Source: Pseudomonadales bacterium
Lineage (GTDB): Bacteria > Pseudomonadota > Gammaproteobacteria > Pseudomonadales > Azotimanducaceae
Length of the DNA stretch: 64,000 bases
Assembly (NCBI GenBank): GCA_022822135.1
Contig: JAJECH010000001.1
Coordinates: forward strand, 1 to 64,000
Reading direction: 5' to 3'
Shown: in pieces, positions 1-64,000 of the stretch
How positions within the stretch are numbered: the stretch's first letter is position 1
How the letters are laid out: each line of letters begins with the position of its first letter
The notes under the pieces: model-generated
The model's database searches: none
What the model saw: the letters and a program-made list of their open reading frames with translations, nothing else
Told to the model about the DNA's origin: nothing
Made by a program: the position numbers and the translations under genes

Positions 1-299
1 AATGCCGCCTTGAACATGGCGTCTGGGAGTGGCGCAGCTGGACGGGAGAGGGCTGCAACGTTGGTTGGTCCGATGATCCGTCAAATGGAATCGAGGCGGC
101 AACCGTCGGTTGTTTAGTTAAGGTTATAACTCCCAAATTAATGGTCGTGGCTCAATCAGTACTCGTCTACGGCGGCATTGGATACGCCATTGATCGGGTG
201 AGCGATAACGCACGTGCGAAGCGACCTCACCGCGTTGATGTTGTGATGGTAGAACAGATCTCTGACAGTGACCATTCACCGTCAGAACCTGTGCGCTAG
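1..299 (+). CDS. C-terminal part of an unrecognised protein
   Basis: An open frame (codons from base 3) runs from the window edge to a TAG at 297-299, giving about 98 residues of a protein whose start lies outside the window. The tail has a Trp/Gly/Cys-rich stretch, a weakly hydrophobic segment around VVAQSVLVYGGIGYAI, and a polar acidic end. A second frame is open only to base 117, so the longer one is preferred. I do not recognise the family. Nothing nearby suggests a role: the next gene is convergent. Confidence 0.45.
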   Translation, partial: CRLEHGVWEWRSWTGEGCNVGWSDDPSNGIEAATVGCLVKVITPKLMVVAQSVLVYGGIGYAIDRVSDNARAKRPHRVDVVMVEQISDSDHSPSEPVR

Positions 300-350
300 A
301 TAGACGGTCGCCCAAACGGTTGAACATCGTCCGATGTGGACCGATGCTCG

Positions 351-2045
351 CTATTCTTGACTAGGTTCTGCTTCTACAAAGCCGCCACGCATCATCCGTT
401 CGTGGACGTCAAGTTTGGTTTTCCGTAAATCGGAGACGACATTAGCTTTTTGTTCGATAGCGAGTGTTTGGTTAGTCGATGTCATATATTCAGGCCATTC
501 AGGTAAACCCTCGCCGTTGGGGTCGCCGGTCTTAGCGAAATTGACCCAATACCGCCGCATCATGCTCGCAACTTCTCGATCGGACGTGTCCCAAAGTTCC
601 GGAAAACCATCATCCGCGTTCTCTCCTGCATGCGACTGGAACACGTACTGAATCTCGCCTCCGTGAAACGCTCCGAGTGATCGACCCATACCTTCAAGCG
701 GTGGCGCGTGATTAAAAACGTACACGAACACGTTCTTGTCTTGGTTTTCGACGTGTTGTGCCCATGTCCGCATCTCGGAAGTGAAGATCGCGTCTGACAT
801 CATTTCCTGAGTCGCAGTCTTGGTTGATTTCTCCGCGTCCTCCGTGTAAGCCGCGATCAATTGCTCAGCGTACTCCGGCGCACTGCTACGTAAGTTCGAT
901 TCCCACGCTTCAAGTGGCACTTCCGGAATTTCCGGCCAGAGCATCACACCTTCATCCTTCGTCGATCCGACGATGGTGTCAACACGATTGGCGTCGCCAC
1001 CCGACATTAATAAACGCATTTGTTCGGGAAACATGACGCCGTCGACATAGATTGACCGCCAGGGAACATTGACTTGCTGTTCAACGAGTTTTGCTGCTAT
1101 TTCCCCAGGGGACATTTCCCGCATCTGCGCGATCGCTGATTTACCATCAGCATCCCCGCTTAGCGCCCCCGCGACGCGTTGGCCGACGCCATATCCCGAC
1201 GTGTCCTGTACGCCGGGGGTAGCAAGGAGTAGGAACTCTTCGCCACTTTCGTTGAGTGTGGGGTGTTTTGCAAAACATCCGCCAGATTGACCGATTGCTT
1301 TCTGAAACAATCCACCGCTAAGAGGTGTAGCAACCAAATAGCAGACGCTAATCGAGCCAGCTGATTCACCGAAAATCGTGACGTTATTTGGATCGCCACC
1401 GAAGGCAGCAATGTTGTCCTGTACCCATTGCAACGCGGCAATTTGATCGTAGAGTCCTTGGTTGCCAGATACGCCAGTTTCAGATTCGGCGCTCAATGCT
1501 GGGTGCGCAAAGAAACCCATCAAACCCAGTCGATAGTTCACGGTAACGACGACTACGCCGTCTTGGGCTAATCGGTCACCGTTGTAGATCGTTTCTGATC
1601 CTGAACCCATGATAAAAGCGCCGCCGTGGATCCAGACCATTACAGGCATGGAGGCGTCATTTGAGGAACTGCTTGTCCATACATTGAGATATAGGCAATC
1701 TTCACTGGTTGGTTGCGGGTCCGTGGCGTAAAAGCCTTGCTCTAATGTTGGCTGGTAACAGCGTGACCCAAACTCAGTGGCGTCGCGAACATCCGTCCAT
1801 GCCGTGACTGGTTGTGGATTGCGCCATCGCAAATCGCCGACCGGCGGCGCTGCAAACGGTATACCTTTGAAGGTTTGTATTTCGGGCGCAACGCTGCTGT
1901 ATGCACCTTTAACCGCACCAGAAGCGGTTTGAACGACCAGTTCAGACTCATCCGCTGTTTCGTCTGTTGAATCGCTGGCGAAGACGAGTGAGACAATGAC
2001 GCTACAAAATGAAGCTAGAGCGAGCGAAAGGTACTTAGCGCGCAT
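351..2045 (-). CDS. Secreted type B carboxylesterase (alpha/beta hydrolase)
   Basis: Hydrolyses carboxylic esters; the natural substrate cannot be told. Numbered from the chosen start, the nucleophile Ser228 sits in GESAG, the oxyanion-hole motif HGGAF is near 140-144, Glu365 lies in STKDEG and the catalytic His461 in AFHGGE, so the whole Ser-Glu-His triad is present. N-terminal MRAKYLSLALASFCS plus the hydrophobic run after it is a signal peptide, which places the enzyme in the periplasm or outside the cell. The open frame extends 34 codons further upstream (to 2147), but the ATG at 2043-2045 puts the signal peptide at the N terminus. About 564 residues, normal for the family. Single gene, no obvious operon partner. 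Confidence 0.88.
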   Translation of the reverse strand: MRAKYLSLALASFCSVIVSLVFASDSTDETADESELVVQTASGAVKGAYSSVAPEIQTFKGIPFAAPPVGDLRWRNPQPVTAWTDVRDATEFGSRCYQPTLEQGFYATDPQPTSEDCLYLNVWTSSSSNDASMPVMVWIHGGAFIMGSGSETIYNGDRLAQDGVVVVTVNYRLGLMGFFAHPALSAESETGVSGNQGLYDQIAALQWVQDNIAAFGGDPNNVTIFGESAGSISVCYLVATPLSGGLFQKAIGQSGGCFAKHPTLNESGEEFLLLATPGVQDTSGYGVGQRVAGALSGDADGKSAIAQMREMSPGEIAAKLVEQQVNVPWRSIYVDGVMFPEQMRLLMSGGDANRVDTIVGSTKDEGVMLWPEIPEVPLEAWESNLRSSAPEYAEQLIAAYTEDAEKSTKTATQEMMSDAIFTSEMRTWAQHVENQDKNVFVYVFNHAPPLEGMGRSLGAFHGGEIQYVFQSHAGENADDGFPELWDTSDREVASMMRRYWVNFAKTGDPNGEGLPEWPEYMTSTNQTLAIEQKANVVSDLRKTKLDVHERMMRGGFVEAEPSQE

Positions 2046-2347
2046 GAGAGCGGTACCACGTAACAACCATGAAGAGAACGGCATTATCCTAGTGATATAG
2101 CACGAATTCATGTTCATGCTCTTAACGCAATCGGAAGGTCGAATCACGCTGCTTTCGAAACTCTGCTAACATTTGACTAAACGAGCGTGTTATGTCAACA
2201 CGGTCTGACTACGGCAGATTACCTCAGAATATGAACACAGTTATTCGTATATGTCGTAGCGTTTCGTTTTTTCTCTACGCGGTTAGATAGTGTCCAGCAT
2301 GAATCACACGATCCGACGGATTTTCGTTCAACGGTGAGACTGAATCT

Positions 2348-2746
2348 GTGAAAGTCATTAACTGCCTGATTGCCGTTCTGCTGATCGGACTCGTGTATTT
2401 CATAAGGTTCGACCCTCTTTTGGTGGTTGCGCTACTTACGACCGCGGCGCTGACTTTGCTGACGTTACTGCCTTCTGTGCGAGACGTGTTTATCAGAGGT
2501 TTTGCAATAATCAATACACTCTTTATGTTCTTTTATTTCTATCGATTCTTCTCTGCAGTACCTGTACTCGATCATAGATGGTACGCTGAGATGGAGTATT
2601 TACCAATTTGGATCGTGCTGATTGGTGCGATTGCCTCAATGCATGTGTTGGCGGATAACAGTTGTTGTCTCAAACGGGAGCTTGAGAATCCCGTGCAACT
2701 GACGATTCCTCGATTTTGGGCGAGCTCGCGCGAGCGTCACGCATAG
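2348..2746 (+). CDS. Small integral membrane protein, unknown function
   Basis: A 132-residue protein starting at GTG. It has three to four strongly hydrophobic segments (about residues 3-20, 24-42, 52-70 and 86-101), then a basic, soluble C-terminal tail with a Cys-Cys pair. I do not recognise a family and there is no enzymatic motif. It stands alone between the divergent esterase gene and the convergent glyoxalase-like gene. The regular hydrophobic pattern and lack of a competing frame make it a likely real gene, but the start codon is uncertain because no clear ribosome binding site precedes it. Confidence 0.6.
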   Translation: MKVINCLIAVLLIGLVYFIRFDPLLVVALLTTAALTLLTLLPSVRDVFIRGFAIINTLFMFFYFYRFFSAVPVLDHRWYAEMEYLPIWIVLIGAIASMHVLADNSCCLKRELENPVQLTIPRFWASSRERHA

Positions 2747-2821
2747 CTTCACGTCGCGCGTGCTAAGTGGCGCGAATACCCGCGTCTATAAACCAACTTC
2801 CTTTTAGAAGCGACCTTCAGT

Positions 2822-3241
2822 CTACCACTCGCCGGAATTTGCCATCGATGCCCAAGGTTCTTGCGCAGGCAATGGTCCACCATCTTGCAGTATTTCCACA
2901 CTGATGTTGTCAGGTGACCTGACGAATGCCATATAGCCATCTCGTGGCGGGCGATTGATCGTCACGCCGCCATCCTTCAGTCGTTGGCAAGTGTCGTAAA
3001 TATTCTCGACTTGGTACGCTAAGTGACCGAAGTTTCGTCCGCCTTCAAGTTCTTCTGGATCCCAGTTATGGGTGAGTTCTACTTGCGCTGATTCGTTGCC
3101 AGGCGCGGCAAGAAAGACCAACGTAAATCGCCCCGCTTCGTTGTCAATACGACGGAGTTCCGTTAACCCAAGGAGGTCGCAGTAAAAGTTCAGCGATGCA
3201 TCGATATCGTTCACGCGAACCATTGTGTGTAAGTACTTCAT
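2822..3241 (-). CDS. Glyoxalase I-like VOC family protein
   Basis: Probable lactoylglutathione lyase, which converts the glutathione-methylglyoxal hemithioacetal to S-lactoylglutathione. From the ATG at 3239-3241 the protein is 139 residues, close to the roughly 135 of GloA. The four metal ligands of GloA (His5, Glu56, His74, Glu122 in E. coli) have counterparts here at His5 (MKYLHTM), Glu55, His73 (FGHLAY) and Glu116. An upstream in-frame start at 3277 would add 12 unconserved residues. Transcribed divergently from the SDR gene at 3324. Other VOC enzymes share the fold, so the substrate is inferred from the full ligand set. Confidence 0.8.
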   Translation of the reverse strand: MKYLHTMVRVNDIDASLNFYCDLLGLTELRRIDNEAGRFTLVFLAAPGNESAQVELTHNWDPEELEGGRNFGHLAYQVENIYDTCQRLKDGGVTINRPPRDGYMAFVRSPDNISVEILQDGGPLPAQEPWASMANSGEW

Positions 3242-3323
3242 AGTGCCAAAGTATGTTTCGGAGGACACAGAAGGCAATTTAACCCTCTACATAATGCGAT
3301 TTAGCGAATTAAGGAATTGCGTG

Positions 3324-4112
3324 ATGGATCTTCGTGAAAAAACGTGCATCGTCACTGGTGGAGCAAGTGGCATTGGTGCCGCATGCAGTCGAGCATTCGC
3401 AACCTTGGGAGCGAACGTCGTAGTAGCCGACGTTAATGACGAAGGTGCAAGCACGGTTGCCGCGGAAATCAACGGTCGTGCGGTTCATTGCGACGTCGCG
3501 AAAGAGAGTGACATCAACGCGACGGTTTCTGCTGCGGAGGAAGAGTTCGGTCCCGTTGATCTATTCTTCAGTAATGCAGGAATCGCAACGGGTGGTGATC
3601 CCCTTGAGACCGATATTCAAGACTGGCATGTTCAATGGGACGTAAACGTGATCGCGCACGTCTATGCGATCCGAGCGGTTCTGCCGGGTATGTTGGAACG
3701 TGGGAGTGGCTACTTCGTGCACACGGCGTCAATGGCGGGGATTTTGACGACGCATGGCAACGTACTCTATGCCGCGACAAAGCACGCTGTCGTAGCAATC
3801 GCGGAGTGGATGTCCATCACGTACCACGATCAAGGTATCCGCACGTCTCTACTCGCGCCGCTAGGCGTAAATACGCCCATGTTGGGTAACCGAAATACAC
3901 CTTTCGCTCAAACGGCTGCGGGACCGATAAAGGAACCAGAGGAAGTAGCGGATATGGTGACTGACGCCATTCAGAATGAACGATTTCTTGTTCTCACGGA
4001 CGAAATCGCGCAAACTTGGATGGATCGCAAGAACGGCGATTTAGAGCGCTGGCTGAATGGCATGCGTCGGATGCAGCGCAAAATCGACGATGCGAAGCAG
4101 AAGGGTGTTTGA
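3324..4112 (+). CDS. Short-chain dehydrogenase/reductase (SDR)
   Basis: NAD(P)-dependent oxidoreductase of unknown substrate. The Rossmann motif TGGASGIG lies near residues 11-18, NAG near 85, a Ser in HTASMAG and the catalytic YAATK further on. The ATG at 3324 is preceded by AAGGAA with 7 bases of spacing, so it is chosen over an in-frame start at 3225. About 262 residues, usual for classical SDRs. The stop codon ends two bases before the 3' end of the tRNA-Pro gene on the opposite strand, so read-through transcripts would be antisense to that tRNA. Confidence 0.85.
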   Translation: MDLREKTCIVTGGASGIGAACSRAFATLGANVVVADVNDEGASTVAAEINGRAVHCDVAKESDINATVSAAEEEFGPVDLFFSNAGIATGGDPLETDIQDWHVQWDVNVIAHVYAIRAVLPGMLERGSGYFVHTASMAGILTTHGNVLYAATKHAVVAIAEWMSITYHDQGIRTSLLAPLGVNTPMLGNRNTPFAQTAAGPIKEPEEVADMVTDAIQNERFLVLTDEIAQTWMDRKNGDLERWLNGMRRMQRKIDDAKQKGV

Positions 4113-4113
4113 T

Positions 4114-4190
4114 TGGTCGGAGTGACTGGATTTGAACCAGCGACCCCCGCCTCCCGAAGACGATGCTCTACCAGTCTGAGCTACACTCCG
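4114..4190 (-). tRNA. tRNA-Pro (anticodon CGG)
   Basis: On the minus strand a 77-base cloverleaf can be folded. The acceptor arm CGGAGTG/CACTCCG is followed by A and an encoded CCA. The D arm is closed by GCTC/GAGC, the anticodon stem TCGTC/GGCGG contains two G-U pairs, the loop is TTCGGGA with CGG at 4154-4156, and the T arm is GCTGG-TTCAAAT-CCAGT. The acceptor arm is the C1-G72 type typical of bacterial tRNA-Pro. It lies downstream of ispB on the same strand, 126 bases away. Confidence 0.93.
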
Positions 4191-4203
4191 ACAGAAGGGA
4201 AAT

Positions 4204-4233
4204 ACCGGCATAACGAATTCAATCAATGCCGGT
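4204..4233 (-). terminator. Inverted repeat after ispB, possible terminator
   Basis: ACCGGCAT (4204-4211) and ATGCCGGT (4226-4233) form a perfect 8-bp stem with a 14-base loop between the end of ispB and the tRNA gene. There is no T-run on either side, so a Rho-independent terminator is only one possibility; it might also be an operator or processing stem. Confidence 0.3.
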
Positions 4234-4316
4234 CACGGGTATCTAAGTCGGAAATTCTAGTGAGCGAGAGCCGTGGATATGTCAGTTAGTTTTCGACAAG
4301 AACAAGACTGTGATGG

Positions 4317-5324
4317 CTACTGAATTCGTTCCAATGCAATGTCTGCTAGACGGTTCAAGCCGTCCCGATATCGACTCGGCGGTAAACGAAATAGCGAACT
4401 TTTAGCAAGATGCGTCTGCGCAAGGGCGTTTGCTCGCGTATACCCTAAAGCGCCAGACTGATGAACGACATCCATGATCTGCGAGGTATCGTCGGCGGAT
4501 TGATCTCGAATCGCCGTACGTATGAGTTCCGCGTTCTCTTCGGAAGAGTAGCGCATCGCGAATATGAGCGGTAGCGTAGGTTTACCTTCCTTGAGATCGT
4601 CACCGACGTTTTTCCCCAACTTCTCGCTATCACCAGCGTAATCAAGCAAGTCGTCCATGAGTTGATAGGCGAGACCGAAATGCAGACCAAATAGGCGCGC
4701 CGCTTCAATCTCATCTAAACTGGCATTCGCGAGCGTCGCACCGGTCTCTGCCGCAGCTTGAAAGAGCAGAGCGCTCTTGCACCGGATGATGTCCATGTAG
4801 TCTGCTTCAGTCAGATCTGGATCCCGGACATGCTCAAGCTGCTTGACTTCACCCGCAGCGATGAGATTTGTTGCTTCACTGATCACCGACATGATGTCCA
4901 TGCGATCGAGTTGGACCATGAGTTGGAACGCCCGCGAATAGAGGAAGTCTCCGACTAAGACACTCGGTGCATTCCCCCACAGTAGGTTAACAGTTTTACG
5001 TCCACGTCGACGTTGAGAACGGTCGACAACATCGTCGTGCAATAGTGTGGCGGTATGGAGAAACTCAAGCAATACGGCAAGGGTGACGACCTCCTCCGTC
5101 CGATGTCCAAGTGCACGAGCGACAAGTACTGCGGTCATCGGTCTTAGGCGCTTGCCGCCGGACTTAACGATATACTCGCCGATGGATGCCACCGTCTCCA
5201 CATCCGACGCCAGATTCGATTGAATTAGTTTTTCTGCTGCATTGAGTTCGGATTGAACCAGCTGAGTTACCTCACTCAATGAGGTCGGTAAGTGTGGCTC
5301 GAAAGCTCGGAGAGGGGAACTCAC
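4317..5324 (-). CDS. ispB: Octaprenyl diphosphate synthase (polyprenyl synthase)
   Basis: Trans-prenyltransferase that extends farnesyl diphosphate with isopentenyl diphosphate to make the side chain of ubiquinone or menaquinone. Both aspartate-rich motifs are present: LLHDDVVD (first) and YQLMDDLLDY (second), together with the GGKRLRP substrate motif. The open frame reaches a GTG at 5408; an internal GTG at 5322-5324 gives 335 residues, closer to E. coli IspB (323). Neither has a clear ribosome binding site, so the start is uncertain. It is divergent from rplU, as in many gammaproteobacteria, which supports the assignment over other prenyl synthases. Confidence 0.9.
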   Translation of the reverse strand: MSSPLRAFEPHLPTSLSEVTQLVQSELNAAEKLIQSNLASDVETVASIGEYIVKSGGKRLRPMTAVLVARALGHRTEEVVTLAVLLEFLHTATLLHDDVVDRSQRRRGRKTVNLLWGNAPSVLVGDFLYSRAFQLMVQLDRMDIMSVISEATNLIAAGEVKQLEHVRDPDLTEADYMDIIRCKSALLFQAAAETGATLANASLDEIEAARLFGLHFGLAYQLMDDLLDYAGDSEKLGKNVGDDLKEGKPTLPLIFAMRYSSEENAELIRTAIRDQSADDTSQIMDVVHQSGALGYTRANALAQTHLAKSSLFRLPPSRYRDGLNRLADIALERIQ

Positions 5325-5481
5325 TAGACGGTTGTGCTTAAAAAAGGCCGTTGTAATAGGACAACTAAAGGTTCCCGCACGGTCGCGGGGTATATCGCTA
5401 GCTGCCACGAATGGGTAAAATTCTAATTGCGACCTGACATATAAACGTGTATGTCAGTGTATTCTGCGTTTTATCTTTCGC

Positions 5482-5502
5482 CTAAATCTAATTCGGATTT
5501 AG
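5482..5502 (+). promoter_or_regulatory. Hairpin in the rplU leader
   Basis: CTAAATC (5482-5488) and GATTTAG (5496-5502) are perfect 7-bp arms with a 7-base loop, 39 bases before the rplU start. Ribosomal protein operons are often controlled through leader structures, so a role in rplU-rpmA regulation is possible; the sequence alone does not show it. Confidence 0.3.
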
Positions 5503-5541
5503 CGAAACGTTCTCCTAAGCACGATTCCTAGAGTTGCTGGT

Positions 5542-5853
5542 ATGTTTGCAGTCATTGAAACAGGTGGTAAGCAATATCGCGTTGAGGAAGGCGCACAGCT
5601 TTCTATTGAGAAGCTCGATGCGGAAGTTGGCGCGGACGTCGAGTTCGATCGAGTCTTGATGGTTGCTAATGGTGAGTCCGTAGAAATCGGAACACCTCTT
5701 GTTGAAGGTGCCCGTGTGACCGCGAAAGTCGTGGAACAGGGAAGGCGAGACAAGATTCGCGTCATCAAGTTCAAACGTAGGAAGCACTATTTACGACGCG
5801 CAGGGCACCGACAGAAGTTCACTGCAGTGCAGATCGTAGGCATTTCGCATTAG
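5542..5853 (+). CDS. rplU: 50S ribosomal protein L21
   Basis: Binds 23S rRNA in the large subunit. The 103-residue length equals E. coli L21 and the N terminus [17 protein letters not shown] is the family signature, as is [16 protein letters not shown] near the C terminus. First gene of rplU-rpmA-obgE, with rpmA starting 9 bases after its stop. Upstream is the short divergent promoter region shared with ispB. Confidence 0.98.
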
Positions 5854-5862
5854 GTAGTCGAT

Positions 5863-6120
5863 ATGGCACATAAGAAAGCGGGCGGCAGTACACGAAACGG
5901 GCGCGATTCCGAGTCGAAACGACTAGGGATTAAGCACTTCGGTGGCGAGCAAGTTCAACCCGGCAATATCTTGGTTCGGCAACGTGGCACGAAGTTTCAT
6001 GCCGGCGACAACGTTGGTTGTGGTCGTGATCACACACTTTTTGCCACAGCATCCGGAACTGTCGTATTTCGCAAGCATGGTGAGCACCAGCGCACCTACG
6101 TCAGCGTAGCGACGAACTAA
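5863..6120 (+). CDS. rpmA: 50S ribosomal protein L27
   Basis: Large-subunit protein whose N-terminal tail reaches toward the peptidyl transferase centre. It is 85 residues, as in E. coli. The sequence starts [20 protein letters not shown], the classic L27 N terminus without the cleaved extension seen in Firmicutes, and contains GVKHFGG-like (here GIKHFGG) and the [10 protein letters not shown]-like (here [10 protein letters not shown]) motifs. It sits between rplU and obgE, the usual order. Confidence 0.98.
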
Positions 6121-6165
6121 CTCCTATTCCAATCGGCGACGCAATCCGATGCCGTCGCATTTCTC

Positions 6166-7302
6166 ATGCTTTTCGTCGATGAAGTCACACTAGACGTGAC
6201 CGCCGGGCGTGGTGGCGACGGTTGTATGAGCTTCCATCGCGGACCTAATCTACCCAAAGGTGGACCTGACGGTGGCAATGGAGGAAATGGAGGAAATGTT
6301 GTCTTTCGGGGCGACGGCTCGCTGAACACGCTCGTAGATTTCAAATACCGACCGATCCTAAAGTCTGAGAATGGACGACAGGGTGGGAGTAGTGTCAAGA
6401 CGGGTGCTAGCGGACGTGACCTAGTTGTTGACGTACCCTGTGGTACGAGTGTGGTGGACGACGCGACGCTAGAGTACGTGGCAGATATTACGTCGCCGGG
6501 GCAGTTGGTAGTCGTTGCGCAAGGCGGCGAAGGTGGACGCGGAAACCACTCATACCGTTCGAGTACCAACCGGGCGCCTCGCGAGTTCGAACATGGCACC
6601 TCTGGCGAGTCAAAGCGTCTGCGTTTACACCTCAAAGTTCTGGCAGATGTTGGTCTATTAGGTAAACCCAACGCAGGTAAATCGACGCTGTTGAGTGTCG
6701 TTTCCTCCTCACGACCCGCGATTGCTGATTACCCGTTTACAACGCTTGTACCGAATCTCGGCGTCGTTCAAGTTGATCCTGCGCGGAGTTTTGTAATGGC
6801 TGACATTCCCGGCTTGATTGAAGGGGCGGCATCCGGACACGGATTAGGCACGCGATTCTTGAAACACCTTAGTCGCACCCATCTCTTACTGCATTTAGTT
6901 GAAGTCGCTCCGGTTGACGGTAGCGACCCCTGTGAGAATTTGGCGACGATCGAGCACGAGGTCGAGACTTTCAGTCAAGCGCTTGCAGAACGCGACGTGT
7001 GGACGGTCGTCACGAAAACTGATATTGCGAGTCCAGATCAACTCCAAGCAGTGGTAGAGAGTCTAAATGCCTTACGCCCTAATCGTCCGATCTTTGAAAT
7101 TTCTGCTGTTACTCAACGCGGTGTGCGGGAGCTGACTTTCGCGCTCATGGAGGCGATAGAGAGCAACCCGAAACTAAACTCCGACGATTCATCCGCGTTA
7201 GATCGAGACGTACTAGACGATATATTGAATCGAACGAAATCTAGAACCTCTTCGACGCCAGACGAAGAGGACCAAGTTGAAGTGATCTATCGTCGTGACT
7301 GA
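6166..7302 (+). CDS. obgE: GTPase Obg/CgtA, ribosome assembly
   Basis: Essential GTPase acting in 50S subunit maturation and stress control. The glycine-rich Obg fold covers about residues 1-157 (GGPDGGNGGNGG at 34-45), followed by the G domain: G1 GKPNAGKST near 166, switch region DYPFTTLVPNLG, G3 DIPGLIEGA. The G4 motif reads TKTD instead of the usual NKxD. The C-terminal end is acidic and short with no OCT domain, as in E. coli. 378 residues. The last 8 bases overlap proB. No clear ribosome binding site precedes the ATG. Confidence 0.97.
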   Translation: MLFVDEVTLDVTAGRGGDGCMSFHRGPNLPKGGPDGGNGGNGGNVVFRGDGSLNTLVDFKYRPILKSENGRQGGSSVKTGASGRDLVVDVPCGTSVVDDATLEYVADITSPGQLVVVAQGGEGGRGNHSYRSSTNRAPREFEHGTSGESKRLRLHLKVLADVGLLGKPNAGKSTLLSVVSSSRPAIADYPFTTLVPNLGVVQVDPARSFVMADIPGLIEGAASGHGLGTRFLKHLSRTHLLLHLVEVAPVDGSDPCENLATIEHEVETFSQALAERDVWTVVTKTDIASPDQLQAVVESLNALRPNRPIFEISAVTQRGVRELTFALMEAIESNPKLNSDDSSALDRDVLDDILNRTKSRTSSTPDEEDQVEVIYRRD

Positions 7303-8422
7303 ACGCACACATGCACCGAGCGAAGTCGGTTCGACTTGGGTTCTGAAGATTGGTAGTTCACTGGTAGCTGACGGCTCTGGGCTGTCGAAGCGGCGCCTCG
7401 ACTCGCTTTGTCAACAGATCACTGAACTGAGGCAAGCCGACGTGAACGTCGTGATCGTTTCCAGCGGTTCGATTTCGGAAGGCATGCACCGGCTTGGGTT
7501 GGTCGAACGCCCCCATGACCTCCCCATGCTTCAAACCGCAGCAGCGGTTGGACAGATGGGGTTGACGCATGCATACGCCACGCGATTCCAGGAGGTGGGT
7601 TTCTCGACGGGTATGGTGTTGTTAACGCACGAGGACCTTAAAGACCGAGAGCGATACCTGAACGCACGTTCGACGATCGAAACCTGTCTGAAACACGACG
7701 TGATCCCTGTGATTAACGAAAACGACTCCGTTTCGACGGATGAGATTCGTTTTGGCGACAACGACACGCTAGCAGCGCGGGTTGCGGCGCTGATACAGGC
7801 GGATGCATTAGTGGTGTTGACTGATCAAGAAGGATTGTTTGAAGCGGATCCACGGACATGCCCTGACGCAAAAATCATCAAACGTGACTCACCTTTCAAC
7901 GATGCGCTGGATGCGATGGTGAATAGTGAACCAGGGCAATTCGGTCGTGGCGGAATGCTCACGAAACTGGAAGCCGCGCGCTTCGCGGCCAAGTCCGGGT
8001 GCGATACTTGGATCATTGACGGTCGCGCAACCGACACACTGATTCGGCTCCTTCGCGGAGATGAAGTCGGTACGCATCTCACCGCCGATATCACACCAGT
8101 AGACGCGCGTAAACAGTGGATAGCAGGTCAGCTTCGAAGTCGCGGCGAACTCACGATCGACGAAGGGGCGGTGCGCGCACTCGTGAGCAATGGCGTAAGT
8201 CTGTTACCGATCGGTGTCAAAGACGTGATTGGAAATTTCCATCGGGGCGATGTCGTAACGGTGTGCGACGACGATGGCAATGAAATTGCGAGAGGGTTGT
8301 CGAATTACAGTGATCAGGAAGCGCGATTGATCAAAGGTCACGCATCCAGCGAGATTGAGAGGTTGCTAGGCTATATGGATGAACCCGAAATGATTCATCG
8401 AGACAATCTGGCTTTAATCTAG
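7295..8422 (+). CDS. proB: Glutamate 5-kinase
   Basis: First step of proline synthesis: ATP-dependent phosphorylation of glutamate to gamma-glutamyl phosphate, in the cytoplasm. The amino acid kinase domain carries WVLKIGSSLV at the N terminus, VIVSSGSI, and ENDSVSTDEIRFGDNDTLAA. The C-terminal ~80 residues form the PUA domain. 375 residues versus 367 in E. coli. It begins at GTG inside the end of obgE, so the two are translationally coupled. Its TAG stop abuts directly the stop of rpsT, which runs on the other strand. proA is not adjacent. Confidence 0.96.
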   Translation: MTERTHAPSEVGSTWVLKIGSSLVADGSGLSKRRLDSLCQQITELRQADVNVVIVSSGSISEGMHRLGLVERPHDLPMLQTAAAVGQMGLTHAYATRFQEVGFSTGMVLLTHEDLKDRERYLNARSTIETCLKHDVIPVINENDSVSTDEIRFGDNDTLAARVAALIQADALVVLTDQEGLFEADPRTCPDAKIIKRDSPFNDALDAMVNSEPGQFGRGGMLTKLEAARFAAKSGCDTWIIDGRATDTLIRLLRGDEVGTHLTADITPVDARKQWIAGQLRSRGELTIDEGAVRALVSNGVSLLPIGVKDVIGNFHRGDVVTVCDDDGNEIARGLSNYSDQEARLIKGHASSEIERLLGYMDEPEMIHRDNLALI

Positions 8423-8689
8423 CTAGCTCGCCAACGCCTTTACTTTGGCATTCAATCGCGACTTATGGCGTGCGGCTTTATTCTTATGAATCAATCCCTT
8501 GTGGGCGTAACGATCGAGAATGCTAGATACGGCGTTAAGTGCGTCCTGAGCCTTCTCTTTGTCGCCCGATTCGATTGCCGTTACGGTTTTCTTAATCGCA
8601 GTGCGCATGGTGCTACGCTTCGCCGAGTTTCGGGCGTTGCGGCGTGCGTTTTGACGTACGCGTTTTTTAGCAGATAAGGTATGTGCCAA
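8423..8689 (-). CDS. rpsT: 30S ribosomal protein S20
   Basis: Binds 16S rRNA early in small-subunit assembly. 88 residues beginning (M)AHTLSAKKRVRQNARRNARN, the basic helical S20 signature. The start codon is TTG (8687-8689) with a poor ribosome binding site. E. coli rpsT also starts with UUG, which is linked to its autogenous translational control, so similar control is likely. It is convergent with proB with no bases between the stops, and back-to-back with murJ, the common arrangement. Confidence 0.97.
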   Translation of the reverse strand: MAHTLSAKKRVRQNARRNARNSAKRSTMRTAIKKTVTAIESGDKEKAQDALNAVSSILDRYAHKGLIHKNKAARHKSRLNAKVKALAS

Positions 8690-8771
8690 ATTGCTGTCTC
8701 AGGAGGCTTAGGCCGTTAGTTGAAGGCGCGAATTTTAGTCACTGCAATGCGAGAACCAAGCTGCTCGAAGC

Positions 8772-10376
8772 GTGGCGCTGACTTCAGGGATGGACGAGTC
8801 TAACTTGACGGACGACGAAGTGGCGCAGCAACAGCGCGAAACGACGAGTCTCACCGGTAAAGGTCTGGTTGTTGCGTCATTAACCGGACTGTCACGGGTC
8901 GGTGGTTTGGTGCGTGACGTGGTCGTCTCTTACTTTCTTGGTGCAGGACCGATTGCGGATGCGTTTTTTGTAGCGTTCAAGATTCCGAATTTCTTTCGTC
9001 GACTATTCGCCGAGGGGGCATTTCAGCAAGCGTTCATTCCAGTACTTGCGGACTATCGAGAGAACAACACAGAATCGGATCTCATCGATTTCGTTCGAAC
9101 CGTTGCGGGTAGTTTCGCTGTGGTATTGCTGGGGCTGTCCCTTATTGGTGTGTTACTCGCCCAACCATTGATTGACTTGTTCACGTTGCGCAATTGGGTT
9201 GGGGAACCGCGTTATCAAGCAGCCGTCGACATGCTCCGCGTGATGTTCCCATACCTTGGACTCATTTCGTTGACCGCATTCGCCGGTTCGGTTCTCAACA
9301 GTTATCAGCGCTTCTCGATTACCGCCGGTGCACCTTTGCTGTTGAGTGCCTGCGTCATAGTTGCAGCGGTGTGGGCCGCGATGCTCTCTGGTCACGTCGC
9401 GTACGCAATGGCGTGGGGAGTGCTGACCGCTGGGTTTTTGCAGCTCTTGGCGCATCTACCTTCGTTACGACGGCTGGGATTGCTGCGATGGCCACGTGTG
9501 AATTTTCGAGACGAAGGCGTACGACGAATTCTCAAACTGATCGTCCCAGGCGTATACGCGGCGTCAGCGGGACAGATCAACATTCTCGTCGGAACGATCC
9601 TCTGTGCGCAACTTACCGTTGGCACGGTATCTTGGTTTTACTACGCTGATCGTCTGATCCAGCTGCCGATGGCGTTATTGGCGATTGCAATGCAGACCAT
9701 TCTGCTGCCGAATCTTTCGCGCCTCCATCGGAAAGGCGATTCGAAATTGTTCAGCGAAACCCTTGACTGGGGCGTTCGTATGGGGGTTCTCTTTGCGCTC
9801 CCTGCTGCGGTTGCACTGTACTATCTTGCGAAACCGATCCTTGCCACCGTATTCCTACGAGGCGCGTTCGAAGTTGCAGATGTTGAGATGACCGCGGTAG
9901 CCTTACAGGCATTCTCTATTGGTTTGGTTCCCATGGTGCTGACGCGGGTACTTGGACCTGGGTATTTCGCGCGTGAGGACATGCACACGCCCTTTTTATA
10001 CGCCACAATTGGCGTCGGCGTGAACATTGCGATCAGCTTATGTCTTTTCTGGTGGCTAGGATTGTTGGGGATAGCTTTTGCAACTACCGTAGCTGCTTTC
10101 GTTAACTGTTACCTCCTAATGCGCGGTCTGATCCGCGGCGGTCAGTACCGTCCAAGTAAATCGCTCTGGCACTTTGGGCTCGCGAGTTTGGCAGGATGTA
10201 TCGTTATGGTCATATGTCTCATGTGGTTGAATCTCAATTTCGAAATGTGGACGAGCGTGTCAGAGTGGCGTAGGGCAGGGCAAATGGGACTCATGGTCGT
10301 TAGCGGTTTGGTGGTGTATGGTGCGATGTTGCTAGTTTGCGGGGTTCGACCGCGCCATCTGATCCATCGGGTATAG
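8772..10376 (+). CDS. murJ: Lipid II flippase MurJ
   Basis: Polytopic inner-membrane protein of the MVF/MOP superfamily that flips lipid II for peptidoglycan synthesis. The N-terminal part contains the family motif LSRVGGLVRDVVVSYFLGAG, then IADAFFVAFKIPNFFRRLFAEGAF and FIPVLADY, all close to E. coli MurJ. About 14 membrane segments can be seen over 534 residues (E. coli 511). Start is GTG at 8772; an in-frame ATG at 8790 is possible. It is followed by ribF 8 bases after its stop, suggesting one transcript. Confidence 0.96.
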   Translation: MALTSGMDESNLTDDEVAQQQRETTSLTGKGLVVASLTGLSRVGGLVRDVVVSYFLGAGPIADAFFVAFKIPNFFRRLFAEGAFQQAFIPVLADYRENNTESDLIDFVRTVAGSFAVVLLGLSLIGVLLAQPLIDLFTLRNWVGEPRYQAAVDMLRVMFPYLGLISLTAFAGSVLNSYQRFSITAGAPLLLSACVIVAAVWAAMLSGHVAYAMAWGVLTAGFLQLLAHLPSLRRLGLLRWPRVNFRDEGVRRILKLIVPGVYAASAGQINILVGTILCAQLTVGTVSWFYYADRLIQLPMALLAIAMQTILLPNLSRLHRKGDSKLFSETLDWGVRMGVLFALPAAVALYYLAKPILATVFLRGAFEVADVEMTAVALQAFSIGLVPMVLTRVLGPGYFAREDMHTPFLYATIGVGVNIAISLCLFWWLGLLGIAFATTVAAFVNCYLLMRGLIRGGQYRPSKSLWHFGLASLAGCIVMVICLMWLNLNFEMWTSVSEWRRAGQMGLMVVSGLVVYGAMLLVCGVRPRHLIHRV

Positions 10377-10384
10377 GCGATAGA

Positions 10385-11326
10385 GTGGAACTGATTCGAG
10401 GATTGCACAACGTGCGTGAAAGACACCGTAACGGTGTCATCACGATTGGTACGTTCGATGGCATTCATCATGGCCATCAGATGTTGCTGTCTCACCTCTC
10501 CGCCAAAGCTCAGGAGTTAAACTGCAAGAGCATGTTGGTGACGTTTGAACCGCAACCGCGCGAGTATTTTCGAGGCGCGATGGTGCCCGCGCGACTCACT
10601 CGTTTCCGCGAAAAGATTGCGATCCTTCGTGATTTCGATTTGGACTACGTTCTGTGCATTCCATTCAATGAAAGGACCAGTTCAACGACGGCGGACGCAG
10701 TTATTGATGAGTTCCTTGTACGAATACTCGGTGTGAAGTACCTAGTCGTGGGTGATGATTTCCGATTTGGGAGAAACGCTGAGGGGGACTACACGATGCT
10801 CCAGGTCGCCGGGGAACGTGTAGGTTTTGGTGTTACACACCTCGGTACGATGGTTTTCGATCACGAACGGGTTTCAAGCAGCCGTATCCGCGATGCGTTG
10901 ACGGTTGGCGACTTCAGTTTGGCCGAAAAGCTTCTCGGTCGAAAGTACTTCATGATGGGTTCGGTCGTCGTCGGTCAGCGCATGGGTACCCAGCTCGGCA
11001 CGCCCACCGCCAATATCCGCCTCCAACGGTATCGTTCCGCACTCGAAGGGATATTCGCAGTGACCGTGACAGGGTTAGATAAAACATACGAAGGTTCGGC
11101 TTACGTCGGAACTAGACCTACGGTCGATGGAACAGAACCTTTATTGGAAGTGCACTTATTCGACTTTGACCAAGACATCTATGGCAAACAAATTACTGTC
11201 ACGTTTCATCACAAGTTTCGTGACGATGTACGGTTCGACGGTCTGGACGCGCTCAAAGTCCAAATCGCGAAAGATCTCGAAATGACGCGAAGTTGGTTTG
11301 ATGAGCATCGTGCCGAATTCGACTAA
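10385..11326 (+). CDS. ribF: Bifunctional riboflavin kinase/FAD synthetase
   Basis: Makes FMN and FAD from riboflavin. The N-terminal adenylyltransferase domain has ITIGTFDGIHHGHQ near residues 19-32 and VGDDFRFGRNAEGD; the C-terminal kinase domain has LGTPTANI and VGTRPTV. The GTG at 10385 gives VELIRGLHNVRER, matching the E. coli start MKLIRGIHNL, and 313 residues, the E. coli length; the longer open frame from 10337 overlaps murJ and is not needed. In most gammaproteobacteria ileS follows ribF, but here lspA does, overlapping by 26 bases. Confidence 0.97.
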   Translation: MELIRGLHNVRERHRNGVITIGTFDGIHHGHQMLLSHLSAKAQELNCKSMLVTFEPQPREYFRGAMVPARLTRFREKIAILRDFDLDYVLCIPFNERTSSTTADAVIDEFLVRILGVKYLVVGDDFRFGRNAEGDYTMLQVAGERVGFGVTHLGTMVFDHERVSSSRIRDALTVGDFSLAEKLLGRKYFMMGSVVVGQRMGTQLGTPTANIRLQRYRSALEGIFAVTVTGLDKTYEGSAYVGTRPTVDGTEPLLEVHLFDFDQDIYGKQITVTFHHKFRDDVRFDGLDALKVQIAKDLEMTRSWFDEHRAEFD

Positions 11327-11846
11327 TGTCAATCCGCGATGGTGGTGGGCGTTTGTCGGCGCGGCGCTGGTTGTTGTCCTAGATCAATATACCAAATACC
11401 TCGCAACGGCTGAGCTTCTTGACGGCGCTGTATCGGTTCTGCCGTTTCTTACGTTTCGATACTTCTGTAACACCGGCGCTGCCTTCAGCATTCTTCAAGG
11501 CTACACGCATTTTCTGACGTTCGTTGGTGTTGCGTTTGTCGTTTATTTCAGTTGGGAAATATGGCGCCTACGCCGGATCCAAGACCCCCCGTTTCTCTTC
11601 GTGCTCGCACTGACACTGATTCTGGCAGGGGCGGGAGGCAACTTAATCGATCGCGCTATGCATGGATGCGTGGTTGACTTTATCCACGTGCATTACTACG
11701 CAATCGGCTTCAACTTTCCGATATTCAATATTGCGGATTCTGCCGTGTGCATCGGTGCTGCGAGTTGGATTCTCGCGGCGATCGTACACCGAGAGCGACC
11801 GGATAGTCAAGTCGCCAAGGAATCGGACCAATCGGCCGATTCATAG
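11301..11846 (+). CDS. lspA: Lipoprotein signal peptidase (SPase II)
   Basis: Inner-membrane aspartyl protease that cleaves signal peptides from diacylglyceryl prolipoproteins such as BamD, encoded next door. Four membrane segments are visible. The two catalytic aspartates lie in GGNLIDR and in FNIADSAVCIG. About 181 residues, slightly longer than E. coli (164) because of a polar C-terminal tail. Start is taken at the ATG 11301; TTG at 11298 and GTG at 11310 are alternatives. It overlaps the end of ribF, so translation is probably coupled. Confidence 0.95.
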   Translation: MSIVPNSTNVNPRWWWAFVGAALVVVLDQYTKYLATAELLDGAVSVLPFLTFRYFCNTGAAFSILQGYTHFLTFVGVAFVVYFSWEIWRLRRIQDPPFLFVLALTLILAGAGGNLIDRAMHGCVVDFIHVHYYAIGFNFPIFNIADSAVCIGAASWILAAIVHRERPDSQVAKESDQSADS

Positions 11847-11871
11847 CTCCTGTTACGTCGCTAAAGGACTG

Positions 11872-11888
11872 CTTGTGATTAACACAAG
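11872..11888. terminator. Small inverted repeat between convergent lspA and bamD
   Basis: CTTGTG (11872-11877) and CACAAG (11883-11888) form a 6-bp stem with a 5-base loop in the 57-base gap between the convergent ends of lspA and bamD. The position suits a bidirectional terminator, but the stem is not GC-rich and lacks a T-run. Confidence 0.25.
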
Positions 11889-11903
11889 ACGGTAGCGTCA
11901 GAG

Positions 11904-12839
11904 CTAGCGGTCTTCTTCCTGCGCCTCAGCAGTTCGCGGTGATTCAGGAATGTAAATCTCAAGCGGCGGTGGAACCGCAGGTCGGTCCAACACGCCAAAT
12001 GTCATGATGTTCGCCAAGCTGCGGTCGCGATTTTTTATTGCGTCACGTAGTACCAGTTTTCCTTCGTCGTTGAATCCGTCGTAGCTCGGGAAATTCAGCG
12101 CTAGAACGCGTAACGCATCATTTGCTGGTTTTTCGAGACCTAGTCGGTAGTTTGCTTCGACGACGATTGCGAGCGCTTCCGGTACCGATGAACTTGATGG
12201 GAAGTGCTCCACGATGCCTGCTGCGCGGTTCGCCGCCGCGACCCAAGTGTCGTGATTGAGATAGAACTGTGCGATCATCAACTCATGCTCGGCGATGATG
12301 TTTCGAAGGTGCAGCATCCGCGCTTTTGCATCTTTCGCATAAAGGCTATCGGGAAAGTGCTGCAATAGCTCGTTGAACTCGATAAATGCTTCCTTGGCAG
12401 CAGTGACATCGCGAGACGCTTGAGGAGAACCGAGAAAACGATCGAAAAAGCCTCGATTCTTTTCATAGCTGGCCAATCCGCGCATGTAGTACGCGTAGTC
12501 CGCACGAGGGTGTTTGGGGTGTAGTTCGATGAAGCGAGTCGCTGCTACTGTAGCTGCTTCAAAGTCGCTCTTCATGAAATTCGCATAGATCAGTTCGAGC
12601 TTGGCTTGCTCGGCGTACTGACCAAATGGGAAGTGCGTCTCGATCGCTTCTAGACGATTGATACCGACGGTGTAATTACCGGATCGAATAGAAGACTGCG
12701 CAGCTTCGTATAGTTTTTGTTCACTGGTCAGCTCAAGTTCTTCTTTTTTTGTCTTGATGTTTGAGAAACCTAGCGTACTACAACCTGCGACGAACCAGAC
12801 GAGTAGGACGCCAATCAAAACAACGCGAAATTCGTTCAA
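11904..12839 (-). CDS. bamD: Outer-membrane assembly lipoprotein BamD
   Basis: Essential lipoprotein of the BAM complex, which inserts beta-barrel proteins together with BamA (encoded at 56.5 kb). The signal peptide ends in a lipobox FVAGC with the lipidated Cys at residue 20. The TPR-like repeats follow: YEAAQSSIRSGNYTVGINRLEAIETHFPFG-type first repeat, then AATRFIELHPKHPRADYAYYMRGLA. 311 residues, longer than E. coli (245) by a proline-rich C-terminal tail. Divergent from rluD, as in E. coli. Confidence 0.95.
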   Translation of the reverse strand: MNEFRVVLIGVLLVWFVAGCSTLGFSNIKTKKEELELTSEQKLYEAAQSSIRSGNYTVGINRLEAIETHFPFGQYAEQAKLELIYANFMKSDFEAATVAATRFIELHPKHPRADYAYYMRGLASYEKNRGFFDRFLGSPQASRDVTAAKEAFIEFNELLQHFPDSLYAKDAKARMLHLRNIIAEHELMIAQFYLNHDTWVAAANRAAGIVEHFPSSSSVPEALAIVVEANYRLGLEKPANDALRVLALNFPSYDGFNDEGKLVLRDAIKNRDRSLANIMTFGVLDRPAVPPPLEIYIPESPRTAEAQEEDR

Positions 12840-12883
12840 TGCAATTCCTCAGAGCAGATGCCGTATTTTAGGTAGACACCCGG

Positions 12884-13861
12884 ATGGTAGATAAGTCGCT
12901 TAGATACCAAAAATCTCTGCGGATTGCCGAGGTCGATACCGGTGAACGATTGGATCGCGTATTGGCGAAACATTTTTCGGATGTTTCGCGGTCGCAATTG
13001 ACCAAGTGGATCAAGGATGGCTTGATCACCGTCGATGGTGCATTGCGGAAGCCTAATTACAAATTGATCGGCGGAGAATCCGTTACGGTCGACGCAATGT
13101 TTCAACCGAAGCAAGATTGGGACACTGCAACCGAGCTCGAACTTCAAGTCGTCTTTCAAGATGACGATTTGCTAGTAATAAATAAACCAGCGGGATTGGT
13201 CGTCCATCCAGGCGCGGCAACGGTTGCACCGACGTTGGCGAATGGGTTACTGGCGCTACGACCTGAACTCAATCAGCTGCCGCGCGCGGGAATCGTGCAT
13301 CGATTGGACAAGGACACGACAGGGCTTATGGTGGTCGCTGCTTCGGAACTCGCGAGGGTACGCTTGATCGCGGCTTTGGCGAAAAGAGCGGTGACCCGAA
13401 CCTATCTAGCAGTGGTGGAAGGTAAATTAACCCAAGCGCGTGACATCAATCTGCCATTAGGTCGTAGTTCGCGCGATAGGACGCGGCAAACGGTTCGAGA
13501 AGACGGACGTGATGCGCTGACGACGCTGACACCTCTAACAGCATTTCGCGCTCACACCTTGGTTCGTGCCGAATTAAAGACCGGCAGAACGCACCAGATC
13601 CGTGTCCATGCTGCGCGAGTCGGTCTGCCGTTAGTAGGTGACGTTAAGTACGGTGCTAAGAGGCGCATTCCTCCCAACGCGACTAACGAGCTGAGCGAGT
13701 TGCTTCGAGGAATGGGACGTCAAGCACTTCATGCTTATCAGCTCGCATTCGATCATCCTCGTTCGGCGCAGAGCATGAGTTTTGAAGCACCGCTACCTCA
13801 TGACCTAGAGACGCTCGTTGAAGCACTTAAACGTGACTTTGAGCGAAGCGATAGTGATTGA
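12884..13861 (+). CDS. rluD: 23S rRNA pseudouridine synthase RluD
   Basis: Makes pseudouridines in helix 69 of 23S rRNA. The N-terminal S4 RNA-binding domain (about residues 19-75) is followed by the RluA-type catalytic domain with Asp142 in HRLDKDTTG. 325 residues, near the E. coli 326. The arrangement with bamD divergent supports RluD over RluC. In many relatives pgeF overlaps its stop codon; here the next 230 bases hold no comparable gene. RluA-family paralogues cannot be fully excluded. Confidence 0.93.
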   Translation: MVDKSLRYQKSLRIAEVDTGERLDRVLAKHFSDVSRSQLTKWIKDGLITVDGALRKPNYKLIGGESVTVDAMFQPKQDWDTATELELQVVFQDDDLLVINKPAGLVVHPGAATVAPTLANGLLALRPELNQLPRAGIVHRLDKDTTGLMVVAASELARVRLIAALAKRAVTRTYLAVVEGKLTQARDINLPLGRSSRDRTRQTVREDGRDALTTLTPLTAFRAHTLVRAELKTGRTHQIRVHAARVGLPLVGDVKYGAKRRIPPNATNELSELLRGMGRQALHAYQLAFDHPRSAQSMSFEAPLPHDLETLVEALKRDFERSDSD

Positions 13862-14069
13862 TGAGAACGTATCAAGCGTTATCCGTTTTCCTGCTTGGCT
13901 GTGGGGCATCTCTTTCTTTTCAAGAATCGCACGAAATACCCTCCGGCGGTCATTGCAAACAGGTGGGGGTGTGGGTCTTACGCATCAACGTACTTCCGTA
14001 GGTTTGTCCACCCGTCCCTCTTCGGGTGCCGTCGCAGCAAACTCAAAGGTTTTTCAGACATAACAAACT

Positions 14070-14108
14070 GATTTGAGAGCGGGTTCCACTACCCTACAAC
14101 TCCAACCC
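14070..14108 (-). repeat. Diverged repeat of the toxin-gene start junction (3' copy)
   Basis: Reading the minus strand, the end of the AbiEii-type gene (GGGTTGGAGTTGTAG) and the 24 bases after it match the sequence around that gene's own start at 15435-15485. The first block is GGGnTGGAGTTGTAG with one mismatch. The following block matches 18 of 24 bases once a roughly 11-base gap is allowed. Translated, the segment after the stop reads GSGTRSQI against GNGTHTQI at the gene's N terminus. This looks like the remains of the beginning of a second, deleted copy. Confidence 0.55.
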
Positions 14109-15461
14109 TTTAGAACCGCTCTTCGCGAGTATTGCATTGACGGCGGTACCAACCATATCCCTAACTTCATCACCGATTACGTCTAGAGTACGGCAAATAG
14201 CTGCAAACTGCGTTAACACATTTGTCCACGCCAAGTGGGTTCGGGGGATGCTTTCCCGATCGGCATCGAAGGTCGGTAGCGACCCCATTCTCCGCATATA
14301 TGTCGTGTAGTGATTCTTCCAAACAGGTCGTGATAGTTCCTTCACTACATCTGGGAGATTACTAGATACATCACCTATTAAGGACAACATTTCATCCGAG
14401 TGCGGGGTAATGTGGGATACAGAAGCGGCAATATCATGGACGTGGCGTACCAGGTCGGGGTTGCTGTCACCCCTTCCGGGTAGGCGTTCTGATAGTGCTG
14501 CGAACTTGCCTGCAAGAATTTCAAGCGGGGTAACTACGGGACAACTCTGATGGTTGCGAATGACATGCAGGACAGGTTGTACTAATGGGGTAGCGAGCAG
14601 TTTGACCTTGACACGATGCACAACGTCTTGATGTTCCGCATTGCCTTCATAGTCAAAAATAATGGTATGGATGACCCCATCACGGCGCAACCTGCCTTTG
14701 TTCGTCGGTTCTAAGAAAGGCAGCTCATCCGCAATTCGTTCCTTGAGCCTAGCGCCTACATCACGCATTAAATCATGGCGCGAGTCGAGTTCATGATCGT
14801 CGAACAACACACGAATATCAAGATCTTCGCTAAAACGTGAGATCACGCCTTGGTATTGCGCGAGGCTGGTCCCGCCTTCGATTGCAAAGGCGACTTCTGG
14901 ATCTGTGTGATTGTCATACACGTCCAACACGCGATTCACAATCATGTCCTTCTCAGCCCGCGCAGGTGAGTGGCAGTACTGAAACGTTCGGAAGTGCTCT
15001 TCTATCTCACGCGTTGTCGGAAGTTTCTTTGGATCTATCCCTTTTCCCGTATTTAACCTTGTGAGTTTGCCGTCCGGAGTCTCAAACGTGGCTACAACCC
15101 CGTCTCGCATGACCAAACGACGGCACGGTCGATCAAGTCGGTACGTCACACCTGATCGACGGATCGAGTAGTTATCGAGTTTAGGTGTGGGCAGAATCTG
15201 ATACCCCAACTTCGGTAGTACTTCGGGCATGATTTCCGCAATGCGAGCGTCCCCAACGGCGTATACGCCGTGCCCAACACGAGTGATCAGACCTAATTGA
15301 CGGGCACGGGATAAAGCACGATCTACTTGCCATGACGAATAACCCAACGCAGTCAGCTCTCGTCGTACCAATCCCTTTCTACCACCCGTGTGGATTAAAT
15401 CCTGCAACCCCGCAAAGGCGGATGGTGCTGGTTTGATCTGGGTGTGAGTTCCATTACCCAT
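14094..15461 (-). CDS. Fused winged-helix/AbiEii-type nucleotidyltransferase toxin
   Basis: 455 residues with two parts. Residues about 25-130 look like the winged-helix plus beta domain of AbiEi/DUF6088-type antitoxins (GLVRRELTALGYSSWQVDRA, then RVGHGVYAVG). Residues about 165-440 are an AbiEii/AbiGii nucleotidyltransferase: GGTSL at 196-200, RFSEDLD at 209-215 with the two metal-binding acidic residues, a conserved Lys at 319 and LVRHVHDI near 337-344. In known type IV toxin-antitoxin pairs these are two separate genes; here one frame carries both. AbiE systems act in abortive phage infection and replicon stability by modifying tRNA or other targets. No separate antitoxin gene is next to it. 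It sits alone between rluD and ilvB, flanked by repeat remnants, which suggests horizontal arrival. Confidence 0.75.
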   Translation of the reverse strand: MGNGTHTQIKPAPSAFAGLQDLIHTGGRKGLVRRELTALGYSSWQVDRALSRARQLGLITRVGHGVYAVGDARIAEIMPEVLPKLGYQILPTPKLDNYSIRRSGVTYRLDRPCRRLVMRDGVVATFETPDGKLTRLNTGKGIDPKKLPTTREIEEHFRTFQYCHSPARAEKDMIVNRVLDVYDNHTDPEVAFAIEGGTSLAQYQGVISRFSEDLDIRVLFDDHELDSRHDLMRDVGARLKERIADELPFLEPTNKGRLRRDGVIHTIIFDYEGNAEHQDVVHRVKVKLLATPLVQPVLHVIRNHQSCPVVTPLEILAGKFAALSERLPGRGDSNPDLVRHVHDIAASVSHITPHSDEMLSLIGDVSSNLPDVVKELSRPVWKNHYTTYMRRMGSLPTFDADRESIPRTHLAWTNVLTQFAAICRTLDVIGDEVRDMVGTAVNAILAKSGSKGLEL

Positions 15462-15485
15462 GAGGCAATCCTACAACTCCACCCC
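15435..15485 (-). repeat. Repeat at the toxin-gene start (5' copy)
   Basis: The minus strand carries GGGGTGGAGTTGTAGG (15485-15470), a ten-base gap, then the start codon and first codons of the AbiEii-type gene. It matches the segment at 14070-14108 in two blocks. Both copies put a TAG stop after a GxEL reading frame, so a preceding gene ended here with the same last codons. Confidence 0.55.
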
Positions 15486-15584
15486 TGCCAGATCACGCTG
15501 AAACACCACACGCCCGTCGCGGTCGAGGATCTCGGAGGCCAAACCTAACAGGACGAAGCTTGCTAGAGCGCTCACCCACCAAAT
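15471..15584 (-). pseudogene. 38-codon tail of a lost gene upstream of the toxin gene
   Basis: On the minus strand a short open frame ends with EILDRDGRVVFQRDLAGVEL and a TAG 12 bases before the AbiEii-type start (stop at 15471-15473). It is protein-like but has no plausible full gene upstream; a stop closes it at 15585-15587. Its last codons match the last codons of the toxin gene at the DNA level. It is best read as the surviving 3' end of a deleted neighbour; I cannot name the family. Confidence 0.35.
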
Positions 15585-15756
15585 CTAGCCTAATTTCTCG
15601 TGTGCGACTAAAATTCCCCGCCTTCTGCGATTGCCACTCGTAACCAGTTAACGCGCGTTCCTGCCATCTGCTTCCTTAGCAGCATTATTCGCTAGGTTCG
15701 TGTCATCCGAGGGCATTCTTCGACCACCCCCAAAGACAACGCATATCTCGAATCCA

Positions 15757-17504
15757 ATGACCGAAATGCTCTCCGGTGGCGAAATTCTCATTCGCGCATT
15801 GCAAGACGAAGGTGTTGAACACATTTTCGGCTATCCAGGCGGTGCGGCACTGCACATTTACGACGCTCTGTTCAAGCAACAACGAGTCGAGCACATCCTT
15901 GTTCGACACGAGCAAGCCGCGACGCATATGGCGGACGGGTACGCACGAGCGACGGGTAATCCAGGCGTGGTCTTAGTCACATCAGGTCCAGGCGCTACGA
16001 ACGCGATCACAGGCATCGCGACGGCGTATATGGATTCGATCCCGATGATCGTGATATCGGCTCAGGTGCCGCACGACGTCATCGGTACGGACGCGTTTCA
16101 AGAAACCGACATGATCGGGATATCACGCCCGATCGTGAAGCACAGCTTCATCGTTCGGTCCGCGAGCGAGATTCCTTGGCTGGTGAAGCAAGCGTTCTAC
16201 ATTTCTACAACCGGCCGACCCGGTCCGATTGTGATCGATGTACCAAAGGACACGACAGATCCCAACGAGCTATTCGAGTACTCGTACCCGAAGAGCGTAA
16301 GTTTGCGATCCTATAAGCCCGCATTGAAGGGTCATACCGGTCAGATTCGCAAAGCCGCCGTGGCGATGCTGAAGGCAAAACGCCCGGTTATTTATGCGGG
16401 TGGCGGCGTTGTCCAAGGCGGTGCGGAAGAAGAGCTGGTAAAAGTCGCTCGCTTAACCGGTTTTCCCATCACTAATACGCTCATGGGGCTTGGTTCATTC
16501 CCCGGCGATGATCCCCAATTTCTCGGTATGTTGGGGATGCACGGTACGTACGAATCGAACAATGCAATGCACCATTCGGACTTGATCATCGCGGTTGGTG
16601 CGCGGTTTGATGACCGAGTAACGAACAACCCTGTCAAATTCTGTCCAGGTGCGACGATCATTCATATTGACGTGGACCCGGCGTCAATTTCAAAGGTGAT
16701 CCCGGCCGATATCCCCATCGTAGGACCTGCGAAGCCAGTTCTGACCGAACTTCACGCAGCGCTTGAGGCTGAACTAGAAAAGCATCCGATTGACCAATCA
16801 AGTCTGGATGAATGGTGGCGTCGAATCCAACTTTGGCGTGACGAGCACGGCCTGGACCACGATCAACGAAGTCGTAAAAGTGAGAGCGGTCAGTTACTTC
16901 CCCAACAAGTCATTCAAGCGGTCTACCGAGAGACCAACGGCGACGCGTTCGTAACGAGCGACGTGGGGCAACATCAGATGTTTGCTGCTCAGTATTACCG
17001 ATTTAGCAAAGGGCGCCAGTGGATTAATTCTGGTGGTCTAGGTACCATGGGATTTGGACTACCAGCAGCAATGGGTGTCCAATTTGCCGTACCTGATGCG
17101 ACGGTCGTATGCATTACGGGTGAAGGCAGTTTCATGATGAACATGCAGGAACTTTCCACCTGCATGCAGTACGCCTTGCCGATCAAAGTCGTCAATTTGA
17201 ACAATCAAGCGCTTGGTATGGTGAAGCAGTGGCAAGATATGCAGTACGGTGGACGGTACTCCCACAGTACCTACAGCGACGCGCTTCCCGATTTCGAACA
17301 GCTAATAGAGTCATTTGGACACTGCAGCTTCACGGCACGCTCCATTGACGAACTCGACGCGGTGGTTGAAGAGGCGTTCAGTCCAGCGTTGAAAGACAAA
17401 CTGGTATTCATCAACGCGTATGTTGACCCCGACGAGCACGTTTATCCGATGTTCGTTCGTGGCGGTTCACTTGAGGACATGGTGTTGTCCAAAGGATCAG
17501 CGTA

Positions 17505-17505
<1 letters not shown>
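15757..17505 (+). CDS. ilvB: Acetolactate synthase, large subunit
   Basis: Thiamine-diphosphate enzyme joining two pyruvates to acetolactate, or pyruvate and 2-oxobutyrate, at the start of valine, leucine and isoleucine synthesis. N-terminal MLSGGEILIRAL and GYPGGAALHIYDAL match E. coli IlvI; the ThDP glutamate is in VRHEQAA, and GEGSFMMNMQELSTCMQ-type ThDP motif lies near the C terminus. The ATG at 15757 gives 582 residues (IlvI 574); upstream GTG at 15700 adds an unconserved leader. It overlaps ilvH by one base, so the subunits are coupled. The closer resemblance is to IlvI, so ilvI is an equally valid name. Confidence 0.95.
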
Positions 17506-19042
<1,537 letters not shown>

Positions 19043-19046
19043 TGCA

Positions 19047-19844
19047 ATGAGCAAAAAACGCGAGTTCTCGGTCGTTAACAAGACCCGAAACATCGCTGCA
19101 CAGAATCGCCGTCGTGGTGTTTTCTTGTTACCGAACGCCATTACGACAGGCGCTATGTTCTCGGGTTTTTTTGCGATCATTGCGGCGACTGAAGGGAAAT
19201 TCCTCTTTGCTGGTATTGCGCTTCTTGCTGCAATGATTCTCGACGCGCTTGATGGTCGTGTCGCGCGAGCGATGAAAGCGGAGAGCGACTTTGGTAAACA
19301 GTTTGATTCGTTGTCCGACATGGTCGCATTCGGCGTTGCACCAGGCGTGCTTGCGTTCGAATGGGGTCTCAATTCCCTAAGTCAGATCGGCTGGGCGATT
19401 ACGTTCCTCTATATGGCGTGCGCCGCACTCCGCTTGGCCCGATTCAACATCGCAGGCGACAGTTCGTCATTTACCGGATTGCCGTCTCCGATGGCTTGTG
19501 GTGTAGTGGCATCGGCGGCTTGGTTGTGGGCTGACTTTTTCCAGTCGCCACCGCATATCTCAGTCGTTATCGTAATGGCGGCATTAGTGGTTGGGATCGC
19601 GTTGTTGATGGTCTCAAATATCCGCTACTACTCGCCAAAACTCTTTCGAATTAGAGGTCGGGTTCCGTACGTCTCGTTCGTTGTATTAGTGCTTGTGCTG
19701 GCGGTGATATTTGTGAATCCGCCGCTGGTGTTCTTCATCTGTACGATGGGATATGCGCTCTCGGGACCGGCAGAGTTCATTTGGCGTAGATTGAAGAAAG
19801 CAACACCAAGTGAAGAAGCAATCGATGAAGAATCTGTTGACTGA
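19047..19844 (+). CDS. pssA: CDP-diacylglycerol-serine O-phosphatidyltransferase
   Basis: Membrane enzyme making phosphatidylserine, the precursor of phosphatidylethanolamine. The CDP-alcohol phosphotransferase motif is complete: DALDGRVAR followed by the G and two D residues in FGKQFDSLSD. Several membrane segments follow. 265 residues fits the type II (Bacillus/Pseudomonas-like) enzyme rather than the peripheral E. coli PssA. Placement right behind ilvC is also known from Pseudomonas, which supports the call. Likely part of the ilv transcript. Confidence 0.94.
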   Translation: MSKKREFSVVNKTRNIAAQNRRRGVFLLPNAITTGAMFSGFFAIIAATEGKFLFAGIALLAAMILDALDGRVARAMKAESDFGKQFDSLSDMVAFGVAPGVLAFEWGLNSLSQIGWAITFLYMACAALRLARFNIAGDSSSFTGLPSPMACGVVASAAWLWADFFQSPPHISVVIVMAALVVGIALLMVSNIRYYSPKLFRIRGRVPYVSFVVLVLVLAVIFVNPPLVFFICTMGYALSGPAEFIWRRLKKATPSEEAIDEESVD

Positions 19845-19924
19845 GCAAGGTCGTTCGGTTAATTTGTGCCAACAAAGAACTTCCGCGTTGAGAATAGTTC
19901 TAATGAAATGGAGGGGAGTGTGAG

Positions 19925-20884
19925 ATGCTAATCCGAATTCCAAGAAAAAACGACCCAAAACCGTCTGAGATCACTCCTGAGCAGATTTACCATGCTCGAA
20001 GAAAGATCCTGCAAGGTACCGGCGCGTTCGCCGCTCTCTCTGCTGTACATGCCAGCGGTCTGCCGTCGGACTGGATTGAGTCTCGCGGCTACACGAAGCA
20101 CGAACCTGTACCTGACCTCGAAATCACACCATCGCCCTATACGACTCAATACAACAATTTTTACGAGTTTGGTACCGATAAAGACGACCCTATGCGTTAC
20201 GCAGACGTTATGACAATCGACCCTTGGTCGGTCGAAGTTACGGGTCTCGTTGCAAAGCCAGGCAAGTACGCAATTGAAGATGTATTGGCGGGGATTGACC
20301 TAGAGGAACGGATTTATCGGCTTAGATGCGTTGAAGCGTGGTCTGCCGTAATTCCTTGGGTCGGTTTCCCAGTGAAGAAAGTACTTGATAAATTCGAGCC
20401 ACTCGGCTCAGCGAAATACGTGAAGTTCACCACGCATTTGAATCGGGATGAGATGCGTGGTACTCGATCGTTCTTTAGCAGCATCGACTTTCCGTATATC
20501 GAAGGTTTACGGTTAGACGAAGCTAATCATGATCTCGCGATTTTCGCAGTTGGGATGTACGGTGATGAACTGCTCAATCAGAACGGCGCACCATTCAGGC
20601 TTGTCGTGCCATGGAAATACGGCTTTAAGAGCATCAAGTCGATCGTCAAAATCGAATTGATGGAAAAAGAGCCGCCTACGACGTGGAACCTTAGTGCGCC
20701 GCAGGAGTACGGCTTTTATTCCAACGTAAATCCAAAAGTCGATCACCCACGATGGTCACAAGCCAGTGAACGGGTACTGGGCTCTGGTTTGTTTGCGCGG
20801 AACCAGCCGACACTTATGTTCAACGGTTATGCGGACCAAGTGGCTGGGCTCTACGAAGGGATGAACCTTCGTCGCAATTACTAG
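19925..20884 (+). CDS. msrP: Periplasmic methionine sulfoxide reductase, molybdenum subunit
   Basis: MsrP (YedY) repairs oxidised methionines in periplasmic proteins. The N terminus has a twin-arginine type signal (ARRKILQGTGAFAAL), consistent with Tat export of a folded molybdopterin enzyme. The molybdenum-ligating cysteine is the one in YRLRCVEAWS, and the fold continues through FGMYGDELLN-like AVGMYGDELL. 319 residues, near E. coli 334. A ribosome binding site AAATGGAGGGGAGTG lies just before the ATG at 19925. The membrane haem partner msrQ, normally next door, is absent here. Confidence 0.93.
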   Translation: MLIRIPRKNDPKPSEITPEQIYHARRKILQGTGAFAALSAVHASGLPSDWIESRGYTKHEPVPDLEITPSPYTTQYNNFYEFGTDKDDPMRYADVMTIDPWSVEVTGLVAKPGKYAIEDVLAGIDLEERIYRLRCVEAWSAVIPWVGFPVKKVLDKFEPLGSAKYVKFTTHLNRDEMRGTRSFFSSIDFPYIEGLRLDEANHDLAIFAVGMYGDELLNQNGAPFRLVVPWKYGFKSIKSIVKIELMEKEPPTTWNLSAPQEYGFYSNVNPKVDHPRWSQASERVLGSGLFARNQPTLMFNGYADQVAGLYEGMNLRRNY

Positions 20885-20894
20885 TGGAAGTGCC

Positions 20895-20912
20895 CTGGGT
20901 ACGGAGACCCAG
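20895..20912 (+). terminator. Hairpin between convergent msrP and the tauD-like gene
   Basis: CTGGGT (20895-20900) and ACCCAG (20907-20912) form a 6-bp stem with a 6-base loop, 10 bases after the msrP stop. No T-run follows, so termination is only plausible from position. Confidence 0.35.
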
Positions 20913-20945
20913 AGCATGTTCTAAAGAGGTGTTTGGTCGCTTCGT

Positions 20946-21772
20946 CTAGCGAGAAGGACGCTCGTCGCACAACACGGCGACACGATGCAGTTCGCGCTCC
21001 TCGTACCCATAGTCGGGAGGGGCACAGTGCTGAACGCATCGGTTGTCCCAAATAGATAACGTACCTACCTCGTATGAACGCGCGCTTGATAGCGGACTCG
21101 TGTACAGTGCTCGCTCAGCATATTCATGATGCCTTTGCTCTCATAAGGCGATAAACCCGAAATTCGACGAGTAAATCCTGCGTTTACGTAGAGTGCCTTG
21201 CGTCCCGTTTCTGGATGGGTGAGAACAACGGGGTGTGTTGCGGGTTTCCTGATGAGGTCAATGTCAAAGTTTCGGCCATCGTGCTCGGCGTCGAGCTTTT
21301 CGAGGAGCTCTTTCATTGGTTCGGAAAGGTCCTCATACGCCTTGTACTGAGACGCGTAGACGGTATCGCCCCCAATCGATGGTACCTTTCGAGCAAGCAG
21401 CATCGAGATTTTCGGTGGAATTTCCTTCCAACTTACGTCCGAGTGCCATCCTTCTGCACTAGCTCGACCTTTTGGCCCTGATCGGATGTTGAGCATGTCA
21501 TCGAAACCTTTCACGGTCGGCGAATAACCGTGCACGTCTAACTCGCCCCATAACAAGCCGAAATTCCGCAAATCTTCGTCGGTGAGGTGTGCCTGTCCGT
21601 GTACGGCGAGCACAGAGTACTGCATAAGTAAGGAGTGGACAGTCTCAAATCCGGCCTCATCAAGATCTTTGAGATCTAACCCACGTACCTCTGCACCAAG
21701 CGCACCACTTATCGGACGGATATCGAGGTCAAGCTCGGAGTTGTTCTTTATGTCATACAACGGTTCTGCCAT
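20946..21772 (-). pseudogene. TauD/TfdA-family dioxygenase, frameshifted
   Basis: Iron(II)/2-oxoglutarate dioxygenase of the taurine/2,4-D family. The first frame gives 235 residues to a stop at 21065, with the first two iron ligands in HSDVSW (His110, Asp112). The missing C terminus continues in another frame from about 21110 to a TAG at 20946-20948 and reads GTLSIWDNRCVQHCAPPDYG, which holds the third ligand His and the 2-oxoglutarate Arg region (EERELHRVAV). The spacing between the two parts is one base short of the family alignment, so a single-base deletion in 21065-21110 is the likely cause. A strong ribosome binding site (GGGGGAG) still precedes the ATG. Either a recent pseudogene or a sequencing error. 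Confidence 0.85.
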
Positions 21773-22397
21773 GAGATCTCCCCCGTGAAGTGATCAGCTG
21801 GTTACTCTACTTGGTTTGTTGGGCGTACACTACGATCCATTCGAGCATCACTGCGCTGAAAGGCGTATGTTCAAAGAATCTGTGCGCATGCCACATTTTA
21901 TGTGGCTTGACGCTGCAATTGATGAGAGGTATAGCTTCGACCGAACGAGTGTCATTAGACACTGATACAACCGTCGTTCAGCGGTTTGTGAACTGGGTCT
22001 GCCAAGAAATGTTGAGAAAGCGCTCAACCGCCGCAAACTCAAGGGAAGGAGTCGCTGCATCGGCAGGACTTAGGAGGGTATGCTGAGCACGATTGCGGCT
22101 GCTGAGCGCTTATCAGCGGATTACGCTATTTACGTCTCCTCAGTTAGAATTCCCTGTGAGAGAAAGGACTGGCCATTCCTTAAGCAATCCATGTACGACC
22201 GGGGTCGTTGCTCTTGACCATGCGAATGCGCGCATGGCGGAATTAGCATCCGTGCGGACCAGTCCAAATCGCGCCACACTCGGAACATGACAGCATTACC
22301 TGCCATCTTCTCCTCGTTCCAGCGTTAGCGCAAATGCCTTCATCAGGTTTCTGTTTATCGTTTGTTGGGTTAGCATACACCTAATGCATATGCTTTG
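21773..22397. other. 625-base stretch without a convincing gene
   Basis: Between the divergent starts/ends of the tauD-like gene and the MerR-type gene no frame looks like a complete gene. On the plus strand one frame (about 21790-21963, then on past stops to about 22210) is protein-like in patches, for example MFKESVRMPHFMWLDAAIDE, but is broken by stops. It may be an eroded gene. No repeats or RNA genes were seen. Confidence 0.35.
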
Positions 22398-23393
22398 TCA
22401 ACCCCTGTCCTCTACTTTGCTTTGATTTTCAGTTGATTCACGGGCGAACATAAGAATTTCAGCAATTTCACTATGAACCGAATGCAGCTGATCAACGAGG
22501 TGCTTCGCGAGACCGTCGTTCGGAGTCAGCTGCTGTAAGGCTTCACGTTCGGCCAAACCGCACATGTCTGCGAGATGCTGGTACAGATTTACGATATCCG
22601 CTACTGCTATTCCCGCGACTCGATGCGAAGATCTTGCAAGACGCGCTAACTCGCGAGATGGGAATGCCGTCGACGAAACATCTGACACCTCATTGCGTAC
22701 GGCGAGTACGTTTTTGATCTCGTCAAGTACGGCGTCCCACGACAGGTCATCACCGTCGAGAAGGGATACGCCCTTCTGCTGAGCGTCCTTTTGATACTGT
22801 TCGAACGTGGTAGGGTTGTTAAGGAATGACACGCCTATGACGTGGCAATCGGGGTGATTGAATTCGTCGATCTGTCCCCTTAACTTATTGATATAGTTCA
22901 AGTCCCAGCCAGAAGGCAGTTCGACGATCGCGATGTCCAACCCAGCGTGATCAAGTCTCTTCAGATACTGAAGGAACGCTTCAATATCGTCAAGATTCGG
23001 TGCTACCGTGCGAATTGGTTCGCTTTCGATGGTGGTATCTCGTATTTCGTCCAACCGCCATCCCGCTACAACAACCTTCGCGTCTGTGTTCATTTCTGGC
23101 GTGACATGGAGCCCGGGCGACGCATGGAGTTGGGCGACTAATTGCTTTAACGCATCGTCGCTCTTCAGACATAGCTCACCGATCGAATAACCGATTCCAG
23201 ACTGGATGAGTGTGTTCAGTGCTTTCATCCGTTCGACTTGCTCGGTTGTGTAGTAACGTGTGTTGCCAACGCGTTGAATCGGTTGCAGTTGACCGCGCTT
23301 GTCCCAGGCGCGCAGCGTCTCGACCCGAATGCCTGATAGATGGCTCGCAGTACTGATCTTGACGAGATTTTGTCTAGTTTCCAAGGTTGACAT
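22398..23393 (-). CDS. MerR-type transcriptional regulator with unknown effector domain
   Basis: The N-terminal 70 residues are a MerR winged helix-turn-helix: VKISTASHLSGIRVETLRAW followed by the wing with NTRYYTTEQVERMKALN. A linker and helical region follow, then an alpha/beta domain (about residues 105-235) and a helical C terminus, 331 residues in all. The layout recalls the CarH/LitR group, but the cobalamin-binding His motif is not visible, so the effector is unknown. It is divergent from the acyl-CoA ligase gene across a 261-base AT-rich gap and may control that cluster. Confidence 0.82.
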   Translation of the reverse strand: MSTLETRQNLVKISTASHLSGIRVETLRAWDKRGQLQPIQRVGNTRYYTTEQVERMKALNTLIQSGIGYSIGELCLKSDDALKQLVAQLHASPGLHVTPEMNTDAKVVVAGWRLDEIRDTTIESEPIRTVAPNLDDIEAFLQYLKRLDHAGLDIAIVELPSGWDLNYINKLRGQIDEFNHPDCHVIGVSFLNNPTTFEQYQKDAQQKGVSLLDGDDLSWDAVLDEIKNVLAVRNEVSDVSSTAFPSRELARLARSSHRVAGIAVADIVNLYQHLADMCGLAEREALQQLTPNDGLAKHLVDQLHSVHSEIAEILMFARESTENQSKVEDRG

Positions 23394-23654
23394 AGCGCTT
23401 CGTATCTAATCTAACTTTGACTCAAGGAAGGATTGTAGGGCAGATGTCCACCTTTAGCAAGTGTGTTGTTTAGTGATATATGTACAGTTAAAGAGGAGAT
23501 TGGCAAGATTGGCTGGGCAATGTTTAGTTCAATATTCGAGTAATTAAGCAATATATATCTAATTGTTAGCTTCTGTCTAGTTTTGCTTAGCCAATGCGCC
23601 GTTGTGCGCTATTTCCGCAAATATCATTGCATCTTTTCCAGAAAAGTACAACAG
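23394..23654. promoter_or_regulatory. AT-rich divergent control region of MerR gene and CoA-ligase gene
   Basis: This 261-base gap is clearly richer in A and T than its neighbours, especially 23461-23585. It contains the palindrome TGTACA at 23481-23486, the core of operators bound by CarH/LitR-type MerR proteins, but only one copy was found. It must hold the promoters of both divergent genes; no unambiguous -35/-10 pair could be fixed. Confidence 0.4.
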
Positions 23655-25193
23655 ATGTATACGCGAATCGGCGATTTGTTAGAACGTCGTGCACATCTTT
23701 CCCCTGACCGGATTGGTTACATAGATGAGACGGGAGAAAGATTGACGTTCAGGCAGCTAGATGATCGTAGCAATCGCATTGCCAACGCGTTCGTTGCTGA
23801 AGGAATTAAGGCTGGTGACCGCGTTGCACTTCTTTTAATGAACTGCAGTGAGTTTGTTGAGTTGTTTTTTGCGCTTGGGAAGATCGGATGCGTGGTTGTT
23901 CCGCTAAATTGGCGACTCGTCGCAGATGAGCTTGAATTCATCCTCAAGGATAGTGGCGCAACAAAGCTGGTATTCAGTGACGAATTCGGGGAAACCGTCA
24001 CGGATCTGCACAGTCGCGGCGACAAAACCGACATTAATGAGTGGATGCAAGTAACGGATGAAAACTCGTTGCCTTTCGCTATCGACTATCGGGAGTTTCG
24101 CGACCGTGGACCTGCGACACCGCCGGACTCGAGCGTGTCACTTGATGATGTTCTCTACATCATGTATACATCCGGCACGACAGGATTGCCAAAAGGCGTC
24201 GTTCATACCCACCGGTCGTCGTTCGCAGGCACATTGACGATTGCCGCAACAACATACTTCCGTGAAGACGACGTGTTCCTTTCGCCGTTACCGATGTTTC
24301 ATGTCGGCGCGCTCACGCCGCTGACACTTTCGATCTATAGCGGTATTACCGCTGTGGTCATGCGGAACTTCGATCCCGTATCTGCTTGGGAATTGATCGA
24401 TCGGGAAAAGGTCACGGTCGGTTTGCTCGTTCCCGCGATGATGAATTTCATGCTTCAAGTACCCAATCTCGATCGGTTCAATATTGAACAGTGGCGATGG
24501 GTCATGACCGGCGCGGCACCAGTTCCGTATGCAGCGATCGAAGCGTATACCAACATAGGCATCGACGTCATGCAGGTATACGGTCTCACCGAATCTTGTG
24601 GACCAGCGTGTCTGTGTACTGGAGCAGAATCGCTTGAAAGAATCGGTACTACCGGACGATCGTTCTTCCATACCGACGTTAAGGTCGTTCGTCCTGATGG
24701 CGAAGACTGTAGACCAGACGAGGCCGGTGAGGTGCTTGTTCGAGGCGAGCACATCATGCGTGAGTATTGGAATCGCCCGGAAGCTACTGCGGAGACGGTT
24801 GTTGACGGGTGGCTACATACGGGTGATGTCGGGACGATGGACGCTGATGGGTTCGTATACATTCAAGACCGTCTTAAGGACATGATCATTTCGGGTGGCG
24901 AAAACGTGTATCCGGCGGAAATTGAGAACTTGCTCATGACGCTGGACGGCGTGAAGGACTGCGGCGTGATCGGTCAACCTAGCGAACGATGGGGTGAAAG
25001 CCCGTTTGCGCTAATCATGGCTGAAGAAGACGCATTAACGGAAGCGTCGGTTATGCAGTTTCTGAACGGTAAATTAGCCCGATTCAAAATGCCTTGTGGG
25101 GTCGCATTCGTCGACGAAATTCCGCGAAATCCAAGTGGCAAGATTTTGAAACGAATCCTCCGAGAGCAATTCCCAGGTCCTGCACCGGTTTAG
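23655..25193 (+). CDS. Acyl-CoA synthetase (AMP-forming ligase)
   Basis: Activates a carboxylic acid to its CoA thioester through an acyl-adenylate. ANL-family motifs are in order: MYTSGTTGLPKGVVHTHRS (P-loop), YGLTES, GWLHTGDVG, DRLKDMIISGGENVYP, and the catalytic C-terminal Lys in NPSGKILKR. The ATG at 23655 gives 512 residues and a normal N terminus (MYTRIGDLLERRA); an upstream TTG at 23583 is less likely. The gene downstream starts 4 bases later. Substrate class (fatty, aromatic or short branched acid) cannot be told. Confidence 0.93.
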   Translation: MYTRIGDLLERRAHLSPDRIGYIDETGERLTFRQLDDRSNRIANAFVAEGIKAGDRVALLLMNCSEFVELFFALGKIGCVVVPLNWRLVADELEFILKDSGATKLVFSDEFGETVTDLHSRGDKTDINEWMQVTDENSLPFAIDYREFRDRGPATPPDSSVSLDDVLYIMYTSGTTGLPKGVVHTHRSSFAGTLTIAATTYFREDDVFLSPLPMFHVGALTPLTLSIYSGITAVVMRNFDPVSAWELIDREKVTVGLLVPAMMNFMLQVPNLDRFNIEQWRWVMTGAAPVPYAAIEAYTNIGIDVMQVYGLTESCGPACLCTGAESLERIGTTGRSFFHTDVKVVRPDGEDCRPDEAGEVLVRGEHIMREYWNRPEATAETVVDGWLHTGDVGTMDADGFVYIQDRLKDMIISGGENVYPAEIENLLMTLDGVKDCGVIGQPSERWGESPFALIMAEEDALTEASVMQFLNGKLARFKMPCGVAFVDEIPRNPSGKILKRILREQFPGPAPV

Positions 25194-25197
25194 CTGG

Positions 25198-26199
25198 ATG
25201 ACACTCGACGAGCTCGCTCAGCGGCTAACTCCGTTCTGCAACGCGCATTTCGAAGAACGCGTCATCGCTGTGGAGAACGTGCGAAACATGCCGGGACATG
25301 CGGGATTCTCGTACGGCTTTGATGTCACTACTGCCGAAGGAATTTCGCGTTGGTATATCCGCGTGCCGCCGCCCAACGTGAATTGGCGTGGGACCGCAGA
25401 CGTGCTACGTCAGGTCGAGGTTCTCAATGCGTTGGACGGGACCTCGGTCCCGCACTGTTCTGTGCAATGGTCGGGTGATGATCTGCAATGGTTTGATTGC
25501 CCTTACTTCGTCGTACCTTTTATAGACGGAGATACCCTGAAGGTTTCGCCAGGTGAATGGGCTAGTGAATTAAGTGAGTCGAAGTTAGCGGATCTCGGCC
25601 GTCAGGTCATGGGCGCGTTAGCGAACGTGCATCGGGTTGACACTGATAAGGTGCCTTATTTAGGCGATCCGGTTCCATTCGATGACGACGTTAAACGATG
25701 GGATCGGTTCTATGAAAGATCCGCCGATCCGCATTTGTTGTCACGCGTACCAGAGTGCCGTACTCGTCTGCTTGAGACCTTACCGCACGACGCACCGGTT
25801 GGGATTTTTCACGGTGACTTTCAAACATCGAATCTATTGTGTTCGTTAGACGGTGAGCTTCGTGCGGTAATCGACTGGGAATTAACGGGCGTAGGCGCTA
25901 CCTTAAACGACGTTGGTTGGATCTGCACGTTCAGTGATCCTGATGCATGGTCCAAAGAACAAGGTGGACGCCCTATGTTCCTGGACCCCCAGACTCTTTC
26001 GCACTATTACGTCGACGCGTACGGTTCCGAGTTGCCGGACATTCGCTGGTTTCGTGCACTGGCCGCTTATAAATTCGCGATCATCACGGGATTCAACTTA
26101 AGTTTGCATCGTCGCGGTAAACGCCCTGACCCGAGTTGGGAGCAAACCGCGCTTTCTATGAAACCGTTGATCGATCGCGCTCTCGAATTGCTTGGCTAA
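25198..26199 (+). CDS. APH-fold phosphotransferase, ACAD10/LvaA-like
   Basis: Kinase of the aminoglycoside/choline phosphotransferase fold. The catalytic loop HGDFQTSN is at 205-212 and the metal-binding DWE at 226-228. The N-lobe pattern (LRQVEVLNALDGTSVPHC, then YFVVPFIDG) matches the kinases associated with acyl-CoA dehydrogenases, such as ACAD10/11 and Pseudomonas LvaA, which phosphorylates a 4-hydroxyacyl-CoA, rather than antibiotic kinases. It follows the CoA ligase by 4 bases, so the two are one operon and the ligase product is a plausible substrate. 333 residues. Confidence 0.8.
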   Translation: MTLDELAQRLTPFCNAHFEERVIAVENVRNMPGHAGFSYGFDVTTAEGISRWYIRVPPPNVNWRGTADVLRQVEVLNALDGTSVPHCSVQWSGDDLQWFDCPYFVVPFIDGDTLKVSPGEWASELSESKLADLGRQVMGALANVHRVDTDKVPYLGDPVPFDDDVKRWDRFYERSADPHLLSRVPECRTRLLETLPHDAPVGIFHGDFQTSNLLCSLDGELRAVIDWELTGVGATLNDVGWICTFSDPDAWSKEQGGRPMFLDPQTLSHYYVDAYGSELPDIRWFRALAAYKFAIITGFNLSLHRRGKRPDPSWEQTALSMKPLIDRALELLG

Positions 26200-26219
26200 A
26201 ACAATCGAGTTCGGTAGGT

Positions 26220-27311
26220 CTAGTTAAATTCGAGGATCGAGCGTCCCGCGATCTTTCCTTCTTCTAGCGCCGTCGTCGCTTCGTTGATGTCATCAATTCG
26301 ATAGCGCTCCGTGACGAGTGATTCGAGGTCCAACTGACCGGACTGATGCCATTCGAGGAATAGTGGGAAATCGCGGTCGGGACAACAAGATCCGCCGATC
26401 GATCCACGAAACTGTTTCTCTGTTCCCAACATTTCACCGGCGTTCAGTTCAACTGTCGTTTGTGGTACGCCAACGAGCACCGCTGTGCCTCCTTGGCGCG
26501 CACCGAATCGACCCGGTCGCACAGCCGGCACGATTTGTTCCATGGTCACCTTAAGACCGATACAGTCAAACGCGAAATCCGCACCCGTGATCGGCCGTCC
26601 GCTGATTGCGAATCCTTCGTGCGATGTCAATTCGTGAATGGCTTCGACGGGATTCACCTCAGATGCATTGATCCCGTGTGTTGCACCGAAGAGTTTTGCG
26701 AACTCAAGCTTGGCTTCGTCTAGATCAATTGCAATGATCGGGTCTGCACCGCGGAATTTCGCGCCGACGATCGCTGAAAGACCCACACCACCGACGCCAA
26801 AAACTGCTACGGAATCACCAGGTTTGATATCCACCGTATTGATCGCCGCGCCGGCGCCGGTCATGACCGCACAGCCGATGATGGACGTTACGTCCTTCGC
26901 AATGTCAGGTTGAGCTTTGACGACAAACTGTTGGTCGGCAATCGTGTGGTCGGCCCAGGTGAATACGTTTTGTGAGACTGCATCCCCAAGGGATGTTGAA
27001 AGGGTGGCCGCTGCCGGTCTTGCATCGGTCATTTGCGAGTTTCGAGGTACCCAAGTCACCAAGACTGTATCTCCTTCGGCGACATGAGTGACTTCGGACC
27101 CTGCTTGCAACACGATACCTGTCGACTCATGACCGAGAAGTGTCGGACCGCGTCGAGGGTTGTGCATTTGGTGCAGTTGAGAGTGACAAATGCCTGACGC
27201 ATATTGCTTGACGACGACTTGCGTCGGACCGGGGTCCGGAATCGAAATTTCTTCGACGTTTAGCGGAGCTTGCTCCTGTGGAAGTACGACGACACGTGCA
27301 GACGTGGGCAT
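26220..27311 (-). CDS. Zinc-type alcohol dehydrogenase (MDR family)
   Basis: Oxidises an alcohol or reduces an aldehyde with NAD(P). Catalytic zinc ligands are Cys in SGICHSQ, the GHE motif, and Cys in IIGCAVMTGAGAAINT; the cofactor site is GVGGVGLSAI. The lobe that normally carries four structural-zinc cysteines (after VLVTWVPR) has none, which is unusual for the class III-like sequence. 363 residues. It is convergent with the phosphotransferase gene at 26199, with 20 bases between, so it is not in the ligase operon. Confidence 0.88.
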   Translation of the reverse strand: MPTSARVVVLPQEQAPLNVEEISIPDPGPTQVVVKQYASGICHSQLHQMHNPRRGPTLLGHESTGIVLQAGSEVTHVAEGDTVLVTWVPRNSQMTDARPAAATLSTSLGDAVSQNVFTWADHTIADQQFVVKAQPDIAKDVTSIIGCAVMTGAGAAINTVDIKPGDSVAVFGVGGVGLSAIVGAKFRGADPIIAIDLDEAKLEFAKLFGATHGINASEVNPVEAIHELTSHEGFAISGRPITGADFAFDCIGLKVTMEQIVPAVRPGRFGARQGGTAVLVGVPQTTVELNAGEMLGTEKQFRGSIGGSCCPDRDFPLFLEWHQSGQLDLESLVTERYRIDDINEATTALEEGKIAGRSILEFN

Positions 27312-27453
27312 GGCATTACTCAGATTGAATTCATCGGTTCGTGAATGCTATCCCAAAACTCTCTCCGTTTCCGTCTTTCACATGCGATCATTCGTTCATA
27401 ATCGTGCGTAGGAGCGATGCCGATTGAGTAATGAAATCGGGAGCTCCGAGTTG

Positions 27454-28374
27454 CTATGCGGGCGCGTATACGTCTTCGAGTTCGCCGTCAAGCGTTCGAC
27501 GTTCTACCCAATCTATCGCGGCAGATCGCAAAGACGGGTTATCGATCGCACGACCGTAAGCGATCTGTTCAAGCGCGTAACACAAACCGTGCACCCTTAT
27601 CTGTGCGAAATCCTCGCTATTCGGATCGACGTAGTAATGGTTCATGATCGCCTTCAGCGCGTCATCGCCGCCCCACGCCCAGATCCCTGCGAGATCGACA
27701 AATCCATTCGCGGTTGCGCTGTCCGCCCAATCAATTAGTGCCGCGACGTGCGCATGATCGTGCATGAGAATGTGCTCAACACCAAGGTCGTTGTGAGTTG
27801 TGACTTGATGGCTTGTTCGCTCACGGAAGCGGTAGGATGTCAACGCATCTCTAACCTTACGTTCGATGTCGATGCCTAGATCGGGCTGTGCCTTTGTGAC
27901 GATTTCGTCGAAGCCTTCGGTCCACAGCGATAGCGGATCGACCGGGACGAGAGGTGGTGTCAAAGATTGTTGGTGAAGCATTGTGAGTACCTCGCCTATA
28001 GTCTTTCCAATAGATATGAGGTCACATGAATCGCTCGCAAAGTTAATCAAAGGAGAACCCGCGAGATAGGCATACCCAGCAAAGGGTTTATGGAAATCAG
28101 TCGGTCGGTCGACCCAATACTCAAACCTCGGTGTTTCAACCGGAAGGTGTAATTGATTCAGGATTCTTTGCTCATGAACCAAGGTATCGATGTCGCTGTG
28201 ACGCTTTGGAAAACGAAACACCCAGTGGTCGTTTATGAGCCAGTTATAGAAGTCCCACCCCTCGCCGAGAAATTGAACTTCCTTTACCGAGAGATCGGTG
28301 TTCTTCGAAACGATCGCGAGGACTTGATCAGAGTCAAGCTCATACTCAGCAGCCCACGGCGTTTGCCTGGTCAT
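27454..28374 (-). CDS. APH-fold phosphotransferase, macrolide-kinase-like
   Basis: A second kinase of the aminoglycoside phosphotransferase fold. It has FLGEGWDFYNW and WVFRFPKR in the N-lobe, the catalytic THNDLGVEHIL near 193-203 and DWAD at 215-218. This pattern is closest to the macrolide 2'-phosphotransferase group, but chromosomal members mostly have unknown substrates, and resistance should not be assumed. Start ATG at 28374 is preferred over GTG at 28386. It lies upstream of the alcohol dehydrogenase on the same strand with a 142-base gap. Confidence 0.75.
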   Translation of the reverse strand: MTRQTPWAAEYELDSDQVLAIVSKNTDLSVKEVQFLGEGWDFYNWLINDHWVFRFPKRHSDIDTLVHEQRILNQLHLPVETPRFEYWVDRPTDFHKPFAGYAYLAGSPLINFASDSCDLISIGKTIGEVLTMLHQQSLTPPLVPVDPLSLWTEGFDEIVTKAQPDLGIDIERKVRDALTSYRFRERTSHQVTTHNDLGVEHILMHDHAHVAALIDWADSATANGFVDLAGIWAWGGDDALKAIMNHYYVDPNSEDFAQIRVHGLCYALEQIAYGRAIDNPSLRSAAIDWVERRTLDGELEDVYAPA

Positions 28375-28515
28375 TGAAGACCGCACATCGTTTGAATTGA
28401 GCGGAGTTTAGTCATTATTGCGTACTCTTCGGTTCAACATCTTGAGCTTGCGAAAGTCCCCACGTCTTATGGATAATCGAATATTCAGAGTTTTACACCA
28501 TTAGGAACGTTCAGA

Positions 28516-29301
28516 GTGGAATTCAATCGCGTCAGTTTAGATATAGAAGAAGGTGTCGCGACGTTAACGTTCAATGACCCCGAGGTATTGAATGCGATCG
28601 GACCGGCGATGCTCTCGGGAATTCATGACGCATTACGATATATCCAATCGCCAAAAAATCATGTTCGATGTCTTCTGATCACCGGTGCGGGGAGAGGGTT
28701 CTGTTCAGGGGCGAACCTAGCGGGTGACGGTAGTAATGACGAGTCCAGTGTCGGTTCATCGCTTAGGTCCGGATATCACCCACTACTTCTATCGCTGCGA
28801 GATCTGGATATCCCAATCGTTACTGCTGTAAATGGTGCGGCGGCAGGAGTCGGCATGAGTTTCGCGTTAATTGGGGATATCGTATGCGCTTCAAAGAAGG
28901 GCTTTTTCTTGCAGGCTTTTGCCAACATCGGTCTCGTGCCGGACGGCGGATCAACCTTTATGCTGCCACGCCTGATTGGATGGTCAAGAGCGGTCGAGTT
29001 GTCATTGCTTGCTGAGCGTTTGCCAGCCGAGAAGGCACTCGAGTGGGGATTGATCAATCGTGTCTATGACGACAACGAATCTCTTATGTCAGGTGCGGAA
29101 GAAATCGCTCGCAAGCTCGGCGCAGGACCGAAGTCTCTCGGCATGATTCGTAAGATGTATTGGGATACATGGCACAATGCGTACGAACAGCAGTTGGACC
29201 TCGAAGCGCGAATGCAAGAAAGCGCGGGTGCGACTAAAGATTCTGCAGAAGGACGTGCCGCGTTTCTAGAGAAACGGCAACCAAATTTCAAGGGCGCGTG
29301 A
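28516..29301 (+). CDS. Enoyl-CoA hydratase/isomerase family protein
   Basis: Crotonase-fold enzyme acting on acyl-CoA. The oxyanion-hole segments are visible: GRGFCSGANLAGD near 59-71 and NGAAAGVGMSFALIGD near 104-119; the second catalytic acid lies in ANIGLVPDGGSTFMLPR. 261 residues starting with GTG. The stop overlaps the start of the following SDR (GTGA), so they are co-translated. The family also includes isomerases and hydrolases, so the exact step is open. Confidence 0.9.
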   Translation: MEFNRVSLDIEEGVATLTFNDPEVLNAIGPAMLSGIHDALRYIQSPKNHVRCLLITGAGRGFCSGANLAGDGSNDESSVGSSLRSGYHPLLLSLRDLDIPIVTAVNGAAAGVGMSFALIGDIVCASKKGFFLQAFANIGLVPDGGSTFMLPRLIGWSRAVELSLLAERLPAEKALEWGLINRVYDDNESLMSGAEEIARKLGAGPKSLGMIRKMYWDTWHNAYEQQLDLEARMQESAGATKDSAEGRAAFLEKRQPNFKGA

Positions 29302-30074
29302 AGATTGATCTTAGCGACCGAGTCGCTTTAGTTTCGGGAGGCGGTCGAGGCATCGGACGAGCCGTATCGATGACGCTTGCGTCTTACGGAGCTTCTGTTG
29401 TCGTCAACTACCGCATCGATGAACAGGCTGCCGAATCTACCGTAAACGAGATTAGGGACGCTGGCGGTGAAGCAGTGGCGGTCCAAGCAGATGTCTCAAG
29501 TTTCGAGGAAGTCAGCGAGTTAGTAAAACAAGCCGAAGAACTGTTCTCGGCGATTGGCATCTTAGTGAACAACGCTGGACTTCCAAGTCGAGGATTGTCA
29601 GTCGCGGACACAGACCCACGTGAGTTGCAACGTGTCATGAACACGCAGGCAAATGGTGCGCATTACTTAAGTAAGTTGGTCATTCCAAAAATGCGAGAAC
29701 TTAATCGCGGTGACATCGTGATGATCTCGAGCGCTGCAACAAAAGGGTTCTCCGCAAAAGGAGCGCCTTACAACATGTCCAAAGCGGCGCTCGAAGCGTT
29801 GGCTTCAACACTATATAAAGAAGAGCGCGAAAACGGTATTCGTGTCAATACGGTTGCACCGGGACTGGTGGAAACCGAGATGGGTCGCCGATTTGTACGC
29901 GCAAGTACTGGGATTGTGAATATGCGCGATCTAGATGGCCGGATGCCTTTCGGTCACGTTTGTCAACCTCAGGATATCGCCGACTTAGTTGCATTCTTGG
30001 TTTCTGATGCGAACGTTTACATCACCGGTGAGAGAATCTATTGCGATGGTGGCGGTGAGATCAGTACTTATTAG
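29298..30074 (+). CDS. SDR oxidoreductase, FabG-like
   Basis: NAD(P)-dependent reductase or dehydrogenase, probably for a 3-hydroxyacyl thioester. Rossmann motif SGGGRGIGRA near 12-21, NNAG, catalytic Ser in ISSAA and YNMSK, and a C-terminal CDGGGE as in FabG. 258 residues. It starts with GTG overlapping the enoyl-CoA hydratase stop by 4 bases. Together the pair would hydrate and oxidise an enoyl-CoA, as in beta-oxidation. Lhr starts 55 bases after it and may share the transcript. Confidence 0.9.
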   Translation: MKIDLSDRVALVSGGGRGIGRAVSMTLASYGASVVVNYRIDEQAAESTVNEIRDAGGEAVAVQADVSSFEEVSELVKQAEELFSAIGILVNNAGLPSRGLSVADTDPRELQRVMNTQANGAHYLSKLVIPKMRELNRGDIVMISSAATKGFSAKGAPYNMSKAALEALASTLYKEERENGIRVNTVAPGLVETEMGRRFVRASTGIVNMRDLDGRMPFGHVCQPQDIADLVAFLVSDANVYITGERIYCDGGGEISTY

Positions 30075-30129
30075 CCATTAATACCTTCCTCGAAGCATTC
30101 ATTGTGACTTGGTTTGTGTAGTCCCCACG

Positions 30130-33100
30130 ATGTCACAGGATGCTCTTAACGCCTTTCACCCGCAATTACGCGATTGGTTTCAAGATTCATTTCCAAGTCC
30201 AACTGAAGTTCAGTCCACGAGTTGGCCGCGTATACGCGGGCGCGAGCATCTCTTAATCACTGCGCCGACAGGCAGCGGTAAAACGCTTACCGCGTTCTTC
30301 TCAGCAATTGACGCATTTATAAAAGGTGAGCTTCCTCTGGGTAGGACCTCTGTGCTCTATGTCTCACCCTTGAAAGCGCTCAACAACGATATACAGCGTA
30401 ATTTACAGCGTCCACTAACGGAATTACACCGTCGCTTCGAGACCGCAGGGATGGAGTGGCCGGACGTTCGTACTGCCGTTCGGAGCGGAGATACGCCTCA
30501 GAACGAGCGCCAACGCATGCTTCGCAACCGACCTGAGATTCTCATCACGACGCCTGAAAGTCTCGCTCTCCTTCTAACATCCGTCCGTGCGTCGCAGATG
30601 CTGGCGACGGTCCAAACGGTGATACTCGACGAGATCCATGCTGTACTCGACTCTCGGCGTGGTGCGCATCTGATGGTGTCGTTAGAACGTCTGGTTGAAG
30701 TTGCAGGTGAGTTCCAGCGCATCGCGTTGTCGGCGACCATCAATCCGTTAGAAGATGTTGCACGCTACGTCGGTGGCATAGGCGTGGATGGGCAACCTCG
30801 CGAAGTAGGCATCGTGCAGACCTCGATTGAGAAACAGATCGACCTTCGCGTTCGTTTTCCCTCGCCGGTACGTGATCTTGCTGAAGCGGGTGAATCCGTT
30901 TGGCCTGCAATGATCGAAGAGTTAAACCAACACTTACAAACCAATGAATCGACGCTGATTTTTTCGGACTCGCGGCGTCAGTGTGAACGTACGACGTATT
31001 TATTGAACGAGCACGCAGAAGAGACCGTTGCTTACGCACATCATGGCTCGTTGTCGCGAGAGATACGTTCTGAAGTCGAGTCGCGCCTCAAGAATGGCGA
31101 ACTCAAGGGGATCGTCGCGACGAACTCACTGGAACTCGGTATCGATATCGGCGAGCTGGATGAAGTGCTTCTTCTAAAGGCACCGGATTCAGTCGCTGCT
31201 GCGCTGCAACGCATCGGACGTGCGGGTCACAATGTCGGCGACATTAGTCGTGCCACGTTTTACCCAATGTTCGCAAGAGACTTCCTTGATGTTGCGGTGA
31301 TCGCGGAAGCTGTTGAAGCGTCAGATATCGAGCCGGTTGCGATCCTCGAAGAACCGTTGGATCTGCTGGCGCAAACGCTGGTGTCGATGGTCGCGACACA
31401 GGATTGGCATGTCGATGACATCTTTGATGTTGTAACCCGAGCTGCACCGTATCGAAATCTATCGCGCCGCCTGTTCGACCTGGTTGTTGAAATGCTCACA
31501 GGGAAATACGAGCGCACACGAATTCGTGATCTTCGGCCGCGTATCGCGTTTGACGAAGATACGGAAGCCCTGTCCATCCGTAAAGGCGCGTTGATGGCTC
31601 TATATGCCAACGGCGGAACGATTCCAGACCGCGGCTACTACAAAATGAAGCACGCCGACACCAACACTTTGATTGGCGAACTGGATGAGGAATTCGTATG
31701 GGAATCATCTGAAGGTGAGCAGTTCGCGTTCGGAACGCAGCAATGGGTCGTTGCGAACATAACGCACAACGACGTCTATGTACGGCCATCGAGCTCCGAT
31801 GAAGCACTTCCTCCGTTTTACAAGTCAGAGTTCATCAATCGGAGTTTCTACTTTTCGCAGCAGGTCGCCGAGTTTCTTGAACAAGCTAATCGTGCACTTG
31901 AGCGAAATCAGGAGAACTTGCTTACTTCTGACCTACGCAATCGTGGATTCGACTCGAACGCTGCCGAGGAGGTCGTTCGATATCTGTCTGAACAGCGGGC
32001 GGCAACCGGTTGCGATCTGCCTCACGCGAAGCACTTGGTCGCGGAAGTCGTTGAATCAGGTCCCGGTGGTTATTCGTCCGCAGGTCATGCACGTCAACTG
32101 ATCCTTCATACGGGCTGGGGTGGCAAGGTGAATCGACCAATTGCACTTTGTCTTGAAGCTGCGTGGGAAGAGCAGTTTGCGACTGTGCCCGATATCGTGG
32201 TTGATAACCAGGTTATCGCGATACAAATGAAGCAGGATATCAGCGTTCCTGAAATCATCAACATGCTCTCGCCCGACGATCTTCTGCCGAAAATTCGACG
32301 TTCCCTTGAGAAATCTGGTTTCTTCGGCGCACGCTTTCGCGAGTGTGCGGGACGCGCATTGTTACTCTCTAAACAGCGCTTCGATCGTCGAATGCCGCTA
32401 TGGCTCACGAGAATGCAGGCAAAGGACCTGCTCAATTCAGTGGCAGGATACGACGATTTTCCAATCCTGCTTGAAACTTGGCGATCGTGTTTTAGAGATG
32501 AATTTGACATTGATGCAACGCGCCAAGTTTTAACCGCGCTGGAGTCTGGCGAAACCGCGATCAGCGAATGCAAAACGGATGTACCCAGTCCTTTCGCCGC
32601 AACACTGGCGTACGATCAGCTCAACCGATACGTATATGCGGACGATCAGCCGGTTGGGGGTGGTCGAACCTCTTCGTTAAGCGACGAGTTGATCGCACAC
32701 GCATTACGCGACGCTGCGCTAAGACCAGCGATCTCCCAAGCGGTTATTGAGCGATTCGAGGCGAAGCTCCAAAGACGTGAGCCCGGTTATGCGCCGACGA
32801 GTGAAACCGAACTGATTGAATGGCTGAAGGAACGAGTCTGGATTCGGGAACACGAGTGGTTTGAAGATACGCCCGTCCCGGAGGGGGTGGAGGAAATTGC
32901 CGTAGGCGATTCAATTTGGTATGCGCACGCAAGCGGCATTCGGTTAGCTGAGTCTGAAGCGATTACTGCCATTGCTAACGCGATGCAGTTCTATGGACCG
33001 CATACCTTAGAGGAGTGGCAGCAACTCATGCCACTATCTGCAGATGAGATCGCAAAAGCCATTGAGGATTTAATCTCGACCGAATCCCTGGTGGCTGACG

Positions 33101-34389
33101 TCGGAGTGGAAGGTTGTGCGGTTTTGTGTATCTGTGATGCACGCAATCTGTCGACGTTGCTTAGATTTCAGAGAATTCATAGTCGACCGACCGTTAACTC
33201 ACAACCTGTTCGTCAGTTACCGAATTTCCTTGCGACATGGCATCAATTTGGCCGTGAACGAACCGAGAGCACGATGCTCGACGTGTTGGAGAGCTTGCAA
33301 GGATTTGTCGCGCCAGTGCAGCTATGGCTTGACGGACTTTGGCGACCCCGTGTCGGCGCAAACGACGTGGGACAGCTCTCATCCATCTGTGAACGTTTCG
33401 GTGTGAACTGGCGAGGTCGAGGAAAACAACGGATCGCATTAGGTATCGAGACTGACTTTGACACAGGTACACGCAACGATTCGGACGATTCACTCATTGA
33501 AAATGCTTTTCGAGACCCGTTCGGGAGTTACACCTACCTGCAATTGCAGCAAGCATCCAGACTGAATATCGAGGACTTTAACGAGAAATTCTGGACGGCG
33601 GTCTGGGACGGTGTGATTACCAGCGACGCGATCACCGCGCTCGCTCATGCAAGTGAAACCAGCTATAGCGTACAAGGTGCGATGGTCGCTCAAATCCAAC
33701 GTTCTCGTGTCAGATTGCGAAGCCGAATGCGGTCTGAACGACCACTGGGAATGTGGCGACGTGTAGTTCTACCAGCTAAGAACGATGACGAGATTGAGCG
33801 TCTCGAAGACGCAAAGGAATGTGTACGCACGCTGATAGGTCGATATGGCGTTTTATGTCGTGAGCTCTGTAATCGCGAAGGAGGACAGTATCGATGGTCG
33901 CAGGTCTTCCGAGCGATGCGCATGATGGAATTGTCGGGCGAACTCGTATCTGGGTTGTTTTTCGAAGAGTTGAGTGGACCGCAGTTTATGCAACCGAACG
34001 CGTTAGACACGTTTCTGAGTCACGTAGACAATCCAAGTTCATATTGGGTCAATTCATACGATCCAGTTTCACCCTGTGGTCTCGGACTTAAGTGGAAAGT
34101 CTTACCTACGCGAAATGTAGGAAATATGCTCGCGTTCAGTGAAGGCGAGTTAGTCGCCACGAGTCGCAGCTATGGAAAACAGATGGATTTCTTAGTCCCG
34201 GTTGACGACGAAAGACTGGACGAAGTGTGTCGTACGATGCACCTAGCTATCACAAATCGAGCACGAATGACGATCACCACTATCAACGACGGTCGGGCGC
34301 TGGACAGCCCGTATCTACAGGTACTTGGTCGTTACATGCAAATTCAACGGGGCGTTCAGGATGTTTACGTCGACGCGTTGATTAGATGA
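30130..34389 (+). CDS. lhr: Lhr-type large DNA/RNA helicase
   Basis: Superfamily 2 ATPase implicated in DNA repair. ATG at 30130 (M of MSQDALNAF) gives 1,419 residues. Walker A APTGSGKT lies at 45-52, the DEIH box at 167-170, motif III LSATI, and the second RecA domain ends with RIGRAGH. The winged helix and Lhr-specific core follow, then a long C-terminal region corresponding to Lhr-CTD of the E. coli type (1,538 residues). No nuclease or ligase partner gene, as found with the shorter Lhr-Core in other bacteria, is adjacent. Confidence 0.93.
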   Translation: MSQDALNAFHPQLRDWFQDSFPSPTEVQSTSWPRIRGREHLLITAPTGSGKTLTAFFSAIDAFIKGELPLGRTSVLYVSPLKALNNDIQRNLQRPLTELHRRFETAGMEWPDVRTAVRSGDTPQNERQRMLRNRPEILITTPESLALLLTSVRASQMLATVQTVILDEIHAVLDSRRGAHLMVSLERLVEVAGEFQRIALSATINPLEDVARYVGGIGVDGQPREVGIVQTSIEKQIDLRVRFPSPVRDLAEAGESVWPAMIEELNQHLQTNESTLIFSDSRRQCERTTYLLNEHAEETVAYAHHGSLSREIRSEVESRLKNGELKGIVATNSLELGIDIGELDEVLLLKAPDSVAAALQRIGRAGHNVGDISRATFYPMFARDFLDVAVIAEAVEASDIEPVAILEEPLDLLAQTLVSMVATQDWHVDDIFDVVTRAAPYRNLSRRLFDLVVEMLTGKYERTRIRDLRPRIAFDEDTEALSIRKGALMALYANGGTIPDRGYYKMKHADTNTLIGELDEEFVWESSEGEQFAFGTQQWVVANITHNDVYVRPSSSDEALPPFYKSEFINRSFYFSQQVAEFLEQANRALERNQENLLTSDLRNRGFDSNAAEEVVRYLSEQRAATGCDLPHAKHLVAEVVESGPGGYSSAGHARQLILHTGWGGKVNRPIALCLEAAWEEQFATVPDIVVDNQVIAIQMKQDISVPEIINMLSPDDLLPKIRRSLEKSGFFGARFRECAGRALLLSKQRFDRRMPLWLTRMQAKDLLNSVAGYDDFPILLETWRSCFRDEFDIDATRQVLTALESGETAISECKTDVPSPFAATLAYDQLNRYVYADDQPVGGGRTSSLSDELIAHALRDAALRPAISQAVIERFEAKLQRREPGYAPTSETELIEWLKERVWIREHEWFEDTPVPEGVEEIAVGDSIWYAHASGIRLAESEAITAIANAMQFYGPHTLEEWQQLMPLSADEIAKAIEDLISTESLVADVGVEGCAVLCICDARNLSTLLRFQRIHSRPTVNSQPVRQLPNFLATWHQFGRERTESTMLDVLESLQGFVAPVQLWLDGLWRPRVGANDVGQLSSICERFGVNWRGRGKQRIALGIETDFDTGTRNDSDDSLIENAFRDPFGSYTYLQLQQASRLNIEDFNEKFWTAVWDGVITSDAITALAHASETSYSVQGAMVAQIQRSRVRLRSRMRSERPLGMWRRVVLPAKNDDEIERLEDAKECVRTLIGRYGVLCRELCNREGGQYRWSQVFRAMRMMELSGELVSGLFFEELSGPQFMQPNALDTFLSHVDNPSSYWVNSYDPVSPCGLGLKWKVLPTRNVGNMLAFSEGELVATSRSYGKQMDFLVPVDDERLDEVCRTMHLAITNRARMTITTINDGRALDSPYLQVLGRYMQIQRGVQDVYVDALIR

Positions 34390-34428
34390 GAGCGGCCCTT
34401 CGAGTCAAGTTCATTCGAACACACACGT

Positions 34429-34677
34429 TCAGAGCGCTATCAACCACACGGTTACTACGCCGACCACGAATCCTAGTAGTGTTGCGAGGAGGCGCAAGCC
34501 AGCTTGAGCCGACGCGATCGACCAACTTGGTTTGTCCTCGTCTGACTTCCCACCAATGAAACGTGTCAAAGCGATTAGGCCGATTGCATTGACCGCCGCC
34601 CAGACAACGATGCCTACGATGACTGCGATGAGAACATCGAAGGTGTCAATACGGTTTGCGAGTTCGGCAAGATCCAT
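34429..34677 (-). CDS. Small two-helix membrane protein, unknown
   Basis: 82 residues with an N-terminal amphipathic stretch, a hydrophobic segment at about 13-38 (VLIAVIVGIVVWAAVNAIGL), a charged loop (GGKSDEDKPSW) and a second hydrophobic segment at about 60-82. No family recognised. It follows the tandem MarR-like gene on the same strand by 27 bases and may be co-transcribed with it. Confidence 0.6.
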   Translation of the reverse strand: MDLAELANRIDTFDVLIAVIVGIVVWAAVNAIGLIALTRFIGGKSDEDKPSWSIASAQAGLRLLATLLGFVVGVVTVWLIAL

Positions 34678-34704
34678 CGGTACTAGCGTTGCTGAGAAAA
34701 CGAT

Positions 34705-36075
34705 TCAGTCAGACGTACTCTTTCCCTGTAGCAGATAGGGTCGAAACCAAGGTACCATCCAGCTTGTGGTATCGGGGTAATCGGGTAAATCGTCTGAGAA
34801 CGTGCCGTCGAGAGTTTCCAGTGATCTCCTAAGATCACCCATAACTGCTTTGCCGTAGAGTCGGTGCCATTGCGACTCGATGCTTGCGAGCTGAAACGGA
34901 TATGCGTCACGCGACAATCGGGTCTTCTGAGTCGGATAAACCATTCGAGTACCGTCGCTGGGTTTCCCTGGTTCGATCGCGATGTACAAGTGGCGCTCGT
35001 GTAAAGACTTTCCATTTCCGGTTATTGGCTGAAATTCTCTTGCAGCTTTCAAACTCAATCCTTCGTCCGGAAGGTATTGGAAAAACATGGCCGTCAGTCC
35101 GAGTCTGCCTAGTCTGGCAGCCTCGTAATCCAGTACGAATTGAGTCAGCGTTTGGCTGAGTAAGGCAGGTAGCGAGAGTGAGTGATTCCGTATGTCGGTT
35201 TGGCGCACGACTACCGGCCATTCAGCGCCTCGACTAGGAACTCGTGGCGGTCCATCTTCGGCTGGAAGGTACGTTCCGCCGGTAAGTGATTCATCCGCAG
35301 GACCGTAACCAGTGACGTAGTGCGGTAATGCAAGCTCGAACTCGCTCACCAGTGTTTCTAAACAGGACGTCAACTTCTCATAGGTGTTTTCATCACGCTT
35401 TGACCAAAGAGATTCCACACGTTTTATTCGACGCATGCCGATCTGGCGCATGGATTCGCCTTGCTCAGTCAACTCGAATGTGGTTTTTCTATTGTGGGCA
35501 TCCTTCTGTAGTTTGAGCCATCCTATCTCAACACAATTGCGCAAGACCACACGCGCTGTTCTCGTTGCGAGAATCGCTCGCCTTTCGAATTCCTTTTGCG
35601 TAATTCCCTGTCGTGGCACCACTCGGAGCACATTGGACAGGACCTCAAGTCGAGGCATACCATGCCGAGAGACGCTGCTTTCGTACTCACGTGTGAATTC
35701 GGTTAAAGCTCGCGTCAGCAGTACCGGAAGTGGCGTCTTTTTGTGCTTAGATAAAGGCGGCGGTTCGTCCATGAGTAGTGTGGACGCATATGCAAGGAAT
35801 CTTCCAAAGTTCTTCGCCTGTTCTTCGTTGCAGCGAAAACAGCTACTTGCGGGCTGACCATCTGACGGTTTACACGACTTCGCGCCGACTCGTTTCGCGA
35901 TGAAGTCAACTGTCAACGAATCAATGTGATCGTGAAGCGATTGATTGAACTTAAATGCGAGCTCGACATGTTTACCGTTGGTAATGAGTCGACTTCGGCG
36001 GCGCTTTGCTGAACTCGGGTAGGTTGCGAGAGCCTCATCTAGTCGTTCAACCCATGCTGACGATTTTTCAGACAA
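34705..36075 (-). CDS. Tandem MarR-like winged-helix protein
   Basis: 456 residues. After an N-terminal domain (about 1-110) with a CFRC pair come two related halves: one from LPVLLTRALTEFTREYE (about 116-250) and one from LPALLSQTLTQFVLDYE (about 303-430). Each has a helix-turn-helix-like core, a wing and a closing helix ending in an LPxY motif, so the protein looks like a MarR dimer built into one chain. The first half keeps a good recognition helix (RTARVVLRNCVEIGWL, TTFELTEQGE); the second is more diverged. Probably a DNA-binding regulator; target unknown. The small membrane protein gene follows it. Confidence 0.7.
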   Translation of the reverse strand: MSEKSSAWVERLDEALATYPSSAKRRRSRLITNGKHVELAFKFNQSLHDHIDSLTVDFIAKRVGAKSCKPSDGQPASSCFRCNEEQAKNFGRFLAYASTLLMDEPPPLSKHKKTPLPVLLTRALTEFTREYESSVSRHGMPRLEVLSNVLRVVPRQGITQKEFERRAILATRTARVVLRNCVEIGWLKLQKDAHNRKTTFELTEQGESMRQIGMRRIKRVESLWSKRDENTYEKLTSCLETLVSEFELALPHYVTGYGPADESLTGGTYLPAEDGPPRVPSRGAEWPVVVRQTDIRNHSLSLPALLSQTLTQFVLDYEAARLGRLGLTAMFFQYLPDEGLSLKAAREFQPITGNGKSLHERHLYIAIEPGKPSDGTRMVYPTQKTRLSRDAYPFQLASIESQWHRLYGKAVMGDLRRSLETLDGTFSDDLPDYPDTTSWMVPWFRPYLLQGKSTSD

Positions 36076-36565
36076 CGTACAAATCTCAAAGTCCGTTTCG
36101 GTTTTTTTGGACTCTTGATAGTCTACTGATTGATGTATGTCATGGGACTACCCGCGCTTGGATGGTGGGAGCGAGATTGTTGAATGCCCTTGGTCCAAGC
36201 TCTTATACGCACGTTGGGTGCCGCATGACCAAATTGCGGAATAGGACTGTCTCAGTCTTATGTCGAGAATCAGCGACCCATGAAAGGTTCGTGCCTCTCC
36301 GAACTGCTCAAGCCGTTCCAGTGTCGCATCGTTCGCTCCGTCTCCTTGGAAGGTTAGCTACCGCTTGATTTGTTCAAGTGCATGAACTTGCGACATGCTA
36401 AATTTCAGATGAAAAGAGCCAGTTCGCTCAGGTTCTCGGTTGCGGACTCATTGTGTTCTCCCAAGTTTATCTGCGAGTAGCGATTAAAGAGTTGCTCTTG
36501 CTCATCCTACGTAAGTGATTTCGATTAGTCGAAGCGAGGCGACGGAAATGAGACTCTTGGCAGAG
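36076..36565. other. 490-base stretch without a convincing gene
   Basis: A plus-strand frame (36006-36368) is open for 120 codons but overlaps the start of the MarR-like gene and has no recognisable protein pattern, so it is not annotated. The stretch must hold the MarR-like gene's promoter. No repeats or RNA genes were recognised before the inverted repeat at 36576. Confidence 0.4.
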
Positions 36566-36594
36566 TTGCAAGGTTGTACTTCCATACGCATAAT
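36566..36594 (+). promoter_or_regulatory. Probable sigma-70 promoter of the 277-residue protein
   Basis: TTGCAA (36566-36571), 17 bases, then CATAAT (36589-36594) fits a sigma-70 promoter with four of six and five of six consensus bases. Transcription would start at about 36600, next to the ATG at 36601, which would make a leaderless or nearly leaderless mRNA. Confidence 0.45.
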
Positions 36595-36610
36595 TAGGGT
36601 ATGGAAGTAC
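36576..36610. promoter_or_regulatory. Perfect 12-bp inverted repeat across promoter and start codon
   Basis: GTACTTCCATAC (36576-36587) and GTATGGAAGTAC (36599-36610) are perfect inverse copies with an 11-base spacer. The spacer contains the -10 box, and the right arm contains the ATG of the following gene. As DNA this is a good operator for a dimeric repressor; as RNA the right arm alone could not pair unless transcription starts upstream. Confidence 0.7.
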
Positions 36611-37434
36611 TAGAGTCGCGTGAGAAGCGATACGAGCACTGCGAGGTGCCATTAGTGGCATCCACCTCCATGGACTGGTTCCTGTCCAAAGAAGGGAGTG
36701 AAAAGGCGATTCAATCACGTCGTCTTCACGTTAGAGATATGTTGGGTCTTGCGGGAAATGTACACCTGACACGTCATTCGCTCGGACGATACGGTTCATA
36801 CCAACTTGAGGCACCGTCGGTCCTGATGTGTCTTCTCACGGACCTCCGTTGGCACGGCGCTTATACGGCTACGGTTGGAAACTCGTTCGCGGCCGCTGGA
36901 TTGCCTGATTTCGTTTCGTCCAAACCGTTCGCGGAATTGACAGAAACGACGACCGAAGCAGTCCGGACGAGTATGAACGAATTGGCCGTCGGACTGACAC
37001 TGCCGATGGCTGTGAACAGGACAATCTGCGGACTTGGCGGCGACGAGCACTTTCAACGTGTCGCGATGGACTACAGCGGAGTTGTACGTAGCGTGGTGGA
37101 CGCGTTACCGAGTGTGGAGCGTTACACCGGTCAAGTTGTTTGGATTGATGGTCGCGACGCATTAGTGTCGCTTGAGGTCGAGGGGGAGAATGACGAGGAA
37201 ACGCGGATGGTCGACGCGGATTACCTAGCGAACATGGGTATCGAGACAGACGGGCAACCACTCGTGGTGATCGACCAACAATGGTCTCCTGATGCTGGAA
37301 GAATCTCGTACTATCAGCCGGCGGTAGTCGTTAGCCATGAGGATCCCAAAGAATTAGAAAGATTGGAAAGATTGCTTCGCGAAGCAGAGTCGCCACCTCC
37401 TCGCAAACGCGACAAAGTCGCTAACGCGGAGTAA
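36601..37434 (+). CDS. Unknown 277-residue protein
   Basis: No family recognised. Residues 1-150 are mixed alpha/beta with no membrane segment. Residues about 175-245 look like a small beta-rich domain (YTGQVVWIDGRDALVSLEVE through SYYQPAVVV). The C terminus is highly charged and ends in a basic tail (PPPRKRDKVANAE). There is no signal peptide. The start ATG lies inside the inverted repeat at 36576-36610; in-frame ATGs at 36670 and 36739 are alternatives without ribosome binding sites. Convergent with the MBL gene, with 25 bases between the two stops. Confidence 0.6.
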   Translation: MEVLESREKRYEHCEVPLVASTSMDWFLSKEGSEKAIQSRRLHVRDMLGLAGNVHLTRHSLGRYGSYQLEAPSVLMCLLTDLRWHGAYTATVGNSFAAAGLPDFVSSKPFAELTETTTEAVRTSMNELAVGLTLPMAVNRTICGLGGDEHFQRVAMDYSGVVRSVVDALPSVERYTGQVVWIDGRDALVSLEVEGENDEETRMVDADYLANMGIETDGQPLVVIDQQWSPDAGRISYYQPAVVVSHEDPKELERLERLLREAESPPPRKRDKVANAE

Positions 37435-37459
37435 CGCCACCCACCGGTCTACCGCCAAG

Positions 37460-38521
37460 TCACAAGCGCGTACAGAAACCGTAGCGTCGTCGAAAGTCAC
37501 CCGCTGGATCTTTGCCTATAACGGTAGATCCTGCCCTCGAGAGCCGTACGCGAATATCGCCGAAACAAGGACCTTGGCCAAGTAGTGGATTCCTCATTAG
37601 GACCGGATCTGAGGCGAAGGCATCACGGCATGCGCGAGCATAGGATGTGCAGTAGAGTCGCCCGCCCTCGTTAGCGTCACAAGTACGTGCTATCGTCTTG
37701 AGGACATTCTCGTGAGGGTGATCCTTTCCGTTCGGTCCGGCGGAGACAATGGCATTGCCGTTTATATATTGATTCATCCAGTCCGGCCAGTTGTGCGCCG
37801 AACCATGGTGCGGCACAACAATGGTGTCGTTGTCGATCGAGAGTTCGGGATATTGTTCGGAGAGGCTTGCTGCGAACCTGAGCAAGGCAGGTGTGGCGTC
37901 GCCTGGTAAGAGAGCGTGTCCAGAAGGCGCAGCGGCGTTGTTGAGGTAACGGAACAGTAGGATCAAGCTTGTAGTGTTGCCGGGATTGGTCTCTCTACGG
38001 TGGCTGATGAGTTGGTGGCTTGTATTCGTGCTCGATGGCGGAGCGAGAATGGTCACTTCCCAGTGGTCGGTTCGGGCCACGTACGGTGGCGGCTGCACTT
38101 GATCTTCTGGGAAATCGTTTACGGACAAGGCATGAATATTCATGCCGTTTTCATGGGCGAAAATCGCAGCACGATTGAGGTAATCGTAGGGACCGAGGTT
38201 GACAGGTCCGGTTGCTGGGTAGAAGAGTCGGTTGACGGTAATGTCACGCTCTACACACTCGCGGAGAATGAGTTCAAGTCCTTTGGTGTGGTCGCTGTGG
38301 GCATGCGTGGCGACGACGAAGCGCACACGTGAGGTCTTGGTTTCGTCGAGGAGCGCGGCGAAGGAAGTGATGTCCTTCGTGCCCCAGTCGACTATGCCGA
38401 TGGTCGCGTCATCAAATACGAAGGCGCACGCATTGCCATGGTGAGGCAGGTGGAATACCCGGAGTTCGACTTCAGTCGTCGGAACGCCACCTTCTACCGG
38501 ACTATACCCGACTTGGGGCAC
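37460..38521 (-). CDS. Stand-alone ComEC-like MBL-fold hydrolase
   Basis: Metallo-beta-lactamase fold, 353 residues, starting at GTG. Metal-binding residues are in THAHSDH (72-78), Asp208 in LLPGDAT, and PHHGS at 237-241. The sequence around LLPGDAT and VPHHGSAHNW matches the C-terminal MBL domain of the DNA-uptake protein ComEC/Rec2, but the ComEC membrane part is absent and there is no signal peptide. It is probably a nuclease or phosphodiesterase. It starts 58 bases after the acyl-CoA dehydrogenase stop on the same strand, so may be co-transcribed, and is convergent with the unknown 277-residue gene. Confidence 0.78.
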   Translation of the reverse strand: MPQVGYSPVEGGVPTTEVELRVFHLPHHGNACAFVFDDATIGIVDWGTKDITSFAALLDETKTSRVRFVVATHAHSDHTKGLELILRECVERDITVNRLFYPATGPVNLGPYDYLNRAAIFAHENGMNIHALSVNDFPEDQVQPPPYVARTDHWEVTILAPPSSTNTSHQLISHRRETNPGNTTSLILLFRYLNNAAAPSGHALLPGDATPALLRFAASLSEQYPELSIDNDTIVVPHHGSAHNWPDWMNQYINGNAIVSAGPNGKDHPHENVLKTIARTCDANEGGRLYCTSYARACRDAFASDPVLMRNPLLGQGPCFGDIRVRLSRAGSTVIGKDPAGDFRRRYGFCTRL

Positions 38522-38579
38522 GTCGATTGGCTAGTACGAGTTTAGAAGGCGGTCTGCAGCCCGAACCGTCATCTAGCTT

Positions 38580-39764
38580 CTAGTCAGGTAAACCTAAGAC
38601 TCGTTTCGCGATGATGTTGCGCTGAATCTCGTTGCTACCACTGTAGATGGACGCGGCTCGATTCGCCAACCATGTTCGTGTGCCGCCGATTTGGCGTGGG
38701 GTAAAGCCTTCGCCGGTCCAACCTAAGCCATTTGTACCACGCATTTCGACGAACAACGAAGAGTTTTCTTGCTGAAGTTCCGTGCCATACATTTTGAAAA
38801 TCGATGTTGCTGGTCCGGGCGTGCTCCCGTCAGCTGACTCTTCAACTGTGCGACGTTGTGTTAACTGATACGAGGTAGCGTTGATGTTGTGTTGAATGAT
38901 TCGATTGCGAAGCGAGTCGTCAGCAATGCGTCCGTCTTCTTCGCCTGCGAAGTTCTTTGCTTCCTGTATCAATGATGGTCCTTGGTCACGCGTCGCACCG
39001 CCGCCTACAAGCGACGCCATGCTCCCGCGTTCATGCTGAAGAAGGCGCTTGCCGACGGTCCACCCCTTATTGAGCTCGCCCACCAAATCGTCTTTTTGAG
39101 CGATTGCATTGTCAAAGAAGGTCTGACAGAAAGGTGACTCGCCGGAAATCAAGCGAATCGGTTTAACGGTAATACCCTCTTGCGCCATATCCATAAGGAC
39201 AAAGCTGATGCCTTCGTGTTTGGGCACGTCGGGATCTGTTCGCACGAGCGCGAATATCCAGTCAGCCCATTGCGCGCCTGATGTCCAAATTTTCGAGCCA
39301 TTGACGAGGAAGTGATCACCTTTATCTTCTGCACGCGTGCTTAAAGATGCAAGATCCGACCCAGCGCCGGGTTCACTGTAGCCTTGACACCAGCCGACTT
39401 CCGCTCGAACGATCCGAGGAATGTGACGTTGTTTTTGCTCGTCGGTGCCGTATTCAAGCAGCGTCGGTCCGATCAGCGAGGTACCCATACCGGCGAGAGG
39501 GGTACGTGCTCCGATACGTCGCATTTCTTGAATAAGAATCATGTATTCGTCGGTATTCAAGCCGCCGCCACCGTATTCGGTTGGCCATGTTGGCGCGGTC
39601 CACCCTTTCTCGATCATGCGGTCCAGCCAGAGTCGCGTATCCTCGTGGGTGAGCGGAACCTTCGAGCTACCTGAGGTGATTGGTCCTGGTCCTCGTGCAC
39701 CAGAAGGACAGTTTTCTTCTAGCCATGCTCTAGTTTCGAGACGGAACTCTTCTGCGGTCGACAT
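38580..39764 (-). CDS. Acyl-CoA dehydrogenase
   Basis: FAD enzyme that introduces an alpha-beta double bond into an acyl-CoA, passing electrons to ETF. The signatures YSEPGAGSDLASL (flavin and substrate site), WTSGAQWADW and the C-terminal YSGSNEIQRNIIAKRVLGLP are present. 394 residues. It is 5 kb from the CoA ligase/enoyl-CoA hydratase cluster and could serve the same pathway, but it is not in their transcript. No ETF genes are in the window. Confidence 0.92.
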   Translation of the reverse strand: MSTAEEFRLETRAWLEENCPSGARGPGPITSGSSKVPLTHEDTRLWLDRMIEKGWTAPTWPTEYGGGGLNTDEYMILIQEMRRIGARTPLAGMGTSLIGPTLLEYGTDEQKQRHIPRIVRAEVGWCQGYSEPGAGSDLASLSTRAEDKGDHFLVNGSKIWTSGAQWADWIFALVRTDPDVPKHEGISFVLMDMAQEGITVKPIRLISGESPFCQTFFDNAIAQKDDLVGELNKGWTVGKRLLQHERGSMASLVGGGATRDQGPSLIQEAKNFAGEEDGRIADDSLRNRIIQHNINATSYQLTQRRTVEESADGSTPGPATSIFKMYGTELQQENSSLFVEMRGTNGLGWTGEGFTPRQIGGTRTWLANRAASIYSGSNEIQRNIIAKRVLGLPD

Positions 39765-39820
39765 GTTGTAGATCGAGTGGTTTTCTGTTAACGGAGTATG
39801 TTACCAAGATCGCGTAAAAG

Positions 39821-39840
39821 CCCCTTCATTCATGGAGGGG
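39821..39840 (-). terminator. Terminator-like hairpin
   Basis: On the minus strand CCCCTCC-ATGAAT-GAAGGGG is followed by CTTTT: a 7-bp stem (one G-T pair), 6-base loop and short T-run. It could end transcription coming from the hypothetical gene at 40613-40969, or be the right-end hairpin of a lost insertion element. Confidence 0.45.
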
Positions 39841-40328
39841 ATGGATAGCGCGACATGCCTCGCTTTTCCATGCTGAAATCTGTCATGCGCGGTGGCTGAT
39901 TTGAGCTTAAGCTCATCGCCATGGTGCGACGAGTGCCACGTTAATACAACTGGACGTTTGGTTCTTCCTCGGAAGGGCTGATAGCTGTTTGGCTTTGATT
40001 TTATCAAGCTAACCATTGCCGGTTGGGGGAGGGAGTCCCCGGAGTTGCTTGCAACTCATGAACTCACTTCTGTCGGATCGAACTCGCCGATCTGACTCTG
40101 CGCCTGAAGGGTGTGTCTCCATCCTTGAGGATGCAGGTACCGAAAAGGAACCGTTGCCTTTGTAAGGTCGACGGGAAGGTTTCGGGAAATGCCTCTTAAT
40201 TTCATGTATTTGATTGATCGGGGTGAGGTAATGTGTGTACTCTGTACATTTGTATAGACACACGGCTTTGAGCGTAGGCATGCATTAAGCTGCCTGAACA
40301 ATGGTCAGAAACATTCTGAGAGGAAGGT

Positions 40329-40433
40329 TTAGTTGACTTGGATTGCAGTATCCAATAGCCTAGGGACAGCGCGTGGTCGGCAACGATCGGGTGTGAAGCG
40401 TCCTGCAAACTCCGCGACGTAACGGTTGGTGTC
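40329..40433 (-). pseudogene. Relic of an IS1595-family transposase C terminus
   Basis: The minus strand from 40433 reads DTNRYVAEFAGRF, resembling the RYVxEFAGRHNxR motif near the end of IS1595/ISXO2 transposases. After that the frame degenerates and ends at a TAA at 40329-40331. No inverted repeats or full transposase could be found. Confidence 0.4.
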
Positions 40434-40512
40434 TACGGGCCGTCTTCATAGGTGTTTAACTACAAAACACGAACATGCGACATAGGTTGTCGAACGAACG
40501 AATTGTCGATCT

Positions 40513-40596
40513 ATGCCTTACTGGTGTCGAGGCGGTCGGCGTTACTTTGCGGTGAGAACCAACTCGGTCATGCGACGCACCTCCCCGCACGGTTGA
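40513..40596 (+). pseudogene. Relic of an IS1595-family transposase N-terminal zinc ribbon
   Basis: The plus strand reads MPYWCRGGRRYFAVRTNSVM, resembling the MPYRCKDCRKYFSVRTGTVM-type zinc ribbon of IS1595/ISXO2 transposases, with one of the two cysteines changed to Gly. A TGA follows at 40594-40596. It points the opposite way from the C-terminal relic next to it, so the two are not one intact gene. Confidence 0.4.
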
Positions 40597-40612
40597 TGAG
40601 ACCGCTGTCGTG

Positions 40613-40969
40613 CTATTCTGTCTGACGTTTTGCGGCGGCGAGTTCTTGCGCTGTAAGACCTGCGAACTCTAAAGGTACTTCGGCACCAGAAGCAAATCGA
40701 GGAGGGTCATCCGGTACGGACTGTCCGGGTAGAAGATAGAGCTGCTCGGTGGCGCGTGAAACTTCAGCTTCACGCCAATGAAGGCGTGCAGCGACATCCT
40801 GAGTAAACACCCAGCAAAATGACGCGAACTCTTCGGTATCGGTAGCGCCGAATTCTTCGGCTAGTTTGGCGATATCGGGTGGAAGACCAACGGACTCCCC
40901 ACGAACCTTGGCGTCAAAGGAACCTGGATGTGCATGCGCCTCTTGATCGGCGAAAAACGATGTTGTCAT
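40613..40969 (-). CDS. Hypothetical soluble protein, 118 residues
   Basis: No family recognised. The sequence is soluble, acidic and alanine-rich, with a central helix-rich part (IAKLAEEFGATDTEEFASFC) and a proline-rich end. The ATG at 40967-40969 follows GGA at a short spacing and is preferred over upstream in-frame ATGs at 40981 and 40990. It is alone between the relic stretch and the MFS gene on the same strand (200 bases away). Confidence 0.5.
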   Translation of the reverse strand: MTTSFFADQEAHAHPGSFDAKVRGESVGLPPDIAKLAEEFGATDTEEFASFCWVFTQDVAARLHWREAEVSRATEQLYLLPGQSVPDDPPRFASGAEVPLEFAGLTAQELAAAKRQTE

Positions 40970-41170
40970 TTTTCCAATCATATTGAACATGGAGCCATTC
41001 CCAAGAAACGATCCGTGTACGTTGCAGCAACGGAACGCCGAACGGTCGTTAGATCAGGCGCGATGGATCGGTTAGAAATGTATAAATCCTGTTGGACCTT
41101 CGAAAAATTTAGATTCTCTTCATGTGTAGCTAGCGAATGGTCACCTTTAGTTTTCGCAATGCCGACTTGA

Positions 41171-42373
41171 CTAACCATCTAAGGGTCGATGTCGCGTTTC
41201 AGGAATGATGAGAAATGCTGCTAATGCGCCGAGTAGCCCGATAGTACCGGTAACGCCGCATGCGATGACCATCGTGAATGATTGTGCGAGGGTACCCAAC
41301 ACGGATGGTCCTGCTGCGCCACCACTGTCGCCGATCAATCTCCAAATTCCCAAGAACTGACTCCGTCCATATCGTGGCGCTAAATCGCCTCCGATGGTCA
41401 TAAAGATTCCTGTCCCAAATCCATTACCGAGTCCTCCCAACAACGATACGAGCAAGAAGGTCGTAAATGACTCCGTCCAAGGAAGCAAGGTCAGAGCCAC
41501 ACTCATGATCGTCATGGCAGGGATAAGGGCGGCCCTTCGTCCGAGATGGTCAAGGATCAAACCGGCCGGAAAGAACATCATGAGGTCGACTGTCGCGGTG
41601 AGGCTCGAAACCAATCCAATTTCTGCGGGTCCCAAGCCAATGGCAGTACCCCACACCGGGATGATGAGCTGCCGTGAGTTGCGCAGTAGTGACAGGCAGA
41701 TCATGACGCCGCCACAACGTGAAAGCGTACCGGCATGCTTGCTAGCGATCTGCAGAGCGCCTACAGGAACATGACTCACCGTTCGTAATTTGGTACGTGT
41801 TGCCAGGATCGCGACGAGTACGAACGAACTGAGTGAAACGATCCCAAGTACGATGAAAACAGGACCGTACCCGATAAGCTCAACGCCGACACCAGCGGAG
41901 ACGGGTCCGATCATCGCGCCCGCACGTTCGAGACCTGCAAGCACCGAAATCACCCGTCCACGTCGCTCGAGACGGACGTTTTCGGTAATGTGCGACAGTC
42001 GACCGAGAATCCAAGCGCCGCTGCCCACACCGAAACCGACGGCGACGACGGTTAACGCTAATGGTGACCCGGTAAACGAAGCCAGAATCGCTGTCGTACC
42101 CACGATCGCAAGACCGCAAAGCATGACTGCCTTATCCCCGATTTTCGCAGTCAATTGACCTGCGGGAACGTCTGCGAGCATCGTACCAAGGGCACGAAGA
42201 CTGAGGATTGCGCCTGCGACTACGGTTCCGCCTTCACTCTCCAACGCGTAGAGAGGAAGTAGCACAAGTGCGCCCCCTCGAGCGATCGAGTTCAGGAACG
42301 TAGGTAGATAAATGGAGAACGCCAACCGTCGCATGTCTTGAACGACGGTTGTGCTAGTCCTCGGCACGTGCAA
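41171..42373 (-). CDS. MFS transporter
   Basis: Major facilitator superfamily carrier with 12 predicted membrane segments over 400 residues. Typical loop motifs are LADVPAGQLTAKIGDKA between helices 2 and 3 and the similar LDHLGRRAALIP in the second half. Substrate unknown. The frame opens with TTG at 42373; GTG at 42367 or ATG at 42334 are also possible. It begins 15 bases after the stop of the hydrolase gene at 42389, so both are likely on one transcript. Confidence 0.88.
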   Translation of the reverse strand: MHVPRTSTTVVQDMRRLAFSIYLPTFLNSIARGGALVLLPLYALESEGGTVVAGAILSLRALGTMLADVPAGQLTAKIGDKAVMLCGLAIVGTTAILASFTGSPLALTVVAVGFGVGSGAWILGRLSHITENVRLERRGRVISVLAGLERAGAMIGPVSAGVGVELIGYGPVFIVLGIVSLSSFVLVAILATRTKLRTVSHVPVGALQIASKHAGTLSRCGGVMICLSLLRNSRQLIIPVWGTAIGLGPAEIGLVSSLTATVDLMMFFPAGLILDHLGRRAALIPAMTIMSVALTLLPWTESFTTFLLVSLLGGLGNGFGTGIFMTIGGDLAPRYGRSQFLGIWRLIGDSGGAAGPSVLGTLAQSFTMVIACGVTGTIGLLGALAAFLIIPETRHRPLDG

Positions 42374-42388
42374 CTCGGTTTGAGGCTA

Positions 42389-44068
42389 CTACCGGATTAT
42401 TGGGGCGAGCGTTGCACCAATCCCTGATTCGAGCTGTAATGACGCGTTGAGATTTTCGCCGAAGTGTTGTCTTAGAAAGCCCGCGAACGCGAAATAAGCA
42501 ACACGTGTGTCGCCTTGCGGTTGAAAATTCACGTACGTGCGATTTTCTTGCGTCGCAACGGAAAGTTCGGTACCTGTGCCTGTTCCGTCCAAGTGCATAT
42601 TTGCGGCGTCGAACAGACCGTCGGTTGAGTCCAAGTCATACAGTACAAACGTGACGGAAGTAGGGAGATTTGGTGCTTTCCCTTCAAACGGCAGCGTATC
42701 CGGTGTCACGCGGATTTCCGTACTTAGTTTTAGTGGACGCGCGAAACCAATGTCGTAGGACAACTCTAAGAACCACGCTTTCCAACCCGTTTCGGGCGGA
42801 TCGACTCGGTAACGTCGGATGGATCCGGGTTCAAGTTTGCTTGTATCGAGTGCGGTCGCGTTATATCCGGGACCGAATGTCTCGATCCGAAAATCACGGA
42901 AGTCTTCGTTGGTCGCTTGCCAGCGTGTGATTGCGTCAGGAATGGTCCCAAATGTGACGTCAACTTCATGGTCGCTACGGTATTTCCAATTGACCTGCGG
43001 GATCTGTTGATTTCGAGTAATCGCGTAATGGAACGCAGCGATCGACTCACCGCCGTCACTATTACCGAGACCATGGTTCGTATTTGGGACGTAGCGAAGG
43101 TATTTCTGATCAAGCAATTCGTTCCAATAGAACTGCGCGGAATCGGGTAAAAAGAACTGGTCGCCCGAAGCATTCACGACGAACTGTGGCATATCTAACC
43201 GTTTGACGTAGCGTAACGGGTCAGCAAGATCGTAGAGCTGTTTTAACTCGTCCTTTCCCATCCATTGCATGATGCCATGATTCACATAGTCGGCGATGGA
43301 CGGCGCCCAGAAGCCGTATGCAGCAAAGTGGTGACGCATTGATACATCGACGTTCAAGACGTCGATGACGATCGGCACAATCGCAATGACGCGTTCATCC
43401 ATCGCACCCGTCATCCAAGTCGTCCAACCGCGCTTCGAACCGCCACCAACAACGAACCGATTCACTGGATGTGTGCCATTTCGATGACGTTGCATAAACG
43501 CGCTGATCGCGTCCATTGCTCGAACCGCGCTTTTGACCATGGCGTTTCGTGGCAGCCATTTCGGGTCGCCGGTTTGGAGGTACTGCACCCATGCGTACGC
43601 GATGAGATTGTCTTCGTAGCGTGGTTCACCGTCTTCGTAGAAGACCAGCGGCTGGTTTGGGACTTGTCGTAGTTCAGCGACGACGGTGCCTGTGGAGAGC
43701 GCAATCTGGCGCACCAGCTCGCTTGATTCGCGAGCAGGATTTTCGGTACTGGACCCGCCGCTTATGTAGAGAAAAGCCACATCCGATGTGTGGAGTTGGT
43801 CGGGTACCGTCAAGATCAAACGATGACGCCATAGCGGTTGATCAACTTCCTTTTTCGTTAACCACCGTTGCGATGTCATATCGATCAGGACGGTTTCATA
43901 ACCGTCACGGAGGACGATTTCAGCTGCTTTCCACCGAAATGCACGGTCCTTAGCCGCTACGTAAGCGTCGATGGCATTGCGGAACTCGGCAGGTGCAGGC
44001 TCAGCACGTACCTGGATCGAAGCGATAGCGAGCAAAAACAGAGATGCTGCAGTTAGATACCTAGTCAT
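42389..44068 (-). CDS. PhoPQ-activated pathogenicity-related (PqaA-type) hydrolase
   Basis: Alpha/beta-hydrolase-like protein of the PhoPQ-activated pathogenicity-related family. The family motif GASKRGWTTW appears as GGSKRGWTTWMTGAMDERV, with the Ser as probable nucleophile; NTNHGLGN near residue 330 could supply the His. An N-terminal signal peptide (MTRYLTAASLFLLAIASIQVRA) points to the periplasm. 559 residues. Role in this organism unknown; the family name does not imply virulence. It sits 21 bases after dapE on the same strand and before the MFS gene. Confidence 0.85.
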   Translation of the reverse strand: MTRYLTAASLFLLAIASIQVRAEPAPAEFRNAIDAYVAAKDRAFRWKAAEIVLRDGYETVLIDMTSQRWLTKKEVDQPLWRHRLILTVPDQLHTSDVAFLYISGGSSTENPARESSELVRQIALSTGTVVAELRQVPNQPLVFYEDGEPRYEDNLIAYAWVQYLQTGDPKWLPRNAMVKSAVRAMDAISAFMQRHRNGTHPVNRFVVGGGSKRGWTTWMTGAMDERVIAIVPIVIDVLNVDVSMRHHFAAYGFWAPSIADYVNHGIMQWMGKDELKQLYDLADPLRYVKRLDMPQFVVNASGDQFFLPDSAQFYWNELLDQKYLRYVPNTNHGLGNSDGGESIAAFHYAITRNQQIPQVNWKYRSDHEVDVTFGTIPDAITRWQATNEDFRDFRIETFGPGYNATALDTSKLEPGSIRRYRVDPPETGWKAWFLELSYDIGFARPLKLSTEIRVTPDTLPFEGKAPNLPTSVTFVLYDLDSTDGLFDAANMHLDGTGTGTELSVATQENRTYVNFQPQGDTRVAYFAFAGFLRQHFGENLNASLQLESGIGATLAPIIR

Positions 44069-44089
44069 GCAGGGAGTGTCCTTTGTATG

Positions 44090-45232
44090 TCAAGCGGCAA
44101 GAACGCGCTCCATGATTCGTTGGTAAACACGAGCGAGCGGTTCTAGAGCATCAAGCGCGATCCGTTCGTTGATCTTGTGGATCGTGGCATTTACGGGTCC
44201 AACTTCAACGGTCTCAACACCCGTCGGTACGATGAAACGTGCATCGGACGTCCCACCTGCGGTCGACTTTTCGGTGTCCAGTCCGGTGATCTCATGGATC
44301 GTTTCCACAACAATGTCAGTCAACGCACCTTGTTTTGAGAGGAATGGGAAACCTGACGTATGCCAAGCGATCTCCGAAGTCACACCTGAATCAATGCCTT
44401 CAACAGCTTCTTCTACTGCGCGTTTTAAAGATGCTTCGGTTTGTTCGGTACAGTATCTGAAGTTAAAGGCCACTTCGACTTTATCCGGTATTACGTTGAC
44501 GGCACCCGTTCCACCGTTCAGGTTCGAGATCTGAAATGATGTAGGACGAAAGAACTCGTTGCCTTCGTCCCAAACCCGTTGCGTGAGCGGTGTCAGGCAA
44601 CGAATGACCTCGTGCAGCGAGTTTGGCGTGTCGTCAGGGTATGCAACGTGACCCAGCGGCCCGCTCAGCGTCAGTGTGCCATTCAAAGAACCTCGACGTC
44701 CGACTCGGATCGCATCGCCGAGCTGAGTGCTGGACGATGGCTCTCCTACGACGCAGTAGTCAATCGAATGATCACGTGCTTTGAGGGTTTCTATCACACG
44801 CTTGGTCCCATTAATGGCAACATCCTCTTCGTCGCTCGTGATCAGTAAAGCTAGCGAGCCAGCGTGCGAAGGATGTTGAGCAACGAATTGCTCCGCAGCC
44901 ACAACCATCGCCGCGATGCTGCTTTTCATATCGGCGGCGCCTCGTCCGTAGAGATATCCGTCGCGCAAAGACGGTTCAAACGGATCGCTGTTCCAGGATT
45001 CAAGCGAACCAACGGGTACAACGTCCGTATGTCCAGCGAATACCAAGCAAGGCCTCGCTTCGCCGTGCCACGCCCAGAGATTGCTTACGTCCTCAAATGG
45101 CATGTGCTCGATTGTGAAGCCGATCGCCTCTAATCGCGTTGCGATCAGTTCCTGACAACCTTCATCGTTTGGAGAAATCGAAGGACGCGCAATCAACTCC
45201 CGTGTAAGGTCAAGTACGTTTGTGTTCATCAA
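44090..45232 (-). CDS. dapE: Succinyl-diaminopimelate desuccinylase
   Basis: Zinc amidohydrolase of the lysine and meso-diaminopimelate pathway, removing succinate from N-succinyl-LL-DAP. Metal and catalytic residues are in FAGHTDVVP (His, Asp), GRGAADMKSS (Asp), TSDEEDVAING (Glu pair), GGTSDARF and ATIHKINERI (His). 380 residues, near the E. coli 375. It overlaps dapC by 4 bases, so the two are co-translated. Confidence 0.96.
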   Translation of the reverse strand: MMNTNVLDLTRELIARPSISPNDEGCQELIATRLEAIGFTIEHMPFEDVSNLWAWHGEARPCLVFAGHTDVVPVGSLESWNSDPFEPSLRDGYLYGRGAADMKSSIAAMVVAAEQFVAQHPSHAGSLALLITSDEEDVAINGTKRVIETLKARDHSIDYCVVGEPSSSTQLGDAIRVGRRGSLNGTLTLSGPLGHVAYPDDTPNSLHEVIRCLTPLTQRVWDEGNEFFRPTSFQISNLNGGTGAVNVIPDKVEVAFNFRYCTEQTEASLKRAVEEAVEGIDSGVTSEIAWHTSGFPFLSKQGALTDIVVETIHEITGLDTEKSTAGGTSDARFIVPTGVETVEVGPVNATIHKINERIALDALEPLARVYQRIMERVLAA

Positions 45233-46416
45233 CGTATCTCGTCAGCGGCACGGCAGAGGCGTCGAACGGCATCGACGCAATCCTCGAACGGCGCGACCAG
45301 GGCAACGCGAATGTGGTTCGCGCCTGGATTCTTGTCGCCGACCGTGCGACCAAGGTATTTCCCAGGCAAAACCGTGATGTTCTCCCGGCGGAATAACTCA
45401 GTGGCGAACAATTCATCGTCGATACCGACATCAGGCCAATAGTAGAAAGCACCGTCGGGTGGTTGTACACCAAAGGTTCGGGACATGAGTGTTTGTGTCG
45501 CTTCAAATTTGCGTCGGTATACCGCGCGATTTTCGATGACGTGTTCCTCATCCAACCATGCGCGTTCACTTGTGTTTTGAACGTGAACGGGCATTGCGCA
45601 ACCGTGATACGTGCGATAGTTGTAGTACTGTTCAATCACGAGTGGGTCCCCTGCGACGAATCCTGAACGAAGTCCAGGGCAGTTCGAGCGCTTTGAAAGA
45701 CTGTTGAACGCGATGCACCGATTGAACTTCGGTAGTCCCATCGATGCGGCAACTTCGAGGAGTCCTACAGGTGCTTCGTTCTCCTTGAGATAGATTTCCG
45801 AATAGCACTCGTCAGAGGCTACGATGAAATCATGCTCTTGCGCTTTATCTATGACGTACGAGTAAAGTTCTCGATCGGCGACGTATCCCGTCGGATTTCC
45901 GGGTGAACAGACATATAGCAATTCGGTTCGCTGCCATACTTCCGTCGGTACCGCTTCAATCTCAGGTCTTTCCGTAGCTGGAACGTAGTACGGAGTAGAG
46001 CCACGTAGGAATGCAGATCCTTCATAAATTTGATAGAACGGATTTGGTATCACAGTAGTCGAATTCGGAGCGCCGCTCAGAACGGCTTGACCGAGCGAAA
46101 ACAGACCTTCTCTTGTTCCATTTACGGGCAGAATACTCGTGTCAGGATCCAGCTCGATGAAGTACCTTCGTTTTAGCCACTGTGCGATGGCTTCTCGCAG
46201 TGACGCATTGCCGCGAGTCGGTGGATAGGTCGTAAGCCCTTGGTGGAGTAGGTCTGGATCAGACAGACACTCGATTACGAACGACGGTGGATCATGATTC
46301 GGTTCACCTAATGCCAACGATACATGCGGTAAGTTGGATTCAGAACGAATACCTTCCTTAAGTGCATTTAGACGTTCGAATGGATAAGGAAGTAACGCGG
46401 AAAGGTGACGATTCAA
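45229..46416 (-). CDS. dapC: Succinyldiaminopimelate transaminase
   Basis: PLP-dependent class I/II aminotransferase that makes N-succinyl-LL-DAP, the substrate of DapE. PLP Lys is in SLSKRSNCPGLRSGF, with NPFYQIYEG and SPGNPTGYVADREL as supporting family motifs. 395 residues. Location between glnD and dapE, with overlap into dapE, supports DapC over other aspartate-family transaminases. Confidence 0.93.
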   Translation of the reverse strand: MNRHLSALLPYPFERLNALKEGIRSESNLPHVSLALGEPNHDPPSFVIECLSDPDLLHQGLTTYPPTRGNASLREAIAQWLKRRYFIELDPDTSILPVNGTREGLFSLGQAVLSGAPNSTTVIPNPFYQIYEGSAFLRGSTPYYVPATERPEIEAVPTEVWQRTELLYVCSPGNPTGYVADRELYSYVIDKAQEHDFIVASDECYSEIYLKENEAPVGLLEVAASMGLPKFNRCIAFNSLSKRSNCPGLRSGFVAGDPLVIEQYYNYRTYHGCAMPVHVQNTSERAWLDEEHVIENRAVYRRKFEATQTLMSRTFGVQPPDGAFYYWPDVGIDDELFATELFRRENITVLPGKYLGRTVGDKNPGANHIRVALVAPFEDCVDAVRRLCRAADEIR

Positions 46417-46425
46417 GAATAAGCC

Positions 46426-48984
46426 TTAATGAGTCAGCTGCGGTAATTCAGCGTTGATTCGATCCGTTAACCTCAACTGAAGGTCGTCGACGTCCGCGGG
46501 ATTAGTAAGCGACGTCTCGTCCGTCGTACTCACCAGAAAGATATCTTCGACACGCTCGCCTAACGTTGTAATCCGTGCTTGGTGAAGCTCGATATTGAGT
46601 TCGACGAATAGCGCGCTAATGAGCGCCAACAAACCGGGTCGATCTGCCGTAACGACTTCAAGACGGCTGATCCCGTTTGCGTTCGGCTCGTCAACCGTCA
46701 CTCGTGCAGGTCGATCAAATTGTTTGAGCTGCCTTGAGATTCGGCGATGTTGTCTCCGCTCCGGGGCCGATTCACCATCAATCACGCGTTGGAGCATTTC
46801 TTGGATTTCGGACTTGCGAGACTTCAGGATCAGGTTCGCTTCGTCCTCCATGACGACAAATGAGTCGTAACAGTACCCGGATGCACCGGTGCCAATATTT
46901 GCACGCATCACATTGAGATTGAGAACGTCTAAGACAGCTACGCAATCAGCAAAAAGTCGAGGTCGGTCTTTTGTGTAGATAAAAATCGTGTATAGCCGCT
47001 CGTTAGATACTCCGAATAGCCTGACTACGCCTTTTGCATCGGCAGGTCGGTGAACGATCGCATCTGCGATGTCCGCGAGAAGGGACGCGTCGTGCGATAG
47101 TACGAATCCGGTTGAGACGTCGTCCCAGAGGAAGTCCAGATCAACGTTCTTTATTTGCCGTTGTTCGAGCGTAACCGCGGTTTCCTGTTGACGTTTTTCA
47201 ACTGCCTGTAGACGTGCGTCTGTGCCGTACTCGCCATGTTTGAGCGCTTCCAGCGTCGATGTATAGAGTTGAATCAGCAGCGATTCGCGCCAGGCGTTCC
47301 ATTCCTTTGGATTCGTCGCGTGAATATCAGCTGCTGTCAGCGCCATCAGATAGTGCAAGCGTTCCGAAGATTGCACGATCTTTGCGAATTTTTCGATATT
47401 GGCTGGATCTGAAAGATCTTCACGTTGAGACGTCATGGACATGAACAAATGGCGTTGAACGAGCCAAACAACAAGGTCTCGGCCATCTTCGTCGATTCCG
47501 ACTTGGTCACAGAACTTTCCGGCGTCGACTGCGCCAAGCGCTGAGTGGTTACCGCCGCGCCCCTTTCCGATGTCATGGAACAAACCGGCGATAAATAACA
47601 GTTCAATGCGCGGGATTTTGGCGACGACATCACGAAGAAAAGGAAACAGATCTTCGAATTCAGGGAGGTACATGCGCCGAAGATTTCGCAGCAGTGTCAT
47701 CGTGTGAGCGTCGACGGTATAGATATGAAACAGATCGTGTTGCATCTGTCCGATGATGCGACCGAACTCAGGTATGTAAGTACCGAGGATGCCGTAACGA
47801 CGCATCCGAGTAAGTTGACTGACGACGGTGTAGGGTGACTTCAGAAGCGTGACAAAGAGTTCTCCAACTTCAGGATCGCTGCGAAAACGATCGTCGATCA
47901 ATTCGAGGCTCTGCCGGATTTGTCGAATCGTATTTGCTCGAACGCCTCGAATGTCGGTCCGATTCGCCATGATGACGAATATCTCCATCAACGTAGCTGG
48001 GCGACGTTTGAACACATCGCTTCCGGTCGTTTCGATGTAGTGGTTGCGGATGCGAAAGTTCTCGTTGATCGGCTCGAGCACGACTCGTCGTCGTTTTGAG
48101 AGGATCGCTTCAGTGAAGTGTTGTATCAGTATGTCGTTGACTTCACGGAGTTCGAGTACTCGGCGGTAATAGTCACGCATGAACGCTTCAACAGCGAGTA
48201 AACCATCGGAGTCCTTGTAGCCGAGACGAATTGCAATTTCGCGCTGATGGTCGAAGTAGAGCTGATCTTCTTTGCGACCTGCGAGAAGATGTAGCGCAAA
48301 TCGCACTTTCCATAGAAAACGGCGACCATCAAACAAGGTTTGACATTCATGCTCTGTCAGGAACCCGCGTTGAATCAATTCACTCAAATCGGAGGTATCA
48401 CAGTGTTTCTGTGTGATCCAACTGATAGTTTGGATGTCGCGTAGACCGCCAGGCGAACTCTTGATATTAGGTTCGAGGCCGTACTCGATGTCCGAGTAAT
48501 GCTCGTGCCGATCGTTTTGCTCTTCGAGTTTACCGTTAAAGAACTTATTACTTGGCCATAAGAACCGGCTACTCAGCGCTCGATCTAGTTTCTGCGCTAG
48601 TCGCGGTGAACCAATCAGCAGCCGCTTTTCGATCAAGGCCGTCATCACGGATAGGTCGCGGACTGCTTCATTTTTGCATTCGCGGACCGTACGCACGCTA
48701 TGCCCGATCTCAAGCTTCAAATCCCACAGCAGTCGAATGAACTCGCCGATCCTCTCATTGTTGCGCAGGCTTTCTTTGATAAGGATTAATAGATCGATAT
48801 CAGATTTAGGATGTAGTTCACCTCGTCCGTAGCCTCCGACCGCGAAAAGCGCGCAATCGTCGTCATACTCGAACCAATGGTGCCAGAGCTCGCATAAAAA
48901 TGCATCGATGAACGTCGCACGTTCACGCACCAGCTCCTCGACATCTTGTCCGGCCCAGAACTGTTCGGCGAGTGCATCCTCCAT
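46426..48984 (-). CDS. glnD: [Protein-PII] uridylyltransferase/uridylyl-removing enzyme
   Basis: Senses glutamine and uridylylates or de-uridylylates PII proteins to control nitrogen metabolism. The nucleotidyltransferase motif GGYGRGEL with SDIDLLIL is at about 50-68, the HD domain has FHDIGKGRGGNHS near 465, and two ACT domains fill the C terminus. 852 residues versus 890 in E. coli. Coding-like sequence (ESLDDLKRRIQA) continues upstream of the ATG in frame, so the true start may be a rare codon near 49020, overlapping the map stop. It follows map on the same strand. Confidence 0.95.
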   Translation of the reverse strand: MEDALAEQFWAGQDVEELVRERATFIDAFLCELWHHWFEYDDDCALFAVGGYGRGELHPKSDIDLLILIKESLRNNERIGEFIRLLWDLKLEIGHSVRTVRECKNEAVRDLSVMTALIEKRLLIGSPRLAQKLDRALSSRFLWPSNKFFNGKLEEQNDRHEHYSDIEYGLEPNIKSSPGGLRDIQTISWITQKHCDTSDLSELIQRGFLTEHECQTLFDGRRFLWKVRFALHLLAGRKEDQLYFDHQREIAIRLGYKDSDGLLAVEAFMRDYYRRVLELREVNDILIQHFTEAILSKRRRVVLEPINENFRIRNHYIETTGSDVFKRRPATLMEIFVIMANRTDIRGVRANTIRQIRQSLELIDDRFRSDPEVGELFVTLLKSPYTVVSQLTRMRRYGILGTYIPEFGRIIGQMQHDLFHIYTVDAHTMTLLRNLRRMYLPEFEDLFPFLRDVVAKIPRIELLFIAGLFHDIGKGRGGNHSALGAVDAGKFCDQVGIDEDGRDLVVWLVQRHLFMSMTSQREDLSDPANIEKFAKIVQSSERLHYLMALTAADIHATNPKEWNAWRESLLIQLYTSTLEALKHGEYGTDARLQAVEKRQQETAVTLEQRQIKNVDLDFLWDDVSTGFVLSHDASLLADIADAIVHRPADAKGVVRLFGVSNERLYTIFIYTKDRPRLFADCVAVLDVLNLNVMRANIGTGASGYCYDSFVVMEDEANLILKSRKSEIQEMLQRVIDGESAPERRQHRRISRQLKQFDRPARVTVDEPNANGISRLEVVTADRPGLLALISALFVELNIELHQARITTLGERVEDIFLVSTTDETSLTNPADVDDLQLRLTDRINAELPQLTH

Positions 48985-49030
48985 GGCTTGGATGCGGCGT
49001 TTGAGGTCGTCGAGCGACTCTAGCGAAGCG

Positions 49031-49819
49031 TCAATGAAACGTTTCCTCTTCGCGTAGTGTCAGAATCTCGAAACCGTTCGAGGTGACAAGGATGGTGTGC
49101 TCCCATTGCGCAGATAGTCGATGGTCGCGGGTAACCACTGTCCACTCGTCGTTCAGCATCTTGATGTGGCGCCGACCTGCGTTGATCATGGGTTCGATGG
49201 TAAACGTCATTCCTGGTTGAAGTTCGACACCTTCGCCCGGATTTCCATAGTGCAACACCATCGGTTCGTCGTGAAACTTGTCATTGATTCCGTGACCGCA
49301 GAATTCCCTCACGACAGAGAACCTTGCCCGCTCCGCGTGCTTCTGGATCACGTGCCCGATATCCCCAAGGCGCGCGCCAGGGCGCACCTGCTTAATTCCC
49401 AGATATAAGCACTCTTGAGTGATCGCGATTAGTCGCTTCGCAAGCACACTCGGTTGGCCGACAGTGAACATCTTGCTTGTATCGCCGTGAAAACCATCCT
49501 TAATCACCGTGATATCGATATTCAGGATATCCCCACGTTTGAGTACTTTTCTATCGGATGGAATTCCGTGGCACACGACGTGATTCACGGACGTACAAAT
49601 CGACTTTGGGAAAGGAGGCGAATTGCCATTTCGATAGTTGAGCGGGGCTGGAATGCAGCTTAAATCGTCGACGATAAATTCATGGCATATTCGGTCGAGT
49701 TCTTCGGTACTCACACCTGCTTTAACATGAGATCCAATCATGTCTAGAACGCTTGCCGCGAGCTTACCGGCAATGCGCATTTTGTCGATTTCGCTTTCAC
49801 TAAGCAGACGGATGCTCAC
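49031..49819 (-). CDS. map: Methionine aminopeptidase, type I
   Basis: Removes the initiator Met from new proteins. GTG at 49817-49819 gives (M)SIRLLSESEIDKMRIAGKLAA, in line with E. coli MAISIKTPEDIEKMRVAGRLA, and 263 residues (E. coli 264); GGAAG precedes it. The longer open frame to 50023 is not needed. Metal ligands are in NIDITVIKDGFHGDTSK (two Asp), the His of GHGINDKFHDEP, FTIEPM and the Glu of SAQWEHT. Divergent from rpsB, as usual. The stop overlaps the possible glnD start region. Confidence 0.96.
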   Translation of the reverse strand: MSIRLLSESEIDKMRIAGKLAASVLDMIGSHVKAGVSTEELDRICHEFIVDDLSCIPAPLNYRNGNSPPFPKSICTSVNHVVCHGIPSDRKVLKRGDILNIDITVIKDGFHGDTSKMFTVGQPSVLAKRLIAITQECLYLGIKQVRPGARLGDIGHVIQKHAERARFSVVREFCGHGINDKFHDEPMVLHYGNPGEGVELQPGMTFTIEPMINAGRRHIKMLNDEWTVVTRDHRLSAQWEHTILVTSNGFEILTLREEETFH

Positions 49820-50060
49820 GTTACTTCCGAGCGAGACTACATATCTGGTTGAGGATGCAAATACTAAGGAATGAATGCGACGGTCATAGGCTAATCGCTC
49901 TCCATTCCTATAATTCCGCGCTTCGATGGCGGGCGTTCCTCGCCAATAATCGCCTGTGCAACATTCGTTTGCGTTGCGGGTGGTCGTTTTTCGACGACGT
50001 ATACAACGCGACTTGCACGGCAAAGCGCTAGTCAGCGCAATCTAACCCGGAGATTAATCT

Positions 50061-50909
50061 ATGGCAGACATCTGTCTGCGCGACATGCTTGATGCGGGTG
50101 TCCACTTTGGACATCAAACCCGTTACTGGAATCCGAAGATGGCTCCCTTTATCTTCGGTTCGCGCAATAAAGTACACATCGTTCATCTAGAACGGACACT
50201 GGAGCTACTCGAGGAAGCACTTGCGTCGGTTCGCCTGCTGGCGAGTCGGAATAAGCAGATTCTTTTTGTTGGCACGAAACGATCAGCGTCTCGAACAATT
50301 CGTGAGCAGGCGATCCGAGCCGAAATGCCGTACGTTGATCGGCGGTGGTTGGGCGGAATGCTGACGAATTACAAGACGATTCGTCAATCGATTCGTCGCT
50401 TGACCGATCTTGAAGGACAGGACGCAATGTCCCAGTTTGACTTGCTACCAAAGAAAGAAGCACTTCAAAAGCGTCGTCAAATGGACAAGCTGACGAGGAG
50501 TTTGGGTGGCATCAAGGACATGGGTGGACTTCCAGACGCACTCTTCGTGGTTGACGTCATGCATGAGAGAATCGCAGTCGACGAAGCGAACAAGCTCGGT
50601 ATTCCGATCATTGGTGTCGTAGATACCAATAGTGATCCAGATGGTGTTGACTGGGTTATTCCTGGAAACGATGATGCGTTTAGGGCAGTGAGCCTATATG
50701 TGACAGCCATTGCAGATGCAATCATTGATGGACGGAAGTTAGAGGAACAAGGCGGCGTGACCGCCGAAGATTTCGAAGCTGAAGCGCCGGCGGAAGAGGA
50801 ATCTTCGACCGACGAAGTAACGACCGACGAAGCAACGGTCGACGAAGCAACGGTCGACGAAGCAACGACTGACGAAGCAACGAACGGCGACGATCAATCG
50901 GACGAATAG
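50061..50909 (+). CDS. rpsB: 30S ribosomal protein S2 with acidic repeat tail
   Basis: Small-subunit protein. The N-terminal part ([20 protein letters not shown] and [29 protein letters not shown]) is standard S2. E. coli S2 is 241 residues; this one is 282 because of a C-terminal tail of acidic repeats (TDEAT-type, encoded at 50805-50879). The tail may be disordered. Gene order rpsB-tsf-pyrH-frr is the usual one. Confidence 0.97.
50805..50879 (+). repeat. Five 15-base tandem repeats inside rpsB
   Basis: Five units of the form ACGrnyGACGAAGya (first unit begins TCG) run in frame and encode [20 protein letters not shown] and TTDEA. Two consecutive middle units are identical. Recent slippage or recombination could change the copy number. 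Confidence 0.8.
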
Positions 50910-50967
50910 TTCGACCTTCTTCGTTCATTCCACTTGATACTCAATTCGACTTTGGAGCACACTTGTT

Positions 50968-51813
50968 GTGAGTGACATAGCCAAAATAAAAGAAATTCGA
51001 GAGCGAACCGGGATCGGTTTCGGGGACTGTAAGAAAGCGCTCGCTGCGTGTGATTGGGACGTAGAGAAAGCGATTGATCACATCCGGAAGCAAAGCGCAG
51101 TCAAGGCTGCGAAGAAAGCCGACCGTACAGCCGCAGAAGGTCGTTTGGCGATTAAGATCGCGGAAGACGGGAAATCCGGTGCGATCGTAGAGGTAAACGT
51201 CGAGACCGATTTTGCCGCTCGTAATGAACGATTCGGTGCGTTCTGTGACACCGTGGTTGACAAGGTTCTGACGGAAGGTCCTGATTCCTTGGAGACCTTG
51301 GACGGTCTTCGCAAGGAATTGGTGCAGACGATTGGTGAGAACGTGACGTTGCGACGAGCCGACCGCTTTGTAGCCGACTCCGATGACGGTTTCGTCTCAT
51401 CCTATTTACATACCAACGGCATCGTCGGCACGTTAGTTGAGATGGCATCTGGCGATGACCAGACTGCGCGCGACGTGGCGATGCACGTCACGGCATCTGA
51501 GCCGCTGGTCGTCAATGCTGACGACTTGTCTGAATCCGTTGTGGAAAAAGAACGCGAGATTTTGCTAGAGCAGGCGCGAGACTCTGGTAAACCGGACAAC
51601 ATCATCGAAAAGATGGTTGAAGGTCGACTACGCAAGTTTCGGGCAGAATCCTGCCTCTCCGAGCAACCGTTCGTCAAGGACCCAGAACAAAAAGTTGGCG
51701 CAGTACTGAAATCGCGAAACGCTGCTTGTGAAAGGTTCGTACGTTATCAGGTTGGCGAAGGCATCGAAAAGCGTGAAGATGATCTCGCCGCTGAGGTTCA
51801 GAAGCTCATCTAG
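50968..51813 (+). CDS. tsf: Elongation factor Ts
   Basis: Guanine nucleotide exchange factor for EF-Tu. The N-terminal UBA-like domain with EIRERTGIGFGDCKKAL and the adjoining core are typical; the C-terminal part has GEGIEKREDDLAAEV as in E. coli. 281 residues, GTG start. It follows rpsB after 58 bases, and pyrH comes 24 bases later. Confidence 0.97.
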   Translation: MSDIAKIKEIRERTGIGFGDCKKALAACDWDVEKAIDHIRKQSAVKAAKKADRTAAEGRLAIKIAEDGKSGAIVEVNVETDFAARNERFGAFCDTVVDKVLTEGPDSLETLDGLRKELVQTIGENVTLRRADRFVADSDDGFVSSYLHTNGIVGTLVEMASGDDQTARDVAMHVTASEPLVVNADDLSESVVEKEREILLEQARDSGKPDNIIEKMVEGRLRKFRAESCLSEQPFVKDPEQKVGAVLKSRNAACERFVRYQVGEGIEKREDDLAAEVQKLI

Positions 51814-51837
51814 TCACTCCTAGAAGAGATTCGTCAC

Positions 51838-52560
51838 GTGCGCTACCGGAGCATTCTTCTAAAAGTCTCTGGCGAAGCACTCGGTGGCGACGATGGCGCG
51901 GGATTTGACGCATCAGCGCTCGAACACCTCACCGCTGAAGTTGGATCTGTATGTGCGGAAGGGGTTGCCGTCGCATTAGTGATAGGCGCGGGTAATCTCG
52001 TACGTGGTCGGGACCTGCACAGTGAGTTGGGTGAGGCTGGTTTGCGACTGGTTTCCGCAGACCAAATGGGTATGTTGGGAACGATTGCCAACGGATTGGC
52101 AGTTCGAGACTTGCTCGCTCACGCCGGTATACCGACCGCGATCTTCGCTACGCACGGGATCCCTAGCATTGTAGCGCCTTATTCAGTTTCAGATGCATTG
52201 GCCGCGATGCATGACGACAAGGTCGTAATCTGTGCGGGCGGAACCGGAAATCCTCTATTCACGACCGATTCCGCAGCGTGTCTACGTGGAATTGAACTTG
52301 GCGTCGACGTGGTCATTAAGGCGACGCAGGTGGACGGAGTCTACGATGGAGATCCACAGACGAATCCAAACGCCATTCGATACGACTCGCTTACATTCGA
52401 TGAAGCAATCGAAAAGCGACTCAAAGTAATCGATACGACCGCAAGCGCTCTTTGCCATGAAAACGGAATGCCGCTAATCGTTTACAAATTCAAGAGCGAA
52501 GGCGCCTTATCTAGAATAGTAAACGGCTCTAATGAAGGCACAATGATCCGCGCAAACTGA
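51838..52560 (+). CDS. pyrH: UMP kinase
   Basis: Phosphorylates UMP to UDP in pyrimidine synthesis. Amino acid kinase fold with LLKVSGEALGGD near the N terminus, GAGNLVRGRD, and GTGNPLFTTDSAA. 240 residues, E. coli 241. GTG start. frr follows after 35 bases, as usual. Confidence 0.97.
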   Translation: MRYRSILLKVSGEALGGDDGAGFDASALEHLTAEVGSVCAEGVAVALVIGAGNLVRGRDLHSELGEAGLRLVSADQMGMLGTIANGLAVRDLLAHAGIPTAIFATHGIPSIVAPYSVSDALAAMHDDKVVICAGGTGNPLFTTDSAACLRGIELGVDVVIKATQVDGVYDGDPQTNPNAIRYDSLTFDEAIEKRLKVIDTTASALCHENGMPLIVYKFKSEGALSRIVNGSNEGTMIRAN

Positions 52561-52595
52561 GTGTCGGTTGAGCGCGGTTTAAAGGAGCGCAAGTC

Positions 52596-53153
52596 GTGAT
52601 CGATGAAATTCTCAGTGATGCTGATGAGCGAATGGACAAGTCGGTTAAGGCGTTAGTCGGCCAGTTCGCTGCGATCCGTAGTGGTCGCGCCCACCCATCC
52701 TTCCTAGATCCGGTCGAGCTCGACTACTACGGTGCTCAAACACCGATGAAGCACGTCGCAGCCATTTCGGTAGAGGGTGGTAGGACGTTTGTGATCAAAC
52801 CCTTTGATGCCGGTATTTTGAAGGCGTTAGAGAAAGCGATCTACTCGGCTGATCTTGGATTGACGCCAAATAACAATGGCGAAGTGATCAGGCTTGAATT
52901 ACCCCCACTTACGGAAGAAAACCGACGGGACCTGATAAAACAGGCGCATGCGGTCGCGGAGACCGCGCGAGTCGCGGTACGGAATATCCGTCGCGATGCC
53001 ATTCACGATATTCGAGAGTGCGTCAAAGAGAAACTTGCGACACAGGACGAAGGTCACGAAGGCGAGGATGAAGCCCAAGTACTCACGGATCGGCATGTTG
53101 AGCTTGTGGACAAGCATCTGGCGGATAAAGAAACCGACTTGATGGCATTCTGA
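52596..53153 (+). CDS. frr: Ribosome recycling factor
   Basis: Splits post-termination ribosomes with EF-G. 185 residues, identical in length to E. coli. AIRSGRAHPSFLD in the first third and LIKQAHAVAETARVAVRNIRRDA in the second are family motifs. It starts at GTG with the good ribosome binding site AAAGGAG nine bases upstream. The usual next genes are uppS or dxr; a 181-base gap to uppS follows here. Confidence 0.97.
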   Translation: MIDEILSDADERMDKSVKALVGQFAAIRSGRAHPSFLDPVELDYYGAQTPMKHVAAISVEGGRTFVIKPFDAGILKALEKAIYSADLGLTPNNNGEVIRLELPPLTEENRRDLIKQAHAVAETARVAVRNIRRDAIHDIRECVKEKLATQDEGHEGEDEAQVLTDRHVELVDKHLADKETDLMAF

Positions 53154-53334
53154 CGCAACTTAGGCAAAAACATCCTGATCTCAGCGAGTATTTTGAATTT
53201 TCAATCCGGTTAGGTGTCTATTACGCGAACAGGAAAGGAATCCTGTCATGTATGACGTAAAAGTGAAGCACGCTTCATTAGATTTGAGGTCTAAATGAGA
53301 AATCGCACAGAATTCGACGTGGAGATTCCACAGC

Positions 53335-54093
53335 TTGACTAGCTTCACAGCACCAGTGAAGGTTCCTTTGCACCTCGCGATCATCATGGACGGCAACTCG
53401 CGATGGGCTGAAACCAAAGGACTGCTGCGTGATGAAGGACATCGTACCGGCGCGAAGCACGTGCGAACGATCGCGGAAGCATGTGCGGACGAAGGCGTCA
53501 GGTACCTTTCCTTGTTTGCATTCAGTACGGAGAACTGGCAGCGTCCACGAGATGAAGTCGATTTCTTGATCCAATTAATCGGCGAAACACTAGATAACGA
53601 ACTGCATGAGCTCGTAAAGCGCGAAACTAAAGTTCAATTTATCGGCGAGCGTTCGCGATTTCCTTCACGGATTCAGAAAAAGATGTGGGAATGTGAAACG
53701 GAGACGTCAAACTACGATAAATTGTTCCTGACCATCGCATTGAACTATGGCGGTCGTTGGGATCTCACGAACGCAACTCGTGAAATCGCACAAGCCGTGC
53801 AGCAAGGGTACCTCCAACCGGACGAAATCGACGAGAGTGTGATCGGGTCATACCTAGCTACTCGTAATTTGCCTGCTCCGGATCTTTGTATTCGGACCGG
53901 TGGTGATAGGCGGATTAGCAATTTCCTATTGTGGGATTTCGCATATACAGAGTTTTACTTCGCAGATTGTTTCTGGCCGGCATTCACGACTGACGAATTG
54001 CAGGGCGCCTTGCGCGAATACGCTCACCGTCAACGTCGATTCGGCGGTAGACGCGAGTTAAACCCCAATCCGACGCTTGTCGAATCTAACTAA
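53335..54093 (+). CDS. uppS: Undecaprenyl diphosphate synthase
   Basis: Cis-prenyltransferase that makes the C55 lipid carrier of cell-wall and O-antigen synthesis. Motifs are IIMDGNSRWA near the N terminus, LFAFSTENWQRP, and RTGGDRRISNFLLWDFAYTE. 252 residues, E. coli 253. Start taken at TTG (53335); GTG at 53356 would still leave the catalytic Asp. cdsA overlaps its end by 17 bases, so translation is coupled. Confidence 0.96.
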   Translation: MTSFTAPVKVPLHLAIIMDGNSRWAETKGLLRDEGHRTGAKHVRTIAEACADEGVRYLSLFAFSTENWQRPRDEVDFLIQLIGETLDNELHELVKRETKVQFIGERSRFPSRIQKKMWECETETSNYDKLFLTIALNYGGRWDLTNATREIAQAVQQGYLQPDEIDESVIGSYLATRNLPAPDLCIRTGGDRRISNFLLWDFAYTEFYFADCFWPAFTTDELQGALREYAHRQRRFGGRRELNPNPTLVESN

Positions 54094-54994
54094 ACGACTA
54101 CTTACAGCGGGACTTGGCATTCCGCTGCTTCTGTTGGCATTGTTTGCGTACGACGGTGTCGCGATGCCGTACGTTCTCTTACTTCTCGTCGTTTTGTTGC
54201 TGTGGGAATGTTCGGCATTACTGCTTATTCGTAGCACAAGTTTGCGCGTCATATTTGCATGTATCGGTGGCGCCGTCTTTCTGGGACTAACTACCTTGAG
54301 TCGAGAGTCGTTTTTTATGGTTTTCGGTCATGTGTTCTATTTTGGTCTCTACTCCACGCTGCTTGTGTGGTTTATTCTGTGGGCAGATTGGAGTAGCTTA
54401 CTCGGCGATTTTTGGGAAGCTAGAAAGAAAAACAAACCTCCCGAAAATCCTACGACGATTTCGCTAAGGATTTCTACCGCGTCGAGAAAAGCAAGAGTCT
54501 TACTAAGTCTCGGTTGTCTTGTTGTGTTAGTCGCGTTATGCATCGCCTTTTATGGACTTCACATGTACGTCGCCCCGGGAATCCTGATTTATGTTTTGGG
54601 TGTTGCATGGGCGACTGACACGGGGGCATACTTCGTGGGACGCTCGTTTGGTAAGAGACCTTTATCAAGGCGTGTCTCCCCGAAAAAGACGGTTGAAGGA
54701 ACCATCGGCGGTTTCCTTCTAGGAGTGATACTTGCTTTAATTGTTGGCTTTCTGTGGATTCAACCTGAGTTAGGTTGGTCCAACGTTGGAGTCGTAGCGA
54801 TGTCTTTCGTGGTTCCGATCACTGCGGTTGTTGGTGATCTCCTAGAGAGTATTCTCAAACGCATCAGTGATGCAAAGGACTCGGGCTCGATACTGCCTGG
54901 TCATGGTGGATTGCTTGATCGAATCGACTCGCTTGTAATTGCAGCACCATCTATGTTCACAGCTTCAACCCTGTTCGGCAACTTTTCGGCATGA
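54077..54994 (+). CDS. cdsA: Phosphatidate cytidylyltransferase
   Basis: Makes CDP-diacylglycerol, the precursor of all phospholipids, and the substrate of PssA encoded at 19 kb. Six to eight membrane segments; the family signature SPKKTVEGTIGGF near residue 196 and GDLLESILKRISDAKDSG near 258 hold the catalytic acidic residues. 305 residues, TTG start inside uppS. It overlaps rseP by 4 bases (ATGA). Confidence 0.96.
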   Translation: MSNLTKRLLTAGLGIPLLLLALFAYDGVAMPYVLLLLVVLLLWECSALLLIRSTSLRVIFACIGGAVFLGLTTLSRESFFMVFGHVFYFGLYSTLLVWFILWADWSSLLGDFWEARKKNKPPENPTTISLRISTASRKARVLLSLGCLVVLVALCIAFYGLHMYVAPGILIYVLGVAWATDTGAYFVGRSFGKRPLSRRVSPKKTVEGTIGGFLLGVILALIVGFLWIQPELGWSNVGVVAMSFVVPITAVVGDLLESILKRISDAKDSGSILPGHGGLLDRIDSLVIAAPSMFTASTLFGNFSA

Positions 54995-56307
54995 CTTACC
55001 TTATTGCATTTGTCGTAGCCATCCTGATTCTCGTGTTCTTCCACGAGCTAGGGCATTTCCTTGTCGCGAGATGGGCTGGCGTCCGAGTTCTAACGTTTTC
55101 GATCGGTTTTGGGCCGAAGATCTGGTCTTTCAAAGACAAGCGTGGCACCGAATATCAACTCGCCGCTTTCCCAATTGGTGGCTATGTTCGGATGCTAGGC
55201 GAGGACGAGTTTTCTGCGCAACCAGAACCGGAGGAGATGGCGGAAGCGTTTTCCAATGCGAAGCCGATTCATAAAGTTGCGATTGCCGCCGCGGGACCCT
55301 TCGCGAGTTTGCTGTTAGGTTTCGTCATCATTTATGGGATTCTGGTCACGGGTACGCGGGAATTAGAGCCGTACGTTGGTGATGTCGCGCTGAATTCGCC
55401 TGCGATGAACGCGGGGATCGGCTTAGGTGAGGAGATTCTTAAGGTCGACGGCAGGGAGATGAACTCGTGGCAAGACGTCAGTCTCGCATTAGCTGAACGA
55501 TTAGGAGACACAGGATCAATATGGATTCAAACTGATCGTGGCGAATACGATGTTCAGATCGATTCGTGGTTATCAGACGAAGTAGATCCAGATGTTGTTT
55601 CTGAGTTGGGACTTGAGCCTGAACTTCGTGCTCATATTGGCTATGTAGCTCAGGATTCGGCTGCTGCGGATGCAGGAATTCAAGTCGGCGACTACATTTC
55701 TCATGTCAACGGCGGATCGATTGATTCGTGGCAAGACGTGGTCACCGTTGTTCGTGCCAATGCCGAACAAAGGTTATCGCTCACGGTGGAACGTGACGGG
55801 GAAATCGTTTATCTATCTCTCGTTCCAAGATCGATCTTCGCGGATGACGGGACTACTTTCGGACAAGCAGGTATCTCGCCTCAGATAGGACGTTTGGTTC
55901 GTTATGGTCCGATTGCTGCTATCCCGTTGGCATTTGAAAAGACCATAGACTACATTGCGCTCACGGTAGAGTCGATCTACAAGATGATCGTTGGTGAGGT
56001 TCATGCTGGAAACTTAGGTGGACCGGTGCGAATCGCCGAATTTGCAGGCGATTTGGCAGAGTTAGGCATTACTCCGTATTTGATGCTGCTCGCATTACTC
56101 ACGATCGCTCTGGGTCTAATCAATCTGCTACCAATACCGATGCTGGATGGTGGTCACGTTGTCTTTGGCTTAATCGAGTGGGTATCGAACAAACCCATTC
56201 CGATAAGGGTTCAGGCGATTGGAATGCGAGTTGGTTTATTTATCGTAGGTTCAATCATGATTTTTGCGTTATACAACGACATCGCTCGTTTAATTACGTC
56301 GTCGTGA
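54991..56307 (+). CDS. rseP: Intramembrane zinc protease RseP
   Basis: Site-2 protease that cleaves anti-sigma factor RseA during the envelope-stress response. The zinc motif FHELGHF is in the first membrane helix, LDGGHV in the third, and two PDZ domains (both with SWQDV) lie in between. 438 residues, E. coli 450. In many relatives dxr sits just upstream; here cdsA directly precedes it. bamA follows after 211 bases with its own promoter. Confidence 0.96.
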   Translation: MTYLIAFVVAILILVFFHELGHFLVARWAGVRVLTFSIGFGPKIWSFKDKRGTEYQLAAFPIGGYVRMLGEDEFSAQPEPEEMAEAFSNAKPIHKVAIAAAGPFASLLLGFVIIYGILVTGTRELEPYVGDVALNSPAMNAGIGLGEEILKVDGREMNSWQDVSLALAERLGDTGSIWIQTDRGEYDVQIDSWLSDEVDPDVVSELGLEPELRAHIGYVAQDSAAADAGIQVGDYISHVNGGSIDSWQDVVTVVRANAEQRLSLTVERDGEIVYLSLVPRSIFADDGTTFGQAGISPQIGRLVRYGPIAAIPLAFEKTIDYIALTVESIYKMIVGEVHAGNLGGPVRIAEFAGDLAELGITPYLMLLALLTIALGLINLLPIPMLDGGHVVFGLIEWVSNKPIPIRVQAIGMRVGLFIVGSIMIFALYNDIARLITSS

Positions 56308-56417
56308 ATGTGACCGAACGGAACGTCCCTATTGTCTGAAATACGGCCCACTACCGTTCATGGTGCTCAGGTGTCGATGTACGTATCAAGAACCATATCA
56401 ATCGAACGGAATTCCTT

Positions 56418-56448
56418 GGAACTGACCCGCAAATCGCGGGTCTATAAT
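56418..56448 (+). promoter_or_regulatory. Candidate sigma-E/sigma-70 promoter of bamA with internal palindrome
   Basis: GGAACT (56418-56423) is 16-17 bases before TCTAT (56441-56445), matching the spacing of sigma-E promoters (GGAACTT/TCTGA), and a perfect TATAAT box is at 56443-56448. ACCCGC (56425-56430) and GCGGGT (56436-56441) form a 6-bp inverted repeat exactly between the two elements. It lies 70 bases before the bamA ATG. Confidence 0.5.
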
Positions 56449-56518
56449 CGAACGAAATACGAATTTGAGCCCTTCGGCAGCGCTCAGACAACGATTTGAA
56501 ACCAAATAAGGCATCACC

Positions 56519-58861
56519 ATGCGTCGACTAAAGTTCTCTCTCGGGTTGGCGATATGTCTGGCTTCGTCCTTCGTGCTCCCGAACTATAGCTTCGAAATAT
56601 CCGATATCCGGGTACAAGGTCTCCTACGAGTAACGCCTGGAACCGTGTTCAATGCTATGAGCATTGAACTTGGAGATGTCGCGACACCACAAACCGTACG
56701 TGAGACGATTCGAGAACTGTTCAAGACGGGATATTTCAACGAAGTAACGATAAAACGTGACGGGGATATCTTGTTGGTTGAAGTTGACGAACGACCTTCG
56801 ATCGTTGAGATTGAAATTACTGGCAATAAGGCGGTTCCAACGGAATCGTTACTAGAGGGGCTTGCTGCAGAAGGATTGAAGGAAGGCGAGATTTTCAAGC
56901 AAGCGACACTCGATAGAGTTCGCATTGAATTGATACGTCAGTATGTGGCACAAGGTCAGTACACAGCTAGCATCGAAACAGATATTGACGTGCTACCTCG
57001 AAACCGCGTCAGGATTGAGATCGAGGTCGAAGAAGGCAAACGCGCAACGATCGTGCAAATCGCGTTCGTCGGCAATGAGGTATTCGACACGAATACGCTC
57101 CTTAATCAGATGGAGTTGAAGCAACCTACGCTATTTGGGTTCATTAGCGGTGAGAACAGGTACTCTCGTGAGAAACTCCAAGGCGATTTAGAGTCGATCG
57201 AAGCGTTTTACACCGATCGAGGATACATCGAATTCAAAATCAATTCGACTCAAGTGAGTATGACCCCAGATCGTAAACAGGTCTACGTTACGGTAAATGT
57301 CAGTGAAGGTGAAAAGCACTTGATCGGGGAGGTCGAATTGGTCGGCGATCTTGATGATGTCGATCCCGAACAGATCGAGAAACTAATCGTTGTCTCGGAG
57401 GGGCAGCTTTATTCAAGTGCACTTTTAACGGCTACCGAGGAGCTCATCACGCGTCAATTAGGGCGATTTGGCTACACGTTCGCCACTGCAACCGCGGTAG
57501 ACGAAATCAATGAAGACGGCACCGTCAATGTTCGATTTATGGTGAACACCGGTAAGAGGGCATATGTGCGACGTTTGAGCTTTGCGGGAAATACGACGAC
57601 GCGAGATACGGTATTGCGTCGAGAAATGCGCCAACTTGAGGGAGCGTGGGCGTCGACGGATCTGATTGATCTGTCGAAAGTTCGACTTGAAAGGATGGGT
57701 TTCTTCTCGGATGTCACTGTCGAAACGCCGGAGGTGGCTGGTGAAGAAGGACTGATCGACGTTGATATTCAGGTGGAAGAGCAGTCAACGGGCTCAATTA
57801 CCGGGTCACTTGGCTATCAGAAGCTATCCGGCATGATTCTCGGTGCATCGATCCAAAAGGCGAATATCGCAGGAACGGGCAAGAACATCGGCCTTTCGTT
57901 GGATTGGAGCGACTTTCGAAAGTCGTTTTCGTACACGTACATCAATCCCTATTTCACGGAAGATGGTGTTAGTCGAGGTCTAAGTGTTTTCGTGAGAGAC
58001 ACAGACTACAGCACACTGAACTTAAACGCCTTTTCAACGTCGGCCGTTGGCGCGGGTGCTCGTTTTAGCTTCCCTATCGGTGAGACGAAACGACTTCAAT
58101 TTGCAGGTCGAGTCGAATACACCGATGTCGAACAAAGTGGTACCGAGGCAGAGGAGATTCGGGACTTTATTAACGCTAGCGGTCAGACGTTTTTAAATTA
58201 CAAGGTCGAAGGCTTATGGTCTCGCGACACTCGCAATCGGGCTATCTTCGCGACGCGCGGATCGAGACAAACCACGGCATTAGAAATTTCTGTACCCGGC
58301 AGCGATTTGGAGTTCTATAGGGCAACGGTACAGCTTGAGCAGTATTTCCCGGTGCCAGGGCTCAGTACGAACTTTGCGTTTCATCTGAATGCTGACCTCG
58401 GTTACGGCGGCGCGTACGGAAATACCGAGATTTACCCGTTCTATGAACATTTTTATGGCGGTGGATTCGGCTCAATCCGGACATATAAAAGAGCCTCACT
58501 TGGTCCCCGGAGCACGGCCCTACGGAATTTCGCGTCGAACGTTCCTGGACGTCCGTTTGGTGGCAACATCATGGCAGAGCTATCGGCAGAATTCGTGTTT
58601 CCTCTGCCATTCATGAAAGATAGAGGGCAAGTTCGGTCAATTTACTTTGTTGATGCTGGCAACATTTTCAGCGACCATTGTTCCGAAACCAGTCTGAATT
58701 GCTTTTCACCCAGCGTAAAGGAGTTGCGTGGGTCAACGGGAATCGCGGTGTCTTGGTTAACGCGCATGGGTCCGATGTCCTTCTCGCTTGGTTATCCGTT
58801 CAACAACAGTGAATTGGATGAGACGGAAGTCTTTAGTTTTGAACTGGGTCAGACGTTTTAA
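56519..58861 (+). CDS. bamA: Outer-membrane protein assembly factor BamA
   Basis: Omp85 protein that inserts beta-barrel proteins into the outer membrane. N-terminal signal peptide, five POTRA domains over about residues 25-420 (starting ISDIRVQGLLRV), then the 16-stranded barrel with the conserved VRGF-like SIRTYK and a C-terminal LGQTF, the BAM recognition signal. 780 residues, E. coli 810. Followed by skp. Partner of BamD at 11.9 kb. Confidence 0.97.
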   Translation: MRRLKFSLGLAICLASSFVLPNYSFEISDIRVQGLLRVTPGTVFNAMSIELGDVATPQTVRETIRELFKTGYFNEVTIKRDGDILLVEVDERPSIVEIEITGNKAVPTESLLEGLAAEGLKEGEIFKQATLDRVRIELIRQYVAQGQYTASIETDIDVLPRNRVRIEIEVEEGKRATIVQIAFVGNEVFDTNTLLNQMELKQPTLFGFISGENRYSREKLQGDLESIEAFYTDRGYIEFKINSTQVSMTPDRKQVYVTVNVSEGEKHLIGEVELVGDLDDVDPEQIEKLIVVSEGQLYSSALLTATEELITRQLGRFGYTFATATAVDEINEDGTVNVRFMVNTGKRAYVRRLSFAGNTTTRDTVLRREMRQLEGAWASTDLIDLSKVRLERMGFFSDVTVETPEVAGEEGLIDVDIQVEEQSTGSITGSLGYQKLSGMILGASIQKANIAGTGKNIGLSLDWSDFRKSFSYTYINPYFTEDGVSRGLSVFVRDTDYSTLNLNAFSTSAVGAGARFSFPIGETKRLQFAGRVEYTDVEQSGTEAEEIRDFINASGQTFLNYKVEGLWSRDTRNRAIFATRGSRQTTALEISVPGSDLEFYRATVQLEQYFPVPGLSTNFAFHLNADLGYGGAYGNTEIYPFYEHFYGGGFGSIRTYKRASLGPRSTALRNFASNVPGRPFGGNIMAELSAEFVFPLPFMKDRGQVRSIYFVDAGNIFSDHCSETSLNCFSPSVKELRGSTGIAVSWLTRMGPMSFSLGYPFNNSELDETEVFSFELGQTF

Positions 58862-58985
58862 AGCGCGTTTTTTGTTCGATTTTTCCACGTTTGATTACGT
58901 CTAAATCTCGAGCCAAGAATATAATCCCACGCCTTGCGTAGCGTGCTTCTGCCATGTTCTGCGCCCACGTATCCCTGAGGCATTC

Positions 58986-59504
58986 ATGATTACGAAATTG
59001 TTGAAGCTGCTTTGCGCTGTGATAGCGCTCAATGTGGTGATCGTAGCGTCTGCACAGTTACGCGTCGCAGTCGTGAACTCGTCAGAAGCCGCGATGGCGA
59101 CCGAAGAAGCGAAGGCAACCCTTGCCCAGATCGAGGAAGAATTTGCGCCTGAGAGCGATCGCCTGAAGCAACTGCAACAAGACTTGATTAACTTGCGTGA
59201 TAAGTTAATCAATGACAGTGCGGTTACGTCTGAGGAAGAACGCCGCCAGATGCAAAAGCAGATGGAGGACATGCAATTTGATCTTGAGGTAGGCGCGCAA
59301 AAGTTACAACGCGAACTAACGGAACGACGTGACGAACTGCTAAATGCGCTCAATCCGAAATTCCAAAAAGCGCTTCGTGACCTCGTTGAATTAGAGAACT
59401 ACGATATCGTTTATCAGTACAACCCTAGTGTATTGCTATTCGTTAATCCGCGTCACAACATTACGCGTAGAGTCACGGAGGAGATGAACAACATCACTGA
59501 GTAA
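58986..59504 (+). CDS. skp: Periplasmic chaperone Skp/OmpH family
   Basis: Trimeric chaperone that escorts unfolded outer-membrane proteins to the BAM complex. Signal peptide MITKLLKLLCAVIALNVVIV plus ASA cleavage site, then long helical arms rich in Lys and Glu (about 45-120), as in OmpH. 172 residues, E. coli 161. Conserved position between bamA and lpxD. Confidence 0.93.
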   Translation: MITKLLKLLCAVIALNVVIVASAQLRVAVVNSSEAAMATEEAKATLAQIEEEFAPESDRLKQLQQDLINLRDKLINDSAVTSEEERRQMQKQMEDMQFDLEVGAQKLQRELTERRDELLNALNPKFQKALRDLVELENYDIVYQYNPSVLLFVNPRHNITRRVTEEMNNITE

Positions 59505-59535
59505 GTGATGTCCTTCAACTACCGCTAGCCAGATC

Positions 59536-60570
59536 ATGTTGTCGCTCGACGAGATCGCGCAACGCACTCAAGGGCGCGTGATAGGTGACGAACTGACTTG
59601 CATCTCAGGAATCGGATCGCTCGCAAACGCTCAACGCGGTGATCTGACATACCTTTCGAATCAGAGGTATCGGACGCAACTCCAAGCAACGGAAGCGTCT
59701 GCTGTATTGCTTTCCGAGCAGAATGTGGCGAATTGTCCAATCCCCGCGATCGTTGTGCCTAACCCACAACTTGCATTTGCACAGATCGCTATCGAATTCG
59801 ATAAACGAACGAGAGTCGCTGCGGGGATCGATGCAACTGCGCGAATCGATTCCAGTGCGCGGTTGGGAGACGATCTTCGAATTGGACCAAACGTGAATAT
59901 AGGACCACATTGTGAGTTGTCGGACGGTGTTGAACTTTGCGCTAACGTCTGCATTGGTGCTCATTCCTCAATCGGACGGAACACCAGTATTCGTGAGAAC
60001 GTCGTCGTATACCATGACGTCGAAATCGGAGCGCACTGTACGATTCATGCGAACACTACGATCGGCGCAGACGGCTTTGGCATCGCGGCGAATGACAAGG
60101 GGCAGCTACAGGAGATACCTCAGGTGGGTAGCGTTCGGATCGGTGACGATGTATTGGTCGGCGCGGGCGTGACAATTGATCGCGGGACCATTGACGACAC
60201 CGTCGTTCACGACAACGTCAAGCTCGATGATCAAGTTCACATCGCGCACAACTGTGTCGTGGGAGCACATTCGATCATGTGCGGAAGATCCGCGTTGGCC
60301 GGAAGCGTAACGCTAGGCGAGTATTGCGTGCTGGGGGGTGGTGTCGGCGTTGCGGGTGAGGGTCCTGTTTCGATCGTGGGAGGAGTAGAAATCGGAGCGA
60401 TGACCTTCGTTTCTCGAGACATAACCGAACCGGGGCGTTACTCGGGCTCAACGTTGCACACAGATAATCGGACGTGGCGACGCAATGTACTGCGCTTAAA
60501 CGAACTTGATTCGATTGCAAAGCGATTACGTCGCATTGAGAAGATACTCGAAAACAATGCACCTGAATAA
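59536..60570 (+). CDS. lpxD: UDP-3-O-acyl-glucosamine N-acyltransferase
   Basis: Third step of lipid A synthesis, adding the second (N-linked) acyl chain. N-terminal uridine-binding domain followed by left-handed beta-helix hexapeptide repeats ([13 protein letters not shown]-type), with the catalytic His in [12 protein letters not shown]. 344 residues, E. coli 341. fabZ follows after 32 bases. Confidence 0.97.
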
Positions 60571-60602
60571 GCTGGTACTGCAACCGCGGAGTAGGCGAAT
60601 CC

Positions 60603-61043
60603 ATGTCTGAACAAGATATCGACTTCGCGATAACGGACTATCTGCCGCACCGGTACCCATTCATACTGGTTGATCGAGTGCTAGAGATTGAGCTGGGTAC
60701 GCGAATTCGAGGACTAAAAAACGTAACCACTAACGAGCCATTCTTCCCCGGACACTTCCCGACGCGACCGATCATGCCGGGTGTGCTCATCGTTGAAGCG
60801 CTCGCACAGGTGAGCGGGATTTTGGCGCTTCGTTCCCGTGATCTCTTGCTTGAGAAACAAGGGGATGTGTTCCTCTTGGCGGGGATGGACAAGACACGAT
60901 TCAAGAAACCTGTCTTACCAGGCGATCGTTTGATACTAGATGCAAGTGTTGTGAGTGAGCGCCGAGACGTCGTAAAGTTCAGTTGCGAAGCGCTCGTGGA
61001 CGAAAGCGTTGTATGTTCAACGGAGCTTTTGGTCGCTAGATGA
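60603..61043 (+). CDS. fabZ: 3-hydroxyacyl-ACP dehydratase FabZ
   Basis: Dehydrates 3-hydroxyacyl-ACP in fatty acid synthesis and competes with lipid A synthesis for substrate. [13 protein letters not shown], then catalytic His in [12 protein letters not shown] and Glu in EALAQ. 146 residues, E. coli 151. In most gammaproteobacteria lpxA follows fabZ; here lpxB does, 28 bases later. Confidence 0.97.
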
Positions 61044-61070
61044 TCGACGAGCGTTGAATCGCCTCTCGTT

Positions 61071-62216
61071 TTGTCTGCACACTCGTTAAAAATAGGCATT
61101 GTCGCTGGCGAACCGTCCGGCGACCTGCTCGGTTCTTCACTAATGGCAGCGATTGCCGAACGTAAGCCTGGAACTGAATTCGTCGGCGTTGGTGGAGAAA
61201 CCATGCTTGCTCACGGGTTGAGAAGCGTGGCAGATATGGACCAGTTCGCGGTTAACGGATTCGTTGATCCCCTGCTACGAATTGGCAGTCTCTATCGCCT
61301 CTTGCGACAGTTAATCCATGAGCTGTCCAGCGCGGATGTCGTAGTTGGCGTTGACTTCAACGTTTTTAATCTCTTTTTGGAACGAGGCGTACGAAAACGG
61401 GGCGTTCCCACTGCTCACTATGTGAGTCCTTCGGTATATGCCTGGCGTCGCGGTCGTGTAAAACGAATCGGACAAGCCGTCGATGTCATCATGACGTTGT
61501 TCCCTTTCGAAACAGAGATCTACGATGAACGCGGCATACGCGCGGTTTTTGTAGGTCACCCCACCGCAGACCGATTTGATCCGGAAGAAGCCAAAACTTC
61601 CCTAATGAGCACGGCACGAGCTGCCAATGGTTGGGCGAGTGATCAATTAATCCTCTGCCTGATGCCTGGCAGTCGAGGTTCGGAAATCAGGTTTCATCTC
61701 GAACTATTTTTGGCAGCTGCACGAATCTTCCGTGAGCAAGTCGATCACCCGAAGATCAAAGTGGTCGTACCGGCACGCCATCCGGCCGTAAGCCAGACAT
61801 GGGCGAATCTGCGTAAGGATTTTCCTTCGTTGGATATTGATATCACAGACTTGGAAGCGACACAGGTTTTGGCAGCAAGTGATGTCGCGTTAGTGAAATC
61901 GGGTACGAGCACGCTTGAGGCAATGCTCATGAAAACCCCGATGGTTGTTGCGTACAGACTAGGCGCATTGACCGCAAAGGTAATTCGCTCGATGATGTTT
62001 ATCGATCAGGTCGCCTTGCCTAATATACTTGCTAACAAGACGCTAGTGCCTGAGTTTTTGCAGGACGATGCGACACCACAGAACCTAGCTACGGCGCTAA
62101 TCGAGCAGTTGAACAGAGACGAAAAAACAATCGCGAGTGAATTTGCGTCGCTCCACAGGTCATTGAAGCAGAATGCCGCGAGTCGTGCTGCGGAGACCGT
62201 ACTTTCACTTGTCTGA
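61071..62216 (+). CDS. lpxB: Lipid-A-disaccharide synthase
   Basis: Glycosyltransferase that joins two UDP-diacylglucosamine-derived units into the lipid A disaccharide. N-terminal IGIVAGEPSGDLLGSSLM, middle VSPSVYAWRRGRVKRIGQ, FVGHPTADRF and LMPGSRGSEI are family motifs. 381 residues, E. coli 382, TTG start. lpxA, normally between fabZ and lpxB, is not present. Confidence 0.96.
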   Translation: MSAHSLKIGIVAGEPSGDLLGSSLMAAIAERKPGTEFVGVGGETMLAHGLRSVADMDQFAVNGFVDPLLRIGSLYRLLRQLIHELSSADVVVGVDFNVFNLFLERGVRKRGVPTAHYVSPSVYAWRRGRVKRIGQAVDVIMTLFPFETEIYDERGIRAVFVGHPTADRFDPEEAKTSLMSTARAANGWASDQLILCLMPGSRGSEIRFHLELFLAAARIFREQVDHPKIKVVVPARHPAVSQTWANLRKDFPSLDIDITDLEATQVLAASDVALVKSGTSTLEAMLMKTPMVVAYRLGALTAKVIRSMMFIDQVALPNILANKTLVPEFLQDDATPQNLATALIEQLNRDEKTIASEFASLHRSLKQNAASRAAETVLSLV

Positions 62217-62817
62217 TAGAGCTCACTCCCAAAACCAGATTCTGATCGGTATTGATGAAGCCGGTCGAGGTCCTTTGGCTGGCCCAGTTGTCGCCGGCGC
62301 AGTCGCGCTGAATTCAGAAACGCCGATTGTCGGATTAGCAGATAGTAAACGTCTTACATCGAAAAAGCGCAACCGTTTATTCGACGAAATAAAACGTAGC
62401 GCCCGCGCGTACGGTATCGGAATCGCAGATGTCCGAGAGATTGATACGCACAATATCTTGCAGGCGAGTTTGCTTGCGATGCGACGCGCATATGCCGCCG
62501 TCGCACTCGTGGCTGACGAAGTTTGGGTTGATGGTGACAAAGATCCTGAGATTACAGAACCGACCTACACACTCGTTGGCGGTGATGCCAAAATGCCCGA
62601 GATAAGCGCGGCATCGATTTTGGCTAAGGTCACACGAGATCGCATGATGGTGGAGTACGCCGTGACTTACCCTCAATACGGATTTGATCGGCACAAGGGA
62701 TATCCAACTTCGTTGCATCTTTCACGTCTCCGGGAACATGGTCCCTGTCCGATCCATCGACGGAGTTTCGGACCGGTACGGGACGCAGGCCATAGTCTTT
62801 TTCAACCTTCGACATGA
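62209..62817 (+). CDS. rnhB: Ribonuclease HII
   Basis: Cleaves RNA from RNA-DNA hybrids, including single ribonucleotides in DNA. The active-site carboxylates are in [13 protein letters not shown] (Asp-Glu), VWVDGDKDP and [12 protein letters not shown]. The TTG at 62209 overlaps the lpxB stop by 8 bases and gives 202 residues (E. coli 198); an ATG at 62173 overlaps lpxB by 44 bases. dnaE overlaps its end by 4 bases. Confidence 0.95.
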
Positions 62818-64000
62818 CAGATTTCGTCCACCTATCGGTACACAGTGAATATTCGGTTGATGACAGTGTTGTATTCCTAGACCGGCTAGTTCCGAGAGTT
62901 GAGCGGTTGGGTATGTCGAGTGTTGCTTTGACGGACAAAGGCAACCTAACGGCGATGCTGAAATTCCAGAATGAAGCGCTTAGGGAAGGGATCAAACCAA
63001 TATTTGGTTGCGATCTAGCGGTGTTAGGTCGGCACGGCAAGACGAAATTGTTGGCACTCGCAACGAGTCAGACTGGTTATCACAACTTGATTCGGCTCGT
63101 TACCAATGCTTCGCGTAGCACGCAAAATCAGTGTTGTGCTGATTACAAGCTACTGGCGGAACTCAAAGAAGGTTTGATCCTTCTTTCGGGTGGTGTAAAC
63201 GGGGATCTAGGACAGCGACTGCTCGCAGATGAATATGAGGGTGCTGAAGAACTAATCGATTGGTACCTGCGGGAATTTGGGGATCGGTTTTACGCTGAAA
63301 TCTCTCGTACGGGCCGAGCCCATGAGAACGATTACATTGATGCGGTCGTACCGCTCGCTTCAGTGAAAGGCGTACCGCTCGTAGCGACGAACGATGTCAT
63401 TTGTTTAGAAGAAGAGGATTTTTTCCTTCACGATGCGAAACTGTGCATTCAACGCAGTGAACACATGGGTGAGTCCTATTCCTGGAAAGGTCAATACAGC
63501 CCCCACCAGTACTTACGTTCCGCAGACGAAATGTCGGAACAATTTAAGGACATCCCTGATGCAATAGAAAACACCGTCGAGATTTCGAAACGGTGCAATG
63601 TCGAGGTTGAAACCGGCACATATTTTCAACGTCCATATCCGAACTCGGATGAGCAAAAAAACGTTGAAAAACTGCGGGCGAACGTGACGGAAGCGCTTGA
63701 GGTGTTTCTATGCGACGAACAATCTCAAATTGAAGAGTCTGAATTTGATATCTACCGCAAGCGGGTGGAAGATGAACTAGAAGTCATCATCGATATGGGC
63801 TTTGCCAGTTACTTCTTGATCGTTAGCGACATTGTGTCGTGGGCAAAAGAGCAAGAGATCCCGGTAGGACCAGGACGCGGATCTGGCGCGGCGTCGCTTG
63901 TCGCGATGTTACTGGGAATCACTGGATTAGATCCGATCAAACACCATCTGTTCTTCGAGAGATTGCTTAACCGCGATCGACGTTCCATGCCTGATCTAGA
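62814..64000 (+). CDS. dnaE: DNA polymerase III alpha subunit (N-terminal part)
   Basis: Replicative polymerase. The ATG overlaps the rnhB stop (ATGA). The first 395 residues are in the window. The PHP domain ([20 protein letters not shown]) is followed by the palm start, with [15 protein letters not shown] near 353-367; the frame ends at SMPDL, just before the catalytic Asp-x-Asp. Cut by the window edge, so the C-terminal two thirds are not seen. Confidence 0.96.

Follow-up and report, generated by a model that had tools for sequence, protein, structure and literature searches.

Promoter palindromes are already known, and the switch proposed here would be ordinary in kind. In Mycobacterium tuberculosis, the operator of the TetR-family regulator Rv3160c carries 12- and 8-bp inverted repeats over the -10 region (PMC7810876). 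Its long repeats begin 29 bp upstream and involve the -10, where the repressor has been proposed to obstruct RNA polymerase (PMC7810876). In the cI/cro region of phage PY54, an operator lies near the promoters of genes with leaderless mRNAs (PMC4488713), a situation that the palindrome described here would resemble if its gene were leaderless. The present palindrome occupies positions 36576-36610 of the 64-kb stretch of DNA analysed (the window) and is a putative operator with no recognisable regulator nearby, whereas the Rv3160c repressor gene is part of the operon and its binding has been shown. The PY54 repressors are likewise encoded alongside their operator (PMC4488713), unlike here, and a leaderless start of the 277-aa gene at this locus is only putative. 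The reading we favour, with a probability of roughly 0.6, is that the palindrome is a promoter-blocking operator for a homodimeric repressor of this strain-specific 277-aa gene, and that translation more likely begins at a downstream GTG (36655) than within the repeat.

The palindrome (assigned to neither strand) reads GTACTTCCATAC GCATAATTAGG GTATGGAAGTAC, in which a left arm at 36576-36587 and a right arm at 36599-36610, of 12 bp each and 100% complementary, enclose the 11-nt spacer GCATAATTAGG. The perfect arms and spacer reported by the first-pass annotation were thus confirmed. Each arm also has a weak symmetry of its own (GTA-N6-TAC), of uncertain significance. No other perfect inverted repeat in the window combined arms of 12 bp or longer with a spacer of at most 30 nt. 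The arm length is by itself unremarkable, because a first-order Markov model of the window predicted 0.25 such repeats per 64 kb; it is the position that makes the repeat significant, and for this the evidence is good but not conclusive.

For the position, the reference set was 423 gene starts (region -80 to +60) from 624 kb of sequence of this genome, with dinucleotide shuffles as the control. Perfect repeats whose arms reached 12 bp or more were counted three times near these starts, representing two distinct repeats since one was counted from both strands, compared with 0.07 in the shuffles. Only the repeat at 36576-36610 spanned the start codon of the longest frame (1 observed, 0.03 in shuffles). 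By the gene-start shuffles, dyad symmetry at 36576-36610 exceeded chance for such a position. The repeat was picked post hoc, and the excess is therefore read as good, not conclusive, evidence.

That the palindrome is a functionless product of chance is the strongest of the alternatives, yet we regard it as unlikely. A quarter of such a repeat is expected anywhere in 64 kb, the choice was post hoc, and conservation had no orthologues on which it could be compared. Against this, the expectation of about 0.03 over a start codon applies to all 423 genes, equivalent to about ten windows of sequence, and the repeat sits on the sequence that best resembles a promoter in this region.

The arm pair was present as a single copy in the genome, and no copies of the palindrome at up to three mismatches were detected in 97 relatives; a search for the same palindrome elsewhere, proposed earlier, was thus negative. 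A local regulator would be expected to have a single genomic site. The idea of a regulon spread across the genome was rejected: allowing one mismatch, the arm had 12 copies, no excess over the reversed control, which gave 20. Elsewhere in the genome, a 15-bp perfect inverted repeat, AAACGTATTTTACAT, with a 12-nt spacer (L065:8889-8930) lies directly 5′ of the gene for a 379-aa ATP-binding protein, divergent from a GST-like gene, and is probably another operator of the same genome. Similar AT-rich repeats were observed ahead of gene starts in L064 and L071.

The promoter-like sequence consists of a -35-like hexamer, TTGCAA (36566-36571, + strand), and a -10-like hexamer, CATAAT (36589-36594, + strand), both consensus matches, the latter located in the palindrome spacer 17 bp past the former. 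This pair (36566-36594) was the sole sigma-70-like match on the + strand in 36000-36600 and the best of the intergenic region, although the 2.7-kb region as a whole showed no enrichment of promoter-like matches relative to its shuffles (2 versus 1.6). By consensus match only, the palindrome overlaps the core promoter, and the perfect repeat is centred on the -10 box. From the position of the two hexamers, transcription is predicted to start near 36601, which would place the arms at about -26 to -15 and -3 to +9, flanking the -10 box. The arm centres are 23 bp apart, about two helical turns, on one face of the DNA. Half-sites so spaced are a usual layout for an operator that excludes polymerase.

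A homodimeric repressor would bind the two half-sites flanking the -10 box and, once bound, would keep RNA polymerase off the 277-aa gene's promoter. No dedicated regulator was recognisable on the accessory block that carries the gene, and in 36076-36600 no small regulator gene was coding-like or matched a family, leaving as candidate repressors the 277-aa protein itself (autorepression) or an unlinked factor. Of the off-switch put forward by the first-pass annotation, an operator over the -10 retains good support from position and statistics, with binding and repression as its predicted consequences. The accompanying suggestion of a protein that has to stay silent until it receives a signal is conjectural.

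The choice of start codon bears on this model. An in-frame TAG at 36595-36597 makes the ATG at 36601-36603, inside the right arm, the earliest possible start. This ATG has no usable Shine-Dalgarno sequence, and the -10 box about 7 nt ahead of it gives a geometry that fits a leaderless mRNA; the rival GTG at 36655 has a Shine-Dalgarno-like GAGGTG (36643-36648, + strand) 6 nt before it. Starting at this GTG (codon 19) would yield a 259-aa protein (36655-37434, + strand). The pairing energy of GAGGTG with the 16S tail was -7.2 kcal mol-1, 1.6% of internal start codons pair at least this strongly, in 9.9% of genes the best early start does so, and the spacing is that at which Shine-Dalgarno motifs peak genome-wide. 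Codons 1-18 of the 277-aa reading scored intermediate between coding and non-coding sequence.

Leaderless genes have been surveyed in gamma-proteobacteria and were found in 15 of 239 genomes, where they made up a mean of 4.5% of genes (PMC3160421). In the present genome, which judging by its gene content is probably gamma-proteobacterial, no clear -10 peak adjoining start codons was detected. From these sequence features, the GTG at 36655 is the favoured start, with the ATG at 36601 a serious competitor. Use of the GTG would give an mRNA leader of about 54 nt and leave the palindrome clear of the start codon. The earlier statement that the repeat covers both the -10 box and the ATG is correct for CATAAT and for the ATG at 36601, but that this ATG is used is doubtful, as is the proposed leaderless transcript.

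Alternatively, the repeat could work in RNA, where a 12-bp stem in a transcript from upstream would sequester the region of the ATG at 36601 and dampen translation. We consider this quite improbable. The strand folds at -43.5 kcal mol-1 (z -4.3), largely through the palindrome arms, but any perfect repeat folds, so that the z-score adds nothing independent. No further + strand promoter-like site was present in 36000-36600 to supply such a transcript, and a start near 36601 would leave the left arm untranscribed. The stem would not cover the GTG at 36655, if that is the start, and there was no Rfam match.

Control by the MarR-like protein encoded at 34705-36075 (- strand) would preserve the promoter operator with a different repressor, and is very unlikely. 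The label itself holds: the family profile matched MarR structures (E 1.2e-7), and the model (pLDDT 79.5) predicted a single chain carrying two winged-helix-like domains. MarR proteins ranked highest among its fold matches, although none of the matches passed E 0.001. The gene is also adjacent and divergent. It is, however, a core gene kept vertically in congeners that have neither block nor palindrome, and its presumed recognition helix is near-identical there (TRTARVVLRNCVEI vs TRTARVVVRHCVDL), for which reasons it is an unlikely partner; operator and regulator did not co-occur in relatives. No arm-like site was found at the gene's own promoter. Identity with JetA (Wadjet) was rejected, the match being weak and explicable by the winged helix. 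Proteins of about 450 aa with two MarR-like winged-helix domains per chain, a natural pseudo-dimer, form a protein family that occurs throughout the taxonomic family in differing gene contexts, and of which the member at 34705-36075 lacks a Pfam match. In G016 and G001 (L030:8842-10209 and L043:7647-8935) the gene is broken by stops or frame breaks, and may be dispensable or misassembled.

A terminator was dismissed because the repeat lacks a trailing T run, and a repeated or mobile element because the palindrome is single copy.

The gene under the candidate operator is an orphan. The longest reading (36601-37434, + strand) has coding-like codon use, with the other frames negative, and its 277-aa product had no family or profile match. 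No credible orthologue was found in 98 relatives, 369 genomes of the class and 398 of the phylum, GTDB contigs, viral contigs, phages or plasmids, so that the candidate operator has no phylogenetic footprint, a point against it. One match, in G044 (E 4e-4), was rejected, being broken by stops and overlapping an unrelated 556-aa frame on the same strand. Single-sequence structure prediction gave a pLDDT of 34.

The 277-aa gene, a convergent gene for an MBL-fold protein and a stretch of about 500 bp that looks non-coding make up an accessory block of about 2.5 kb (approximately 36080-38578, neither strand) that is missing from congeners. In five congeners without the block, the MarR-like and acyl-CoA dehydrogenase genes are about 90-106 bp apart, compared with 2.5 kb here, and three of the five keep the Lhr helicase and small membrane protein genes in the order of the window. 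A short frame in the non-coding part (36137-36244) looks protein-like on visual inspection and may be what is left of a gene.

The MBL-fold protein (37460-38521, - strand) has HxHxDH and PHHGS motifs, the latter ComEC-like, and weak profile matches to ComEC-like and defence-associated MBL families. Its gene is unique to this genome among the relatives, in a block inserted beside a core locus; no close relative was found in the genomes, phages, plasmids and viral contigs searched, and the relatives found in genome contigs were generic. Both motifs are shared with the defence-associated or ComEC-like proteins LmuA, RTasMBL, Avs1a and 6A-MBL. Unlike these, the protein scored far under the NCBIfam curated cut-offs, recognisable partner genes of those systems are absent, and the 277-aa protein matched none. 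There is only a slight chance that the two genes form an undescribed accessory system, possibly defensive, held off via the palindrome bound by the 277-aa protein itself.

The block with the orphan gene and its MBL neighbour is the part most deserving another look. If the operator is not real, the repeat is one more promoter palindrome. If it is, an orphan gene acquired recently would already be under tight local control, and its trigger would be findable through the protein that binds a single 35-bp site.
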